A DNA stretch of 64,000 nucleotides from Chloracidobacterium sp. (GTDB lineage Bacteria; Acidobacteriota; Blastocatellia; Chloracidobacteriales; Chloracidobacteriaceae). Location: the NCBI GenBank assembly GCA_025057975.1, contig JANWUV010000002.1:1-64000 (forward strand), in the 5' to 3' direction. Shown here piece after piece: positions 1 through 64,000 of the stretch. Made by a program: the position numbers and the translations under genes. Each line of letters opens with the position of its first letter. Positions within the stretch are counted from its first letter, which is position 1. The notes under the pieces are model-generated. The model saw only the letters and a program-made list of their open reading frames with translations. It ran no database searches and was not told the DNA's origin.

Positions 1-459
1 CGGTGGTTTCGGCACGACGGGGCGCGGTATGTGGAGGAGCGGCCGGCTGGGGAGCGGCTGTGGGTGGGGGAGGCTGGGTTGTTTGTGGGGGCGTGGCGTG
101 GGGAGTACGAGGGGCGGCGTGGTTTGTGGCTGCGGTTTTATGATGCGGACGGGGCGTTGATTCCGACCAAGGCGGAGCGGGAAGCGTTGGAGCGCGAAGC
201 GAAGGAGCGGGAGCGGCAGGCGAAGGAAGCCGCGCTTCGGCAAGCCGAGCAGGAACGCCAGGCGAAGGAAGCCGCGTTGCAAGCAGTGGAGCAGGAACGT
301 GCCGCCAAGGAGCGAGAACGCGCCGCTAAGGAACGAGAGCGCAAGGCGAAGGAAGCCGCACTTCGGCAAGCCGAGCAGGAACGGCAAGCCAAGGAAGCTG
401 CCTTGCAGGAACTCGAACGCCTCAAAGCCAAACTCCGCGATTTGAACCGCGCCGAGTAG
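1..459 (+). CDS. Uma2-family (DUF820) protein, C-terminal part, cut by window edge
   Basis: The reading frame is open from base 1, so the gene begins outside the window; the GTG at 31 is internal. The first ~55 residues (RWFRHDGARYVEERP, then WVGEAGLFVGAWRGEYEGR, then LRFYDADG) match the end of the Uma2 putative-endonuclease fold seen in the intact homologue at 26308-27108. From about base 170 the protein becomes a highly charged coiled coil built of AKERERQAKEAAL-type units, ending with LERLKAKLRDLN. The DNA carries an internal direct repeat: the segment from about 220 recurs from about 346, a 126-base (42-codon) offset. Uma2 proteins are PD-(D/E)XK-fold proteins abundant in cyanobacteria and some Acidobacteria; their role is poorly known. 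The catalytic part is not visible here. Confidence 0.75.
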   Translation, partial: RWFRHDGARYVEERPAGERLWVGEAGLFVGAWRGEYEGRRGLWLRFYDADGALIPTKAEREALEREAKERERQAKEAALRQAEQERQAKEAALQAVEQERAAKERERAAKERERKAKEAALRQAEQERQAKEAALQELERLKAKLRDLNRAE

Positions 460-603
460 ACTACTTCCCGAAATCAAGTAGCGAGTTAGCCCACACTTGA
501 TGCCGCCTCCAACCGAGTCTTGCTCCGACCGGCGCAACAATTTCGGCCGCGCGCTGACGCGCGCGGCTCAAGGGAAAAGACTCAAGCGGAATCACACGGA
601 GGG

Positions 604-1465
604 TTACGGCGCGCCGACCGTCACGCGCAAACCGATGCCGCTGTACCGGGCCGTCGGCGTGCCGAAGGCGCGGTCGGCGGCGCGGCAGAAGAAGGCGCTT
701 TCGTTCCACGACCCGCTGCGCAGGACCCGCTTCTCCCCGCTCCCCGGACCTCGCGGATCATCCACAGGGCTATTCCGGTAGTAATCCTTGCCGTACCAAT
801 CCGCGCACCACTCCCACACGTTCCCGTGCATGTCGTACAACCCCCACACGTTCGGGCGCTTTTGTCCCACCGGGTGCGTCCGATTGCCGCTGTTCTTGTC
901 ATACCACTCCTGCGCCTCCAGCACTGCTTCCCTGTCACCGCTGGAGTACGCTCCGGTCGTCCCCGCCCGAAGGCATACTCCCACTCCGCCTCCGTCGGCA
1001 GCCGATACACCAAACCTTTCCCCGTCCGCCCTGTGCATTCAGCCGCGCCAGAAACGCCTGACAATCCTCCCGAGTCACCTCCTCTCAGGACACGCCGGGC
1101 AATCCTCGAACTCACTCGGATTATTCCCCATCACCGCCGCCCACTGCGCCTGCGTCACTTCGTACTTCCCCAGCCAAAACGGCTTGGTGATTCTCACGCG
1201 GTGCTGAAACTCGTCATCCCCTCGACCCGCTTCACCCACCGGCGACCCCATGCAAAACGCGCCGGCGGGGATATAGACCACCTCGATGCCGTAGGCGACT
1301 TTTCGCACCGTCCCCGGCGCAGGCGCTTTGGGCGGTACCGGTTACGCTTGTTCGCTACCCGGCTGTGGCGTCACCGGGCGTCTTCGCTGCTGCGCCAGCA
1401 GAGGCAGGGTACACACGACGACGCACAGCAGAACCGCCGGCCACGCCCGCCAAAATCCGCCTCAC
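604..1465 (-). pseudogene. SUMF1/formylglycine-generating-enzyme-like secreted protein, multiply frameshifted
   Basis: Family signatures appear in order but in different frames: VVYIPAGAFCMGSP and KYEVTQAQWAAVMGNNPSEF (about 1308-1090), EVTREDCQAFLARLNAQGG (about 1085-1025), YRLPTEAEWEYAF (about 1015-970), then NVWGLYDMHGNVWEWCADWY and RSGSW through GIGLRVTV to the stop at 604. Upstream, a GTG at 1465 begins MRRILAGVAG, and after a further shift LLCVVVCTLPLLAQQ reads as a signal peptide followed by a Pro-rich linker. At least five frame changes are needed to rebuild the protein, so this is a decayed gene unless the assembly is poor here. The CxPSR active-site motif of true formylglycine enzymes is not seen, so the ancestor was probably a SUMF1-domain protein of another role. 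Confidence 0.85.
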
Positions 1466-2192
1466 CGCTTTCTTATGTCTGTCATCATCAGGGTTTGTTT
1501 CTCGTATGCTTTCTAGTCAGTGTTTTCTTGTTGACTGGGTCAACCCACAGCGCGGGCCGGCAATCTAGCAGCGATGGGGCAAAACACGCGCCCTAAAAAA
1601 CGCAACCGCCTGCGGCGGAAACCCTTCGTTCGCCACGTGCCCTACACGCTTTGGCTGATGACGCACCTAAGGTACACAAAGCTCCAAGGCTTTGAAAAAC
1701 CTTGTGCAACACTTTGCCTAACCGTGATTTCAACCGCCTGACAAACCTGCGCCGGACGCTAAGTGACGGCCTGCTGGCGCGTTGACGCGCTTGGCGAACA
1801 ACTGGTAGCTTTTGCTCAAAACACACACCGCTACAAAGCCAACTTCTTCTAAGTTCTCTCACGGAATGAATCAGGGCGAGATAGACACCTCTCGGTGAGT
1901 CTGACGGGGACTACAACCAATGTGTCTCTCACCAAATAGACGCTAAAGTCGTCTCGAACGCATCTCCCACTTTGTTTGTGAAGAAACAGACGCTTAGGCG
2001 CACCCGCCGCTTGCACGCGACGATTCCTGCGTGCGTACCGTCATCTGCAGCGCCCCTCCTTTGCGCCGCCGGTCGGCGGTGGCGGCGGTTGGCTCGTTCA
2101 TGCCGCGCCTTGACCAGCATTCTCGCTTTCGGGATCGGCTTCAAGTAAAAAACACTCTTGCCCAACCCTGACAAACACACCGAGGCTTTTCC
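1466..2192. other. Degenerate spacer between the SUMF1 pseudogene and ppdK
   Basis: No convincing gene. A small plus-strand frame at 1574-1741 (ATG start, 55 codons) includes PFVRHVPYTLWLMTH and is unusually rich in aromatic and aliphatic residues for a chance frame in this GC-rich DNA. In-frame-looking stretches continue beyond it in other frames (DFNRLTNLRRTLSDGLLAR, about 1727-1795). I cannot assign these to a family; they could be gene debris. The last ~60 bases before 2193 form the ppdK leader; I see no clear promoter. Confidence 0.35.
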
Positions 2193-4961
<2,769 letters not shown>

Positions 4962-4982
4962 AAAAACGACGTTAGCAGCAAT

Positions 4983-5975
4983 TTGTCAGACGGCAGTCTA
5001 TCATCCGACCTGGAGACAATTGGCAATTGCTCTCTCCAGCTCTCCGCTTTGTCTGAAAGTTTTATAGACTCAAGTCCAGCAAGCGACCACAACAAAAAGA
5101 AAAAGAGCTACCGACCATCCGTGCAAATCCAGATCGTGGATAATGTCAAGTATAAAACAATAGAAACACTTGCCCTAAGTTTCGAGATGGCAAGCGACAT
5201 CCGGATTGCTGTGGCTTTTATCTCAAAAGATGGACTTGATGTAATCTTACCTTCAATTGAAAAAGCCTTAACAGCAGGTGCAAAAGTTGAGTTTCTCATA
5301 GGAATGGATACTCAGGCAACAGATGCAGCTGCAGTAAAGTACCTCTATGAACAGCTACATAAAACTAACCAAGCTAAACTTTTTTGCTTTGTTCCACAAA
5401 GTAGTTCAGCAATATATCACCCAAAGATGTATCTAGCAAAAAATGATAACAATGCGACTATTTTCATCGGATCATCAAATCTAACGAAACGTGGACTAAT
5501 GACAAATGTTGAAGTTAACTTGTTAGTTAGAGACAATGTTGACACAGAAATTGTATCAGAAGCTTATACAACATATGCCAGATTAAAATTTCATCCAGCG
5601 AGAGTTATACCGGATGACGATTTCATAGACTTATTCATTAGGTTATGTAATAAAACAAAAAGGTTATCAAGGAATTTATCAAAGAATCTTGAAATTCAAG
5701 AATTGCTAAAAGATTTCACTAAGAAAGCTCGTAGCCTACAAAAACCTCGACCAAATAGAGATGATTTAATTGGATGGGTAAAGGAAGTATATGACATTTT
5801 ACCACAAAATAAGTTTAATAATCAAGAAATCTATAAATTTGAAAAATATTTTAAGACCCTTTACCCGCAAAATAAAAATATCAGGGCAAAAATTAGACAA
5901 CAGTTACAAATATTACGTGATCTAAAATTGATTGAGCATGTAGGTAAAGGAACCTGGATAAGAAAACCTTCCTAA
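4983..5975 (+). CDS. Phospholipase-D-fold nuclease with C-terminal DpnI-like winged helix (putative restriction enzyme)
   Basis: 330 residues as read from a TTG at 4983; a GTG at 5121 is another possible start, and the first ~45 residues look unstructured. Residues about 55-190 form a PLD-like domain with one HxK motif (H146, K148 in IYHPKMYLAK) followed by FIGSSNLTKRGL, as in single-motif nucleases that dimerise to make an active site (Nuc, BfiI). Residues about 280-327 contain YFKTLYPQNKNIRAK, IRQQLQILRDLKLIE and GKGTWIR, which resembles the C-terminal winged helix of DpnI and similar restriction enzymes. The gene is very AT-rich against GC-rich neighbours, which suggests recent acquisition. 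No methyltransferase lies beside it. The domain call is from pattern; a restriction role is inference. Confidence 0.7.
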   Translation: MSDGSLSSDLETIGNCSLQLSALSESFIDSSPASDHNKKKKSYRPSVQIQIVDNVKYKTIETLALSFEMASDIRIAVAFISKDGLDVILPSIEKALTAGAKVEFLIGMDTQATDAAAVKYLYEQLHKTNQAKLFCFVPQSSSAIYHPKMYLAKNDNNATIFIGSSNLTKRGLMTNVEVNLLVRDNVDTEIVSEAYTTYARLKFHPARVIPDDDFIDLFIRLCNKTKRLSRNLSKNLEIQELLKDFTKKARSLQKPRPNRDDLIGWVKEVYDILPQNKFNNQEIYKFEKYFKTLYPQNKNIRAKIRQQLQILRDLKLIEHVGKGTWIRKPS

Positions 5976-6068
5976 GATCGTTAGCTTATTATCTGGTTTG
6001 CTAGAAATCCTGAAAATTGATTCACTGATGAAAATCAGGATTTTCTAGAATTTTGAAAACGTGCTAAC

Positions 6069-7670
6069 CTAAATTGGTCGCGCTTGTAAGTGCGCAATTC
6101 CGATTTTGTCGGCCGCCTTGAACAGAGCCGAGCCGATGACGTATGCCAGCACAAGGCTAAAGTAGGTTGATAGCCCCTTTCCAATGACAGCCTCCACTAA
6201 GCTTTTCACAATTGAATCGCCGACGCCTGTGCTGAATGCTGTGACTACCATGGCGTAGGTGACTTGTGAGAGCAATGAAATGGCGAGATAAAGCCCCAAA
6301 AGCGTCCAGTAAGTGCCGCCCATCCTCTTGATGGTGTCAAAACCGACCAGCGGATTGATGACGCTCCAGAAGTAACGTGAGTAGCCGGCGACAATTAGCG
6401 CAACCGGGTAGTAAAGCGTAATCCAAGCAATCGTCAGCACCAATAAGATGAATATTTGAGAAATCTGAGCATAAAAAGGTATCGTTTCTCTTAGAATGCG
6501 ATCCCTGAAAATACTTCCGGATGCTTCATCTTCGGAAATATCCTTGACATATCTACCTGTAATGAGATTGTCCTCCTTTGACTTATATTCTTCAAAAGCT
6601 TTCCAAATATCATCTTTGCTTACATCAAAATCACTCAAATCCAAAGCGTCAACTTCCCTTTCGCTGAGAGCTTTGAACAGCTTTCTATTTTCCTCATCTA
6701 TCCTGATGTCACTAGAGAGCAACCTTCCCTTCTCCAACTCAACAACGTATATTCCTTTACCTACTTCTTCACCGGAAACGGCCGACTCTGCTTTGTAAAT
6801 AGTGATAATCGTCTTATCCGATGATTTTTCTGTAGAATTGGAAGACATAAACGTTGATGTTAGGTAGAAAATCCCTAAACTGATGAGAATCGGGTATCCG
6901 TAGGTGACAATGGCAATGGCGGTGGCGAGCCGGGCGCCGGAAGTAATGTCGCTCATTTCAATCAATATATTGCCGTCCCGGATGCCGTCTGAAACCCGCT
7001 GAATGGTGATGGCGACATAGGCCATCCCAATCCCAATCGCAAGAAAATTTAGATAACTGGAGAATCTCCCCAGTACTGTACAGATGATAATAATTGTCGT
7101 TGTAGCCAAAAATCCAAACTTATCAATGAATGGATATCTTAATCCTTCTATGAGGTCGGCGATGCCGAACGGCTCCTGCTTACGCCTAGTCCATTCAAGC
7201 TCTTTCCGGTATGTTTCATACTTGGTGCAAAGACTCTTACACCTTGGGCATAGTCGCGTTGTCAGGTTGACTTCTTCCGGGCAGTTACGACAGTAGGCAA
7301 CGCTACAGTTTTGACAGACATACTGCGCCGGTACGCTCTGATGATTAACGCAGAAAGAGGATATTTCACGTAATCGCCTCGTGGATCGTTCCGGGCTAAC
7401 GCTTGCATATCCGCTTGGCGATGAGTATACACCTGAGCTTATTCCCGGTTGGACGCTTGGGCTTGTACTTTTTACATCACCTAATTGCTGCTCAAATAAT
7501 GCACGCAGTGGGGGAATGTTTTTGGCGGCCGTCCAGGGCAGATTTCCACGGCGTATTTTATCGTCTGGCTGTACCCGTCCCTCACGTATCCATTGCTCAA
7601 GTTCCGCCGTTGTCGCCTCGTATATGTTGTTCTCTATCTCAATTTCCCAAAGTCTTTCCTGCTCCTGCAT
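6069..7670 (-). CDS. GYF_2 / B-box-like zinc finger / multi-pass membrane protein
   Basis: 533 residues. Residues ~8-65 (LWEIEIENNIYEATTAELEQWIREGRVQPDD, split here by wording only in function: Trp-Glu-Ile start and a PWTAAKNIPPL end) resemble the bacterial GYF_2 domain. Residues ~105-150 carry CVNHQSVPAQYVCQNC, YCRNCPEE and CPRCKSLC, a B-box-type zinc-binding motif. The rest has several hydrophobic segments (TTTIIIICTVLGRF, AIAIVTYGYPILISLGIFYL, FILLVLTIAWITLYYPVALIV) interrupted by a charged ~130-residue extracytoplasmic or cytoplasmic domain, in the manner of Yip1-like proteins. The base composition is lower in GC than the neighbours. Function unknown; the modules suggest a membrane-anchored protein-interaction scaffold. 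No operon partner; neighbours are divergent or convergent. Confidence 0.7.
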   Translation of the reverse strand: MQEQERLWEIEIENNIYEATTAELEQWIREGRVQPDDKIRRGNLPWTAAKNIPPLRALFEQQLGDVKSTSPSVQPGISSGVYSSPSGYASVSPERSTRRLREISSFCVNHQSVPAQYVCQNCSVAYCRNCPEEVNLTTRLCPRCKSLCTKYETYRKELEWTRRKQEPFGIADLIEGLRYPFIDKFGFLATTTIIIICTVLGRFSSYLNFLAIGIGMAYVAITIQRVSDGIRDGNILIEMSDITSGARLATAIAIVTYGYPILISLGIFYLTSTFMSSNSTEKSSDKTIITIYKAESAVSGEEVGKGIYVVELEKGRLLSSDIRIDEENRKLFKALSEREVDALDLSDFDVSKDDIWKAFEEYKSKEDNLITGRYVKDISEDEASGSIFRDRILRETIPFYAQISQIFILLVLTIAWITLYYPVALIVAGYSRYFWSVINPLVGFDTIKRMGGTYWTLLGLYLAISLLSQVTYAMVVTAFSTGVGDSIVKSLVEAVIGKGLSTYFSLVLAYVIGSALFKAADKIGIAHLQARPI

Positions 7671-8029
7671 CTTCGAACCATCCTTTCGGCTATGCTCAAG
7701 TTATGAAGATATGACGTACTGCTTTTCAAGCCGAGGAGACACCAGACGAAGCGGTGAGCGCGAGGCATTGTTTTCATCTCCGCCGTAAATACCGCCGCTA
7801 ATGCAGGCATTGTTTATTTGTAGTCCATATAGCGACGGCGTTACAAAGTCAAGGCGTCAACCACTCTCGGCACGTGGGACAGTGGCAACCTGCGCCTTTG
7901 TTACATAGGCTTTACATCAAAGCCAAAAAGCTGAAAGCATACTGGGAAATAAGGCGCTGAATACCGGCAGTACGGCGCCGGGTTTGTTAGGCCTGTTCGG
8001 AATGCGGCGGCAAAATCTAAGGACTTCGG
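7671..8029. other. Divergent intergenic region upstream of the TonB receptor
   Basis: A 359-base region between the divergent GYF-domain gene and the TonB-dependent receptor gene, so it should hold promoters for both. I see no gene. The sequence AAGGA at 8019-8023, six bases before the TTG at 8030, is a good ribosome binding site for the receptor. No clear operator or riboswitch pattern was recognised. Confidence 0.5.
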
Positions 8030-11000
8030 TTGAAATTTATGCGATCTGAGTGGCTGCAAAGATTTTTCGTGTTTTTTTGGCTGTCTCTCTTGTCCGTTTT
8101 AGCCTGGGGACAGGCGAATGTCACCGGCGGCGCGCTAAGCGGTACGGTTAAAGACGCTTCCGGGGCCGTCATCGGCAACGCCGTCGTCAAGGTCAAGAAC
8201 GTAGAAACCGGACTGACCCGCGAGACAACCACTGGCGAGGACGGAACGTTCCGAGTCCCGGCGCTGGCCGCCGGCGCCTACGACATTACGGTGACGGCGA
8301 CCGGCTTCACTGAACTCACGCGACGGGCGACGGTGCTCATCGGGCAAACCGCCGGCGTCGAGATCACGCTTTCAGCCGGTGACATCAGTGAGACCGTCAA
8401 CGTCACCGCCGACTCAGCCTCGATTGTGGAAACCGCGCGCACACAGCAGTCCACGACGGTCAATGAGCGCGCCGTGAAAGATTTGCCGGTCAACGGCCGC
8501 AACTTCCTTGACTTTATCCGCCTAACGCCCGGCATCAATGTTGACCCTCGCGCTGGCGACTACTCCGCTGGCGGCCTGCGCGGAACATTCAACAGTCTGC
8601 TCATTGACGGCGCGGACAACAACAACACCTTCTTTGGACAAACCCTCGGACGCACCGGCGTGCGCGCGCCGTACCAGTTCAGCCAAAGCTCCGTCAAAGA
8701 GTTTCAGGTCAACACAAACAGCTACGCGGCCGAGTTCGGACGCGCCGGCGGCGCGCTGGTCAACGTCATCACGAAGTCCGGGACGAATGAATTTCACGGC
8801 GAAGGGTTTTACTTCTTCCGCGACAACGCGCTGAACGCCACCGACGGTTTCATTCGCTCGCTGCCGCCGCCGCGCAATCGCAAGCCGGATTTGCGCGTGC
8901 AGCAGTTCGGCGGCTCCATCGGCGGCCCCGTTCGGAAGGACAAGCTTTTCTTCTTCTTCACCTACGACGGGCAGCGGCGCAACGACCCAATCGTGGTGGC
9001 GCCACTCGTGCCGATCCCAACATCCTTTTCCCCGGCCGTGCCGGCGGATGTCGCTCAACGCACCATTGCTTTTCTGAACGCCCAGACGGCGCCGTACCAA
9101 GTGGGGTTCAACCAAGACGTGTACATGGGCAAGGTTGACTGGCAAATCAACAGCGACAATCGGCTCTCGGTGCGCTACAACCGCCAGCTTTTCAAAGGTA
9201 AAAATCAGGAAAACCCCGGACAGATTCGCAGCGTCAGCGCCACCGGCAACTCCAATTCGACGACGGACACCGTCACAGGCCAGATCACGACCATTCTGAC
9301 GCCGAACCTCATCAACGAAGGCCGCTTTGGCTTTTCGCGCGACCAGCAACTCGGTACAGCCAACAGCAATTCGCCGGAAACCATCATCAACAGCCCGGCG
9401 GGCAACACGCTGGTCTTTGGACGAAACAACTTCAGCCCGCGTGAGACGACCGAGCGGCGCTTCCAAGTCACCAATACGTTGACGTACGTGCGCGGGCGGC
9501 ACACGTACAAAGCCGGCTTCGACTTCATCTTCAACCGCATCTTCAACTTCTTCCCCGGCTTTTTCGGCGGGAGCTACGTCTTCAACAGCTACGAAGATTT
9601 TGCGCTGCGTCGTCCGAGCGGCGCCGGCGCGACGGCGATTGTGTATCAACAGGCCTTCGCCGGGCCAAACACCAACGGGCCGCGCTCGTACCCCAACACG
9701 AGCGAGTACGGCTGGTTTGTCCAAGACGACTGGAATATTACGAACCGCTTCAAGCTGTACTATGGTCTGCGCTACGACGCGCAGGTGAAAGACGAGCCGC
9801 CGGTGCTCAACGACGATCCGCGTCTGTTGGCGCTGGGGGTACGGACGCAAGGCCTCAAGCAGGACCTCAACAACTTCGCCCCGCGCGTCGGCTTCGCATG
9901 GAACATTTTAGGCGACGGCAAAACGGTGCTGCGCGGCGGCTATGGGATTTTTTACGCCCGGACGCCGAGTATTGTGACGGGGACGGCGCACACCCAGAAC
10001 GGCCTCAGTGTGCGGACGTTACAGTTCACGCAGGCGCAGTTGGCGACGACCGGCTTGACTTACCCAAACACCTTCGCCAGTCCGCCGGCCGGCGTGACGC
10101 CGCCCGCGTTGCAGTTGTTTTTCTTTGCAAGCGGCTATGTTGACCCGATGGTGCATCAGGCAAGTCTAGGTATTGAGCGCGAGTTGACCCGCGACTTGTC
10201 GCTGTCGGTGTCTTACCTGTTTACGCGGGGCATTCGATTGACGCGGACGCGCGACATCAACCTACGCCAACCAATTCCCATCCCTGTCAACATTGTGGGC
10301 GGCAACCCCGTCATCATTCCGCGGTATGTCATTGCGCCCGGCTCCAACGTGACGGCGCGGCCGACAAACCTCCTGCCTGTTCCGCCTCCGCCGAGTACGA
10401 ATGTGAGCTACGGACGGCTTTTCCAGTTTGAAAACACGGGCGACTCGGTTTATCACGCGCTGGCGGTTCAGGCGACGAAACGCTTCAGCCAAAACTTTCA
10501 GTTTTTGCTAGCCTACACTTGGTCAACGGCGATTGACAACCGCCCCGATCAGACGATTGTGACGGCCGGCGGCGGCGACACCAGCCGCCTCGTGGCAGAC
10601 CCGCTCAACATTCGCACCGAACGCGGACGCGCCGACGTGGACATTCCGCACCGGTTCGTCCTGAGCTACGTGTGGGAGCTAGCCTACGCCCGCAATCTCC
10701 AAAATCGCCCGGCGCGGCTGCTGCTGGACGGCTTTCAGTTCAGCGGGATTGTGACGGCGACTTCGGGCAGTCCGTTCTCGGCGCTCGCTGGCGGCGACCT
10801 CAACGGCGACGGGACGCCAGGCAACGACCGCGCGCCGTTCATCGGACGGAACACCTTCCGGCGCAAGGCGTTCGCGTCATTCGATTTGCGGCTGACCCGG
10901 ACAATTCCCATCACGGAGCGGTATCGTGTTGAACTGATTGCCGAGGCGTTCAACCTGTTCAACCGCTTCAATCAAGCGGCGGTGCAAACCAATCAGTTCG

Positions 11001-11116
11001 CCTTTGGCACGCCGGGTGGTGTGCCGACCCTGACGCCGCGCGCCGATTTTCGCGCTGTCAATGGGCCGGGCGTGGCGCCGCGCGTGCTGCAACTTGCGGC
11101 GAAGTTTGTTTTCTAA
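8030..11116 (+). CDS. Oar-like TonB-dependent receptor with N-terminal carboxypeptidase-regulatory domain
   Basis: 1028 residues. A signal peptide (FFVFFWLSLLSVLAWGQ) is followed by a carboxypeptidase-regulatory-like beta-sandwich (GTVKDASGAVIGNAVVKVKN, then AAGAYDITVTATGF) and a plug domain (RAVKDLPVNGRNFLDF, FGRAGGALVNVITKSGTNEFHG), then a long outer-membrane barrel ending LQLAAKFVF with a terminal Phe. This domain order is common in Acidobacteria and Bacteroidetes, where it imports large substrates using TonB energy. The AAGGA motif six bases upstream favours the TTG at 8030 over the in-frame ATG at 8039. No transporter or degradative enzyme is adjacent on this strand, so the substrate cannot be inferred. 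The downstream B12 genes are convergent and have their own receptor. Confidence 0.9.
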   Translation: MKFMRSEWLQRFFVFFWLSLLSVLAWGQANVTGGALSGTVKDASGAVIGNAVVKVKNVETGLTRETTTGEDGTFRVPALAAGAYDITVTATGFTELTRRATVLIGQTAGVEITLSAGDISETVNVTADSASIVETARTQQSTTVNERAVKDLPVNGRNFLDFIRLTPGINVDPRAGDYSAGGLRGTFNSLLIDGADNNNTFFGQTLGRTGVRAPYQFSQSSVKEFQVNTNSYAAEFGRAGGALVNVITKSGTNEFHGEGFYFFRDNALNATDGFIRSLPPPRNRKPDLRVQQFGGSIGGPVRKDKLFFFFTYDGQRRNDPIVVAPLVPIPTSFSPAVPADVAQRTIAFLNAQTAPYQVGFNQDVYMGKVDWQINSDNRLSVRYNRQLFKGKNQENPGQIRSVSATGNSNSTTDTVTGQITTILTPNLINEGRFGFSRDQQLGTANSNSPETIINSPAGNTLVFGRNNFSPRETTERRFQVTNTLTYVRGRHTYKAGFDFIFNRIFNFFPGFFGGSYVFNSYEDFALRRPSGAGATAIVYQQAFAGPNTNGPRSYPNTSEYGWFVQDDWNITNRFKLYYGLRYDAQVKDEPPVLNDDPRLLALGVRTQGLKQDLNNFAPRVGFAWNILGDGKTVLRGGYGIFYARTPSIVTGTAHTQNGLSVRTLQFTQAQLATTGLTYPNTFASPPAGVTPPALQLFFFASGYVDPMVHQASLGIERELTRDLSLSVSYLFTRGIRLTRTRDINLRQPIPIPVNIVGGNPVIIPRYVIAPGSNVTARPTNLLPVPPPPSTNVSYGRLFQFENTGDSVYHALAVQATKRFSQNFQFLLAYTWSTAIDNRPDQTIVTAGGGDTSRLVADPLNIRTERGRADVDIPHRFVLSYVWELAYARNLQNRPARLLLDGFQFSGIVTATSGSPFSALAGGDLNGDGTPGNDRAPFIGRNTFRRKAFASFDLRLTRTIPITERYRVELIAEAFNLFNRFNQAAVQTNQFAFGTPGGVPTLTPRADFRAVNGPGVAPRVLQLAAKFVF

Positions 11117-11246
11117 AGCGTTTTCCGTTGGAGTGGAACGACGCTTTGTGCGGCCCGCTCACTCGCGTGCGGCGCTGCATACCGCACTTCCCCGGCCTAG
11201 GACGCCACGCCTCATGAAGGTGGTTTCGTTGGCGGCAGGTGCAGCG

Positions 11247-12047
11247 CTACCGCACGACTCTGTCCACCGCCACGCCGCTGCGGTGAAACACAAAAGTCGG
11301 CCAACCGCCGCGCGAGTGAAACACCTCGACCTCGACGCCGAACACCTCAGCCAACAGGCGCTCGTGCAGCACATCGGACGGCGCACCTCGCGCCACACAC
11401 CGCCCTGACTGCATCACCGCGACTTGATCGGCATAGCGGGCGGCGGCGTTCAGGTCGTGTACGGCCATCACGATCGTCTTCCCTTCGTCAGCTAACGCCC
11501 GGCACAGTTCGTACGTCTCCAGCGCATGGGCAACGTCCAAACTCGCCGTCGGCTCATCGAGCAAAATCGCCGGCGCTTCCGTCGCCAGACTGCGCGCAAT
11601 CAGAACGCGCTGCCGCTCGCCGCCAGAAAGCTCCGTCACCAATCGTGCGCGCAAATGCAAAACGTCGGCGCGCATCATCGCCTGCTCAATCACGGCGCGA
11701 TCATGCGCGCCCTCCGGCTGAAAACGCCCCAGATGCGCGTGCCGCCCCATCGCCACGATGTCGCGGACGGTGAAGGCGAACTCCAGATGCGTATCCTGTG
11801 GCACGACGGCGATGCGCCGCGCAATGTCCCGCCGTGACCAGCGCCGCAGGTCGCGGCCTTCCAGCCGCGCCGCGCCGCGCGTCGGCGCAAGCAGCCCTGC
11901 CAGCAGCCGCAGAACGGTCGTTTTACCGGAGCCGTTCGGCCCAATCAGCGCCAGAAAGCGTCCCGGCGGCGGCGCCAGCGAAACCTCCCGCGCAATAGCC
12001 GCGCCGCCGACTTCAAACCACGCCTTGTCAAGCTCCAGAAACGCCAT
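11247..12047 (-). CDS. btuD: ABC transporter ATPase, cobalamin/Fe-siderophore type
   Basis: 266 residues of the FecE/BtuD class. Walker A is GPNGSGKTT near residue 38, the ABC signature is LSGGERQRV, and Walker B is AILLDEPTASLD with the switch His in MAVHDLNAAA. It powers import of corrinoid across the inner membrane through the BtuC-like permease encoded 13 bases upstream. The C-terminal extension past residue ~235 (HSRGGWPTFVFH) is usual in this class. It is the last gene of the riboswitch-led B12 operon. Sequence alone cannot separate B12 from haem or siderophore importers; the operon context (cbiB, cobD, riboswitch) makes corrinoid the likely substrate. Confidence 0.9.
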   Translation of the reverse strand: MAFLELDKAWFEVGGAAIAREVSLAPPPGRFLALIGPNGSGKTTVLRLLAGLLAPTRGAARLEGRDLRRWSRRDIARRIAVVPQDTHLEFAFTVRDIVAMGRHAHLGRFQPEGAHDRAVIEQAMMRADVLHLRARLVTELSGGERQRVLIARSLATEAPAILLDEPTASLDVAHALETYELCRALADEGKTIVMAVHDLNAAARYADQVAVMQSGRCVARGAPSDVLHERLLAEVFGVEVEVFHSRGGWPTFVFHRSGVAVDRVVR

Positions 12048-12060
12048 ACGCAGGTCGCCG

Positions 12061-13089
12061 CTACCCAGCCCAAGCGCGCTTTGACTTCACCAGCAGGTAC
12101 AGGAAAAACGGCCCGCCCACTAGCGATGTCACAACGCCGGGTCGCAGCTCCGTCAGCGACGCCGCGCGGCACAGCAGGTCCGCCGCAACGAGAAACGTCG
12201 CGCCTCCCAGAAACGACGCCGGCAGCAGGCGACGGTTGTCCGGTCCAAGGACAAGCCGCAGCATGTGCGGGGCTACCAAGCCCACAAAACCAATCGCGCC
12301 GACGACGGCGACCGTCGCCGCCGTCACCAGCGACGCCCAAACAATCAAGTTCCGCCGCAACGCCGGCACGTCAACGCCCAACGACAGCGCCGATTCCTCG
12401 CCCGTCAGCAAGAGGTTGAGTTCCTGCCCGTACAACGCTAGCCGGACGCCGCCGATGAGCGTCAACGGCGCCGCCAAGGCGACATGCCCCCACGAGCGAC
12501 CTTCAAAATCGCCCATCAGCCACGACAGCATCTGCCGCCCGACCTCCCACTGCCGTAGCGACAACGCCAGCACGAACGACGTTAGCGCCGAGACGATGCT
12601 TCCAACGGCGACGCCCGCCAGCAGTAGCGTCGTCGTCGCCACGCGCCCACGCCCGCTTGACGCCAGCCAGTAGACGATCGCCGTACAGCCGAGCGCGCCG
12701 ATAAACGCCCCGGTCGGCGTCAAAAGCATGGAGAAGGTCGTCGCGCCCAAGTACAGCGCCGTCACCGCCCCGAACGCCGCCCCGGCCGAAACGCCGATGA
12801 CGCCCGGCTCAGCCATCGGGTTGCGAAAAATCGCCTGCATGACCGCGCCCGTCAGCGCCAGTCCGCCGCCGACCAGCGCCGCCGTCACAACGCGCGGCAG
12901 GCGTACCCAGAGGAGTACCGTCCGCTGCCACGCCGGATAATCGCCCTCCGCGCCGGTGAGCGCGTCCCATAGAATGCGCAACGTGCGCTGCGGCGGGATG
13001 TTCGCCGTCCCCAACGCCGTCGCCAAAACCATCACGGTGATGAGCAGGACGGTCAGCGCCGGAAAAACAACCGCGTCACGGCGCGTCAT
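12061..13089 (-). CDS. btuC: ABC transporter permease, FecCD/BtuC family
   Basis: About 342 residues with nine to ten hydrophobic segments. It shows the family signatures LRLPRVVTAALVGGGLALTGAVMQ and, near the C-terminus, GFVGLVAPHMLRLVLGPDNR. The preferred start is the ATG at 13089, preceded by GAGGA at eight bases; a TTG at 13104 would add five residues. The start overlaps the end of btuF by 14 bases, which suggests coupled translation. As a BtuC-type protein it would form a homodimeric channel in the inner membrane with BtuD and dock BtuF. Membership of the riboswitch-controlled operon supports corrinoid as the substrate. Confidence 0.92.
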   Translation of the reverse strand: MTRRDAVVFPALTVLLITVMVLATALGTANIPPQRTLRILWDALTGAEGDYPAWQRTVLLWVRLPRVVTAALVGGGLALTGAVMQAIFRNPMAEPGVIGVSAGAAFGAVTALYLGATTFSMLLTPTGAFIGALGCTAIVYWLASSGRGRVATTTLLLAGVAVGSIVSALTSFVLALSLRQWEVGRQMLSWLMGDFEGRSWGHVALAAPLTLIGGVRLALYGQELNLLLTGEESALSLGVDVPALRRNLIVWASLVTAATVAVVGAIGFVGLVAPHMLRLVLGPDNRRLLPASFLGGATFLVAADLLCRAASLTELRPGVVTSLVGGPFFLYLLVKSKRAWAG

Positions 13090-14053
13090 GGGTTTTATCC
13101 TCAAAGCGGTCGGGATGCAGGGCGCGCGCCATCGCCCACGCCGCCCGGACGTTGTAGTGCGAGTTACACATCAGGAGTCGCGGCGGCAATGTCACGACAC
13201 GCCCCGTTTTGACGGCCCGCACATCCTGCCAGAGCGGGTCCTTTTCCAGCGGCTTGGGCGGCACGACGTACCGCCTGCCGACCGCGCCGTGCGCCCGACC
13301 GCCGGTGTCGGGGACGAAAATCACGTCCGGGTCCATCTCAATGACCGTTTCCAGTGTGATTTTGCCCCACGCTTCAACGCCCGCCTCCCGCGCCGCATTG
13401 CGCGCCCCGGCCGCCTGCAAAAGCTCGTCGGTGTAGGTGCCGATGCCGGCCGTATAGCCGTAGCCGCTGCCGATGTAGAGCGCGCGCGGCGGCGGCGCGC
13501 CGGCGACTTTGGCGCGGACGGCCGCCAGTTGGCGGTTCATTTCGTCAATCAGGGCTTGCGCGCGCGCCGGCTCGCCTACAGTGTCGCCCACCAACCGGAT
13601 GTTTTCCTGAATTTCGGCGATCGTATAGCCGCGATTGATGCGCACCACGCGCGCCCGGCTGAGTTCCAGCAGGCGTACCGTCTCCGCCGGGCAGGAAGCG
13701 CCCACAAACACCACGTCTGGGTCGAGGGCTAAAATTTGTTCGGCACGAATCGGTGTGGACGCGACCCGTCCCGGAATCCGCGCCGTCCGTTCCAGAATGT
13801 TGCACAGTCCCGGATTGTCGGCGTCCTGACTGAGCGCCAGAATGCGCTCCGGCTCAACCAAATCAACGAGCATTTCGTTGACGTTGTATTCGGTTGAAAT
13901 GATGCGTGACGGCTTGCTTTCAAGCGCCGGCTGCTTCGGTCGCTGCGCCGCCGAGGTCGCCTTCTGTTGCCAAGCAAAGCCGTACTTGCCGGCCAACGCC
14001 GAAAGCGCCAGCGCCAAGGCCATCAGTCCGACGTTCGCCGACAAGCGCATCAT
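13076..14053 (-). CDS. btuF: Periplasmic corrinoid-binding protein, BtuF-like
   Basis: 325 residues from the ATG at 14053, which overlaps the stop of the 2Fe-2S gene as ATGA; a longer frame to 14098 is less likely. An N-terminal hydrophobic segment (VGLMALALALSALAGKYGF) acts as signal peptide or anchor. The body matches class III substrate-binding proteins: RIISTEYNVNEMLVDLVEPE, RAEQILALDPDVVFVGAS, AEIQENIRLVGDTVGEP, and WGKITLETVIEMDPDVIFV in the second lobe. It would deliver corrinoid from the outer-membrane receptor to BtuCD. The gene lies between the 2Fe-2S protein gene and btuC in the B12 operon. Confidence 0.9.
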   Translation of the reverse strand: MMRLSANVGLMALALALSALAGKYGFAWQQKATSAAQRPKQPALESKPSRIISTEYNVNEMLVDLVEPERILALSQDADNPGLCNILERTARIPGRVASTPIRAEQILALDPDVVFVGASCPAETVRLLELSRARVVRINRGYTIAEIQENIRLVGDTVGEPARAQALIDEMNRQLAAVRAKVAGAPPPRALYIGSGYGYTAGIGTYTDELLQAAGARNAAREAGVEAWGKITLETVIEMDPDVIFVPDTGGRAHGAVGRRYVVPPKPLEKDPLWQDVRAVKTGRVVTLPPRLLMCNSHYNVRAAWAMARALHPDRFEDKTHDAP

Positions 14054-14523
14054 GCCGTCGCCTCGCGGGAAACCTCGGCTCGCTTCTCGCTGCGCCACAC
14101 ACCGGGCGAGGCCGCATCGAAAACGTGCCGGTTGAAGTGTCGCGTCGCCAGCACGCCCGGCGGCGGCAGGTAACGCTCCGCGGCCAACATCGCTTCCAAG
14201 TAGTCAAAAACGGCCATCACGGTCGCCTCGTCATTGATGGAGTGCAGCCAGATCGTCTCGCCGCCAAAGAGGATGAGAATGACGTTCGCCAGCGGGCAGG
14301 GACCCAAGCAACTGGTGACGGTCAGGTGCACCCGCAGCCGGAGTCCCCGCGCCTTCCATTCCCGTTTGTAGGCTTCCAGCGGCACAGCCGGGACGCCGCG
14401 CTCCGTTTGCCCGCAGCAGCAGCCCTGACAGACAAAGAGCTGTCCTTCAATGACGCGCAGTTCCTTTACGACGCCGTCGGCGCGCGTCACATCCAGAAAG
14501 CGGTTGGGTTGCGCGGCGTCCAC
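14050..14523 (-). CDS. Thioredoxin-like 2Fe-2S ferredoxin of the B12 operon
   Basis: 157 residues. The cysteine pattern FVCQGCCCGQTERG, followed about 35 residues later by VTSCLGPCPLANV, matches thioredoxin-fold 2Fe-2S proteins often found in cobalamin gene clusters. The first motif has four Cys within six residues, more than the four ligands of the cluster strictly need. The C-terminal ~40 residues contain ATRHFNRHVF, whose histidines could bind metal. The gene starts six bases after btuB ends and its stop overlaps the btuF start (ATGA), so it is made together with the uptake system. A role in reducing or handling imported corrinoid is possible, but that is inference from context. The family is known from cobalamin loci without a settled function. 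Confidence 0.75.
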   Translation of the reverse strand: MDAAQPNRFLDVTRADGVVKELRVIEGQLFVCQGCCCGQTERGVPAVPLEAYKREWKARGLRLRVHLTVTSCLGPCPLANVILILFGGETIWLHSINDEATVMAVFDYLEAMLAAERYLPPPGVLATRHFNRHVFDAASPGVWRSEKRAEVSREATA

Positions 14524-14529
14524 TGCCTT

Positions 14530-16986
14530 CTAAAACTGAAACGCGACGCCGCCCAGACCGACCACGCCCGGCGCGAGCCAGCCGTTGCCGGTGAAGTAGC
14601 GTCGGTTGAACATGTTTTCCACCTTGCCGTAAAAGCGCAGCGAGCGGTCGTTGCCGACCGGCAGCGTGTAGCTCCCCATCACGTCGGCCTTGACGTAGCC
14701 CGGCACTTCAAAGGCGCGCGCGCGTCCGGCGGCGAAAAGCGAAGCGTACGTGCTGCTGTACGCCGCCAAGTCAAAGTTGACGTTGACGCGCTTCCCAATC
14801 GCCTGATTGGCGACAAAGGTAAACGTATGCTGTGCGACGCCAAAAATGCGGAAGAAGTTGCGCACTGACACGTCGCGGTCAGTGCCCGCGTTCGTGTGGG
14901 TGTACGAGCCGTTGAGCGTCAGCGTCGCCGTCGGCCGCGCGTTGAAACTCACTTCGACGCCGCGCGAAATCCCGCCTGAGCCGTTAATGTAGCCTGACGA
15001 GCGACCGTAAGGGTCGGTTCGCGGGTTCAGGACGCCGCTGGAATCAAAGGCCGTAACCTGAACAACGCGCGTGTAAAAACCGGTGATCCCCACCTGCAAG
15101 CGGTCACGGAAGAAATACTGGTCAATACCGGCGTCGAACGAGTTGTAGCGGTCGGGGGCAAGAAACGGATCGCCGTAGGGCGTGAAGTTCACCAGACCCG
15201 TCGCCGGATTGTTGAAAAAGCCGCCGCCGAAACGCTCGTAAAGCGCCGGCGCGCGATAGGCGTTGCCGACGTGCGCGCGCAGCTTGGTCTTGCTTTCGGC
15301 GATGAAGTACGACACTGAAATGTCGCCCGTGTAGGCCGTCGGCGGCGCTTTGAGCTGCACGTTGGCGTAGGCGTTGGTCGTTCCCGTCGCCAAAAACGTC
15401 GGACGATTCAGCCGGAAACCCTGCGACCTGCCCGACAGCGAAAGCTGAAGCCGGTCGTCAAGCAGCCGGAACTGCGCTTGAAAGTAACCGGCGTGGGCGT
15501 TCTGGCTGATGTTGGTCTGGACATCCACGCGCTGGCGCGGGTCGGGAATCCGGTTGTCCTGCCGGTCAAAGTAGGCTTCGCGCTCAAACTCGTAACCGGC
15601 CGTAAACGTGAACCAGCGCGTCGGTTGCAGATTGACGCGCGCATCCACGGTGTCAATGTCACCGACGTAGTTGAGGAAGTTTGACGTGACCGGCTGGAAA
15701 CCGAAGCCGCCGGGGCCGTTCTGGAACACCCGCGCCGTATGTACCCGCTGCCATGCCACGCGGTAGCCGACCACCGGATTGATCGTGTGATTGAAGATCA
15801 CCGCGCCCATGGCGAAGTTGGATGACCGACGATTGTCGGGGTCTTGCCGGTTGGGAATGATGGTCGCATCGCCCCAGACAATCTGCGCGGCGGGAACACC
15901 GGCGATGAGCCGCCGCACTTGGTCAGCAGGCAGAAACCGGGCCGGAATGACGCCTGTGGCGGGAAAGTTCGCCGCCGGAATGCCGGACGTTGTAGGGCTG
16001 ATCTGAAGCGCCACGAAGTCGTCCGAGGCGTTGACGCGCCCGGTGAGTGAGATGTTGGGTGTGAAGTCGTAGCGCAGCGTCCCCTGCACGCCCGTGCTGC
16101 GGGTGGGCGTCCAGCCGTTGACGCCCTGCGTGACGTTGAGGTGCGTCGTCGCAAAGCTGTAGGAAAACCGGTCGCCCAATCCGCCCTGAAGTTGAAAACG
16201 TCCCCGGAACAGGCCCAGCCCGCCGCCTTCAAGTTGGAGCGAGCCGGTGGTTGGGCCGCCGCCGCTGTTGGAGACAATGTTAACAACACCGCCGACGGCG
16301 TTCGTCCCGTAGAGCGACGAGCCGGACCCGCGCAGAAACTCCACCCGCCCGAAGTCTACGAAGTAGAGGTTGGACATAAACGAGGTGGCATCGCCTTGCG
16401 TGGTCGAGGCGTCGCGGAAGCGCAGCCCGTCGTAGAGAATCGCTGTGGCGTCTGGGCGCAGCCCGCGCGTCCGAAGCTGGGTGAACGCGCCAGGACCGCC
16501 GTTGTTGAGAATTTGGATGCCCGGCGCTGTTCGCAGCACTTCGTAGAGTGTAAACTCGTTCCGGTCGAGAATCTCCTGCCGGTCAATGACGGTGACGGCT
16601 TTCGAGACTTCATCCACCGTTTGGGGCGCGCCCGCCGCCGTCACGATGACCGTATCGGCGACGCCGGACACTTTGAGCGTCACATCAGCGGCTTCGCCGA
16701 CAGTGACGCGCCGCGTCGTCCGCGGAAAACCGGAGGCTTCCACTTCGATGAGGTAATCGCGGCCGGCGAGGTTTTCAAAGGCGTAGCTACCGTCGGCGCT
16801 GCTGGTCGTCGTCAGTCGAACGTTTACGTCGCGCCCTTGCAGAGCGACGACTGCATTCGGAACGGGTCCGCCTTGTTCGTCAAGGATGCGCCCGCGAATG
16901 GCGTTTGATTGGGCGAGTGTGCTTCCGGCCGGAAGTGCCAACCACAGCACACCCAGCAGCAGAAAGCGAAGCATGGCGGAAGTCAT
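14530..16986 (-). CDS. btuB: TonB-dependent corrinoid receptor, BtuB-like, with N-terminal CarboxypepD-like domain
   Basis: 818 residues from the ATG at 16986, which overlaps the cobD stop as ATGA. A signal peptide (FLLLGVLWLALPAGSTLAQ) precedes a carboxypeptidase-regulatory-like domain (IRGRILDEQGGPVPNAVVAL). The plug (VTVIDRQEILDRNEFTLYEV, then LRTRGLRPDATAILYDG and GTNAVGGVVNIVS) and a 22-strand-type barrel ending GLGGVAFQF follow. TonB-driven import across the outer membrane is the family role. The cobalamin riboswitch and the cbiB, cobD and btuFCD neighbours point to B12 or a precursor as substrate. The added N-terminal domain is absent from Escherichia coli BtuB and common in Acidobacteria. 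Confidence 0.9.
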   Translation of the reverse strand: MTSAMLRFLLLGVLWLALPAGSTLAQSNAIRGRILDEQGGPVPNAVVALQGRDVNVRLTTTSSADGSYAFENLAGRDYLIEVEASGFPRTTRRVTVGEAADVTLKVSGVADTVIVTAAGAPQTVDEVSKAVTVIDRQEILDRNEFTLYEVLRTAPGIQILNNGGPGAFTQLRTRGLRPDATAILYDGLRFRDASTTQGDATSFMSNLYFVDFGRVEFLRGSGSSLYGTNAVGGVVNIVSNSGGGPTTGSLQLEGGGLGLFRGRFQLQGGLGDRFSYSFATTHLNVTQGVNGWTPTRSTGVQGTLRYDFTPNISLTGRVNASDDFVALQISPTTSGIPAANFPATGVIPARFLPADQVRRLIAGVPAAQIVWGDATIIPNRQDPDNRRSSNFAMGAVIFNHTINPVVGYRVAWQRVHTARVFQNGPGGFGFQPVTSNFLNYVGDIDTVDARVNLQPTRWFTFTAGYEFEREAYFDRQDNRIPDPRQRVDVQTNISQNAHAGYFQAQFRLLDDRLQLSLSGRSQGFRLNRPTFLATGTTNAYANVQLKAPPTAYTGDISVSYFIAESKTKLRAHVGNAYRAPALYERFGGGFFNNPATGLVNFTPYGDPFLAPDRYNSFDAGIDQYFFRDRLQVGITGFYTRVVQVTAFDSSGVLNPRTDPYGRSSGYINGSGGISRGVEVSFNARPTATLTLNGSYTHTNAGTDRDVSVRNFFRIFGVAQHTFTFVANQAIGKRVNVNFDLAAYSSTYASLFAAGRARAFEVPGYVKADVMGSYTLPVGNDRSLRFYGKVENMFNRRYFTGNGWLAPGVVGLGGVAFQF

Positions 16987-18128
16987 GGCGTTTGGGACTC
17001 CTTCCCAAGCAGAATCAACGAGGAATCTTCTGAACTTTTCGAAGCGAGGCGGCGCTGTTCGTTCAACCATCGGACAAGCAGCGCGACCAGATGCGCGTTG
17101 GCGGCGTCGTCACGGACGGCTAACCGTACGTAGCGGTCGTCCAGACCAAGAAAATCAGTGCACCGCCGGACAAGAACGTGGTGCGGCTCCAACCACTGCG
17201 CCAAGTCCGACGCCGCCCCGTACGGCAGCCGAATCAGCAGGAAGTTGGCGGCGCTGGGGAACACCGTACAGCCGAGTTCGTCCAGCGCATGCGCAAAGGT
17301 GCGGCGCGCGCACTCGTTGCGGATGCGGGTGCGGGCGGCAAAGTCCTCGTCGGCGAGCGCGGCGCAGGCGGCTGCGAGCGCATGCGCGCCGACCGGCCAC
17401 GCGGCGGTTTGGCGATGCAGTTCCTGCGCCAGCGGCGGATACGCGACGGCGATCCCGACGCGCAACCCCGGCATCGTGTAGAACTTCGTCAGCGAGCGCA
17501 GCGCGACGACGTTCGGCAGGTTGGCCGCCTTGACAACCAGCGAGTCTTCAGGCCGGTAGTCGGCGAACGACTCGTCCAGCACGACGCGGACGCTGTGCTG
17601 CGCCACGGTACGGATGAAGTCGAGCAGGCGGTCGGGCGGATAAGCCGCGCCGGTCGGGTTGTGCGGCGTGTTGAGGATGACCGTATCCACGCGCGCTTCC
17701 CGAATCAACGGCGCAAGGCGCGCAAAATCAGGCTGAAAAGCTTCCTCGGCGCGCAGCGGCTTGGTGACGAGGCAGGCGTTGACGGCGACGAGCGCCCGGC
17801 GGTATTCGGCGAAGGACGGCTCCAGCAGCAGAACGCGGCGTGGTCGCCAAACGCGCAACGTGTCAAACAGGAGTCCCGCCACGCCGTTGCCGACGACGAC
17901 GGCGGCCGGATCAAGGTTGTAACGCCGGGCGAAGGCGGCGCGCAGCGCGGTGTCGTCGGGATAGCGCCTCCAGTCGGCGCGCGCTACGGCGTCTGTAACC
18001 GATTGGGGCGGTCCCCACGGATTGAGGTTGGCGCTGAAATCAAGCACCTGGTCGGGCGCGACGCCCCACCGCTGCGCCGCTTCAAACACTCGCCCGCCAT
18101 GGACGGACAACCACGGAGAAGGATTCAT
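16983..18128 (-). CDS. cobD: L-threonine-O-3-phosphate decarboxylase (PLP aminotransferase fold)
   Basis: 381 residues from the ATG at 18128, overlapping the cbiB stop as ATGA. It belongs to the class I/II PLP aminotransferase fold near histidinol-phosphate aminotransferase. Motifs are DFSANLNPWGPP at the start, GNGVAGLLFDTLR, NTPHNPTGAAYPPDRLL, VVLDESFADY and the PLP-lysine region LRSLTKFYTMPGLRVGIA. In cobalamin synthesis CobD makes (R)-1-amino-2-propanol O-2-phosphate, the linker that CbiB joins to cobyric acid; the neighbouring cbiB supports this over a histidine role. The same protein is often annotated CobC in the aerobic-pathway nomenclature. Confidence 0.88.
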   Translation of the reverse strand: MNPSPWLSVHGGRVFEAAQRWGVAPDQVLDFSANLNPWGPPQSVTDAVARADWRRYPDDTALRAAFARRYNLDPAAVVVGNGVAGLLFDTLRVWRPRRVLLLEPSFAEYRRALVAVNACLVTKPLRAEEAFQPDFARLAPLIREARVDTVILNTPHNPTGAAYPPDRLLDFIRTVAQHSVRVVLDESFADYRPEDSLVVKAANLPNVVALRSLTKFYTMPGLRVGIAVAYPPLAQELHRQTAAWPVGAHALAAACAALADEDFAARTRIRNECARRTFAHALDELGCTVFPSAANFLLIRLPYGAASDLAQWLEPHHVLVRRCTDFLGLDDRYVRLAVRDDAANAHLVALLVRWLNEQRRLASKSSEDSSLILLGKESQTP

Positions 18129-19078
18129 CGCACACTCCACAGGCAAAAGGTGAGCGCGGCGGCGAACCCCAGCCACGATACACGTTCAACCAGTCGGCGC
18201 GCGGCCTCGACGGCGGCGACATCCAGCGGGCGGCGCGCGTCGCCCAGAAACGCCGTTGCGTAGGGGACGCCGGCGTAGTGGTTGACGCCCCCCAGCCGGA
18301 CGCCAAGCGCCCCGGCTATGGCGGCTTCAGGTTGTCCGGCGTTAGGACTGGCATGGCGGCGGGCGTCGCGGAACCAAATGCGCAATGCGCCGCGCCAGTC
18401 GTCGCCGTGCAACCACGCTGCGACGACAATCAAGGCGGCCGTCAGCCGCGCCGGAATGAGGTTGGCGATGTCGTCGAGGCGGGCGGCGAATTTTCCAAAC
18501 CAGAAGTTGTGTTCGTCCGCATGGCCGATGCAGGAGTCAAGCGTGTTGACGGCTTTGTACGCCAGCGCCGCCGGGACGCCGCCGACCGCGAGGTAAAACA
18601 GCGGCGCAATGATCCCATCCGAGGCGCTTTCAGCCAGCGTTTCAACGGTGGCCCGGCAGACTTCGCTTTCACTGAGGTCGTGGGTGTCGCGCCCGACGAT
18701 CCGGGCGACGCGCTGCCGCGCGCCGGGCAGGTCGTCGTTGAGCAATCGGTCAGCGACGCTTCCCGTTTCATCCAATAGGTCCTTGGTCGCCAGCGTTGTC
18801 GCCGCCAGATAGACAAGCGCCATCGCGCCGACCACCGGCGACCAGCGGCATAGTTCGCGCAGCGCGAGCAGGCTGCCGCCGTACGATAGTCCGACCAAAC
18901 CGAGCGTCAGCGCCGCGCCGGTCAGAAATGCCGTCGCCGGCCCGCGCGCCAACGGACGCAAAACGCGCTCGCCAGCTGCGATGGCTGCGCCCATCCAGCG
19001 TACGGGGTGAGGCAGCCACGGCGGGTCGCCGATCAAGCGGTCAAGCGCGTAGGCGGCGGCAAGCAGAACAGGCGACAT
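18125..19078 (-). CDS. cbiB: Adenosylcobinamide-phosphate synthase
   Basis: 317 residues, the usual length for CbiB/CobD(aerobic). The family N-terminus is clear (AAAYALDRLIGDPPWLPHPVRWMG), with LARGPATAFLTGAALTL and VCRATVETLAESASDGIIAP, AYKAVNTLDSCIGHADE and GVRLGGVNHYAG downstream, and several membrane segments. It attaches the aminopropanol moiety to adenosylcobyric acid at the inner membrane. It is the first gene of the B12 operon; its start lies about 190 bases downstream of the riboswitch core. No cobU, cobT or cobS lies nearby, so nucleotide-loop assembly must be encoded elsewhere or be missing. Confidence 0.94.
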   Translation of the reverse strand: MSPVLLAAAYALDRLIGDPPWLPHPVRWMGAAIAAGERVLRPLARGPATAFLTGAALTLGLVGLSYGGSLLALRELCRWSPVVGAMALVYLAATTLATKDLLDETGSVADRLLNDDLPGARQRVARIVGRDTHDLSESEVCRATVETLAESASDGIIAPLFYLAVGGVPAALAYKAVNTLDSCIGHADEHNFWFGKFAARLDDIANLIPARLTAALIVVAAWLHGDDWRGALRIWFRDARRHASPNAGQPEAAIAGALGVRLGGVNHYAGVPYATAFLGDARRPLDVAAVEAARRLVERVSWLGFAAALTFCLWSVR

Positions 19079-19264
19079 CGGGCGTCATCCACGGCACGGC
19101 CGCATCGGGTATTGCCGAGGTACGGCCAAGCGGCCTCACTACGGAGACCCATAACCTTGGGATCACGCGCCGGAAAGCAAACAGGTAGAGACAATGCGCC
19201 GGGTTGGACGCATTCGGGCAGGACTGTCGCCGCGCCGCTTCCTCCGCGAGAAGCTTTCCGGGCG

Positions 19265-19475
19265 CGCGGCTTCGGGCAGGTCTCCTGACTTCGCCGGTTC
19301 GCGCCGGCCTTCCCACGCTTGCGCAAGCGCAGTGGCCTCTTTGGAGAGGCGCGAACACCATCGTGGCGTCACAGTGGCGGGACCGTGCGGGATTTACACC
19401 CGCTTCCCTATTCTCCCAATCGCCCAGTTTCGGGGATTGGGCACCCGAAGCCAAAGAACGTGCAACTGCCTCCTA
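19265..19475 (-). promoter_or_regulatory. Cobalamin riboswitch upstream of cbiB
   Basis: Read on the minus strand, the conserved B12 box AGTCAGGAGACCTGCC lies at 19290-19275. Upstream of it are GGGAAGCGGGTGTAAATCCC (about 19408-19389) and GGTCCCGCCACTGTGACGCC (about 19385-19367), which are the hallmark segments of the AdoCbl aptamer core. Stem-forming arms lie between them and upstream near 19475. The aptamer sits directly upstream of cbiB on the same strand and should repress the whole seven-gene operon when adenosylcobalamin is plentiful. The 3' expression platform falls between about 19265 and 19079. I did not resolve whether it acts on transcription or translation. Confidence 0.93.
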
Positions 19476-19570
19476 AGGTATACCTCGACCGCGACCGGCG
19501 CAAGTGGCCAGTCCTTATGATGCGGCGCAGACGGGATGGAGGCGACGGTAAGCCATAGGCGTCGTCGCTT

Positions 19571-19598
19571 TTGCCAGTGACGCTGAGTTTGCTATAAC
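19571..19598 (+). promoter_or_regulatory. Probable sigma-70-type promoter for the UbiB-like gene
   Basis: TTGCCA at 19571-19576 and TATAAC at 19593-19598 are separated by 16 bases. Each hexamer matches the housekeeping consensus at five of six positions. The ATG of the downstream kinase-like gene is at 19655, giving a leader of about 50 bases. Assignment is by pattern only. Confidence 0.5.
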
Positions 19599-19654
19599 GC
19601 CCGAAGGATGCCGTACGATGTGTCGCCCACCGGCATCGTCGGCGCGCAACGTCC

Positions 19655-21145
19655 ATGAACCGTAGCTTGCCGGCCGATTTTTCTATTCCGCCTGTCGTTC
19701 GCCCGCCGGTCGTCCCCATGCAGCGGGGCGTGTGGGGATGGGTTCGCCACTGGCAACGAACGCTGTTCATCATTTGGGTGCTTGGGCGCGTTGTCTGGAT
19801 GATTTACCGCGATCTCCGCCGCGCCCGGCGGCGTCCGAACGGCGATCTGTCGGCGTTGTCGCCGGCGCAGCTGGAGGCGCAGGCGGCGCGGCTGCGGGAG
19901 CAACTGATTCGGCTGGGACCAACCTTCATCAAGATTGGGCAGGCGCTAGCGACGCGCGCCGATTTGCTTCCCGTCCCATTCATACAGGAGTTGGCGAAGC
20001 TCCAGAATCGCGTACCGCCGTTTCCAAACGCGGAAGCCTTCGCCATTATCGAGCAGGAATTGGGCGGCCCCGTCAGCAAGTTCTTCCGTTCGATTGACCC
20101 ACAGCCGGTGGCGGCGGCGAGTTTGGGACAGGTGTATCGCGGCGTGCGGCACGACGGGCAGGAAGTGGCCATCAAGGTGCAGCGTCCCAACCTCGTCGCG
20201 CGCATTAGCGAGGACATTGTTATTCTGCGCCGACTTGCCCAGTGGATGGCGCGTTCCAAACGGCTTTTCAAGGGCAATGACTGGGTGGGGATGATTGACG
20301 AGTTTGAGCGAACGATTTTCGCCGAACTCGACTATCGGAATGAAGCGCGCAACGCCGACCGCTTCCGACGCAACTTCGCCGACTGGCCGCGGGTTCATGT
20401 TCCCGTCATTTTCTGGGAGCAAACAACTTCGCGGGTCATCACGATGGAGTTTTTGCGCGGTATTCGCGTCACCGATCTAGAAGGCTTGAAAGCCGCCGGC
20501 ATTGACCCCAAAGAAGCCAATGAACTGATGTACCGAACGTATTTCAAGCAGTTGCTTGAAGACGGCTTCTTTCACGCCGATCCGCATCCGGGCAACATCC
20601 TAATGCTGCCTGACGGTCGGTTGGCGTTTTTCGACTTTGGAATGGTGGGGCATATTTCGCCCAAGCTGCAGGATCAAATGGTCAGCGCCTTCTTCCATCT
20701 GATTGACCGCGACGCACCGGGCATCGTACAGGATTTGATCGGTCTTGGCTTTCTGTCTCCTGAGGCCGACACGGAAGATTTTGCACGGGTGGTTGAGGAC
20801 CTTTTCCGGCGTAAGTTGGATGTCAACCTGTCGGAAGTGCGCTTCAAGGACTTGGCCTACGATCTGGGTGACATTATTTACCGTTATCCATTCTCAACGC
20901 CGGCATCGTTTACGTTTATCATGCGGGCGCTGATGACGTTGGAAGGCATCAGCATTACGATGAATCCGCGTTTCAACTTCCTTGAGGTCGCTCTGCCTTA
21001 CGCACGCGAGTTCTTGTTCCGGCGGGAGAGCGCTCAACTTCGGGAAAAGGTGTGGGCCAGTCTGCATGATGCGCGCAACGGCAAACTTAACTGGACGCGC
21101 GTCTGGAATCTGGCCCGAACGGCCCTGGCGCTGTATTTTGCATGA
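19655..21145 (+). CDS. ABC1/AarF/UbiB-family atypical kinase
   Basis: 496 residues. Family motifs are LGPTFIKIGQALATRADLLP (the KxGQ motif), the A-rich loop AAASLGQVYRG, VAIKVQRPNL with the ATP-site Lys, and the catalytic segment FFHADPHPGNILML followed by LAFFDFGMVGH. UbiB-like proteins are atypical kinases or ATPases that help isoprenoid-lipid metabolism, in many bacteria quinone biosynthesis. The C-terminal hydrophobic end expected for membrane anchoring is weak here (LARTALALYFA). The gene is divergent from the B12 operon. The substrate is uncertain; a role in menaquinone metabolism would be inference. Confidence 0.9.
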   Translation: MNRSLPADFSIPPVVRPPVVPMQRGVWGWVRHWQRTLFIIWVLGRVVWMIYRDLRRARRRPNGDLSALSPAQLEAQAARLREQLIRLGPTFIKIGQALATRADLLPVPFIQELAKLQNRVPPFPNAEAFAIIEQELGGPVSKFFRSIDPQPVAAASLGQVYRGVRHDGQEVAIKVQRPNLVARISEDIVILRRLAQWMARSKRLFKGNDWVGMIDEFERTIFAELDYRNEARNADRFRRNFADWPRVHVPVIFWEQTTSRVITMEFLRGIRVTDLEGLKAAGIDPKEANELMYRTYFKQLLEDGFFHADPHPGNILMLPDGRLAFFDFGMVGHISPKLQDQMVSAFFHLIDRDAPGIVQDLIGLGFLSPEADTEDFARVVEDLFRRKLDVNLSEVRFKDLAYDLGDIIYRYPFSTPASFTFIMRALMTLEGISITMNPRFNFLEVALPYAREFLFRRESAQLREKVWASLHDARNGKLNWTRVWNLARTALALYFA

Positions 21146-21681
21146 CGGCTTTAGAGCCGTCCAAGTTGTCTGGCGACCGGAAGGCAGCGGCGCACGGCCA
21201 AGCTTTGTTGGTGGTTATCCCATTCATAGCGCTCTCCTAGTGCGCCTTTCATCAATGCCCAAGCTACACACTCGGTTCAGAAGCGGCGTCAAGCGTTTGA
21301 AGTGCGACGGCTTCTGCTTCTTTCTCACTGGTGTGAGTCGCCACGCGCCCTGCCGAAAGACGGAGTGACGCCCTATCGGAAGCCCCTGCAACGGAACCCC
21401 CTTCCCCCTCGTCGCCACGCGCTGCCCTCTCCTGCGCGCCGTTCTCAGACGCCGTACACCGTCACCTTACCTAAACAGCTCGCTCCTCAGAAGCTAAAGG
21501 CGCGGCGGCAAAACTGCACCCAGCTTATAAGGTCTGACGCCTTGCGCCACCCAGACACAGTTGAATCGTCCACCCAATTGCCTACACTTCGCCGTCAAAA
21601 CGCTTGCGCCGGATGCCTCACAAACTGCGCTGAGCGCTGATTTACCCACATCCAGCTTCTTTGCAGGTTCAACCTCGCCCT
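21146..21681. other. Intergenic region with no recognised gene
   Basis: A 536-base gap between the UbiB-like gene and the M28 peptidase gene. Its base composition is slightly lower in GC than the flanking genes. Six-frame reading gives only short frames without family motifs. I saw no tRNA-like or riboswitch-like pattern and no strong terminator. Confidence 0.5.
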
Positions 21682-23754
21682 ATGCGCTGCTTTCCGCACC
21701 CTCTTTCCGCCTACCTGTTCGCCACCGGTCTTTGCCTCTTCGCCGCCTTCCGGAGTGGTCACGTTATGACGCCGCACAGCGTTGCGGCTGAAACCAAAAC
21801 GAACCTCTCCGCTCTCGAAAGCCAACTGCTCGCAGCCCCGTCGCCCGACCGCGCCCGCCAAACCCTACGGACACTCACCGCCAAGCCGCATCTGGCCGGC
21901 ACACCGGAGGACTACGCAACGGCGCTCTACGTCCGTGACGAACTCGCCAAGGCCGGTTTTCAGACCGAACTGGTTGAGTATGAAGTGTACCTGCCGCGCC
22001 CAAAATCGCGGCGGGTGGAAATGACCGCGCCGACGAAGTACCGCTGTACGCTGACCGAACCAGTCCTCGCCGACGATCCCGACTCGGCTTCGCCACTCGC
22101 CGTTCCGACTTTCGCCGCCTGGTCACCGTCAGGCAAAGTCGAAGCGCCGGTCGTCTATGCCAACTACGGGCTGCCGCGCGATTATGAAATCCTTGACCAA
22201 CTTGGCGTCAGCGTCCGAGGCAAGATTGTCATTGTGCGCTACGGGGAAGCCTACCGAGGTGTCAAGGCGCAGGTGGCGCAACAGCGCGGCGCGGCGGGAT
22301 TGCTCGTGTATTCCGACCCCAAGGACGACGGCTATGTTCAGGGCAAAACCTATCCCGACGGGCCATGGCGGGCGGATAACTGTGTCCAGCGCGGCAGCTA
22401 CCGCGCCTTCACGCAACCGCCGGGCGATCCCCTTACGCCCGGCCGTCCAGCCAAGAAGGGCGTTCCGCGCCTGAATCCTAAAGACGCCGGGCTGCCAACC
22501 ATCCCCATCCAGCCGCTGTCGTACCGTGACGCCCTGCCGATTCTTGAAAGCCTGCGCGGCCCCGACGCTCCCAAGGCATGGGTCGGGGGGCTACCCATTG
22601 CTTACCGCATCGGCGGTGGCGAAACGCGCGTCCGTATCGCGCTTGAGATGGACTACCGGCTTCGCACTATTTGGAACGTCATCGGGACACTGCCCGGTAC
22701 TGAGTTCCCCGACGAATGGATTCTGCTAGGCAACCACCGAGACGCTTGGGTGTACGGCGCGGTGGACCCATCTAGCGGAACGACGGCGATGCTGGAAGTG
22801 GCGCGCGCCTTCGGCGAACTGGTCAAACAGGGCTGGAAACCGCGCCGCACCATCAAGCTCTGTAGTTGGGACGCCGAAGAGTACGGCCTCATCGGCTCAA
22901 CCGAATGGGTGGAAGAACACCTTACCGAACTCCGCGAAAAGGCGGTTTGCTACCTCAATGTGGATAGCGCCGTCAGCGGCGACAATTTTCGCGCCAGCGC
23001 CGTCCCTAGCCTGTGGGCGGTGACGAAAGCCGTCCTGCGCGACGCGCCGGACGCAAGTGGGACGCGCAGCTTGTACGACAACTGGCGGGCGCAGGACAAA
23101 AACGCGCCGGAGGTTCGCTTTGGCAAGCTGGGTAGCGGGTCAGACTACGCGCCGTTTTTGCAACTGGCCGGCGTCGCCTGCTTGGACATGGCCTCAACGG
23201 GCGGCTACGGCGTTTATCACTCGACCTACGACAGCTTTCGCTGGATGGAAAAATTCGGCGACCCGAACTTCACCCGCCACACGGCAATGGCGCGCGGGTG
23301 GGCTTTGCTGGCGTTTCGGCTGTCGGAGTCCGTACGGCTTGAACTCAACCTACTGGACTATGCCCGCGAAATTGAGCGTCTAGCGCAGGAGCTCGCCCAA
23401 GAACACCCGACGCTAGACGCCGCCGCGTTGCTGGACGCCGCCCGTGATTTGGTGATCGCTGCTGAAATGTTTGAAACCGAACCGGATACGAAAGCGACGC
23501 TGGCGGCGCGCAACCGCTTGCGTCGTCGGTTTGAGGGCTTTTTGCTGACGCCGGAGGGGTTACCGAAGCGCTATGATGCGCGGCATGTCATTTATGCGCC
23601 GGGCGTCTTTTCGGGCTACGGCGCGGAAGTGTTTTCCGGCGTCCGCTATGCGCTGGCGCGCAACGACCCTGAAGACACGGCGCGCGCCATGGTGCAGGTC
23701 GTCACTGCGCTGCACCAGGCGGCGCAAGCCCTGCACGGACGCCGAACTGAGTAG
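21682..23754 (+). CDS. Secreted M28-family zinc peptidase, glutamate carboxypeptidase II-like
   Basis: 690 residues from the ATG at 21682, which gives a signal peptide (LSAYLFATGLCLFAAF). A PA domain is inserted (VRGKIVIVRYGEAYRGVKAQ, QRGAAGLLVYSDP). The catalytic domain shows the co-catalytic zinc ligands in order: LLGNHRDAWVYGAVDPSSG (His, Asp), SWDAEEYGLIGSTEW (Glu-Glu), YLNVDSAVSG (Asp) and GVYHSTYDSFRW (His). The C-terminal helical part (LDYAREIERLAQELAQ onward) corresponds to the transferrin-receptor-like dimerisation domain. Bacterial members are exported carboxypeptidases or dipeptidases. With the S9, M15 and M16 genes in this window it suggests peptide use, but no operon link is seen. 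Confidence 0.92.
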   Translation: MRCFPHPLSAYLFATGLCLFAAFRSGHVMTPHSVAAETKTNLSALESQLLAAPSPDRARQTLRTLTAKPHLAGTPEDYATALYVRDELAKAGFQTELVEYEVYLPRPKSRRVEMTAPTKYRCTLTEPVLADDPDSASPLAVPTFAAWSPSGKVEAPVVYANYGLPRDYEILDQLGVSVRGKIVIVRYGEAYRGVKAQVAQQRGAAGLLVYSDPKDDGYVQGKTYPDGPWRADNCVQRGSYRAFTQPPGDPLTPGRPAKKGVPRLNPKDAGLPTIPIQPLSYRDALPILESLRGPDAPKAWVGGLPIAYRIGGGETRVRIALEMDYRLRTIWNVIGTLPGTEFPDEWILLGNHRDAWVYGAVDPSSGTTAMLEVARAFGELVKQGWKPRRTIKLCSWDAEEYGLIGSTEWVEEHLTELREKAVCYLNVDSAVSGDNFRASAVPSLWAVTKAVLRDAPDASGTRSLYDNWRAQDKNAPEVRFGKLGSGSDYAPFLQLAGVACLDMASTGGYGVYHSTYDSFRWMEKFGDPNFTRHTAMARGWALLAFRLSESVRLELNLLDYAREIERLAQELAQEHPTLDAAALLDAARDLVIAAEMFETEPDTKATLAARNRLRRRFEGFLLTPEGLPKRYDARHVIYAPGVFSGYGAEVFSGVRYALARNDPEDTARAMVQVVTALHQAAQALHGRRTE

Positions 23755-23796
23755 TTCTACAAGACGCTTCTTGCCTTGCCGGAGGCAATGTCCGGG

Positions 23797-23828
23797 CAAA
23801 AAGAAGGCGCGTCGGAGAACGACGCGCC
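23797..23828 (-). terminator. Intrinsic terminator for the minus-strand lipase/DUF4785-like pair
   Basis: A perfect nine-base inverted repeat, GGCGCGTCG at 23806-23814 and CGACGCGCC at 23820-23828, has a five-base loop. On the minus strand it is followed by TTCTTTTT, as expected for a rho-independent terminator ending the gene at 23861-25069. It lies between convergent genes and could also slow plus-strand transcription. Confidence 0.8.
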
Positions 23829-23860
23829 GAAGCAAAACGGCTTTTCAGGAGAAATCCCCG

Positions 23861-25069
23861 TTATTGCAACGCGTGTTCGACGGCATAGGTTCCAATTCTT
23901 GTCGGACTCTTGACGCCCGGAAATTCGGTTACGTCGGTCAGTTCAATGTCGCGCAACACCAACTTGCCGGGGGTGAGGAATTTGCGGTCAAAGCGCAACG
24001 TTAGGACATGCCGTCCGACAGCTGCTTCCGCCGCCGCTTGCGCCCAAGCGACCGGCTCGCCGTCGGCTGTCACGAGGTTGGCGCGGGCATGAAAGCGCCC
24101 GGCGCGGACAACAACGTATTCGAGGTCAACCTCCAGCGCCCGGTCGGTCAGTCGCTCGCCGACGACACGCATCAACCGCCCGCCGGCGACACCGCTTGCA
24201 ATCTCAAGCAAACCGGTGCGCTTAAACTGAAGTCCGTCGGCCGTCACGCCTTCGGCGTCAACGATGACCTTGCCGAAACGACCAAGCTGCGTCGGGCGGA
24301 TTTTCAAGCCAAAGTCGCCGTTGCCCAGCGCCGTCATTTCACGAGTGAGCACCAGCGTCCCATTCTCGTGGTAGATGCGTGCGGTCGCCTTGACGTTCTC
24401 AACAGGCCGTTCGCCGTCGCGCACTTGGGCATGGATTTCCGTCGCCCGGCGGACATCCACCATGTTGTCGGTCAACCAAGTATGGAGGACGAGGTGGTTG
24501 TTGTCGTTGACGACCACCGTTGTACGCGGTGCGGCGGTCGTTCCTCCTTCACGGAGACGTTTGCCGCCGGCTTTCTCGATCCGCAGACGGTACAATCCCG
24601 GTACGGTCGTCAGGTGGCGCGGCGTCGCCTCAACCTTGCCGTCGGCGGCGACTTCCTGCCGCGACAGCGCCGTACCCAAGTCCATATCGCGGGGGACAAG
24701 CTCGGTCGGAACGCGCATGCCGTTCGGCGCCAACAAGGTGGTTTTCGCAGTCTCATCTTCCACAAAGACACCAATACAGGCGTGTTTGCCCGTCACCGGC
24801 AGCGTCGCCTCGCCTGTGACGCCTTCCAAGACGTACCGTGTTGAGAAGGTTTCTTCGCGTGCGGACGACAGGGCAAGTTCCTGTGGGGTCAGCCGTCCGC
24901 AATCGGTTGCTGCGCCGTCCAGCGTGGTCGTCGTCAGCGCCGACACCGGCACGGGGTTGTCCTTGGCGCGTTCACTTTTGACCGGCAGTGAGCTGTAAAA
25001 GCCGACACCGCCCACCATCGCCCCGACGGCTGCGAGGCTCAAAACCCATTTGCGTGTCCTAACGACCAT
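23861..25069 (-). CDS. Exported DUF4785-like protein
   Basis: 402 residues from the ATG at 25069, preceded by AAAGGAGA; a longer frame to 25171 would run into the lipase gene. A signal peptide or N-terminal anchor (WVLSLAAVGAMVGGVGFY) is followed by CGRLTPQELALSSA, a beta-rich middle and a C-terminal Ig-like region ending LVLRDIELTDVTEFPGV. The arrangement resembles DUF4785 proteins, known mainly as exported proteins of unknown function. The gene begins 14 bases after the lipase gene on the same strand, so the two are probably an operon, and a terminator follows it. A role as helper or partner of the lipase is inference. Confidence 0.6.
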   Translation of the reverse strand: MVVRTRKWVLSLAAVGAMVGGVGFYSSLPVKSERAKDNPVPVSALTTTTLDGAATDCGRLTPQELALSSAREETFSTRYVLEGVTGEATLPVTGKHACIGVFVEDETAKTTLLAPNGMRVPTELVPRDMDLGTALSRQEVAADGKVEATPRHLTTVPGLYRLRIEKAGGKRLREGGTTAAPRTTVVVNDNNHLVLHTWLTDNMVDVRRATEIHAQVRDGERPVENVKATARIYHENGTLVLTREMTALGNGDFGLKIRPTQLGRFGKVIVDAEGVTADGLQFKRTGLLEIASGVAGGRLMRVVGERLTDRALEVDLEYVVVRAGRFHARANLVTADGEPVAWAQAAAEAAVGRHVLTLRFDRKFLTPGKLVLRDIELTDVTEFPGVKSPTRIGTYAVEHALQ

Positions 25070-25083
25070 GGCGTGGTCTCCTT

Positions 25084-25956
25084 TCAATAGCCGTACTGGG
25101 CAATGTCGTTCCCCAGCTTGCGGTAGCTGTTGCGGCGGTTGTAGTGGTGGTTGGCGTCGGTGTTGTACCACCGTCCGCCCGGCGCTTTCGTGTGGTGGGC
25201 GCTGTACTCAGCCACCATCCCGTCGTCTTCTCCGGGCAACCCGGCCAGTCCCGACAGCGTCGCCAAGCCGACGCACTCCAGACAGAAGTCGTTCCACAGT
25301 CCCGTACCGGCGACGGTAAAGATGGCCTTGCTGCGCAAGGCGTCGCGCATCCAGTTGGCGTTCGCCGTACGGAAGTGCGCCGTGGTGAGCGCCTGTGTCG
25401 AGGGCGCGTTGTTGTCAATGAGGCTGACCAACCAAGCCGTTAGCCACGAGCCGCTCAACGAACCGGCCAAATCAGCCGCTTCAGAGCCGGCGTTCGGCGG
25501 CGCATAGGACAGTACGTGCCGCGTGTGCGCTTGAATCCGATTGAAGTTCGCGCCTCGGTAGTTGTAGAACGGGTCGGACGGGTCGGCGTTGCACAGGATA
25601 AACCGCATCACAACCCCGCCCATGCTATGGGTGACGAAAACGAGGTTGCGCCGTCCGTTCGTGATGAACTGGTTGATTTGGGCGGCGACATCTACGGCGC
25701 AGTCCCAGTAGGGCTTACGTCCGTCGTAGAAGACGACTTCGTACGGAACGGTGTAGTTGCGCGTCGCTGCGCGGATCATATCCGGCGTCCAGTAGTTGTT
25801 GATGACTTTGTCGCGGCTGTCGGTGGAAACACCGTCCGACTTGCCGTGAACAAAAACCAAAGTCGTTTGCGCCGACGCGCTTGCGCCGCATCCAAGCCAC
25901 AGCCCCAATCCAATGACTGCCAGTCCAAACCACGTCACCAAACGCCGGTTGCGCAT
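25084..25956 (-). CDS. Secreted alpha/beta-hydrolase (lipase/esterase-like)
   Basis: 290 residues with a signal peptide (WFGLAVIGLGLWLGCGASASAQ). The oxyanion region is TTLVFVHGKSDG and the nucleophile elbow is VFVTHSMGGVVMRF (Ser in the GxSxG-like HSMGG). Likely acid and base residues are in LPGEDDGMVAEYSAHH. Cysteine pairs may form disulfides. Such proteins act outside the cytoplasm on acyl esters; the substrate is not evident. It forms a tight pair with the DUF4785-like gene downstream. Confidence 0.8.
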   Translation of the reverse strand: MRNRRLVTWFGLAVIGLGLWLGCGASASAQTTLVFVHGKSDGVSTDSRDKVINNYWTPDMIRAATRNYTVPYEVVFYDGRKPYWDCAVDVAAQINQFITNGRRNLVFVTHSMGGVVMRFILCNADPSDPFYNYRGANFNRIQAHTRHVLSYAPPNAGSEAADLAGSLSGSWLTAWLVSLIDNNAPSTQALTTAHFRTANANWMRDALRSKAIFTVAGTGLWNDFCLECVGLATLSGLAGLPGEDDGMVAEYSAHHTKAPGGRWYNTDANHHYNRRNSYRKLGNDIAQYGY

Positions 25957-26307
25957 GACTGCCGCCTCTCACGCTAAGAAAATGAATGACTGTTCATTCA
26001 CTGTGGCAACTGGCGTACCACAGTTCATCCGGCGAACGCTGCAACCCAAGTCATTGTGCAAGCTACGCTCGATGCCCAAGGAAGCGTAGTTTGCCTTGGG
26101 TTGAGCGGATGGCGTACGGTGTCTTCCAGTTGTCAAGCTGTTAGACAGGGTGAGAAACATGACGCCAAGTTGGTTGACAGTTGACGTCGTTCCAACCGGC
26201 GGCGCTTACTTCAGCGTCGGGGCGCGCTTCTACAGGCTTCCACCATCAAAAGACGCCGCCGAGGCTAATGTTGGACAATAGTGGATACGGGTTAGGAGGG
26301 TTATGCT
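25957..26307. other. Intergenic region with a possible barrel-end remnant
   Basis: A 351-base gap between the lipase and Uma2 genes, both on the minus strand. A 40-codon plus-strand frame at 26159-26281 reads PTGGAYFSVGARFYRLPPSK and looks like the end of an outer-membrane beta-barrel, but it is too short to call. An in-frame-shifted CDS was not reconstructable. The lipase promoter should lie in the first part of the gap. Confidence 0.35.
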
Positions 26308-27108
26308 TCACTCCGGTGTAACACCCAACGCCCGCAGTTTTTCTTTGAGCCGTTCAACCTCAGCCAGCGCCGCTTCCTTTGCCGCACGCTCGCGTTCCTT
26401 CGCGGCGCGCTCCCGCTCCTTTGCCGCCAACGCCGCTTCCTTTGCGGCGCGCTCCCGCTCTAGCGCCGCACGCACCTCCCCTAGCGTCTGAAACGGCGTC
26501 CCATCCGGGTACAACAACCGCAACGCTCCTTCCTCTAGGGTAAACACAATCCCCAATCGCGGACTCCGCCACCCCTCCATCCGTTCTATCGCCACCAACC
26601 GCTCCCCATCCCGCCGCCATCCCTCAAGTCGCCCCGTCTGCACATCGTAAGCGTAGTATTCCTCCACCCCATACCGCTCGTAAAACCTCAACTTTCGCTC
26701 TTCCTCATCACTCCGATTCCCTTCCGACCAAAACTCAAACACCACCTGCGGTGCCACTCCATCCTCTTTCCATTGCATATAGCTCCGCCGCCGATGCCCA
26801 CCCACCACTGGCGGGCGACCCAGCGCTACTAACACGTCCGGCGCATGGCAAATCTCCGGTCGCCCCTTGACCGGATACCAGAAAATGTCGCTGCCGACGA
26901 AGTCGTTCGGCAACAGCGCCTCCAAGTTCGCCCGCGTCTGCACAATGTAGACCGCGTGCAGGTCCGAGTTCGCCATCGGCTGACCATCCTCCGCCGGGTA
27001 ATACACCCCTTCGTCGTAATCCGAAAACGGATTTGTCACCGACGACGCCTCTGTGCCGGCCAACGGCGCACCCACAAACTCAGTCGAAACAGCAGATGAA
27101 GTCGGCAT
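26308..27108 (-). CDS. Uma2-family (DUF820) putative endonuclease with coiled-coil tail
   Basis: 266 residues from the ATG at 27108; ATGs at 27114 and 27141 are alternatives without a clear ribosome binding site. The Uma2 core is complete: DLHAVYIVQTRANLEALLP, FWYPVKGRPEICHAPDVLVA with the Pro-Asp metal-site region, QVVFEFWSEGNRSDEEERK with the Glu near the ExK-like position, and FYERYGVEEYYAYDVQTG. The last ~55 residues (LERERAAKEAALAAKERER and repeats) form a charged coiled coil ending VERLKEKLRAL. This is the only intact copy of three in the window. Uma2 proteins have a PD-(D/E)XK fold; their biological role is not established. Confidence 0.85.
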   Translation of the reverse strand: MPTSSAVSTEFVGAPLAGTEASSVTNPFSDYDEGVYYPAEDGQPMANSDLHAVYIVQTRANLEALLPNDFVGSDIFWYPVKGRPEICHAPDVLVALGRPPVVGGHRRRSYMQWKEDGVAPQVVFEFWSEGNRSDEEERKLRFYERYGVEEYYAYDVQTGRLEGWRRDGERLVAIERMEGWRSPRLGIVFTLEEGALRLLYPDGTPFQTLGEVRAALERERAAKEAALAAKERERAAKERERAAKEAALAEVERLKEKLRALGVTPE

Positions 27109-27153
27109 AAGCATTATCTGGAGGATGGACACTGCGGCCACAATGCCGCCGTC

Positions 27154-28104
27154 TCAGGCGTTTTGCCGAGCACGGTCGTAGGCTTGGACAATCAATTGCA
27201 CCAGCCGGTGCCGGACGACATCGCGGTTGGTGAACTCGACAATGGCAATCTCGCTGATGTCGCGCAAGACGTTGGTCGCTTCAATCAGTCCCGACAATTT
27301 GCCCACCGGCAGGTCAATCTGCGTTGCGTCACCGGTTACAACCACCCGCGAGCCGTAACCAATCCGCGTCAGGAACATCTTCATCTGTTCGGATGTCGTG
27401 TTCTGCGCCTCGTCAAGAATGATGAACGCTTCGGCCAGAGTTCGTCCACGCATGAAGGCCAGCGGCGCAACCTCGATGATGCGCTTTTCAAGCATGCGGG
27501 TGATTTTGTCGGGATCGGCCAAGTCAAACAGCGCGTCGTAGAGCGGTCGTAGGTAAGGGTCAACCTTGTCCTGCAGGTCACCTGGAAGGAAACCCAGCTT
27601 TTCACCGGCTTCCACCGCCGGCCGCGTCAGAATGATGCGCGAGACCTTTTTTTGCCAGAGATAGTGCAGCGCCATCGCCACGGCAAGAAAGGTCTTGCCT
27701 GTGCCAGCCGGCCCAATCCCGAACACCAGTTCGTACGCCTGAAGCGCCTCCAAGTAACGGCGCTGATTGGGCGTCCGCGCCGACACCATTTTGCGTCCGG
27801 TCGGATTGAAGCGGTAAGTCTTTGAGAAGAAAGTCTTAAGCGACGCCGTGCGGTCGTCGGCGATTTGCTTGAACGCTTGCCGCAACTCTTGACTCGATGG
27901 CGCAGCGCCCTCACCGACGAGTTCGGCGAAATCGGTCAGGATACTTTCCACAGCGGCCGTGTCAGCGGCGTCGCCCTCGATGGTCACTTCGCTGCCACGC
28001 GCGCCGATGCGTACATTAAGAAGCGTCTCAAGGTAGCGAATGTTCTCATCGTAGGCTCCAAAGAGGATGTCGAGACCTTCCTCCGGCAGCGTTAGCTTCT
28101 TCAA
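27154..28104 (-). CDS. phoH: PhoH-family ATPase
   Basis: 316 residues from a TTG at 28104 that has AAGGTGAT five bases upstream; an upstream TTG at 28125 would add seven residues. An N-terminal KH-like segment ([18 protein letters not shown]) precedes the helicase-related ATPase core: Walker [39 protein letters not shown], Walker [21 protein letters not shown] and [18 protein letters not shown]. PhoH proteins are cytoplasmic ATPases linked to RNA metabolism and ribosome handling. Often ybeY follows phoH; here the next downstream gene is the Uma2 gene instead, 45 bases on. Confidence 0.95.
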
Positions 28105-28281
28105 GCCATCACCTTGTTGACACAAACATCAAGCTTTGTGGTGGATTATACGACCGGGACGGTGTCGGCGTAAACGCGCTGGCGTGCGCCGCCGGCGGTC
28201 GGCTCGACTTGCGCCCGCGCTTGGACTGTGCTTTCTCCACGCTCGCGGGACGACGCCCGTCGCAGGCGACTACTAGCAAAC

Positions 28282-30411
28282 ATGCCAAGGAGTGACCGAT
28301 CCGTGGATCGTCTGTTTTTCAAACTCGCCACAATACTCGTTACAGTGTCTTTCTCAGCCATGGTCCAAACAACGCCGACGCCACCCATCGCCAAAAAAGA
28401 ACCGCGTGTCTTTGAGCTACACGGCGACAAACGTGTAGACGAGTACTTCTGGCTGCGCGACGACAAGCGCCAAAACCCGGAAGTTATTGCCTACCTCGAA
28501 GCCGAAAACACCTACGCCGAGCGCGTTATGGCGCCGCACAAAGCGTTTGAAGAGGCACTCTACAAAGAAATGCTCGGACGCATCAAAGAAACCGACTTGA
28601 GTGTACCTTACAAGTACCTCGGCTTCTTCTATTACTCCCGCACCGAACAGGGAAAACAGTACCCGATTTATTGCCGCAAGAAAGGGTCACTCGACGCGCC
28701 GGAGGAAGTTCTGGTTGACCTCAACCAACTGGCGGAAGGCAAGCCATTTATGGCGCTCGGCGCATTTGCCGTCAGCGACGACGGCCGCCTGCTCGCCTAT
28801 ACGACCGACGAAACCGGCTATCGGCAGTACAAGCTGCACGTCAAGGACCTGACGACCGGCCAGTTACTGCCGGATACGGCCGAGCGCGTCACAAACGTCG
28901 AGTGGGCGGCAGACAACCGGACGCTCTTTCTCGTGGTGGAAGACCCGGTGACGAAACGTCCCAATAAGCTGTTTCGTCACACCTTGGGCGGTGCAACGAC
29001 GGAAATTTTTGAGGAAAAGGACGAGCTTTACAACCTCGGTCTCGACCGTACGAATGACCGGAAGTATCTCATTGCGGTTTCCACGAGCTCGACGACGAGC
29101 GAAATTCGCTACTTACCGAGTGACCAACCCGACGGCGAATTTCGCATCCTGTATCCTCGTGTGGATGGCATTCGCTACTTTGTCGAACACCGCAATGACG
29201 AGTGGTTCATCACGACGCAGGACGGCGGCAAAAACTTTCGCGTCGTCCGCGCTCCGGTCGCCAATCCAGCGAAGGAAAACTGGCGCGAGCTTGTTCCCCA
29301 CAATCCGAAGGTGAAAATTGAAACATTGAATCTCTTTGCCAAGCATGCTGTTTTGGAAACCCGCGAAGGCGGCCTCGAAAAACTCACAGTTTTTGACTTG
29401 GAAAGCGGCAAATCGCATGTCATCGCATTTCCCGAACCGGCCTATACGGTCGGCGGCGCGACCAATGCGGAGTTTGACACAACGAAGTTCCGTTACACTT
29501 ATGAATCGCCAATTACGCCGCGCTCAGTGTATGAATATGATCTCGACACGCGCCAACAAATCCTGCTCAAGCAGGATGAAGTTGTTGGGGGCTATGACAA
29601 GACACAGTACGTCACCAAGCGGCTGTTCGCCATAGCCTCAGACGGTGTGAAGATTCCCATTACTATCACCTACAAGAAAGGCCTTAGACGAACGGGTAAG
29701 AATCCAACGCTGCTATATGGCTACGGTAGCTATGGCATTTCAATTCCCGACGGCTTTTCGTCCAACCGGTTATCCTTGCTGAATCGGGGGATGATTTTCG
29801 CCGTGGCGCACATTCGCGGCGGCGGTGAGATGGGCGAGGAATGGCACGAACAAGGCAAGATGATGCGCAAGAAGAACACCTTTACCGATTTCATCGCCTG
29901 CGCCGAGTTTCTCATCAAAGAGAAATACACCTCGCCGGCTCATCTGGCTATCCAGGGCGCTAGCGCCGGCGGCTTGCTCATGGGCGCCGTGGTCAATATG
30001 CGCCCCGATTTGTTTCAGGTCGTCATCTCGCAGGTGCCCTTCGTGGACGTGATGAACACGATGCTGGACGCGACCCTGCCGCTTACCACCGGCGAGTACA
30101 TCGAATGGGGCAACCCCAACGAAAAAGCAGCCTACGACTACATGCGGTCGTATTCGCCCTACGACAATCTCAAGCCGGGCGCGTATCCGGCGATGCTTGT
30201 TACGACAGCGCTCAACGACAGCCAAGTGGCCTACTGGGAGCCGGCGAAGTACGTTGCGCGCTTGCGGACGCTCAAAACCGACCGGAATGTTCTCCTGCTC
30301 AAGACGAACATGGCGGCGGGGCATGGCGGAGCGTCAGGACGCTACGACGCGCTGCGCGAGACGGCGTTTTACTACACCTTTCTGCTGACGCAACTTGGGA
30401 TTGAAAAATAG
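28282..30411 (+). CDS. Prolyl oligopeptidase-family serine peptidase (S9A)
   Basis: 709 residues from the ATG at 28282, giving a probable signal peptide (LFFKLATILVTVSFSAM). The N-terminal propeller begins with VFELHGDKRVDEYFWLRDD and LEAENTYAE. The catalytic domain has YGYGSYGISI, VAHIRGGGEMGEEWHEQGKM, the nucleophile motif IQGASAGGLLMGAV, the Asp region ALNDSQVAYWEPAKYVA and the His in MAAGHGGASGRYD. It cleaves short peptides, often after Pro or basic residues; the pattern fits the prolyl oligopeptidase/oligopeptidase B group. Six bases separate it from msrP, so the two may be co-transcribed. Confidence 0.94.
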   Translation: MPRSDRSVDRLFFKLATILVTVSFSAMVQTTPTPPIAKKEPRVFELHGDKRVDEYFWLRDDKRQNPEVIAYLEAENTYAERVMAPHKAFEEALYKEMLGRIKETDLSVPYKYLGFFYYSRTEQGKQYPIYCRKKGSLDAPEEVLVDLNQLAEGKPFMALGAFAVSDDGRLLAYTTDETGYRQYKLHVKDLTTGQLLPDTAERVTNVEWAADNRTLFLVVEDPVTKRPNKLFRHTLGGATTEIFEEKDELYNLGLDRTNDRKYLIAVSTSSTTSEIRYLPSDQPDGEFRILYPRVDGIRYFVEHRNDEWFITTQDGGKNFRVVRAPVANPAKENWRELVPHNPKVKIETLNLFAKHAVLETREGGLEKLTVFDLESGKSHVIAFPEPAYTVGGATNAEFDTTKFRYTYESPITPRSVYEYDLDTRQQILLKQDEVVGGYDKTQYVTKRLFAIASDGVKIPITITYKKGLRRTGKNPTLLYGYGSYGISIPDGFSSNRLSLLNRGMIFAVAHIRGGGEMGEEWHEQGKMMRKKNTFTDFIACAEFLIKEKYTSPAHLAIQGASAGGLLMGAVVNMRPDLFQVVISQVPFVDVMNTMLDATLPLTTGEYIEWGNPNEKAAYDYMRSYSPYDNLKPGAYPAMLVTTALNDSQVAYWEPAKYVARLRTLKTDRNVLLLKTNMAAGHGGASGRYDALRETAFYYTFLLTQLGIEK

Positions 30412-30417
30412 GACGCC

Positions 30418-31395
<978 letters not shown>

Positions 31396-31476
31396 CTACG
31401 GGCTTGTTGCGCCTGAACTTAACCCCCGTCGCGCCGGCAGCCAGAGGTCTGCCGTGCCTTTGACTCTCAAAAACTC

Positions 31477-32184
31477 ATGAGAAAGTTTTTCATTCTACTA
31501 CCGTTCCTATTGCTTCCAATGTCAGCACCTGCAAAGCCCGATAGCCAATTTATAGACAAAAGCTATCTCCTTGGAAAATTCGATCCGGCCCGAGACAGTC
31601 GTTTTGTCAAACTTGAAGACCGCTATACGGCTGGAGCTGCACGTTGCCAGTACTTGCGCAGGGAGACTTATGCCGCGTTTGTCAAAATGGCTGAAGACGC
31701 CAAGAAAGATAACATAGAATTGATCATCGTCTCGGCAACCCGCAACTTTGACCGTCAGAAGGATATCTGGGAGACAAAATGGAAGGAGCGGCAGGCAATT
31801 ACCGATCCGGTAGAGCGGGCGCGGGATATTCTCAGGTATTCCTCTATGCCAGGTACATCCCGTCATCACTGGGGAACAGACATTGATTTGAACAGTTTAG
31901 AGGATGATTACTTCAAATCAGCTGTTGGATTGGCGGTTTATCAATGGCTTGTAACCCATGCCGGCAAGTATGGATTTTGCCAACCCTACACCTCCAAGGA
32001 GAAGGGACGGACAGGTTATGAGGAAGAAAAATGGCACTGGTCATATACGCCCTTGTCAGTCCCTTTGTTGCAGCAATACCTCAAAACAATCACGCTTGAC
32101 GATATTACAGGTTTCCAGGGAAGCGAGACGGCGGTTGCATTGGACGTTATCAGGGGCTACGTCGCGGGCGTCGATTGTCAGTAG
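31477..32184 (+). CDS. Secreted M15-family D-Ala-D-Ala carboxypeptidase-like protein
   Basis: 235 residues with a signal peptide (FFILLPFLLLPMSAPA). The VanY-like zinc site is seen as MPGTSRHHWGTDIDLNSLED (His and Asp of HxxxxxxD) and EEKWHWSYTPL (second His). It would trim peptidoglycan stem peptides in the periplasm. GC content is clearly lower than in the neighbours, which suggests transfer. It follows msrP by 81 bases on the same strand and ends facing the PIG-L gene. Confidence 0.88.
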   Translation: MRKFFILLPFLLLPMSAPAKPDSQFIDKSYLLGKFDPARDSRFVKLEDRYTAGAARCQYLRRETYAAFVKMAEDAKKDNIELIIVSATRNFDRQKDIWETKWKERQAITDPVERARDILRYSSMPGTSRHHWGTDIDLNSLEDDYFKSAVGLAVYQWLVTHAGKYGFCQPYTSKEKGRTGYEEEKWHWSYTPLSVPLLQQYLKTITLDDITGFQGSETAVALDVIRGYVAGVDCQ

Positions 32185-32283
32185 TCAAGGGAAGCCCGGC
32201 AGTGGGAGAGTAACCTGCACCCATCGCCGCCGCAACTTGAACGATAACGGCCCTATAACAACCCTGACCAAATTAGGGCTTAC

Positions 32284-34917
32284 TCACTGGTGTCTGACAA
32301 AGGACGGCGCTTTCGGTAGGCTCAGTAAGTTGGCAAAGACGCGGTATGCGCCAGGGACGCCGGCTGGCAACTGCCGAAACCATGCATAGCTGGTGTAAAT
32401 GTACCGCCCCCGACCGATGTCGGCGACCAACAACCCACCTGTGCGCGGCGGTTCACCCGGATCGTGCGCCGCCAGCAAGGGCGTATAACGCGCGTCGTAG
32501 GTTTCAAAATCGTAGAGCGACCGCTCCTGCACCCACCCGTCCCAATCGCTCGCCGTGATGCGGTTCGGGATATTGAACACCGGATGGTCGGGCTTCAAGA
32601 TCGTCACCGGCGCGTTCTCATCGGTCGTCCGCGTCACCCCGGAAGCCGGAAACGGCGGTAGCCTGCGCTGAAGGTAGTCGGGACGCTGATACTGGACGAT
32701 AAGCGTCCCACCTGCCCTGACGTAATCGAGCAAGCGCGCGTGTTCGGTGGCGAAGTCAGGGCGCGTCTGCGAAGCCCGCACGCCGACGACAATCACATCG
32801 AACTTCCGCAGATCACCCGCCGCCAGAGTCGCCTCGTCAAGCAACGTCACAGACAGCCCAAGACGCTCAATGGCCTGCGGGACAAGATCACCGCTTCCCA
32901 TGACATAGCCGACTTTGACCGACGCGACCTTGACATCCGTCACCACGACCTCGACTTCGGCCTTGGGGTATAACCGCCGCGTCCGAATGTGCGGATGGCT
33001 AATCGCTTGGACATCGCGGTCATAGGTTTTACCGTCGCTGGCGACCGACGCTGCAAGCTTGTACCGGCCGTCCGCCGTGGTGCGCGGTATTGTCACGTTG
33101 AACACAACGCTCTGCTTGCTTTTCGGCGGAAGCGTCACCGTCGCCGTCGGCGGCTCAACCCGCCATCCATCCGGCGCACGCAGTGTCAGGGTTCCCCCTC
33201 GGCTCTGCTGCGAATGGTTTGCCACTGTGACCGTGAGGCGCTTGGCGCGGCTTTCTGGCGCTCGGAACGCAAGCCACAACGATTCGGAAACCCGAACCGA
33301 TAGGGAAGGAACAACCTCAACCTCGTCGCATCGCTCCCCACGCACAGGATCCGCGAAGCAATGTTCAACCGGCTGGGTGAAGAGATACCTTCGACCGCGA
33401 ATGTTCAATGTGACGATAGCGCTGAGCCACGGGCGTGTCCGTGACACGTCAACCGGCTCGTTCGGCATCACGACCCGCACGCTTTCCCACGTTCCCGCCT
33501 CTATCCGCAACGGCTCAACTGTTGCGCCGGGATGGGACAGAAAACCGGACAAATAGCCGCTCAGCAGTGGCCGCCCCCAGTTGTCCACCGCCGCAGACTG
33601 TGCCACCGAGGTCGTTCCAATCCGCACCTTTTGGCTGATCGTCACTATGTCGCCTTCGGTGACAGTTTCAGCATCGGCCAGCGTCATCGCCCGAAAACCG
33701 GCCGCCAATAAGATGGCCTGTACGATCTGCGCCTTCTTAATCCGTAATGCGGAGGAAGGCGGCAGCGTGTCGCGTTTTGGGTTGAAAGCCCCTTCGCCGC
33801 TTGTGTCAACAACGACGGCTTCAGGGCCGTCAAGCGGTTTGCCGTCGAGCGCCAGTCCGCACTGAACAAGCCGTTCGTAGGCTGTGGTCAGGATCGCTAA
33901 GGTTTCGTCCAGCGAGCAGGCTTCCGCAAGCAAGCGATTGGTCATGGCTTGTACGTCGTCCATCGCGCGCCGCGCGTCATCTGGCGCAGTATCCGGCAAA
34001 AGGCTCCGCAGACTCGTATCCAAACCATCAAACAACGAAGTTTCGGTTTGCGGATTGGTTGGTACGCGGCTTTCCACCAGCTTGACGCCGGAAAAGCGCT
34101 CGCCGTCGGGTTCGAGCGCGCCCATTTCTTGCGATTTGTGCTGGCTGCGCCCTTCCATGGCGATTTGAAAGTAGGTGCGGCCCAAAACGGGGTCGTACAC
34201 GCCAGTTGGTAGGCTCAGCGTCGGATTGGTGTTTTCCGGCGGTGCGACATCTGCACTGACATACAACTTTTTCGCTTGCCAAGCCGGACCAAGTTCGGGA
34301 CGCCAGCTTGGGTCGGCGGCTTTCGCAAAGGCGATGGGTGTCAGATAGCCGCAGTACTGATGATGCCCGTGGCCGTCGCGCGGCGTACCACCCCAGCGCG
34401 CTACGATGACTAGTGGCTTAAACTCGCGGATAACGCGCACGATGTCGCTCAGAACGGCGTCACGACCGTGCAGCGCGTCCCACTTGGCTTCGGTTTCCTT
34501 GAGCGTCTTGCTAAAGCCGAAGTCGAAAGCGCGAGTGAAAAACTGCTCGCCGCCGTCAATGGCGCGCGCTTCAGCCAGTTCTTCAGTGCGAATCAGACCC
34601 AGCGCCGCGCCTTGCTCCGGACCCAGAATGTTTTGTCCGCCCTCGCCGCGTGTGAGCGACAGGTACGCCACCCGCGCCCCGTCGCCGCGCGCCAGTCGAG
34701 CGATGAGCGCGGAGTCTTCATCGTCGGGATGCGCGCCGATGTGTAGAACGCTCGCCGTCGTCGGCAGCCGCCGGAGTTGAAGCCGCAATCCCGTCAAGCC
34801 CCGGTCATATCGGCTGCGCGCCTGCGTTTGCAGTGTAAGCAATCGTTCCTTGGCTTTGGGCGCGCCCGGCGCGATGAACAGCGCCGAAAGCAAAGCGATG
34901 AGTAGTCGCTTGAGCAT
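32284..34917 (-). CDS. Large PIG-L/LmbE-family deacetylase, exported
   Basis: 877 residues with a short signal peptide (LLIALLSALFIAPGAP). The LmbE zinc motif is VLHIGAHPDDEDSALIA, followed by YLSLTRGEGGQNILG, RTEELAEARAIDGGE and the distal His region RDGHGHHQYCG. The C-terminal half (about residues 400-870) contains Ig-like repeats (LTVTVANHSQQSRGG, VVFNVTIPR) and an end domain with FDVIVVGVRASQ and GGTLIVQYQRPDY that resembles ThuA/amidotransferase-like folds. Long bacterial members act on N-acetylated sugars outside the cytoplasm; the substrate is not known. It precedes recO's end by 21 bases on the same strand order (recO upstream). Confidence 0.88.
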   Translation of the reverse strand: MLKRLLIALLSALFIAPGAPKAKERLLTLQTQARSRYDRGLTGLRLQLRRLPTTASVLHIGAHPDDEDSALIARLARGDGARVAYLSLTRGEGGQNILGPEQGAALGLIRTEELAEARAIDGGEQFFTRAFDFGFSKTLKETEAKWDALHGRDAVLSDIVRVIREFKPLVIVARWGGTPRDGHGHHQYCGYLTPIAFAKAADPSWRPELGPAWQAKKLYVSADVAPPENTNPTLSLPTGVYDPVLGRTYFQIAMEGRSQHKSQEMGALEPDGERFSGVKLVESRVPTNPQTETSLFDGLDTSLRSLLPDTAPDDARRAMDDVQAMTNRLLAEACSLDETLAILTTAYERLVQCGLALDGKPLDGPEAVVVDTSGEGAFNPKRDTLPPSSALRIKKAQIVQAILLAAGFRAMTLADAETVTEGDIVTISQKVRIGTTSVAQSAAVDNWGRPLLSGYLSGFLSHPGATVEPLRIEAGTWESVRVVMPNEPVDVSRTRPWLSAIVTLNIRGRRYLFTQPVEHCFADPVRGERCDEVEVVPSLSVRVSESLWLAFRAPESRAKRLTVTVANHSQQSRGGTLTLRAPDGWRVEPPTATVTLPPKSKQSVVFNVTIPRTTADGRYKLAASVASDGKTYDRDVQAISHPHIRTRRLYPKAEVEVVVTDVKVASVKVGYVMGSGDLVPQAIERLGLSVTLLDEATLAAGDLRKFDVIVVGVRASQTRPDFATEHARLLDYVRAGGTLIVQYQRPDYLQRRLPPFPASGVTRTTDENAPVTILKPDHPVFNIPNRITASDWDGWVQERSLYDFETYDARYTPLLAAHDPGEPPRTGGLLVADIGRGRYIYTSYAWFRQLPAGVPGAYRVFANLLSLPKAPSFVRHQ

Positions 34918-34938
34918 TGCACCTCCGACGATGTCTGT

Positions 34939-35730
34939 TCATACGGGTGGTTCTGCACGCAGCCGCCGCCAAACGGCGTAGCTTTTCAGCGGGCGTTCAA
35001 TCGCTGCTTGCAGAAGGCGCTGATTGACTTCAGCCACCTCATCCAGTACGGCCGGTGCCGGGGTTTGCGCCAGGAACTCATCCGGCACAAGGCGCTGAAT
35101 CGCCGCATAAGCGCCGCGCGTGAGCGGGCCAAGCCACCGTCCGACGGGCAGGCATGACTGACAGCCGGGCGTCCCATCCGCCGCCAGCCGCGCTGTCTCT
35201 CCAGCGCCGAACGCCGCACCGCACAGGGCGCACTGCTTCCAGGTTGGAAGAAAGCCGGCCAGACGCAGCAGCCACGTCTCAACATAAACTGTCAGCGCTG
35301 GTTGTATGCGCCAAGCTTCGGCGACGCTGAGCGCCAGTCGGCGTTCAATAGCTTCACAGCCGACAGCCAACAGCCGGTAGACTGGATCATTTGCTTGGTG
35401 CGGCGGGAAGAGTTCACAAACCAGCTCGGCCCAGTAGCCCAGCATCGCCACAGCAGCCGGGTCGGCTGCGGCGGCGAAGCGCGTCCGCTTCACGTCGCAA
35501 CTCGTCAACTGCGCCAACTCACGCCCTTCGCGTTCACGATAGGCGACGGCGACTTCGGAAAGCAGCTCAAACGCCGCGCCATACTTGCTTCTGGCGCTGC
35601 GTGCGCCGTGCGCAACCGCCCGAATCAAGCCGTCCGTGCGGGTAAACAGCACGACGATCTTGTGCGCCTCGGCATAGTCATAGGCGCGCAGCACGAAAGC
35701 GTCGCCGCTGCGCAGAGTCGTGGTCGACAT
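34939..35730 (-). CDS. recO: DNA repair protein RecO
   Basis: 263 residues, normal length. An OB-fold N-terminus shows FVLRAYDYAEAHKIVVLFTR, DGLIRAVAHGARSARSKYGA and LLSEVAVAYRERE. A helical core follows with the zinc-finger cysteines CALCGAAF and CQSCLPV at residues ~165-195. RecO loads RecA on SSB-coated DNA together with RecR in recombinational repair. It is upstream of the PIG-L gene on the minus strand (21-base gap) and divergent from the MDR reductase gene. Confidence 0.92.
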   Translation of the reverse strand: MSTTTLRSGDAFVLRAYDYAEAHKIVVLFTRTDGLIRAVAHGARSARSKYGAAFELLSEVAVAYREREGRELAQLTSCDVKRTRFAAAADPAAVAMLGYWAELVCELFPPHQANDPVYRLLAVGCEAIERRLALSVAEAWRIQPALTVYVETWLLRLAGFLPTWKQCALCGAAFGAGETARLAADGTPGCQSCLPVGRWLGPLTRGAYAAIQRLVPDEFLAQTPAPAVLDEVAEVNQRLLQAAIERPLKSYAVWRRLRAEPPV

Positions 35731-35817
35731 AACAGGCTTGCAGTCTCAACAAAATCGAGCATGCTTGCGGCGGCGTGGAAACGCGCGGCATTTCACGAAA
35801 GGATGTTTTTCGAGCAC

Positions 35818-36834
35818 ATGGCCGAATACATCAACCGCCAGTGGCGACTAGCCGCCCGTCCGGTAGGGAATTTCAAAGACACCGACTTTACCTGGCATGA
35901 AGAACCGGTTCCGGCCCTCGCCGACGGGCAGGTGCTTGTGCGCAACATTTATCTATCACTTGACCCAACCAATCGCATCTGGGCGGCGCAGGATTCCTAC
36001 TTGCCGGCCGTCCCGCTCGGCGATGTGATGCGCGGCGTGGCGATTGGCGTCGTCGAGGCGTCCCGCACGGACGCCCTTCCGGTCGGCGCGTTTGTGCAGG
36101 GCCTGCTTGGCTGGCAACTGTACTACGTCGGCGACGGCAAAGGGCTGACGCCGATTGTCAAAATTCCGGGTCACTCGCTGCTGCTTTACCACGGCGTCCT
36201 TGGCGCGATTGGACTGACGGCATACTTCGGCTTGCTCGACATTGGGCGTCCAAAAGTAGGTGAGACGCTAGTTGTGTCGGCGGCGGCCGGCGCTGTTGGC
36301 TCGCTGGTCGGCCAAATCGGCAAGATCCAAGGCTGCCGTGTTGTCGGCATTGCCGGCGGCCCAGAAAAATGCCGGTGGATTGTTGAAGATCTCGGCTTTG
36401 ACGCAGCGATTGATTATAAAAACGAAAACGTTGGCGAGGCGCTGGCCCGACATTGCCCGGCAGGGATTGACGTGTACTTCGACAATGTCGGCGGCGCGAT
36501 ACTCGATGCGGCGCTGGCGCGCATGAACAACTTCGGGCGCGTCGTCGCCTGCGGGGCGATTTCCCAGTACACCGCCGACCGGCCGCCGACTGGACCGGCC
36601 AACTTTCTGTTGGTGATCAGCAAACGCCTACGGATCGAGGGCTTCATTGTGCTGGATTATCTGCCGCGCGCTCAGGAAGCGATGCCGCGTCTGTTGGAAT
36701 GGGTCACAGAAGGCCGCCTCAAATACCGGCTGGACGTTGTCGAAGGGCTGGAAAACGCACCGCGGGCGGTGCGCAAGCTCTTTGACGGCTCGAACACAGG
36801 CAAGCTGGTTGTCAAGGTTTCCGAAGAACCATGA
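35818..36834 (+). CDS. MDR-superfamily NADP-dependent oxidoreductase (CurA/LTB4DH-like)
   Basis: 338 residues from the ATG at 35818; ATGs at 35803 and 35761 are possible. The open frame runs further upstream, but that part overlaps recO antisense and is not family-like. It begins with the group's NRQWRLAARPVGNFKDTDF, has YLSLDPTNRIWAAQDSY, a Rossmann motif VSAAAGAVGSLVGQIGKIQG, and VYFDNVGGAILDAALARMN with NFGRVVACGAISQY. It lacks zinc ligands, as expected for double-bond reductases of this group. It reduces alpha,beta-unsaturated carbonyls with NADPH; the in vivo substrate is unknown. lpxB follows 41 bases later. Confidence 0.9.
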   Translation: MAEYINRQWRLAARPVGNFKDTDFTWHEEPVPALADGQVLVRNIYLSLDPTNRIWAAQDSYLPAVPLGDVMRGVAIGVVEASRTDALPVGAFVQGLLGWQLYYVGDGKGLTPIVKIPGHSLLLYHGVLGAIGLTAYFGLLDIGRPKVGETLVVSAAAGAVGSLVGQIGKIQGCRVVGIAGGPEKCRWIVEDLGFDAAIDYKNENVGEALARHCPAGIDVYFDNVGGAILDAALARMNNFGRVVACGAISQYTADRPPTGPANFLLVISKRLRIEGFIVLDYLPRAQEAMPRLLEWVTEGRLKYRLDVVEGLENAPRAVRKLFDGSNTGKLVVKVSEEP

Positions 36835-36875
36835 CGCGAGAACCATGACGCGCCCCGGACTTTTATAAACACGCC

Positions 36876-38048
36876 GTGACCCGCTCGATTTTCATCGTCG
36901 CCGGTGAAGCGTCAGGCGACGCCCACGCTGCCGAGCTTGTCCGTGAACTTCAGCGACTGGCGACACAGGACGGCGGGGCGGCTTTGCGTTTTTGGGGGAT
37001 GGGCGGGGCGGCGATGGCTGCGGCCGGGGTCGCACCGCTGACGCGCATGGAAGCCGTGAGCGTCATTGGCATCGTCGAGGTGCTCCGCCATTTGCCGACG
37101 ATCCGGCGTGTATTTCACGCTTTGGTGGCGGATGTGGAACGTGAGCGGCCTGACCTGGCAATTCTAGTGGACTTCCCCGACTTCAACCTTCGTCTGGCTA
37201 AGCAGCTTGCACGGCACGGCGTTCCGGTCGTCTGGTACATTAGCCCGCAGGTGTGGGCTTGGCGTAGTGGTCGCGTCAAAACGCTCAAACGGCTAGTGAC
37301 GCAAATGCTGGTGCTGTTTCCGTTTGAAGTAGACTTCTACGCGCAGCGCGGCATGGCGGTGACGTTTGTTGGTCATCCGCTGCTTGATCGCGTCCCCCGC
37401 TTTTCAGACGCCGAGAAGCTGATCCTAAGAGAACGATTGGGCTGGCCCCCCGACGGGCGGATTGTCGCGCTGTTGCCGGGAAGCCGGCGGTCGGAACTGC
37501 GGCACTACCTGCCGCCAATGTTAGCGGCGGCGGAGCGGCTGGCGCACACTGATAAGGCGCTTCACTTTGTCATTCCTCGTGCGCCGTCATTGGACGAAGC
37601 CCATTTCACACCTTTTATGCAGAAGGCTGCCGTCCCCATCCGGCTGACGCACCAGGCGTTTTATGAAACGCTGGCGGTCGCTGACGCCGCCGTGGTCGCT
37701 TCGGGTACGGCGACGTTAGAAGCAGCGCTCATCGGGACGCCAATGGTGATTGTCGGGAAGGTTGCGCCGCTGACGGCGGCTTATCTGCGGCGCTTTGCGC
37801 CGTTGGCCTACGTAGGGCTTGTCAACTACGTGATGGGTGAAGTCGCCGTCCCGGAACTGCTTCAGGAACAAGTCACCGGCGACAACATTGCACAGCGACT
37901 CCAGCGACTTTTGACGGATGAAACCGAGCGTGAACGGCTGCAAACGGTGTACGCCGCCGTTCGTGCTCGACTTGGCGAGCGAGGCGCGTCGGCGCGGGCG
38001 GCGCAGGCCGTATGGCGGCTTATCTCGCCTAAAGATGTTTCCGCGTAG
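36876..38048 (+). CDS. lpxB: Lipid-A-disaccharide synthase
   Basis: 390 residues from a GTG at 36876. GT19-family motifs are FIVAGEASGDAHAAELVREL, RFWGMGGAAMAAAGV, ILVDFPDFNLRLAKQLARHG, VVWYISPQVWAWRSGRVK, MAVTFVGHPLLDRVP, LLPGSRRSELRHYLPPM and ADAAVVASGTATLEAALIGTPMV. It condenses UDP-2,3-diacylglucosamine with lipid X in lipid A synthesis, showing that the organism has a lipopolysaccharide-type outer membrane. No other lpx gene is next to it. Confidence 0.96.
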   Translation: MTRSIFIVAGEASGDAHAAELVRELQRLATQDGGAALRFWGMGGAAMAAAGVAPLTRMEAVSVIGIVEVLRHLPTIRRVFHALVADVERERPDLAILVDFPDFNLRLAKQLARHGVPVVWYISPQVWAWRSGRVKTLKRLVTQMLVLFPFEVDFYAQRGMAVTFVGHPLLDRVPRFSDAEKLILRERLGWPPDGRIVALLPGSRRSELRHYLPPMLAAAERLAHTDKALHFVIPRAPSLDEAHFTPFMQKAAVPIRLTHQAFYETLAVADAAVVASGTATLEAALIGTPMVIVGKVAPLTAAYLRRFAPLAYVGLVNYVMGEVAVPELLQEQVTGDNIAQRLQRLLTDETERERLQTVYAAVRARLGERGASARAAQAVWRLISPKDVSA

Positions 38049-38273
38049 GTGGCGTGACGCCCTAGTGTGAACTGTGTCAACGATTGGCATGCGGCATGGT
38101 TACGCTGCCTACCAAATGGTGGGTCAGCGCCGCCACATGCTCTCGTAAAGTGTGTCAGAGCGGTCTCTGAGAAGTGTGACGACAAAGCGCTGGACGCACT
38201 GGCGTGTAGCATGGTTGTTCCCCACAGATGGGTGACGCCGCCTGCGCACCCTAACATCGGAGGCACGCCTGCA

Positions 38274-39107
38274 ATGTCCACACCATTGACCGCGACCCTG
38301 CCCCGCTTGATGACCTTCGAGGAGTTCTTAGACTACGGCGAACCCGGCGTGCGTATGAACTCGTCGAAGGTGGCCCCGTCGAGATGCCCCAACCGAACAA
38401 ACGCCACCAGTGGATTGTTTTGAGTTTGGCTGTGCGCCTGATGCGCTGGATCAGCGAGCGGCGACTGCCGTACGCGGTGACGCGGCTGGGGGGGCAAATC
38501 AGCGAGTACATGGTGCGGATTCCCGACTTGGTGGTGTGTCGGCGGGAGGACGCGGCGGTGAAGGAGGGAGAGGAAGAAGCCGGGGTGCTGCGGGTGGGGG
38601 CACCGGTGGTGTTGGTCGTGGAGGTGGTGAGTGAGAACTGGCGAACGACTACAGGGAGAAGCGGGCGGCGTACGCGCGGCGGGGTGTCGAGGTGTATGGG
38701 GTGGTGGATTGGCGGCGGCGGTGCTTAGTGATGTGTCGGGGCCGGATACAGCGGCGGGGCGGTACGTGGAGGAGAAAACCTACCAAGAGGGTGAGGAGGT
38801 GGTGCTGGGTGAGGTGGGCGGGTGTGTGATGGGGTGAGTGAGGTGTTGGGCGGGGCGTTTGGGGCGGATTTGTTGCAGGCGGACATCGAGCGGCTGTTGG
38901 CGGCGGCGGTCGGCAAAGGAGGCGGCGGAGGCGCAGGCAAAGGAAGCCGCGGCGTGGGCGGAAGCGGAGCGCGCTGCGAAAGAAGCGGAGCGGCAAGCCA
39001 AGCTCGAAGCGGAAGCCCGCGCCGCGGCTGAGCGGCAAGCGAAGGAAGCTTTGCTGGCCGAACTGAACCGTTTGCGCGCCCAGTTAGGGCTGCCGCTGGA
39101 AGCGTAG
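38274..39107 (+). pseudogene. Uma2-family gene, broken by frameshifts
   Basis: Starting at the ATG at 38274, LPRLMTFEEFLDYGEPGVR is a typical Uma2 start. The frame changes near 38350 to give YELVEGGPVEMPQPNKRHQW and ISEYMVRIPDLVVCRRED, again near 38640 to give DYREKRAAYARRGVEVYGVVD, and again near 38850-38900 to give AKEAAEAQAKEAAAWAEAER and the coiled-coil end LNRLRAQLGLPLEA before the stop at 39107. At least three frame changes are needed, so no full product is made. The tail resembles those of the copies at 1-459 and 26308-27108. Confidence 0.88.
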
Positions 39108-39272
39108 TACGCGATGGGCGCACGCGCCGTGCTGTCTGTTGGCCTGTATTCAGGCCCGATTGGAGCGGTTCCTCGCGCAATTTTCACGTAAGTTGAAGCA
39201 GTGTGGGCGCGACTGTATCAACGGCTTGACGCGGCTTCGGCCAAGTATTGCTACATTGCGGCGGAAAGCAAA

Positions 39273-40061
39273 CTAGTGAATGTGGGTGTCGGCTCCGCCG
39301 GCATCGTCAAGACTGATTTCAATTGGCGGGCTGCCGCCAGAGCGTTCTTCGTCCAGTTCGCGCAAAATGTCCAGAATAAGGCTCGTATTGCTGGTCGTCT
39401 GAATATTCTGTTTGTACTCAACAGCGGACTTCTCAACTTCAAAGTAGCCGGTGGTCAGTTCAGCGAATCGTTTCAGAGCCGGGATGCCGCGCAGCAGGTC
39501 GGTTGAGGCGTCAGCGATCAAGCCGTCATTGAAGTAAATCCTACCCATTAGACCCGGCGACTGGATTGAAAGGTAGCCTGTAATGCGGCTGTTCTCAATG
39601 ATTTGAATGATATCGAACAAGCTGAAACAGCTCAGGTCCCCGGTCAGCAACGCTCGACTTCGCGTTGGTGCATAGTAACTTGACGCCGCCAAATTTTGCG
39701 GCATCGGCGGGGACGCGCCGAGGGAGCGCGGCTGACGCTCAATGTTTTTGAGCGCGTTCAAACGTGAGGTAATCGAAAGTTGCGGGTTGAGCCGCTTAGC
39801 ATTCAGCAACGCCGAGTTGGCTTGTTCCAACTTACCAGCCTCGATGTACAAACTCGACAAAGACAACAAATGTTCAATCGCCTTCTGCCGCCACCCCTGC
39901 TCGATGGCGATGCTGCATGCACGCTCTCGGAGCTCAATATTTTTGGGGGACACGCCAATCGCCGTTTCTAGTAAGGCAAGCGCGCGGTCGAACATGCGAT
40001 ATTTGGTCAGCAGCTCGACATCCACCAAAACCTCTTTGACGTCGGCCAGATTCGTTGGCAT
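39273..40061 (-). CDS. DUF4388 (PATAN-like) protein with N-terminal TPR-like helices
   Basis: 262 residues. The first ~110 residues are helical and tetratricopeptide-like (LLTKYRMFDRALALLETAIG, KAIEHLLSLSSLYIEAGKLE). Residues ~135-235 match the DUF4388 pattern: ALLTGDLSCFSLFDIIQIIE, TGYLSIQSPGLMGRIYFNDG, LIADASTDLLRGIPALKRF, FEVEKSAVEY. This domain is common in Acidobacteria, Myxococcus and cyanobacterial response regulators (PATAN), where it mediates regulatory protein contacts. No receiver or DNA-binding domain is present. A role in gene or motility regulation is only inference. Confidence 0.75.
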   Translation of the reverse strand: MPTNLADVKEVLVDVELLTKYRMFDRALALLETAIGVSPKNIELRERACSIAIEQGWRQKAIEHLLSLSSLYIEAGKLEQANSALLNAKRLNPQLSITSRLNALKNIERQPRSLGASPPMPQNLAASSYYAPTRSRALLTGDLSCFSLFDIIQIIENSRITGYLSIQSPGLMGRIYFNDGLIADASTDLLRGIPALKRFAELTTGYFEVEKSAVEYKQNIQTTSNTSLILDILRELDEERSGGSPPIEISLDDAGGADTHIH

Positions 40062-40150
40062 GCTTTCTCCTCGTGTTGTAACGTTTCCCAGAAACCAGTC
40101 CCAAAGTGCAGTGGAGCAACGTAAGGGGCGGGGCTTTCCTCACCAGCGCT

Positions 40151-40492
40151 TCAGCCTGACGCCTTTGGTTCACAACTCTGCCGAACCCAGGCGGCATAGG
40201 CCGGAAACACCGCACCGGCAGCGATGGCTAGAATTTCTGGTGTATCGTAGGTATGGTGTGTTCGAATACAGGCTTCTAAAGCTGGGTAGCGTGCCGCCGT
40301 GGTTTTTATCACCAGAAGGCACTCGGCGTCTTCACGCTCCGCTCCCTCCCAAACGTAGATGGAAGTCACGCCGGGGACAATGTTCACGCACGCCGCACAG
40401 CCTTCCCGTACCACCGCCTGCGCCAGCGCCCGCGCCGACTCAACGGTATCCGTCGTGACGAAAACAACCCAGATGTCTGCCGTATGAGACAC
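40151..40492 (-). CDS. cutA: Divalent-cation tolerance protein CutA
   Basis: 113 residues, the normal length for this trimeric ferredoxin-like protein. Motifs are WVVFVTTDTVESARALAQAV, REGCAACVNIVPGVTSIYVWEG, ECLLVIKTTAARYPALEACI and HTYDTPEILAIAAGAVFPAYAAWV. CutA homologues bind copper and other divalent metals; their physiological role is debated. It sits between the DUF4388 gene and holA on the minus strand with gaps of about 90-110 bases. Confidence 0.93.
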   Translation of the reverse strand: MSHTADIWVVFVTTDTVESARALAQAVVREGCAACVNIVPGVTSIYVWEGAEREDAECLLVIKTTAARYPALEACIRTHHTYDTPEILAIAAGAVFPAYAAWVRQSCEPKASG

Positions 40493-40602
40493 GCAGCGCT
40501 CCGCTTTAGGGTTTGATGGTTGTTATCACTTCCAATGACGCAGGCGATTGTAGCAGACCGAACTGGATTATCACAGCCTCAATTTACCGAAAAAAAGTTC
40601 GG

Positions 40603-41619
40603 CTAACTTGGCGAAACCACGCTGTGCCCCACCAACGTCTCACAAAGGAAGATTTCTAGCAGCAAGCGAGGCGTCGCCCGTCCGCGCTTGAGGTCGTCAT
40701 CCACCGCTTGCAAACGGATCAGCGCCCTTCGTAAGTGGGTGACGGACTGTTTGCGAACGGCCCCAAGAAAAGCATTCAATCGGTGGGGCGGCATCCGCAG
40801 TTCGCGGAGTAACGCTTCGCGCGGGGTGTCGGCAGCCATCAAATCGCAGGCCGTCAGCATTTGTCGCAGCTGCCAGCCTAGCAGCCCAACTAACGCCGTC
40901 GGTTCTTCGCCACGGTCAAGCAGCCGATGCAACGTCCGCAGGGCGCGCGCTGCATCCCTCTGCCAGAGCGCTTCGCCCAAAGCGAAGTTATCCTCCTGCG
41001 CCGAGCGTACCACAAGCGACTCTGCGGCCTCTGGGGTCAGGCGGCCGCCCTGACCAGCGTAGTTCATCAGCTTTTCCATTTCCTGCGTCAAACGCGCCAA
41101 GTCGCAACCGACGGCTCCAATCAGCACGCTCAACGTCGCCGCCGCCGGCTCAAAGCCTTGTTGGCGGGCGTAAGCTGTGATCCACTGGCGCACTTCTTCC
41201 GGCGTCAGGGCGGCACAGTCAATTAGCGTCGCCGTCTTGAGCAGCACCGTCGTCACCGTCCGGCGCTTATCCAGCGCATCTACCTGAAACACAAGTGTTG
41301 TTGTCGGCGTCGGACGGCGTACGTAGTCCTTTAGCAGTTCCACTTCCGCGTCAGTCAGTTTGTCAAAGTTCCGCACTACGACCAAGCGGCGGGCTGGCGG
41401 CAGCGGCGTCTCACGCGCGACCGCCAAAACCCGGCTCAGGGTTTCTTGCCCAACGTCATGCTCGGAATAATTAAATGGCCGGAGACTCGCCTCTGGAATC
41501 GCCCGCTGCAGCAGCGCCTGCAGGCAAGCGCGCTGAAGATAGCCGTCTTCACCCGTGAGCACATACAGCGTCTCTGGCGCTGTCGTCGGCGCAAGCTGTA
41601 GGAACTCCGTCGCCTTCAT
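40603..41619 (-). CDS. holA: DNA polymerase III subunit delta
   Basis: 338 residues from the ATG at 41619, whose first base is the last base of the upstream stop codon (TGATG), so translation is probably coupled. HolA features include LYVLTGEDGYLQRACLQALL, LVVVRNFDKLTDAEVELLKDYV, VFQVDALDKRRTVTTVLLKT, AAATLSVLIGAVGCDLARLTQE and LHRLLDRGEEPTALVGLLGWQ. Delta opens the sliding clamp during clamp loading. It is the third gene of a hemD - small protein - holA unit. Confidence 0.92.
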   Translation of the reverse strand: MKATEFLQLAPTTAPETLYVLTGEDGYLQRACLQALLQRAIPEASLRPFNYSEHDVGQETLSRVLAVARETPLPPARRLVVVRNFDKLTDAEVELLKDYVRRPTPTTTLVFQVDALDKRRTVTTVLLKTATLIDCAALTPEEVRQWITAYARQQGFEPAAATLSVLIGAVGCDLARLTQEMEKLMNYAGQGGRLTPEAAESLVVRSAQEDNFALGEALWQRDAARALRTLHRLLDRGEEPTALVGLLGWQLRQMLTACDLMAADTPREALLRELRMPPHRLNAFLGAVRKQSVTHLRRALIRLQAVDDDLKRGRATPRLLLEIFLCETLVGHSVVSPS

Positions 41620-41948
41620 CAAATCGAGGCTAGCACCCGCACTAAGGCGGCGCTGGTTGAACAATCCGGTATAAGAACATCAATGGCGACCACCTCGCCG
41701 CCCTGAATCGCCTTGACACCGGCAGCCACCACTTCCTCACGTAACAGTGTTCCAAAGCGATCGTGGACGGTGAAGTATAGGTAGGGCGTCTGCAAGCGCG
41801 TCAGGCCGGTGTTGACAACCGTTCCCGTAATGCGCACGTCGCCGGATTCAAGCCGCTGAGCGAAGCAGGTCTCCACCCGCACGGCGTAGTTGGGAACGTT
41901 GAGCACATCCGTTTCAAGGTCTTGTTCAAGCAGGAGCGGCGTCGGCAT
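41619..41948 (-). CDS. Small protein with a single beta-sandwich (FxLYD-like) domain
   Basis: 109 residues from the ATG at 41948, with AAGGGAGA upstream; a frame opening at 42071 would overlap hemD and is less likely. The sequence GDVRITGTVVNTGLTRLQTP, YLYFTVHDRFGTLLREE and GGEVVAIDVLIPDCSTSA resembles FxLYD-type beta-sandwich domains, which describe how paired residues alter with tissue, length and context in secreted or anchored proteins, but no signal peptide is visible. It lies between hemD (19-base gap) and holA (one-base overlap). Its function is unknown. Confidence 0.65.
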   Translation of the reverse strand: MPTPLLLEQDLETDVLNVPNYAVRVETCFAQRLESGDVRITGTVVNTGLTRLQTPYLYFTVHDRFGTLLREEVVAAGVKAIQGGEVVAIDVLIPDCSTSAALVRVLASI

Positions 41949-41967
41949 TGCAAAAGTCTCCCTTATG

Positions 41968-42828
41968 TCAAGCTCCGGTGTCGGTTGACGCCGGACGGTG
42001 TTCACGTTGCGGCGAAAAATAGGCGGCGATGGCGGCGGCGAGCGCCGGCAATGTCGCCTCTGAAGGTTCAATGGCGACCGTTAGCCCTAGCTCGCGCGCG
42101 GCCTGTGTCGTGACAGGGCCGATGCAGGCGATGACGGTACGTGCAAGGAGCGCAGCGGGTGGCGTTTCGGGAAACGCCTCAACGAGTTGCGTCACCGCCG
42201 AGGCGCTGGCGAACGCCGTCACGTCGAATTCACCGCTCTCCAGACGCTGACGCCAAGCGGTTGGGTCAAAGTCGCCCCGCACCGTCTGGTACGCCTCCAC
42301 CACGTCAAGGTGGACGCCAAGGGCGGCCAAAGCGGTCGGTAACACTTCGCGCGCCACCCGCGCACGCGGCAGCAAAACGCGCAATCCGGCGACCCGTCCC
42401 TCGTGCAAGGTAAGGAAGCTTTCAACGACGCCTTCCGCATTGAAGCGGGTTGGGATCAACGCCACTTCAAAGCCAGCGTCGCGTGCCGCCTTGGCGGTTC
42501 CCTTTCCAATCGCGCAAATCCGAACGCTCTGCGTCAACCGACGCGGATCATCGCCGTGAGCGTGCAGGCGTTTGAGAAAGAACGCCACACCGTTAGCACT
42601 GGTGAAAAAGAGCCAGTCGTAGTGGCGCGTCATTCCAGCGGCCTGTTCACGCAGACGGCACAGTGCGCCGTCCAGCGCTTCCCAACTGGTCGGTTCCGTG
42701 ACGGCGATGGTGGGCAACGCCGTCACCTGCGCGCCGTACTGTTCAAGCAGCGCGACAAAAGCAGCCGCTTGATGCGCCGCGCGGGTGATAAGGATATGCC
42801 TGCCGTGCAGTGGGCCGAAGTGCGCCAT
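41968..42828 (-). CDS. hemD: Uroporphyrinogen-III synthase
   Basis: 286 residues, two-domain HemD fold. Characteristic parts are GRHILITRAAHQAAAFVALL, WLFFTSANGVAFFLKRLHAH, ICAIGKGTAKAARDAGFEVA, VAGLRVLLPRARVAREVLPT and the second-domain DVTAFASASAVTQLVEAFPE with TVIACIGPVTTQAARELGLT. It cyclises hydroxymethylbilane to uroporphyrinogen III for haem, and for chlorophyll or corrinoid where made. It heads the hemD - small protein - holA unit and is divergent from the threonine dehydratase gene. Confidence 0.92.
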   Translation of the reverse strand: MAHFGPLHGRHILITRAAHQAAAFVALLEQYGAQVTALPTIAVTEPTSWEALDGALCRLREQAAGMTRHYDWLFFTSANGVAFFLKRLHAHGDDPRRLTQSVRICAIGKGTAKAARDAGFEVALIPTRFNAEGVVESFLTLHEGRVAGLRVLLPRARVAREVLPTALAALGVHLDVVEAYQTVRGDFDPTAWRQRLESGEFDVTAFASASAVTQLVEAFPETPPAALLARTVIACIGPVTTQAARELGLTVAIEPSEATLPALAAAIAAYFSPQREHRPASTDTGA

Positions 42829-42911
42829 ACCGTTCGCCTGCTTTCAGCATAACTCCCAAAGCGGGGTTGGAAATAGCAAAAGCGTGCTCAAGTGTGCGAT
42901 ACTTCACAGCC

Positions 42912-43930
42912 ATGACAAATTCAAGCGACTTAACGCTGGCACAGGTCGTTGCCGCCTACGACCGGATCGCACCTTACGTGCACCGTACGCCAGTTCTAAC
43001 TTCACGTACGCTGGATGAGCGAACGGGTCGGCGTGTGTTCCTCAAAGCGGAAAATTTTCAGCGCGGTGGTTCCTTCAAGGTACGCGGCGCGACAAACCGC
43101 TTGGCCGCCCTGCCGCCGGAAGTTCGCGCGCGCGGGGTCGTAGCATTTTCATCTGGCAACCACGCCCAAGGCGTTGCCCTTGCTGCCCGCACATTCGGCG
43201 TCCCAGCGACGCTTGTCATGCCGACCGACGCTCCGGTGGCCAAAATCGCAGCTGCGCGCAGCTACGGCGCACGGATTGTTTATTATGACCGTCACCGCGA
43301 TGATCGCGAAGCGGTGGCGCAGCGACTGGCGGAGGAACTCGACGCCGTGGTTGTCCCACCTTATGACCACTACGACGTGATCGCCGGCCAAGGGACAGCT
43401 GCGCTTGAACTGTTGATGGAATCGGCCGGCTTGACGCACTGCTCGTCCCGGTCGGCGGTGGCGGACTGCTCAGCGGATGCGCCACTGTCGCAAAGGCTTG
43501 GTATCCGACAATGGCCGTTTACGGGGTTGAGGCCGAACGCGCCAATGATACCCACCAGTCCTTTCGCGCTGGACGCCGAATCGCCATTGCGCCGCCGGAA
43601 ACCATCGCCGACGGCATGCGCAACCTGACACCCGGCGCGCTAACATTTCCGATCATTCAACGCACCGTAACTGACATCTTACTTGTCTCGGAAGACGATA
43701 TCCGCGCCGCCGTCGCCTTTCTCCTGACGCGCCTAAAAATCTTGGTTGAACCGACCGGGGCCGTTGGCGTGGCGGCATTGCTGGCGGGTAAAGTTCCCGT
43801 GCAGGGGGAACGGGTTGGCGTTATGCTTTCAGGCGGTAATGTGGACGTTGTACAGTTGATGGGTTGCCTGACGTACGACGCTGGCATCGAAGCTAACGCT
43901 GAGGCTTCAACGTCGTCACAGCGCCGGTAA
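42912..43930 (+). pseudogene. Threonine dehydratase (serine/threonine ammonia-lyase), one-base frameshift
   Basis: The first frame from the ATG at 42912 has the PLP-Lys motif FQRGGSFKVRGATNRLAAL and FSSGNHAQGVALAARTFGVP, up to ALELLMESAGL. Near 43432-43440 one base seems to be missing: the expected continuation LDALLVPVGGGGLLSGCATV (the tetraglycine phosphate loop) is in another frame, which continues through GVMLSGGNVDVVQLM to the stop at 43930. Repaired, it would be about 340 residues with no C-terminal ACT domain, so like the catabolic type that makes 2-oxobutanoate or pyruvate. As sequenced, the product would end at 43628 with a scrambled tail. A sequencing error cannot be excluded. Confidence 0.88.
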
Positions 43931-43972
43931 CGGTAACGTTATACCTGCCTTTCTGAGGAAGCTCGGCGAACA

Positions 43973-44959
43973 ATGGATGCGCAGTTCCCTTACATGGCCG
44001 ATGGATTGGCCTATTTGGCTCAAGTAGAAAGCCTGCAACAGTCGGAGCCGCAATCACCCTACCTGAAGCAGCCGGAGGTCATACAGAGCTATCAGCACTG
44101 GCAGAATTACTTTCAAACGGTTTTGGCCACGCCTGCCGTTTACCAGGCTTTCCTCAGCTACTTGGGGAAAGTGGCGCGCCCAGACCTTGTGAGCTACATC
44201 CAAAAGCGATTTCCGATACCGGCAGCGGGTTACCAAACCTCCACGGCAAGTCCCCAGACGCCGTCCGGCGGAAACCTTCCAAGCGGGTTGTTTAGCGGCG
44301 ATGTCATTCAGCTTGACCAGCTGATTGAGCAATACCGGCGCGAGCAAATGGCCCAGCCTACTACGCTGAGCGATGCGGAAGAGGATGCCGAAATTGAGCG
44401 CAGCCTGACGCCGGAGCGTCCAGCAATTGCACTCAGTCACCTTTCAAAAGAGGAGTTGCTGGCTCGCATCGAACGACTCGAACAAGATAACCGCAGCCTG
44501 CGCAAGCGATTGCAAGTCAAGCTGGGCCGGCGTGATGTTCGAGAGTTGGAAGAAATCGTCGCTGAGTATGAGCGCCGGATGCGCGAAGCCGAACAGCAGT
44601 TGGACGAACTCCGACGGACGACACAGGACAGCGGCAAATTTACTGAGGATGTTTCCACACCTCCTGGCGCCACGATTGAGGAGGAACGACAGCGCCTCGA
44701 AAAGAAGTACCAGAAAATCCTGGCGGAAGTGGCGATTCTGGCCCAGGGGATGCTCAACCACCTGACGACATTCCTCAATGACAAAGCCTGTATGGTCGGC
44801 CCGGGGGAGCAATTTGACATCGTGATCAAGTTTCCGGAAATGCAGGCCCCTGTAGTGCAGATGATCCGCAAACTCAAGCAGATCGAGGATTTGAGCAAAC
44901 GGCGGTGTGGCATCCCTGAACTCAACGAACTTGTGGAGCAGCTTTTCGGCAAGCGCTAA
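43973..44959 (+). CDS. Coiled-coil protein of unknown function
   Basis: 328 residues; not recognised. An N-terminal globular part (residues 1-80, e.g. SYQHWQNYFQTVLATPAVYQ and KVARPDLVSYIQKRF) is followed by a linker rich in Ser/Gly/Pro, a long coiled coil (about 160-260: LLARIERLEQDNRSLRKRLQ, VRELEEIVAEYERRMREAEQ) and a conserved-looking C-terminal domain (FDIVIKFPEMQAPVVQMIRK, LSKRRCGIPELNELVEQLF). It has no signal peptide or membrane segment. It stands alone between the threonine dehydratase gene and the respiratory operon. A cytoskeletal, envelope or secretion accessory role is possible but unsupported. Confidence 0.75.
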   Translation: MDAQFPYMADGLAYLAQVESLQQSEPQSPYLKQPEVIQSYQHWQNYFQTVLATPAVYQAFLSYLGKVARPDLVSYIQKRFPIPAAGYQTSTASPQTPSGGNLPSGLFSGDVIQLDQLIEQYRREQMAQPTTLSDAEEDAEIERSLTPERPAIALSHLSKEELLARIERLEQDNRSLRKRLQVKLGRRDVRELEEIVAEYERRMREAEQQLDELRRTTQDSGKFTEDVSTPPGATIEEERQRLEKKYQKILAEVAILAQGMLNHLTTFLNDKACMVGPGEQFDIVIKFPEMQAPVVQMIRKLKQIEDLSKRRCGIPELNELVEQLFGKR

Positions 44960-45367
44960 CGTGACCCAGGTTCCACCGGGCTTGTCAGTAATCGCCCGCT
45001 TTGCGAGACCGGGAGGGTTTCGGCACTGCCCGCAAACTGGCGCGCTACACTTCCCGAAACCCGCTCTAGCCCCCTTTTGCAGGGGCGCCGCCAAGGATCT
45101 CCATAATCGAAAGCACCCAAGTAGCCTGCGAACGACTCCAACGCTCTCATTCCAAAAAAGGGTAAGTGCAAGACATCTCCTAGCCACGCGCCCCATTGGT
45201 TGATTTTTTCTTTTGAGGTGGCGCGCCCCGCAATGTAACCTATGTACGGAAGGCCACACTTATGAGCTACGCATCCTCCTGATGCACGGCTGCCATTCAC
45301 CCCCGAAGTGTAAAAGGTGAACGTCCCCAAGCGTTCTCCGTCCGCCTTCCGAAGGAGACACTGCTGC
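44960..45367. other. Leader region of the cytochrome operon with a possible gene remnant
   Basis: A 408-base gap. On the minus strand an open frame (about 45320-44960) reads GLPYIGYIAGRATSKEKINQ, then WGAWLGDVLHLPFFGMRALE, which is rich in aromatic residues and unlike chance frames here, yet has no family match I know and no good start. It may be debris of a transferred gene. The downstream end holds the ribosome binding site AAGGAGA (about 45351-45357) for the CydA-like gene at 45368. I see no clear promoter. Confidence 0.4.
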
Positions 45368-46468
45368 ATGCCGTTTCCGACGCTTGATCCGATTCCCCTT
45401 CCGGCCCCGGTGTGGCTGTTCAAAGTCCTGCACATCGTCACCCTGTCTCTGCACTTCGTCACGATTTACCTGATGGTGGGTGGGCTGACGCTCGCGGCGC
45501 TGTGGAATTTCCGCACCCGCAATGACGCCAGTACGCCGCTGTACGGCGCTTCCGCCGACATCGCCCACCGGTTGCCGGTCGTCATGACTTACTTGGTCAA
45601 TTTCGGCATTCCACCGCTGCTGTTTGCGCAGGTGCTCTACGGCCGCGCGCTCTACACCAGCAGCATCCTCATCGGCGCGTACTGGCTGGCGGTTATTTTT
45701 CTCCTGACGGCGGCGTACTACCTGCTCTATGTCGCTGCGCGTCGCGCCGACCAAGGCCGCGCCTTCTGGTGGTTGAGCCTGCTGTCGCTGGTCGGTGTGA
45801 CGTACATCGGGCGGATTTACTCGACCAATCTCACGCTAATGCTCCGGCCTGAAGTCTGGCTCGAACTGTACCGCGCCGACCCGCTGGGCGCACAGCTTCC
45901 CACCGACGACCCCACGACCTTGCCCCGGTTCTTCTTCATGATGCTGACCTCGTTCGCTGTGACGGGCGCGGGACTCTTGCTCATCACCAACTTCAGCCGC
46001 GCCGACGCCGCTGTCCGGTTGCTGCTGGGTCGGTGGGGTGGTTGGCTGGCCGGCTTAGGCGGACTGCTCTCGATGGGCCTTGGCGTCTGGGTTCACGGTA
46101 CGCAGCCGACCGTCGTCAAAACCGCCCTCGCCGAACACCCTTTCTACGCTTGGAGTCTGCCCGGTTTTCTGGTCTGCGCCGCGCTGCTGGCGGTGTTTGG
46201 TTTTCTATCGCTCAAGCTAAAGGGCTGGCTACCGGCTGTCGGCGCAGCCGGTGCAGGCTTTTTGGCGACGACGATGGCTGTCATCGCTCGTGACGGCATC
46301 CGCGACCTCACTCTACTGGCCAAGGGCTTTGACGTTTGGCAACAGCCCGTCGTCTCAAACTGGCAGGTTGTGGTGCTCTTTCTGGTGTTGTTTGTCGCCG
46401 GCCTCGGCGTCATCGGCTGGATGCTGTACGTGCTGGCCAAAGCGAAAGGAGTCGCACGCCATGCCTAA
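45368..46468 (+). CDS. CydA-like multi-pass membrane protein of the Rieske/cytochrome b operon
   Basis: 366 residues with about nine hydrophobic segments. The first helix, LFKVLHIVTLSLHFVTIYLM followed by VGG, shares the LHxxxxxHFxxxxxxGG pattern with the start of the CydA-like protein at 48064 (ILHVMISHFAVGGG). Further segments are MTYLVNFGIPPLLFAQVLYG, MMLTSFAVTGAGLLLITNF and VVLFLVLFVAGLGVIGWMLY. The conserved His pairs suggest haem b ligands as in cytochrome bd subunit I, but the quinol-oxidase Q-loop is not recognisable. It starts a four-gene operon; its stop overlaps the Rieske gene start by eight bases. A membrane haem protein that works with the Rieske/cytochrome b complex is the best inference. 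Confidence 0.65.
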   Translation: MPFPTLDPIPLPAPVWLFKVLHIVTLSLHFVTIYLMVGGLTLAALWNFRTRNDASTPLYGASADIAHRLPVVMTYLVNFGIPPLLFAQVLYGRALYTSSILIGAYWLAVIFLLTAAYYLLYVAARRADQGRAFWWLSLLSLVGVTYIGRIYSTNLTLMLRPEVWLELYRADPLGAQLPTDDPTTLPRFFFMMLTSFAVTGAGLLLITNFSRADAAVRLLLGRWGGWLAGLGGLLSMGLGVWVHGTQPTVVKTALAEHPFYAWSLPGFLVCAALLAVFGFLSLKLKGWLPAVGAAGAGFLATTMAVIARDGIRDLTLLAKGFDVWQQPVVSNWQVVVLFLVLFVAGLGVIGWMLYVLAKAKGVARHA

Positions 46469-46952
46469 CGCTTCTGCAACCTCGCATCCGAACGAACAAA
46501 CGGCCGCGCCGACCGACGCCACCCGCCGAACCTTCATCGCCCTTGGCGTCGGCGCGTTGGGCGCATGCTACGCCGGACTCATCGGCTACCCGGTCTATCA
46601 GTATCTCGCCACGCCGGCTCGCAAGGCGGCTGCAATCGGCGCGGTTACGCAAACGGTGCTCGACGGCGCCGACAAACTGCCTGCCGGGTCAGTTCTGATG
46701 TTCAAGTTCGGCCCGAACCCGGCCATGCTGATTCACCACACCGACGGGACGTGGGTCGCCTTCGGCGCCGTGTGTACGCATTTGGCCTGCACGGTGAGCT
46801 ACGAACCCGAACAGGCGCGCATTTACTGCGCCTGTCACGGCGGGGTTTACGACCCCAAAACCGGCGCGAACGTCGCCGGCCCGCCCCCCAAACCCCTGAC
46901 CCGCTACAAGGTGGAGGTGCAAGATGGACGCATCCTGGTCTCCAAAGTCTGA
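46461..46952 (+). CDS. Rieske 2Fe-2S protein (first complex)
   Basis: 163 residues from the ATG at 46461, with AGGAG upstream. One N-terminal membrane anchor (TFIALGVGALGACYAGLIGY) precedes the soluble Rieske domain with cluster motifs CTHLAC and CACHGG. The position that holds the hydrogen-bonding Ser in high-potential proteins (CxCHGS) is Gly here, while the following Tyr (GGVYD) is kept. The Pro loop is GPPPKPLTRY. It carries electrons from quinol to cytochrome c in the complex with the next gene product, whose start lies 29 bases inside this gene. Loss of the Ser predicts a lowered midpoint potential, which fits menaquinol. Confidence 0.93.
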   Translation: MPNASATSHPNEQTAAPTDATRRTFIALGVGALGACYAGLIGYPVYQYLATPARKAAAIGAVTQTVLDGADKLPAGSVLMFKFGPNPAMLIHHTDGTWVAFGAVCTHLACTVSYEPEQARIYCACHGGVYDPKTGANVAGPPPKPLTRYKVEVQDGRILVSKV

Positions 46953-48045
46953 CGCGGCCCGCCCGCGCTCGGTCGCCGCAGCGGTGTATGAGTGGGTGGA
47001 CGAACGCCTTGGGCTGGAAGAGATGCTGGCGCTGGCGCGCAAGAAAACCGTCCCCGATCACAAGTATTCGTTCTGGTACTACTGGGGCGGGATTTCACTG
47101 TTTTTCTTCTTCGTACAGGTGTTCAGCGGCGTCCTGCTGCTGGTCTATTACCGGCCGGGCGCGGAGGCGTACGAATCCGTTCGGCAGATTACCTACGACG
47201 TACGCTTCGGCTGGCTGATTCGCTCGGCGCACTCGTGGTCGGCGAACCTGATGGTGTTCGCCGTTTTCGTCCACATGTTTTCGGTGTACTTCATGAAGGC
47301 GTACCGCAAGCCGCGCGAGTTCGGCTGGTGGAGCGGCATGGCGCTGCTGGCGCTCACGCTGCTGTTCGGCTTCAGCGGCTACCTGCTGCCGATGGACGAT
47401 CTGGCCTATTTCGCCACCAAAGTCGGGCTGGAGATTCCGGCGGCGCTCCCCCTTGTCGGCACGTTGATAACCGACATCGTGCGCGGCGGCCCTGAAGTTA
47501 ATGAGACCACTATCCAGCGTTTCTTTGCCCTGCATGTCGTGATTCTGCCACTCATTTACATTCCGATTCTCGCCTTTCACCTGTGGCTGGTGCAAAAGCA
47601 CGGCAACGCGCTGCCGCCCAGCGAGGAAGCAAAGCCGGAAAGCGAACGCCGCAGCATTCCCTTCTTCCCGGATTTCTTCTCGCTGGACTTGGGCATGTGG
47701 CTGATCGCGCTGAATGTCCTTTCGATTCTAGCGTCGCTGTACCCGTGGCAGTTGGGGCCGCAGGCTGATCCGCTGGCGCCTGCGCCGGTCGGCATCCATC
47801 CTGAATGGTACTTCATGAGCCAGTTTCAGGTGCTCAAGGTCTTTGGGCGCTGGTTTCCGGGCGCAGCCGGTGAGGCGCTGGGCGTCTCGCTCTTTACGCT
47901 GGCGATTATCGTCTGGGCGTTGATTCCGCTCTACGACACCCGGACGGCCGGCGGTCGGCGGGCGCAAATTGCGACCTATTTCGGTTATTTCGCCCTGCTG
48001 GGAATGATCGTGTTCAGCGTTTGGGGCTACCTTGACCTCAGGTAG
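46924..48045 (+). CDS. Cytochrome b (b6 plus subunit IV fused), first complex
   Basis: 373 residues. The start at 46924 overlaps the Rieske gene by 29 bases but has GGAGGTG at a good distance. Haem b ligands are two His pairs: HSWSANLMVFAVFVH (13 between) and HVVILPLIYIPILAFH (14 between), the latter the b6f/Firmicutes-type spacing. The quinol-site motif is GIHPEWYFMSQFQVLK. N-terminal helices correspond to b6 and the C-terminal ones (MWLIALNVLSILASLYP, FGYFALLGMIVFSVWGYL) to subunit IV. It oxidises quinol and passes electrons to the Rieske protein while translocating protons. Flanking CydA-like subunits make the complex unusual. Confidence 0.94.
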   Translation: MDASWSPKSDAARPRSVAAAVYEWVDERLGLEEMLALARKKTVPDHKYSFWYYWGGISLFFFFVQVFSGVLLLVYYRPGAEAYESVRQITYDVRFGWLIRSAHSWSANLMVFAVFVHMFSVYFMKAYRKPREFGWWSGMALLALTLLFGFSGYLLPMDDLAYFATKVGLEIPAALPLVGTLITDIVRGGPEVNETTIQRFFALHVVILPLIYIPILAFHLWLVQKHGNALPPSEEAKPESERRSIPFFPDFFSLDLGMWLIALNVLSILASLYPWQLGPQADPLAPAPVGIHPEWYFMSQFQVLKVFGRWFPGAAGEALGVSLFTLAIIVWALIPLYDTRTAGGRRAQIATYFGYFALLGMIVFSVWGYLDLR

Positions 48046-48063
48046 CCGCAAAGGAGTGTTGTT

Positions 48064-49509
48064 ATGAACTATCCATTCTGGGATGTCCCGTTGATTGGCA
48101 GCGGCTGGGTCATCGGGCTGATCGCCATCTTGCACGTGATGATTTCACATTTCGCCGTGGGCGGCGGCTTTTACCTGCCGATGGCGGAAGCCAAGGCGAT
48201 TCGGGAAGGCCGCGAAGATTGGCTGCGCGCCATCCGCGATCATGCGCGCTTTTTTATCATTCTGACCGGCGTGTTCGGTGCCGTGTCCGGCGTTGGCATC
48301 TGGTTCGCCATCGGCTTGGCTCACCCGGAATCCACCAGCACGCTGATTCACAACTTCGTGTTCGGCTGGGCGATTGAATGGGTGTTTTTCGTCGTCGAGC
48401 TGACGGCGGCGGCCGTCTATTACTATGGCTGGGACGCACTCCCGCGCCGCACCCATCTAATGGTTGGGTGGATTTATGCCTTCTGCGCGTGGATGAGCCT
48501 GGTCATCATCAACGGCATTCTAACCTTCATGCTCACGCCGGGCGCGAGCTGGCTCGGCGCAGCCGGTACGGGACAGGAAGCCACTTACTTCTGGCAGGCG
48601 TTTTTCAACCCGACCTATTTCCCCAGCCTTGTTCTGCGAACGTTGGTCTGCATCTCGATGGCGGGCGTTTACGCCTTGATTACCGCCAGCCGGATTGATC
48701 CGCTCGCAGAGCCGCAGCTCAAAGACGAACTCATCCGGTGGTCGGCCAAGTGGCTTGTGCCGTCGTTCATTTTCGTGCCGATTTGCTTCTTCTGGTACTT
48801 GGCAAGCGTGCCGGAGTCGCAACGCGCTCTGCTTAATCTGGGCATTTCGACCATCGGGCAGGGTACGTTCACCCAGGTGACGCGCGCCGCGACAGTGGTG
48901 GTCATGACTTCGGCGACAATTCTGGCGTTTGTGTACTTCTCGGCGTGGCGCAACTCACGGCACTTCAACTTGGGGCGCGCGTTATGCGTGCTGTTTCTAG
49001 CCTTCGCCGCCACGGCGGCGGCGGAACACTCGCGAGAAATGCTGCGCAAGCCGTTCGTCGTCGGCGAACACATGTACTCCAACGGCATTCGCAAGCAGGA
49101 AGTGGAGAAGTTCAACCGCGAGGGTTATCTAACCCATTCGATGTGGCTGAAAACCGACGCGCCGCCGGTCTCGCTGCGCCGCATCGCCTTTGGCGGGACA
49201 GTTGAACCAGATGTCGCCGCCAACCTCGCGCGCGGCGAGTTAATGTTTCGTGGGCAATGTCTTGCCTGCCACACAGTGGAAGGCTACCGCCCGATTGCGC
49301 GCCTGCTGCAAGGACGCGACCGGCAGGCGATTGCATCATTTTTGAAGACGCTGCACGAAAACAAGCCGGATTCACCGTACCGGAGCTACATGCCGCCGCT
49401 AGTCGGGACGCCCGATGAGATCGAGGCGCTCACCGATTATCTTGACGCGCTCATCAACCACCGCGTCAAGCACAGCCACGTCGTGCAAGTCCGCCCACCG
49501 CATCCGTAA
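48064..49509 (+). CDS. CydA-like membrane protein fused to a C-terminal cytochrome c domain
   Basis: 481 residues. Residues 1-340 have about eight membrane segments resembling cytochrome bd subunit I (GWVIGLIAILHVMISHFAVG, ARFFIILTGVFGAVSGVGIW, GWAIEWVFFVVELTAAAVYY). The last ~95 residues form a cytochrome c domain with CLACHTVEGYR and a likely axial Met in YRSYMPPLVGTPDE. A proper CydB is absent, and the usual oxygen-reducing site cannot be confirmed. It would accept electrons from the Rieske/b core or link it to a downstream acceptor. It is the last gene of the operon, 18 bases after cytochrome b, and a strong hairpin follows. Confidence 0.78.
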   Translation: MNYPFWDVPLIGSGWVIGLIAILHVMISHFAVGGGFYLPMAEAKAIREGREDWLRAIRDHARFFIILTGVFGAVSGVGIWFAIGLAHPESTSTLIHNFVFGWAIEWVFFVVELTAAAVYYYGWDALPRRTHLMVGWIYAFCAWMSLVIINGILTFMLTPGASWLGAAGTGQEATYFWQAFFNPTYFPSLVLRTLVCISMAGVYALITASRIDPLAEPQLKDELIRWSAKWLVPSFIFVPICFFWYLASVPESQRALLNLGISTIGQGTFTQVTRAATVVVMTSATILAFVYFSAWRNSRHFNLGRALCVLFLAFAATAAAEHSREMLRKPFVVGEHMYSNGIRKQEVEKFNREGYLTHSMWLKTDAPPVSLRRIAFGGTVEPDVAANLARGELMFRGQCLACHTVEGYRPIARLLQGRDRQAIASFLKTLHENKPDSPYRSYMPPLVGTPDEIEALTDYLDALINHRVKHSHVVQVRPPHP

Positions 49510-49562
49510 AAAACCGCCCGCTAGGTGGGACGACCTGCCCTCTCAAGCCGACTTCGAAATTA

Positions 49563-49590
49563 GAAGGGATGGCGACCGCGCCATCCCTTC
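49563..49590 (+). terminator. Intrinsic-type hairpin after the first cytochrome operon
   Basis: GAAGGGATGGCG at 49563-49574 and CGCCATCCCTTC at 49579-49590 form a perfect 12-base stem with a four-base loop. CTAAAATTTT follows, a short T-rich tail. It lies about 55 bases past the stop of the CydA-cytochrome c gene and about 190 bases before secA. Confidence 0.8.
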
Positions 49591-49779
49591 CTAAAATTTT
49601 GGCTGCTGGCACAACGAGCGCCGCTTCCTTGACGCCGCACCGGTGATTCCCTACCATCACGCGCTGGGCTAAACTTTTCCGGCGAGGCGTCCGGGCGGTT
49701 TACCAACCAAACGATGTTGTTTGTGCATGGCTTCTCACGTGCCTAGCCTCAGAATTGCCTACCCTCAGTCCCGCCCATC

Positions 49780-52554
49780 ATGCTGATTGACAAGATTCTC
49801 GCTAAAATTTTCGGTAGCGCCAATGACCGCTACCTCAAGCGGATTCGCCCGCTTGTGGCGGCGATCAACGACCGCGAACCCAAGATGCAGGCGCTCTCGG
49901 ATGCGGAATTGCAGGCCCAAACGGCGCGATTCAAAGAACGCCTTGACCAAGGTGAATCGCTTGACGACCTCCTGCCGGACGCCTTCGCCGTCGTACGAGA
50001 AGCTTCGCGGCGTACCACTGGTATGCGCCATTTTGATGTTCAGCTCATCGGCGGCATCGTACTCCATCAAGGCCGCATCGCTGAGATGCGCACTGGGGAA
50101 GGCAAAACGCTGGTCGCCACGCTGCCTGTTTACCTCAACGCCCTGCTGGGACGCGGCGTGCATGTCGTCACCGTCAATGATTACCTTGCCAAACGTGACG
50201 CGGAGTGGATGGGTAAGATTTACCGCTTCCTCGGCCTCTCAGTGGGCGTGATCCAAAACTACATGCATGACGACGAGCGGCGCGACGCCTACAACTGCGA
50301 TATCACGTACGGGATGAATAATGAGTTTGGCTTCGACTACCTGCGCGACAACATGAAGTACTCCGTCAAGTCATGTGTCCAGCGCGGTCACTTCTACGCC
50401 ATCGTGGACGAAGTGGATTCAATCCTCATTGACGAAGCCCGCACGCCGCTCATCATTGCCGGCCCGTCCGACGAATCGAGTGAAAAGTACTACCTTGCTA
50501 ATGATGTCATCCCTAAGCTCGATCCCGCCACTGACTACCTTGTTGACGAAAAGACCCACACGGCGGCGCTGACGGAAAGCGGAATTGCGCGCGTTGAGCG
50601 ACTGCTTGGTGTGGACAACCTCTACGCCCCGGAGCATTTTGAGCTGCTGCATTGCGTCAATCAGGCGCTCAAGGCCCATACGCTTTACCACCGCGACAAG
50701 GAATACATGGTACGGGATGGGCAGGTCATTATCGTGGACGAGCACACTGGTCGCCCGATGGAAGGCCGGCGCTGGTCGGATGGCCTGCATCAGGCGGTGG
50801 AGGCCAAGGAAGGCGTCAAAATCGAGGCGGAAACCCAGACGCTGGCGACGATCACGCTTCAGAACTACTTCCGCATGTACGAAAAGCTGGCCGGCATGAC
50901 TGGGACGGCGGAAACTGAAGCGGCGGAATTCGCCAAGATTTACAATCTGGAAGTCACCGTTATCCCCACACACCGGCCGATGATCCGCCAGGACTATCCC
51001 GACCTCATTTACCGTACGGCGGAAGAGAAATGGAACGCCATTGTCGAAGAGGTCAAGGAACGGTACCAAAAAGGCCAGCCGGTCTTGGTAGGAACGGCTT
51101 CGGTCGCCAACTCTGAACTTGTGTCGCGCAAGCTCACCGCCATCGGCATTCCACACAACGTCCTCAACGCCAAATACCACGAACGTGAGGCGGAGATTGT
51201 TGCCCAGGCAGGGCGCAAAGGCGCGGTCACGATTGCGACTAACATGGCCGGGCGCGGCACTGACATTCTGTTGGGCGGCAACCCGGAATTTCTAACCGAC
51301 GCCGAACTGCGCCGACAGGGACGCGACCCAGCTACTGTTCCCCCGGAGGAACGGCGGGCGCTGTTTGAGCAAATCAAAGCGCAAACCGATCGAGAACACG
51401 CCGAAGTCGTTGCCCTAGGTGGGCTACATATTATCGGCAGTGAACGTCATGAATCGCGGCGGATTGACAACCAGCTTCGCGGACGCGCCGGGCGGCAGGG
51501 CGATCCCGGCTCATCCCGTTTTTACCTCTCCCTCGAAGACGACTTGATGCGGATTTTCGGCGGCGATCGCCTCAAGAAAATTATGCTGACGCTGGGGATG
51601 GAGGAGGGCGTCGCTATTGAAAGCCGCATGGTGTCACGTCGGGTGGAGGCGGCGCAGAAGTCGGTCGAAGCCCATAATTTCTCGATCCGCAAGCACCTAC
51701 TCGAATACGACGACGTCATGAACCTCCAGCGCGAGACCATCTACAACTTGCGGCGCGAGTTGATGGAAGGCGCGGAGGGCGGACGCGAGTTCATCCACTT
51801 GGCGGAAGACCTGCTGGCGGATGTGATTCACCGCTACCTGCACGGACGACCGGAAGAGTGGGACATTGAGGGGCTGCGTGTGGCGCTGCTTGACATCTAC
51901 GCCTTCGACTGCGAGGCGGAAAAACTCGATTTTGAGCGGCTAAGCCGCGACGAGATTCGTGAAAAGGTGTGGCAAACCGTTCTGGAACGGTACAAGGCGC
52001 GGGAAGCCAAAGTTGGCGCCGAAAACCTGCGCCAACTGGAACGCCACGTGATGCTTAACATTGTTGACGCCCACTGGAAAAAGCATCTGGCCGCTCTTGA
52101 CCACCTGAAAGAAGGCGTTGGGTTGCGCGGGTACGGTCAGAAGGACCCGCTGATTGAGTACAAGAAAGAGTCCACCCGGATGTTCGAGGAAATGATTGAC
52201 CGGATGGACGAAGAGTGCGTCCGCCTCTTGATGAACATGCGCGTCGAGGTCGTGGAGGAGGCGACGTTTGACCTGACAGCGGCCGACGCCGAAGCAGAGG
52301 ATGAGAGCGCCGAATTTGAAGTCGCCGAAGAAACACCGCTGCCGCCGCGCTTGGCGACAGCGCGCCCCCTGTCCGCCAAACTCAGGACGCCGACCCTGCG
52401 CCAAACGCCTGGGCAGGTTTACACGGCGGCCAACGCCGGGGCAGCGCGCGCTGGAGAAGGCGGGACGTTTGTGCGTCGCACACCTAAAATTGGACGCAAC
52501 GCGCCCTGTCCGTGTGGCTCAGGTAAAAAGTACAAAAACTGTCACGGTGCCTAA
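49780..52554 (+). CDS. secA: Preprotein translocase ATPase SecA
   Basis: 924 residues, full length. The N-terminus is [20 protein letters not shown]; motor motifs include [17 protein letters not shown] (Walker A), [18 protein letters not shown] (Walker B region), [20 protein letters not shown] and [15 protein letters not shown], with [20 protein letters not shown]. The C-terminal zinc motif is [14 protein letters not shown], used to bind SecB or ribosomes. SecA drives export through SecYEG at the inner membrane. It appears monocistronic; the next gene begins 178 bases on. Confidence 0.98.
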
Positions 52555-52731
52555 CGCCTGTCCTCTTGACGTGGATGTGAGGCAAGTTATGGCATTTTCC
52601 CTGTTCCTTTGCTAAAAGGGGCGGCTGCTATTCTTGACTTCACAACTTCAAGTCGCCATCGCGTCGGTCGGTGGGGACGGCTTCCCGCACCGCGTCCCCG
52701 GACGGATGACGACCTGTTTTCCTGAGTACCC

Positions 52732-54453
52732 ATGGGTCCTATCAACCGGGCTGCGACGGCGCTTTCCCTCGCTCTCGCATTTTGTCTCACGTTGGTCACA
52801 ACGTTGACCACAGGCTGTAATATCGCCTCACGGCGACTAGCGGCGGGTGTGGACGCTAAGCCGGCCAAGTGCGAACCCGGTAAACAAGGCGGGACACTCC
52901 GGCTTGCACTTGCCTTTGGCCCGCTCACCTTCAATCCGTTTGTGGACTCCACGCCGGACACCTTTGCCGTTTTGCGGAAGCTTTATGGCACGCTGCTCGA
53001 CTACGACTTTGAAAAACAGGTGGTTGAAGACAGTGGGCTGGCGACAGCCGTCTCGCTAGAAGGCGACGGGAAAACCTACCGGATTACGCTTCGGAAGTGT
53101 TTCTTTTCAGACGGTTCGCCCCTGTTGCCGGACGACGTAGTATTTTCATACAGCACAGCGTTGGCGGCGGGTTCGGCGCTTAGCGACCTCCTGCGCACCG
53201 GCGTCGGCGATGAACGCGCTAACGCCGAGTTCAGCATCATTGACGCCCAGACTGTGCAAGTGCGGTTTGCGCATTCCATTTCAGCCGATGCGGCGAAGTT
53301 CGTCTTTGCGCGAATTCCGATTGTCTCCAAAGCCAACTTTCCAACCATCAAGGACGACCCAACCAAGATCGCCTGTTCCGGGCCGTTTATCGTCAAGTCG
53401 TTGTCTCCAAAGGAACTTCGCTTGGCGGCCAATCCCAACTACTGGAAGGTGGACAACGCCGGCACACTGCTGCCGTACCTCAACGAAGTCGTCTACGAAT
53501 TGGGTGTAGATCGCAAAACGCAGTCGGAGCGCTTCGTTGAAGGCAAGTACGACTTGGTGGACTACCTCCTGCCGGCGCAAGCCAAAGCCGTTGAAGGGCA
53601 GGCGAAAATCCGCAACACCGGCGGTTCGCTGCGCGTGTGGACACTTGTTGGGAACACGCGAATTGACCAGTCAAAGGTGGATCGCAACCGCGCTAAGCAC
53701 TTTCTTACGGATGATTTCCGCGAAGCTATTTCACGGCTGATTGACCGAAAGCGTCTCGCGGAAACCGTGCTGGGTGGGAACGCTAGTCCATGCTTCGGTC
53801 TGATCACACCGGGCAATGCAACGTGGTACGACCCGAATGCGCCGCGCTACGAACCCAACGTCGAAACAGCGAAAGCCGCGCTTCAGGCAGCCGGCTACAG
53901 TTATCGGGACGGCCGGCTCTACGATGGCATTCAGATGCCGGTGCGTTTCAAATTCACTGTCCCCAAAGAGCCGACGGCTGTGGCGTTGGGACAATCTATT
54001 GTCCAAGACCTGACCGCCGCCGGTCTAGATGTGGTTTTGGACGAGCAACCCTTGGAGAAATGGTGGAAGGCGCTAACGACTGGCGTTTTTGACTTGATTT
54101 TGGTCGAAATCCAGCCGGAGTTTCCCGACCCGGTGTTTCTCCAACCGTTCGTCACTGGTAGTCGGCCCTATTTCGCTGAACCGGTTATCAGCAACCCACA
54201 AACCGACTTGCGCGGCTATGACTGGTTCAAGAAAATAGCGCGCGATTTCGACCAGGCCTTGCGGCAAAAAACGGTTGAGGAGCGGAAAAAGCTCTATAAC
54301 GACTTCCAGCGGAACTGGAATGAGGTCTCGCCCGTGATCCATCTGGTCTCGGAACACACCATCGCCGGCGCGCGTTCCAACGTGCTGAATGTTCGCCTAG
54401 CGGCGTTCGATCCGGCGGCGACGTGGAATCTGGAAGAGTTGTACCTGAAGTAA
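52732..54453 (+). CDS. Oligopeptide/dipeptide ABC substrate-binding lipoprotein (SBP_bac_5)
   Basis: 573 residues. A lipoprotein signal ends in LVTTLTTGC, with the lipid-carrying Cys at about residue 29. Family 5 features are GGTLRLALAFGPLTFNPFVD, YGTLLDYDFEKQVVEDSGLA, TYRITLRKCFFSDGSPLLPD and DDFREAISRLIDRKRLAETV. It binds peptides or similar solutes outside the inner membrane and feeds an ABC importer. No oppB/C/D/F genes are adjacent, so it is an orphan binding protein here. The Ser/Thr kinase gene begins 42 bases later on the same strand. Confidence 0.9.
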   Translation: MGPINRAATALSLALAFCLTLVTTLTTGCNIASRRLAAGVDAKPAKCEPGKQGGTLRLALAFGPLTFNPFVDSTPDTFAVLRKLYGTLLDYDFEKQVVEDSGLATAVSLEGDGKTYRITLRKCFFSDGSPLLPDDVVFSYSTALAAGSALSDLLRTGVGDERANAEFSIIDAQTVQVRFAHSISADAAKFVFARIPIVSKANFPTIKDDPTKIACSGPFIVKSLSPKELRLAANPNYWKVDNAGTLLPYLNEVVYELGVDRKTQSERFVEGKYDLVDYLLPAQAKAVEGQAKIRNTGGSLRVWTLVGNTRIDQSKVDRNRAKHFLTDDFREAISRLIDRKRLAETVLGGNASPCFGLITPGNATWYDPNAPRYEPNVETAKAALQAAGYSYRDGRLYDGIQMPVRFKFTVPKEPTAVALGQSIVQDLTAAGLDVVLDEQPLEKWWKALTTGVFDLILVEIQPEFPDPVFLQPFVTGSRPYFAEPVISNPQTDLRGYDWFKKIARDFDQALRQKTVEERKKLYNDFQRNWNEVSPVIHLVSEHTIAGARSNVLNVRLAAFDPAATWNLEELYLK

Positions 54454-54495
54454 GCCCCGCCCGCTTGTTCATCGGTTTTGTATGTTGTGTCAGCC

Positions 54496-55737
<1,242 letters not shown>

Positions 55738-56087
55738 TCCCCGGCCGGCTCTCTTTTAGGCGCGTCCCCACCGCTCAACCTGAGAAAAATTCGTTTGAAG
55801 AATTCGCTGTGGGCATTGTTCAGCGGCGTCAAAGCGAAAGTACGGTGGGGCGGCGCAGGCTTTGGTTCAAAGCTGCGTCGCCGACGCACTGCTCGGCAAG
55901 TGCTCCCAACTGTACCAGCGGAATAGACCGCCTAGCGGCGCCCCACCAGATAAATCCTCCCAACGCGCTTCTTGGATTCCATTTGTTTCGCCTGTGCGTC
56001 CGCACGCCGGTAGACCACAGTCTCTCCCCCACTTGCGCTGGTGCGGTCGCCGAGCATAACGCTTGTTCAGCTTGAGGAAACTCCACC
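55738..56087. other. Intergenic region with no recognised gene
   Basis: A 350-base gap between the kinase gene and the PhoD-like gene. Only short unsupported frames are present on either strand. The upstream region of the phosphatase must contain its promoter, but I see no clear hexamer pair, and no tRNA- or riboswitch-like structure. Confidence 0.5.
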
Positions 56088-57464
56088 GTGAGACGACGCT
56101 CGTTTATTAGCCACCTGTTCCTGTCACCAGTGGCGTGGTCACTGCTGCGGCTTCGTACTGAAGGGGCGGAAGCAGACGCGCTGCTTTCCGGCCCGTTGGT
56201 TGGCTACAGTGAAATGACGGAAGTACTGATCTGGCTGCAAACGCGCCGTCCGGCGCGCGCACAACTTCGCTACTGGGTGCAGGGTAAGCCAGAGACAGCG
56301 CGGCTCAGCGAGGAACACCGGACAACGCTGGACAGCGACTTGATTGCAAAGTTTGTGCTGTCGGGCCTGTCGTTCGGAACTCGCTACGACTACGAAGTGT
56401 ATCTGGACGGCGTACGCATTGAGCGTCCCTACGCGATGACGTTTCAGACGCAGCCGATGTGGAAGTGGCGCACGGAACCGCCGCCCTTCAAGGTCGCCTT
56501 CGGCTCTTGCCACTACGTCAACGATCCGCCGTTTGACCGGCCTGGTCGTCCTTACGGCGATTCGCCCAAGGTCTTTGCGGCTATTCTGGCGCAGAAGCCG
56601 GATTTGATGCTGTGGCTGGGCGACAACTGCTACTACCGTGAGGCCGACTACCGAACGGAGTCCGGCATGCGGTATCGCTACGCGCACACGCGCGCGCAAG
56701 CTGAACTGCAACCGCTGTGGGCGTCCGTTCACCACTACGCCATTTGGGACGATCACGATTACGGCCCAAATGACTCCGACCGCACCTACCGAGGGCGCGA
56801 CATTGCGCTGCGCGTCTTCCGCGACTACTGGGGCAACCCCGCGCACGGCACGCCGGAGATTCCGGGCTGTTTCTTCCGTTTTGAGTGGGGCGACGTTGAG
56901 TTCTTTATGCTGGACAACCGCTATCACCGGACACCGAATGCGCTGCCCGACGATTCCCTGGATAAAACGATGTTTGGTCAGGAACAGCTCCGGTGGTTGT
57001 TGGAGTCGCTACGTTCAAGCGAGGCGACGTTCAAGGTCATCGCCAACGGCGGGCAAATGCTTAATCCGGTTTCGCCGTGGGAATGCTTCAGCCGCTTCAA
57101 AGTTGAGCAGGCCAAAGTTTTTGACTTCCTTCGCAAGGAGAAGATTCCAGGGGTGGTCTTTATTTCCGGCGACCGGCACTTGGCGGAGCTCAATCAACGG
57201 ATTGAGCCGGGGCTGTACCCGCTGTATGACTTCACATCGAGTTCGCTGACGGCCGGCGTGGCGACCTTGTCCAAGGTCGAGCAGAACAATCCCTGCCGCG
57301 TTGCGGGAACGCTGGTAGAGAAGCACAACTTTGGTCTTCTGGAGTTTTCTGGGCCGCGCGCCCAGCGCTTGCTGACGATGCGGTGTTTCGATGAAAACGG
57401 CGTTGAGCAGTGGAAGCGCGAGATTCCAATCAGTGAGCTGCGGTTTCCACGTACGGCGGACTAG
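56088..57464 (+). CDS. PhoD-family alkaline phosphatase, exported
   Basis: 458 residues from a GTG at 56088. The start MRRRSFISHLFLSPVAWSLL resembles a twin-arginine-type signal. An Ig-like N-terminal part (LIWLQTRRPARAQLRYWVQG) precedes the metallophosphatase core: FKVAFGSCHYVNDPP, PDLMLWLGDNCYYREADY, HYAIWDDHDYGPNDSDRTY, VIANGGQMLNP and GVVFISGDRHLAELNQ. PhoD enzymes hydrolyse phosphodiesters and monoesters using Fe and Ca in the periplasm. It stands alone; no Pho box was identified by eye. Confidence 0.93.
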   Translation: MRRRSFISHLFLSPVAWSLLRLRTEGAEADALLSGPLVGYSEMTEVLIWLQTRRPARAQLRYWVQGKPETARLSEEHRTTLDSDLIAKFVLSGLSFGTRYDYEVYLDGVRIERPYAMTFQTQPMWKWRTEPPPFKVAFGSCHYVNDPPFDRPGRPYGDSPKVFAAILAQKPDLMLWLGDNCYYREADYRTESGMRYRYAHTRAQAELQPLWASVHHYAIWDDHDYGPNDSDRTYRGRDIALRVFRDYWGNPAHGTPEIPGCFFRFEWGDVEFFMLDNRYHRTPNALPDDSLDKTMFGQEQLRWLLESLRSSEATFKVIANGGQMLNPVSPWECFSRFKVEQAKVFDFLRKEKIPGVVFISGDRHLAELNQRIEPGLYPLYDFTSSSLTAGVATLSKVEQNNPCRVAGTLVEKHNFGLLEFSGPRAQRLLTMRCFDENGVEQWKREIPISELRFPRTAD

Positions 57465-57682
57465 AGCCGCTTTCAGGGAACCCTCCCGCACCACACCAGC
57501 TTGAGGGGCAGCGGCAACACCTCTTCAGTCCGCGAGGCAGGCCGTCTCGCCGACGTACTGTAACCGCTTCCCGACGCCGCTTGACTGACAGGCCGCTACC
57601 TTTCCCCGAAAAGTACGCTGCTAGACTAGAACGAAGTAGTGGGTGCTGGCCCTCATCCTTTGTTGAGTGCAACAAAAAAGCG

Positions 57683-59107
57683 ATGCCGTTGAGCGCCTCA
57701 ACAAAAAACATAGTTTCTACACGCTCGGAACAGAGATTGCGCCGTCACTGGACGGCCTACTCCCTAACCAGTTGGCTAGTTTTGGCGACGCTTCTCGCGT
57801 CGTCGCTCACCCCGACCACCAGCGGTATGGCGGCGTCCGGGATTGAAGAACTACCAGCTGTTCAGCGGGATGCATTGCTAACGGGCTTGCCGATTCTCGT
57901 CGTGGAACGCCCCGGCTCAACTTCGGTCACAGTTGGGGTAGTAATCAAAGTAGGCGCAACGTTTGACCGCGTTGGGAAGGCTGGCTTGGCGCGTTTGACG
58001 GCAGAATGCGTGCAGAGTGGTGGGGGCGGCTACAATGCCGAGCGCGTGCAGCTTGAACTGGAGGAAGCTGAAGCGCAGCTTGAGATTGACGTGGACTGGG
58101 ATCGAACATGCATTCTGTTGACCGGCCCCGCCCGGCAAGCTGCTGTCCTGATTGATTTGCTTGGGCGGCTCATTACACTGCCCGATTTCGCTCGCCGCGA
58201 CTTTACCGAAGCCCGTTTCAAGCCGTTTCAGGAAGCCGCCATAGCTGTGGCGCGCGCCGCTCAAACGGACGCGGCCGCCGCCGACGCTCTATTTTTCCAA
58301 ACCCTCTATGAAGCCCATCCCTATCATCACACCGTTTTAGGAACGCCGGAGAGCGTGGCGGCGATTACACCGGCCGATGTCGCTGACTTCCACCGACGGC
58401 ACTGGCTGCCGAACAATGCGGCGATTGTGATTGTCGGTGACGTGACAGCGGCCCAAATCCGAAGCGTCACGCGCCGCGCCTTCGGCGGTTGGGCCAAGGG
58501 CAAACCGGCCCCGGCGACGTTTTTGCCCCCGAACCCACCTGAACGGCTACGCATTGTGCTGCAACCGCGTTCGGGCAACCGTGTAGACATTCGCCTTGGT
58601 GGGATTCTCCCGGAAGCCACCGCCGAAACGCGTGCCGCGTGGCTGGTTTTGGCGGAGGTCCTCAAACGCCACGTTCAACCCTGGACGCTGACGCTGGAGC
58701 ATCGTCGTCTGCCGGACAGCCCGTGGGTGTTGCGCGGAAGCTTCCCACCAGAAACGGCGGCTCACGAACTGGAGCGAGTCATGCAAACACTTGACCGACT
58801 GCGCGATACGCCGCCTGATGAGGAAGAGGTGCGCGCCGCCCGAACAACCGTCGCCGCCGCGCTCCGCAACCGTATTCCCAACAATCGCGACATCGCCCAA
58901 CAGTTGATTCAGTTGGAAACCTACGGCCGCAGCCCGGCGGCGGAAGCTGAGCTACCCAAACGTCTTTCAGAAGTGACGCCGGCGGCCTGTCACGCCTTGG
59001 CGCAGGCGATGCTAAGTCGTGGACGTCTGGTGGCGATCTATGGCGGAGCGCCTGCCCTCCAAGAGGCGCTGGCCAAGTTTGGAACGGTTGAAATCATCCA
59101 GCCGTGA
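57683..59107 (+). CDS. M16-family peptidase homologue lacking the zinc motif
   Basis: 474 residues from the ATG at 57683; the frame extends to 57581. A probable signal peptide or anchor (YSLTSWLVLATLLASSLTPT) precedes an M16 fold: ILVVERPGSTSVTVGVVIKV, ILLTGPARQAAVLIDLLGRL, AHPYHHTVLGTPESVAAITP, PNNAAIVIVGDVTAAQI and a second domain DIRLGGILPEATAETRAAWL. At the zinc-motif position (HxxEH) it reads RLTAE in GLARLTAECVQSG, so it should be inactive, like the regulatory partner in paired M16 proteins. Its active partner is not adjacent. Signal peptidase I follows 52 bases on. Confidence 0.87.
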   Translation: MPLSASTKNIVSTRSEQRLRRHWTAYSLTSWLVLATLLASSLTPTTSGMAASGIEELPAVQRDALLTGLPILVVERPGSTSVTVGVVIKVGATFDRVGKAGLARLTAECVQSGGGGYNAERVQLELEEAEAQLEIDVDWDRTCILLTGPARQAAVLIDLLGRLITLPDFARRDFTEARFKPFQEAAIAVARAAQTDAAAADALFFQTLYEAHPYHHTVLGTPESVAAITPADVADFHRRHWLPNNAAIVIVGDVTAAQIRSVTRRAFGGWAKGKPAPATFLPPNPPERLRIVLQPRSGNRVDIRLGGILPEATAETRAAWLVLAEVLKRHVQPWTLTLEHRRLPDSPWVLRGSFPPETAAHELERVMQTLDRLRDTPPDEEEVRAARTTVAAALRNRIPNNRDIAQQLIQLETYGRSPAAEAELPKRLSEVTPAACHALAQAMLSRGRLVAIYGGAPALQEALAKFGTVEIIQP

Positions 59108-59159
59108 TGTATGCTCAGGCGCTGATAAGCCTTCGCACAAAACGACCAAACCGACGACT

Positions 59160-60227
59160 ATGCGTGACGATTTCTTGGACAACTCCCTCGTCAAATCTTC
59201 AGCAGAGGCGTCGTTCGCTGGCGGCGGCTGGTCGAGCTATACATCGTCCGCGTACGGTGTATCGCATCGGCGTCAGCCCTTGCTGGACAACCACCCCTTA
59301 GAGGATATGACGGAAGCGCCGCCGGCAATGAAGCCGGCTACGGAGACACTGCGCGACAAAACGTCACCACCGATAGAATCCGCTCCGCAAGCGCTGTCTG
59401 CCAGTTTTCCTCCAACTTGCACCGAATGTCAGCCGACGGCGACCCTAGACTGGGAAAGTACAGCGGAAGCATCACTGCCGGCGCTTGGCGCGGTGGCGTC
59501 CGACTCCAACCCGCAGCCTGTTTTTCGTCCGCTATGGGTTGTCTCGCCCCAAACACCGACCATCGGCTTCAACCTTGCGGATGAGGCGGGCGTAGCGACG
59601 GTGACGTTTACCGACGCAACACCGAGTTGGAAGCGCTGGGTGCGGGAAGGCTTGAGCATCGGGCGAGACATCGCGCTGGCGCTGGTCATGGCGTTGCTCA
59701 TCGGGCTATTCGTCATTCAGCCCGTCTACGTCAAGGGTACGAGCATGCTGCCGCGCCTGCGCGAAGGCGAACGCCTCTTTGTCAACCGTTTCATCTATAA
59801 CTTTTCCAAAATTGAGCGCGGCGACATCGTAGTGTTTTACTACCCGAAAAACCCGCAGGAAAGCTTCATCAAGCGCGTGATTGGTTTGCCCGGCGATGAA
59901 ATCACACTGGCGAACGGCGAGCTGTACATCAACGGCAAACTGGTTCGCGAAGCCTATCTTTCGAAAGACTACACGACGATTGTCAGTCCGCCGCGCACAT
60001 GGGTCGTCGAGCCACACCACTACTTCGTGATGGGTGACAACCGCGACGCCAGCAATGACAGCCGCAACTGGGGGTTAGTGCCAGAAATGTACATCTACGG
60101 CAAGGCGGTGTATCGCTACTGGCCGCTAAGCGAGATGGGCTTTATTGGCGACGGGGATGACGTTTTAGCCCCGCTGCGCGCTCCGCAACGTGCAGAGCCC
60201 CAGCGCGAACTGCCATCCGTCGAGTAA
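59160..60227 (+). CDS. lepB: Signal peptidase I with a long N-terminal extension
   Basis: 355 residues from the ATG at 59160. About 155 residues rich in Pro, Ser, Thr and Ala come before the membrane segment (IALALVMALLIGLFVIQPV). The catalytic domain is standard: YVKGTSMLPRLREGERLFVN (Ser nucleophile), DIVVFYYPKNPQESFIKRVI GLPG (general-base Lys in FIKR), and YFVMGDNRDASNDSRNWGLV. The enzyme removes signal peptides from exported proteins at the outer face of the inner membrane. The extension is cytoplasmic by topology, of unknown role. The next small CPXCG gene starts 12 bases after the stop. Confidence 0.93.
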   Translation: MRDDFLDNSLVKSSAEASFAGGGWSSYTSSAYGVSHRRQPLLDNHPLEDMTEAPPAMKPATETLRDKTSPPIESAPQALSASFPPTCTECQPTATLDWESTAEASLPALGAVASDSNPQPVFRPLWVVSPQTPTIGFNLADEAGVATVTFTDATPSWKRWVREGLSIGRDIALALVMALLIGLFVIQPVYVKGTSMLPRLREGERLFVNRFIYNFSKIERGDIVVFYYPKNPQESFIKRVIGLPGDEITLANGELYINGKLVREAYLSKDYTTIVSPPRTWVVEPHHYFVMGDNRDASNDSRNWGLVPEMYIYGKAVYRYWPLSEMGFIGDGDDVLAPLRAPQRAEPQRELPSVE

Positions 60228-60239
60228 CGCTAGCCTGGA

Positions 60240-60425
60240 ATGCAGGATGCCGCTGAGTATCTTTGCATGCACTGCGGCGAACCAAACGTCACCTTCCCTG
60301 ACTGGAGCGGCGGTCGCCGGCAGCGGTATATCGAGGACTGCGCCGTGTGCTGCCGGCCGAATGTGCTTCACGTAACACTCGATCCCGTACGAGATCAGGT
60401 GACGGTTTACGCTGAGCCGGAGTAG
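60240..60425 (+). CDS. CPXCG-motif cysteine-rich small protein
   Basis: 61 residues. It begins EYLCMHCGEPNVTFPDWSGG and continues YIEDCAVCCRPNVLHVTLD, giving two Cys pairs (CMHC and CAVC) as in the CPXCG family of small zinc-ribbon-like proteins found in many bacteria. Function unknown. It lies 12 bases after lepB and is probably co-transcribed. The original CPxCG first motif is changed to CMHCG. Confidence 0.8.
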   Translation: MQDAAEYLCMHCGEPNVTFPDWSGGRRQRYIEDCAVCCRPNVLHVTLDPVRDQVTVYAEPE

Positions 60426-60635
60426 CTCATTTAGCGGGCGCAGCTCGTCCAGGTTCGACCCAGCGGACGGTGTGAGGTGGGCAAAACCCAAAAGCTCTGT
60501 ATGCTGACTTACACACGCCTTCCCACCCCGTCGGTATACTCGTCGCCGGTCTATCCTCCGCAAGCGTGACGACGATTCCCCGGCGCATGCTTTTTAGGAC
60601 GCATTTTCCGAGCACCTAACGATTAAGGAGTTCGT

Positions 60636-61172
60636 ATGTCCGAACTGTCCGAAGTGGACAAAACCAAGCGCTTTTTTATGGGCCTTGGCTCGATTGTCAT
60701 CGGGGCCGGCATTGGCGGTGCGCTGGCTTATCCGATCTTTCAATTCGCCATTGGCAATGCGCTCAAGACCGGCAAAGACGGCGACGATAAAAACTGGATT
60801 GATCTTGGTTCGGTCACTGAATTTGAAGAAGGTAAGCCGACGGCGCGGAAAATCACGATTGAAGTACGCGACGGCTGGGTGAAGTCGTCGTCCGATGAAA
60901 CCGTCTGGGTGATGAAGCAAGGGGACAAGTTTCTGACATTTACTGCGACTTGTCCGCATCTGGGATGCAAAGTCAACTGGGTTCCTGAGCGCAACGAGTA
61001 CTTTTGCCCCTGTCACAACAGCGCCTTTGACATCACCGGTGAGAGAAAGCCCGGCTCGGCTTCAGCGCGCGGACTGGATACCCTTGAGTATCGCGTGACG
61101 GACGACAAAAAACTCCAGGTCGTTTTTCAGAAGTTTAAGAATTTGCTCCCGGAAAAAGAAGTGTTTTCCTGA
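60636..61172 (+). CDS. Rieske 2Fe-2S protein (second complex)
   Basis: 178 residues, with AAGGAG before the ATG at 60636. An N-terminal anchor (FFMGLGSIVIGAGIGGALAY) is followed by the Rieske domain with CPHLGC and CPCHNS. The hydrogen-bonding Ser (CHNS) is kept, but the Tyr two residues later is Phe (SAFD), the reverse of the change in the protein at 46461. It is paired with the cytochrome b gene 110 bases downstream and is menaquinol-type by the same reasoning. The expected Pro loop appears as KPGSASARGLDTLEY. Confidence 0.94.
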   Translation: MSELSEVDKTKRFFMGLGSIVIGAGIGGALAYPIFQFAIGNALKTGKDGDDKNWIDLGSVTEFEEGKPTARKITIEVRDGWVKSSSDETVWVMKQGDKFLTFTATCPHLGCKVNWVPERNEYFCPCHNSAFDITGERKPGSASARGLDTLEYRVTDDKKLQVVFQKFKNLLPEKEVFS

Positions 61173-61193
61173 CTTCTTCCCAAATAAGGAAGG

Positions 61194-61211
61194 CGGCGGC
61201 TTCGGCCGCCG
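61194..61211 (+). other. Stable C(UUCG)G hairpin between Rieske and cytochrome b genes
   Basis: CGGCGGC at 61194-61200, loop TTCG, then GCCGCCG at 61205-61211 form a perfect seven-base stem with the exceptionally stable UUCG tetraloop. It has no T-tract, so it is unlikely to end transcription. It may protect or process the mRNA and set different levels for the two subunits. Confidence 0.65.
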
Positions 61212-61282
61212 TAGCCGGCGACAGCCCCCCGCATCGGCGGCATGCTCCGCAGACAACACTTTTTAGGAAGGTTTCCTTGACT

Positions 61283-62713
61283 ATGGCTTCTCCGGCAGTT
61301 CCGCAGTATAACGGTACGCTTGGAAAAATTTACGATTGGGTTGACGAGAGAGCCGGCATCAGCGAAATCCTGCACGAGTTGCTTGATGAACCGATTCCCG
61401 GCGGGACGAGGTACGCTTACGCCTTTGGCAGTGCGTTGCTGTTCATCTTTGCGCTGCAATCCATCACAGGCGTTTTTCTGGCGATGTACTACGTACCGAG
61501 CGCCGAGGATGCGCACAAGTCGGTTGAGTACATCATGAAGGAGGTTCCGTTTGGAGCCTTCATGCGCGGGATGCACCACTATGGCTCCAGCGCCATGGTC
61601 ATCATGGTGGTGCTGCACATACTCCAAGTTGTCATTTGGGGGGCCTATAAGCAAAAACGGGAATTGCTCTGGCTGGTCGGCGCTGGCCTGCTTCAGTTGG
61701 TGTTGGCATTCTCACTGTCCGGCTACCTGTTGCCGTGGGACATGAAAGCCTACTACGGTACGGTGGTGACGGTCGGGATCGCCAGTGAGATTCCGATCTT
61801 CGGCGATCTCATCAAACGCATTATCATTGGCGGCACGGAGCTGGGTACCATCACCATTTCGCGCTTCTTTATGGTTCACGTCTTTCTGCTGCCAGCGCTG
61901 ATGGCCGGCGGCATTGCTGCGCACCTGTACCTGTTTCGCAAGGCGCGGCCGGCTGGGCCGTTCAACATGACCGAGCAGGAGGCGATGTTCAAAGTTGAGC
62001 CATTCTGGCCCGGCCAAGTGTTCAAAGATGCGGTGTTTTCACTGGTGGTCTTTGCCATTTTGGCCTACCTGTCATTGACGACCCTCGCGCCGCTGGAGCC
62101 GAAAGCGGACCCGTCGCAAACCCAGTACGTCGCGCGCCCGGAATGGTACTTCATGTTCCTATTCCAGCTTCTGAAGTACTTCCCCGGCTCGACCGCCATT
62201 ATCGGCTCGCTGGTAATTCCAGGTCTGGTTATGGCCGTTATTACCTTTTTGCCGTTCCTGGATCGCAGTCCCGAACGGCATCCGCTCAAACGTCCATTTG
62301 TAATGCTGGGGACAATCGCCCTGCTGGTCGCCATTGGAACGTTGCACCTGTTAGCTAAGCGGGATGACGCTCAGAACTTTGCGGCGCAGCTTAAAGCCCA
62401 GGAAGAGGAAGGTGTACGTTTCTTGAAGGAGCCGTTTGAGCCGAAAGACATCAGCCGGAAGGCGGCCGTTGCGGCGCCGGCGCCAGAGGCTTTTGTAAAA
62501 AACTGCGCGGTTTGTCATGGCGAAAACGGTGAGGGCGGTCCAGCCGGGCCGAAGCTCATTGGCGTCGCCAAAAAGGCGAACCGCAGCAAGGAGGAAATCG
62601 CCGGATTGATTGAGAATCCGTCCGCTTACGGTGCACCCAAGATGCCGCCGATGCCGCAAGTTTCGGCGGCGGATCGCATAGCGATCGCCGAATGGATTCA
62701 CACGCTCAAGTAG
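61283..62713 (+). CDS. Cytochrome b with C-terminal cytochrome c domain (second complex)
   Basis: 476 residues from the ATG at 61283; a TTG at 61277 is five bases from AGGAAGG and equally possible. Haem ligands are in HHYGSSAMVIMVVLH and HVFLLPALMAGGIAAH (14 between, b6f-type). The quinol motif is RPEWYFMFLFQLLKYFPG. After the subunit IV helices (VMLGTIALLVAIGTLHLL) the last ~90 residues carry CAVCHGENGEGG and a likely axial Met in PKMPPMPQVS. The fused haem c is the probable first acceptor from the Rieske protein, replacing a separate cytochrome c1/f. It forms a two-gene unit with the Rieske gene. Confidence 0.94.
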   Translation: MASPAVPQYNGTLGKIYDWVDERAGISEILHELLDEPIPGGTRYAYAFGSALLFIFALQSITGVFLAMYYVPSAEDAHKSVEYIMKEVPFGAFMRGMHHYGSSAMVIMVVLHILQVVIWGAYKQKRELLWLVGAGLLQLVLAFSLSGYLLPWDMKAYYGTVVTVGIASEIPIFGDLIKRIIIGGTELGTITISRFFMVHVFLLPALMAGGIAAHLYLFRKARPAGPFNMTEQEAMFKVEPFWPGQVFKDAVFSLVVFAILAYLSLTTLAPLEPKADPSQTQYVARPEWYFMFLFQLLKYFPGSTAIIGSLVIPGLVMAVITFLPFLDRSPERHPLKRPFVMLGTIALLVAIGTLHLLAKRDDAQNFAAQLKAQEEEGVRFLKEPFEPKDISRKAAVAAPAPEAFVKNCAVCHGENGEGGPAGPKLIGVAKKANRSKEEIAGLIENPSAYGAPKMPPMPQVSAADRIAIAEWIHTLK

Positions 62714-62932
62714 CCCGTCCCGTCCATCCCTACTACGTTCGTACAGTGTGGCGCTTCGCGCCCGTCGCTTGGCGGGCGCGTCTTTTCTTTCTAGCGACTT
62801 TCGCGTGCTTTGGCGGCGCGAAATTGGTTGGGGCGATTTATCGGAGGTGGCCGTTGTCCGGCTTTGTGGCTTCGCTAACGTTTAGGAAGCGTCCCCGGTG
62901 AAATCACCCCTCGTGACGGAGGAGAGCCAAGA

Positions 62933-63802
62933 ATGTCCGCCGCCGTTGCGTTAAAGACTCTGCCTGCTAAGCTCTCCACGGAAGTAGTGTTCAAGGCTAA
63001 ACCTTCGCCACCGCTTGCGCCCAGCCCGTCGCCGGAGGGGACAATTGGGCGCGACATCCAGCCGCCCGTTTATGCACCTATTCAGCATGAAACATGGCGA
63101 ACGCTCTACGAACGACAGTCGGCGGCGATTGTGGGTCGGGTCTGTGACGAGTACCTTGAAGGACGCGCCAAGTTGCGCTACGAGCGCGACCGCATCCCAC
63201 GGCTGGCCGATTTGAGTGAGCGTTTACGCGCGTGTACTGGCTGGCAGTGCGTTCGCGTGGAAGGCTATGTGCCGGAGGCGACGTTTTTCCTCTTGCTGGC
63301 GCAAAAGCTCTTTCCATGTACGGACTTCCTGCGGCATCCGACAGAGTTGGAGTACACGCCTGCCCCGGATATGTTTCACGATCTGATGGGGCACTTGCCA
63401 ATGATCACCAATCCGCGCTTTGCTTCCTTCTTCCACAAGTTTGGGTTGGCCGGCATCAACGCTCGCAATGAGGAAGATACAGTCAAGCTGGGGCGGATTT
63501 ACTGGTACACGGTTGAATTCGGGCTGATCAATCCCACGGCGCACGCCGGCGCGGAGCGTGACCCACGCCTGACAAAAATCTATGGCGCTGGCATTAGTTC
63601 ATCGGTCGGCGAAATCGCGTACGCGCTTTCCGATGCAGTGAAAAAAACACCGTTTGATATTGAGCGGGTCGCTGACACGCCGGTTGAGATTCATCACATG
63701 CAGGAAGAACTGTTTGAGATTTCGTCCTTCGACGAACTTGAACAGGCCTTTGAAGCATGGGCGACAGCGCAGGGGTTGATGTCTGGAGAAGCCGGCGAGT
63801 AA
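62933..63802 (+). CDS. phhA: Aromatic amino acid hydroxylase (phenylalanine 4-monooxygenase-like)
   Basis: 289 residues, the usual bacterial length, with GGAGGAGA before the ATG at 62933. The pterin-dependent core has FFLLLAQKLFPCTDFLRHP, the iron ligands in DMFHDLMGHLP (two His) and YWYTVEFGLI (Glu), and KIYGAGISSSVGEIAYALSD. It hydroxylates an aromatic amino acid, most likely Phe to Tyr, using oxygen and a reduced pterin. No phhB dehydratase is adjacent, and specificity for Phe over Trp cannot be settled by eye. The use of oxygen agrees with an aerobic or microaerobic life. Confidence 0.92.
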   Translation: MSAAVALKTLPAKLSTEVVFKAKPSPPLAPSPSPEGTIGRDIQPPVYAPIQHETWRTLYERQSAAIVGRVCDEYLEGRAKLRYERDRIPRLADLSERLRACTGWQCVRVEGYVPEATFFLLLAQKLFPCTDFLRHPTELEYTPAPDMFHDLMGHLPMITNPRFASFFHKFGLAGINARNEEDTVKLGRIYWYTVEFGLINPTAHAGAERDPRLTKIYGAGISSSVGEIAYALSDAVKKTPFDIERVADTPVEIHHMQEELFEISSFDELEQAFEAWATAQGLMSGEAGE

Positions 63803-63895
63803 ACCCTACGCCGGCTCGGGTGTAAAACCACAGCGCCGTTTTCCCGCCGCCGTTTCTATGAGTCGTCCTTACCGACGCCTCGTTAGGGTAAGGCC

Positions 63896-64000
63896 CTAGA
63901 GGTGAATGCATCGCGCTTTAAGCACTGCCGGAAGCTCACTTAGCTTAGCCATAACATCGTCGGGAACGGGTGAGTCTACTTGAATGAGCGAAATAGCCGT
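63896..64000 (-). CDS. serA: Probable 3-phosphoglycerate dehydrogenase, C-terminal ACT-domain end
   Basis: The gene runs off the window's right edge. The visible 34 residues read AISLIQVDSPVPDDVMAKLS, then ELPAVLKARCIHL and stop, typical of the last strands of the ACT domain that ends D-3-phosphoglycerate dehydrogenase (LxNVDxPVPxxVLxxLxxLPxV). If so, it catalyses the first step of serine synthesis and is feedback-regulated by serine. It is convergent with phhA, about 90 bases away. Other ACT-ending proteins cannot be excluded from this short piece. Confidence 0.6.
   Translation of the reverse strand, partial: TAISLIQVDSPVPDDVMAKLSELPAVLKARCIHL

Follow-up and report, generated by a model that had tools for sequence, protein, structure and literature searches.

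A stand-alone gene joining a PLD nuclease to a DpnI-type winged helix in an AT-rich island of a Chloracidobacterium genome: a further member of a recently published family

What kind of enzyme is encoded by a solitary gene whose first half resembles a PLD nuclease and whose second half resembles the methylation-reading winged helix of DpnI, and how can such a gene do without a companion methyltransferase? The question is raised by a 64-kb stretch of DNA (hereafter, the window) from what is presumably a Chloracidobacterium-type acidobacterium, possibly a thermophile. Judging from the sequence of the gene and of its relatives, we consider it quite probable that its product is a restriction enzyme of the PLD-winged-helix (PLD-wH) type, which would act alone, depend on modification (type IV) and cut 6mA-modified DNA by PLD chemistry.

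The open frame runs from 4983 to 5975 on the forward strand, i.e., over 330 amino acids when counted from TTG 4983, and it contains all segments quoted in an earlier note on this DNA: the HxK motif in the form YHPKMY, IGSSN, LYPQNKNIRAK and IRQQLQILRDLKLIE. Translation probably starts at GTG 5121 rather than at TTG 4983. A homologue on a viral contig (L044), which is also 284 amino acids long, begins at the codon aligned with 5121, and the starts of four further full-length relatives (L048, L049, L050 and L052) are found in the alignment at this codon or at most one residue away. In these five of the six relatives of the same clade, the aligned codon is the earliest ATG, GTG or TTG of the frame; the exception is L051, in whose frame earlier candidate starts exist. 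Because the starts of the relatives align at 5121, the earliest possible start in five of them, the gene is taken as 5121-5975 (+), encoding 284 amino acids. The in-frame extension at 4983-5120 lies beyond the region shared with the homologues, has a G+C content of 47% vs. 33.5% in 5121-5975, and is probably an untranslated leader. Residues are numbered from GTG 5121 below, unless the 330-residue frame is mentioned.

The PLD nuclease domain is encoded by positions 5121-5655 (+). In the 330-residue frame, Pfam reports PLDc_2 at residues 72-193 (E = 7.6e-12; 45.7 bits vs. a cut-off of 27) and RE_NgoFVII (PF09565) at residues 67-192 (E = 2.1e-7; 30.8 bits vs. a cut-off of 23.8). DrmC and other PADLOC models also match this half, and a sequence search of the PDB found 7clg, SauUSI according to the entry title, at residues 36-194 (0.0012). 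The full protein was modelled from a 24-sequence alignment of PLD-wH proteins (A5; in this alignment and in A4, the row of L051 runs from 4885, its aligned ATG is at 4855, and its first residues are absent), with a mean pLDDT of 92.6 and a pTM of 0.89. When residues 1-178 of the model were compared with known structures by VIA-align, SauUSI was the top match (Z 21.4, rmsd 2.0, 164 residues aligned), followed by NucT of Helicobacter pylori (Z 18.2, rmsd 2.3, 149 aligned), Nuc (Z 17.3, rmsd 2.6, 150 aligned), BfiI (Z 17.0, rmsd 2.9, 170 aligned) and NgoAVII (Z 15.5, rmsd 2.7, 162 aligned). The PLD fold proposed earlier for the nuclease is borne out by these matches.

The protein nevertheless differs from each of these enzymes. 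SauUSI is a 5-methylcytosine-dependent enzyme. It is ATP-dependent and consists of 953 residues, whereas the window protein has a winged helix instead and, in a Pfam search at E ≤ 1 over its 284-330 residues, no helicase domain. BfiI and NgoAVII/NgoFVII, which share the N-terminal PLD nuclease, read DNA by a B3-like domain and cut unmodified sites as ordinary restriction enzymes, whereas the C-terminus of the window protein is a DpnI-type winged helix. No PF06044 (PD-(D/E)XK) match was found at E ≤ 1 in the window protein; its catalytic half is the PLD domain. Like Nuc and BfiI, it has one HKD motif per chain. All 24 aligned PLD-wH proteins, of which the relatives come mostly from the best 80 of 510 confirmed loci, have identical residues at H100 and K102 of the HxK motif, S118 and N120 of GSSN (117-120), T122, G125, N129 and E131, and this invariance does not depend on the pattern used for selecting loci, [APD]KIRQQLQ. 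The invariance of H100, K102, S118, N120 and E131 argues for active catalysis.

The C-terminal domain, encoded by positions 5769-5957 (+), matches DpnI_C (PF17726) at residues 267-325 of the 330-residue frame (E = 2.9e-19; 69.5 bits vs. a cut-off of 23). Its best match by sequence in the PDB is DpnI (4esj; residues 263-325, 1.2e-8), and the PADLOC model mREase_II also matches the C-terminus (1.9e-15). The last 85 residues were modelled alone with a mean pLDDT of 85.9, and Foldseek gave three matches below 1e-3 for this isolated domain, all of them DpnI chains (9.4e-6 to 7.8e-5, TM 0.69-0.71 by query). In VIA-align, DpnI 4kyw was aligned over 83 residues (Z 11.7, rmsd 3.9), the next other entry reaching Z 9.0. 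K257 and R259 (K303 and R305 in the 330-residue frame) are the equivalents of K229 and R231 of DpnI, provided that chain 4esj_A has the three-residue offset deduced from where its K/R pair falls in a chain of 257 residues. Alanine variants at these two positions impair DpnI (PMC4117772). The KIRQQLQxLRD core is retained as well, although the invariance of KIRQQLQ among the relatives is partly built in, as loci were picked with [APD]KIRQQLQ. The winged helix is thus homologous to that of DpnI by both sequence and structure, in agreement with the earlier note, and the remote homology searches with the two halves lead to PLDc_2 and DpnI_C, respectively. The nuclease is what differs: DpnI has a PD-(D/E)XK catalytic domain that recognises G6mATC, too (PMC4117772), whereas the window protein has a PLD domain.

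The combination had been thought to be new. It is not: 27 PLD-wH fusions were described as putative 6mA-dependent restriction enzymes in the main text of Helbrecht et al. (2024; PMC11037411), and the window gene is a further member of this family. Two of the published fusions, Aba4572I and CbaI, were cloned and tested for toxicity, but their overexpression was undetectable; two more could not be expressed owing to toxicity, and purification of PLD-wH enzymes was unsuccessful. The wH fusions tested were toxic to Dam-positive cells, and the toxicity of CbaI was reported to be Dam-dependent. Aba4572I was an outlier, since it was toxic in a dam-deficient strain too, which the authors called “not well understood,” and tight binding and cleavage were, according to them, not distinguished in cells (PMC11037411). 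As far as their description allows a comparison, Aba4572I and CbaI have the same order of domains as the window protein, i.e., an N-terminal PLD domain followed by a C-terminal DpnI-type winged helix, and they originate from Chloroflexota, like three of the relatives discussed below (L048, L050 and L052). Aba4572I differs in having an adjoining methyltransferase, predicted for CGATCG, whereas no methylase was detected at the window gene. To stand alone is usual, with exceptions, for wH fusions: 87% of >1,000 have no methyltransferase within three genes on either side, 17 PLD-wH cases are located near type I methyltransferases, and <100 possible genome conflicts were noted (PMC11037411). The same type of winged-helix 6mA reader also occurs with another nuclease in HhiV4I/HHPV4I (PUA-wH-HNH), which differ from the window protein by their HNH nuclease and an extra PUA/SRA-like domain (PMC11037411).

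Close relatives are sporadic. Of 58 genomes from the taxonomic neighbourhood, 7 gave a match, which was the gene itself in the own genome and covered just one half in the other six. A phylum-wide draw of 247 genomes, overlapping the 58, had 24 genomes with a match, and the match was full-length in the own genome only. L044 was the single full-length relative in IMG/VR (34% identity, E = 9e-57). The plasmid and phage collections gave partial matches only (18 plasmid records and one phage record), none with ≥80% query coverage. A scan of viral sequences with the single sequence gave no match and, with a two-sequence alignment, the contig of L044 alone. A search pattern taken from the winged-helix region picked up L044, L045 and L046 among the viral contigs, as well as genome loci: scanning genome_contigs yielded at least 592 matches, 510 of which were confirmed, and the best 80 of these 510 were analysed. 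Among them are five full-length relatives with 40-56% identity, L048-L052, from Anaerolinea, Deltaproteobacteria, Anaerolineae, Armatimonadota and Chloroflexi, respectively, and a second PLD-wH group of 17 proteins that are 23-26% identical overall to the window protein. We refer to the window protein, L044 and L048-L052 (seven proteins) as clade A and to the second group as clade B, the sister lineage. In a winged-helix tree, A and B were both recovered as clades (99/99 and 98/94), apart from each other among other sequences, but a single common clade was not rejected (p-AU 0.159; 72 columns). In a PLD tree, for which one of 15 outside PLD proteins (L005) was dropped because the motif was not found in it, support was 87/86 for A and 100/100 for B, branches were long, and a common clade was again not rejected (p-AU 0.072). 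Both one and two fusion events therefore appear compatible with the trees.

How would such a protein work? By analogy with DpnI, the C-terminal winged helix would bind fully N6-methylated ApT, most likely within GATC or a similar sequence, and would thereby bring the N-terminal PLD domain onto the DNA. In Nuc and BfiI, two chains build one active site, and the metal-free reaction proceeds via a phosphohistidine intermediate. The window protein may, by analogy with these two enzymes, form a dimer as well, in which the HxK...GSxN motifs of two subunits would together make up one active site, and the cut would proceed without metal via a covalent phosphohistidine. The published account of the family likewise calls PLD endonucleases metal-independent, and a covalent intermediate is believed to occur (PMC11037411). 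The backbone would be cut close to the bound site instead of within it. Modification dependence of the protein is likely by comparison with its family. No protecting methylase would be needed if the host leaves its own DNA without the mark, and the gene, an accessory one for defence, could then move by itself, presumably acting against phages.

Whether the host leaves its DNA without the mark can be judged in part from its methylase genes. The genome contains three strong D12 matches, one weak one and, spread over four places, five N6_N4 matches. For two of the D12 enzymes, the nearest match is 7m6b (1.2e-92 and 6.4e-94), which we guess to be M.CbeI, rather than Dam or DpnM, the latter being far more distant (4.4e-10 and 2.4e-11). 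For one of them, a HaeIII-family restriction gene was seen at the match in 3 of the 12 plasmid relatives listed, all three from Nostoc. Since both are nearest to 7m6b and relatives of one have this HaeIII-family gene, these two enzymes are no argument for GATC methylation, and a conflict with host Dam methylation, as might be concluded from the D12 matches, is weakened as far as these two are concerned; we suspect that they are of the CbeI type (GGCC, N4-cytosine; cf. PMC3425538). The 406-amino-acid gene before the D12 gene of L133 matches REase_II of PADLOC (2.2e-56) and no Pfam family. The third D12 enzyme (L134) had no PDB match, and self-cutting might still result from the activity of the other D12 and N6_N4 enzymes of the host. 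D12 matches occur in 14 of 23 genomes carrying PLD-wH genes from the best 80 of 510, the own genome included (13 above the cut-off), and L048, the closest relative among the matches listed, has one full-length D12 match in its genome.

These host enzymes also bear on the alternative that survives best, which mostly overlaps with the reading given above: the protein would be a modification-dependent PLD-wH nuclease with a target other than G6mATC. Its mark would be either 6mA in a different context, of which other ApT contexts already belong to that reading, or some different base modification, such as those on phage DNA. We regard this as possible, if short of favoured. The presence of several amino-methyltransferases (D12 and N6_N4) in the host would fit it, as would the similarity of the PLD half to the 5-methylcytosine-dependent SauUSI. 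Moreover, the GATC-plus-6mA motif or a close variant was reported for about 10% of wH fusions and is thus missing from most of them (PMC11037411). Against it, the winged helix of the window protein retains the equivalents of the K229/R231 pair and the KIRQQLQxLRD core, and DpnI is its nearest solved relative.

The METHYLTRANSFERASES survey used 15 amino-methyltransferase queries in phmmer against open reading frames of ≥80 codons in the window, and within 5 kb at the other loci. No amino-methyltransferase was detected in the 64-kb window, and Pfam revealed no methyltransferase among the five neighbours of the gene, which thus appears solitary, as the earlier note had it. Among the other loci, i.e., L044 and the best 80 of 510, an amino-methyltransferase was found within 5 kb at none of 6 loci in clade A, at 8 of 17 in clade B and at 17 of the 58 other winged-helix loci, the flanks surveyed averaging 8.2, 7.8 and 8.3 kb out of 10 kb, respectively. 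The 58 are the rest of the best 80; a loose DpnI-like motif marked 47 of them and also one clade-B locus, with a Pfam check on L112 only. Clade B did not differ significantly from the other loci (Fisher p = 0.24), and the comparison of B with A gave p = 0.058. The idea that homologues would not be regularly linked to a methylase thus stands for clade A and fails in part for clade B. All eight methyltransferase-bearing loci of clade B carry a D12, N6_N4 or PF05869 Dam family member according to Pfam, and L059 and L079 each have a seemingly complete N6_N4 methylase on the strand of the PLD-wH gene, at a distance of 137 and 83 bases, respectively. In L048, a gene of 740 amino acids (7857-10079) begins 4 bases past the stop codon of the PLD-wH gene; by eye, it contains a SAM-methyltransferase-like DPFGFS motif, and it had no Pfam or PDB match.

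The linkage in clade B (8 of 17 loci within the best 80 of 510, with the short distances in L059 and L079) could suggest that the window gene encodes an ordinary type II enzyme, the winged helix of which reads plain sequence and which cuts unmethylated sites, with a distant host methyltransferase providing protection. The host does have several amino-methyltransferases, and BfiI and NgoAVII are PLD enzymes of this ordinary kind. We nevertheless consider this unlikely, as neither the window nor any of the 6 other clade-A loci has a detected linked methylase (the 740-amino-acid neighbour in L048 matching nothing), and the D12 frame beside PLD-wH genes of clade B is a fragment in both cases seen (positions 1-127 of 253 in L057 and 1-44 in L061). 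A role outside restriction, e.g., as a methylation-reading DNA binder with a silent or non-specific nuclease or as a toxin-like effector, would accommodate the Dam-independent toxicity of Aba4572I and the fact that binding and cleavage were not distinguished in cells (PMC11037411) but is improbable in view of the conserved active-site residues in 24 of 24 homologues.

For a modification-dependent PLD-wH restriction enzyme, natural evidence may be found in clade B, where PLD-wH genes and DpnI genes share their surroundings. The same PF05869 Dam gene (70-82% identity) lies downstream of the PLD-wH genes of L071 and L091 and of the DpnI-type genes of L099 and L112, in the same orientation and at offsets of +192 and +211 vs. 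+207 and +220, respectively. Also, the same N6_N4 methyltransferase (77-81%) is present downstream of L071 (+840) and beside L099 and L112 (+824 and +820), L091 sharing the Dam gene alone. The gene of L112 is a true PF06044-PF17726 DpnI according to Pfam, with which the gene of L099 shares 67% identity. The DpnI-type genes with these neighbours are from Flavobacterium loci. Furthermore, a related D12 frame stands upstream in five loci: of a PLD-wH gene in L057 and L061, and of a winged-helix gene in L099, L112 and L127, where it covers positions 1-54, 1-253 and 1-107 of 253, respectively. It is fragmentary in four of the five loci, to which errors in draft assemblies may have contributed. The complete D12 enzyme of L112 is DpnM-like (3.7e-49 to 2dpm) and located beside an apparently intact DpnI gene. 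From these sequences, we read that DpnI and clade-B PLD-wH genes occupy one slot in what would be a former GATC methylation locus, which supports an equal function of the two. This support is confined to clade B and does not extend to clade A, to which the window gene belongs. Judging by its main text, the slot sharing may not be reported in the 2024 paper (PMC11037411).

A wider scenario may be offered, tentatively and with more doubt than conviction. PLD-wH genes may have arisen by at least two fusions and have been exchanged with DpnI in a methyltransferase-bearing locus, with the winged-helix reader fixed and the nuclease changing; the lineage of the window gene, without a detected linked methylase, might then have a target different from G6mATC and tolerate host adenine methylases.

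The earlier note also considered the base composition foreign, and this holds: the G+C content of 5121-5975 is 33.5% vs. 59.7% for the window, and 855-bp stretches with an equally low value start solely within about 3,100-8,000 of the window. The low-G+C island (4962-8029) contains the PLD-wH gene together with a second gene, which is divergent and encodes a membrane protein. The PLD-wH gene had no match in six of six same-genus genomes (completeness 85-100%, with only one at 85%), and no full-length homologue of the membrane-protein gene was found in these genomes. The latter gene (6069-7670, reverse strand) is AT-rich and encodes 533 amino acids; a B-box zinc-finger match is under the Pfam cut-off, and the N-terminal ~90 residues are the sole part with matches in the genus. 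The upstream ppdK gene is present in all six genomes with 87-91% identity but in other surroundings. In 12-19 kb around ppdK in each of them, blastn revealed no other match to the window, and five window proteins had no tblastn match. As only ppdK matched in these regions, an empty insertion site could not be shown. No tRNA gene was found in the window, nor direct repeats in 4500-8600, where the only inverted pairs are two weak ones. Over the loci compared, nearly all of them from the best 80 of 510, the G+C content of the gene is below that of its flanks in 22 of 23 PLD-wH loci, as expected for genes that move. It is not a hallmark of PLD-wH genes, as 53 of the 58 other winged-helix loci are alike in this respect.

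If the protein works as proposed, it would be a small enzyme that cuts adenine-methylated DNA, perhaps without metal, useful for the mapping of 6mA, and an example of one methylation reader combined with different nucleases. As no PLD-wH enzyme was purified in the published work (PMC11037411), the window gene, which may be from a thermophile, and its clade-A relatives are further candidates for expression. The main value of the present data lies in the additional members of the lineage and in the sharing of one slot by DpnI and PLD-wH genes, the loci of the sister lineage being natural evidence that the two do the same job.

Some of the relatives have neighbours that deserve mention. The PLD-wH gene of L044 (4031-4885; 28% G+C) lies on a 15-kb viral contig, with phage-like genes (by eye, terminase-like and lysozyme-like) on one side and, on the other, a phosphoribosyltransferase gene with a gene resembling guaA (by eye) after it, which suggests that it is carried at the edge of a prophage. 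Another viral contig, L046 (3482-4627), encodes a DpnI-type winged-helix motif followed, by eye, by an HNH-like C-terminus, resembling HHPV4I/HhiV4I of archaeal viruses. In the two Chloroflexota loci L050 and L052, a 454-amino-acid SLFN_AlbA_2/HATPase_c_4 gene (2431-3795 and 2984-4348, respectively) is located directly 5' of the PLD-wH gene, and an acyl-CoA-dehydrogenase-like gene (by eye) is found downstream in both.
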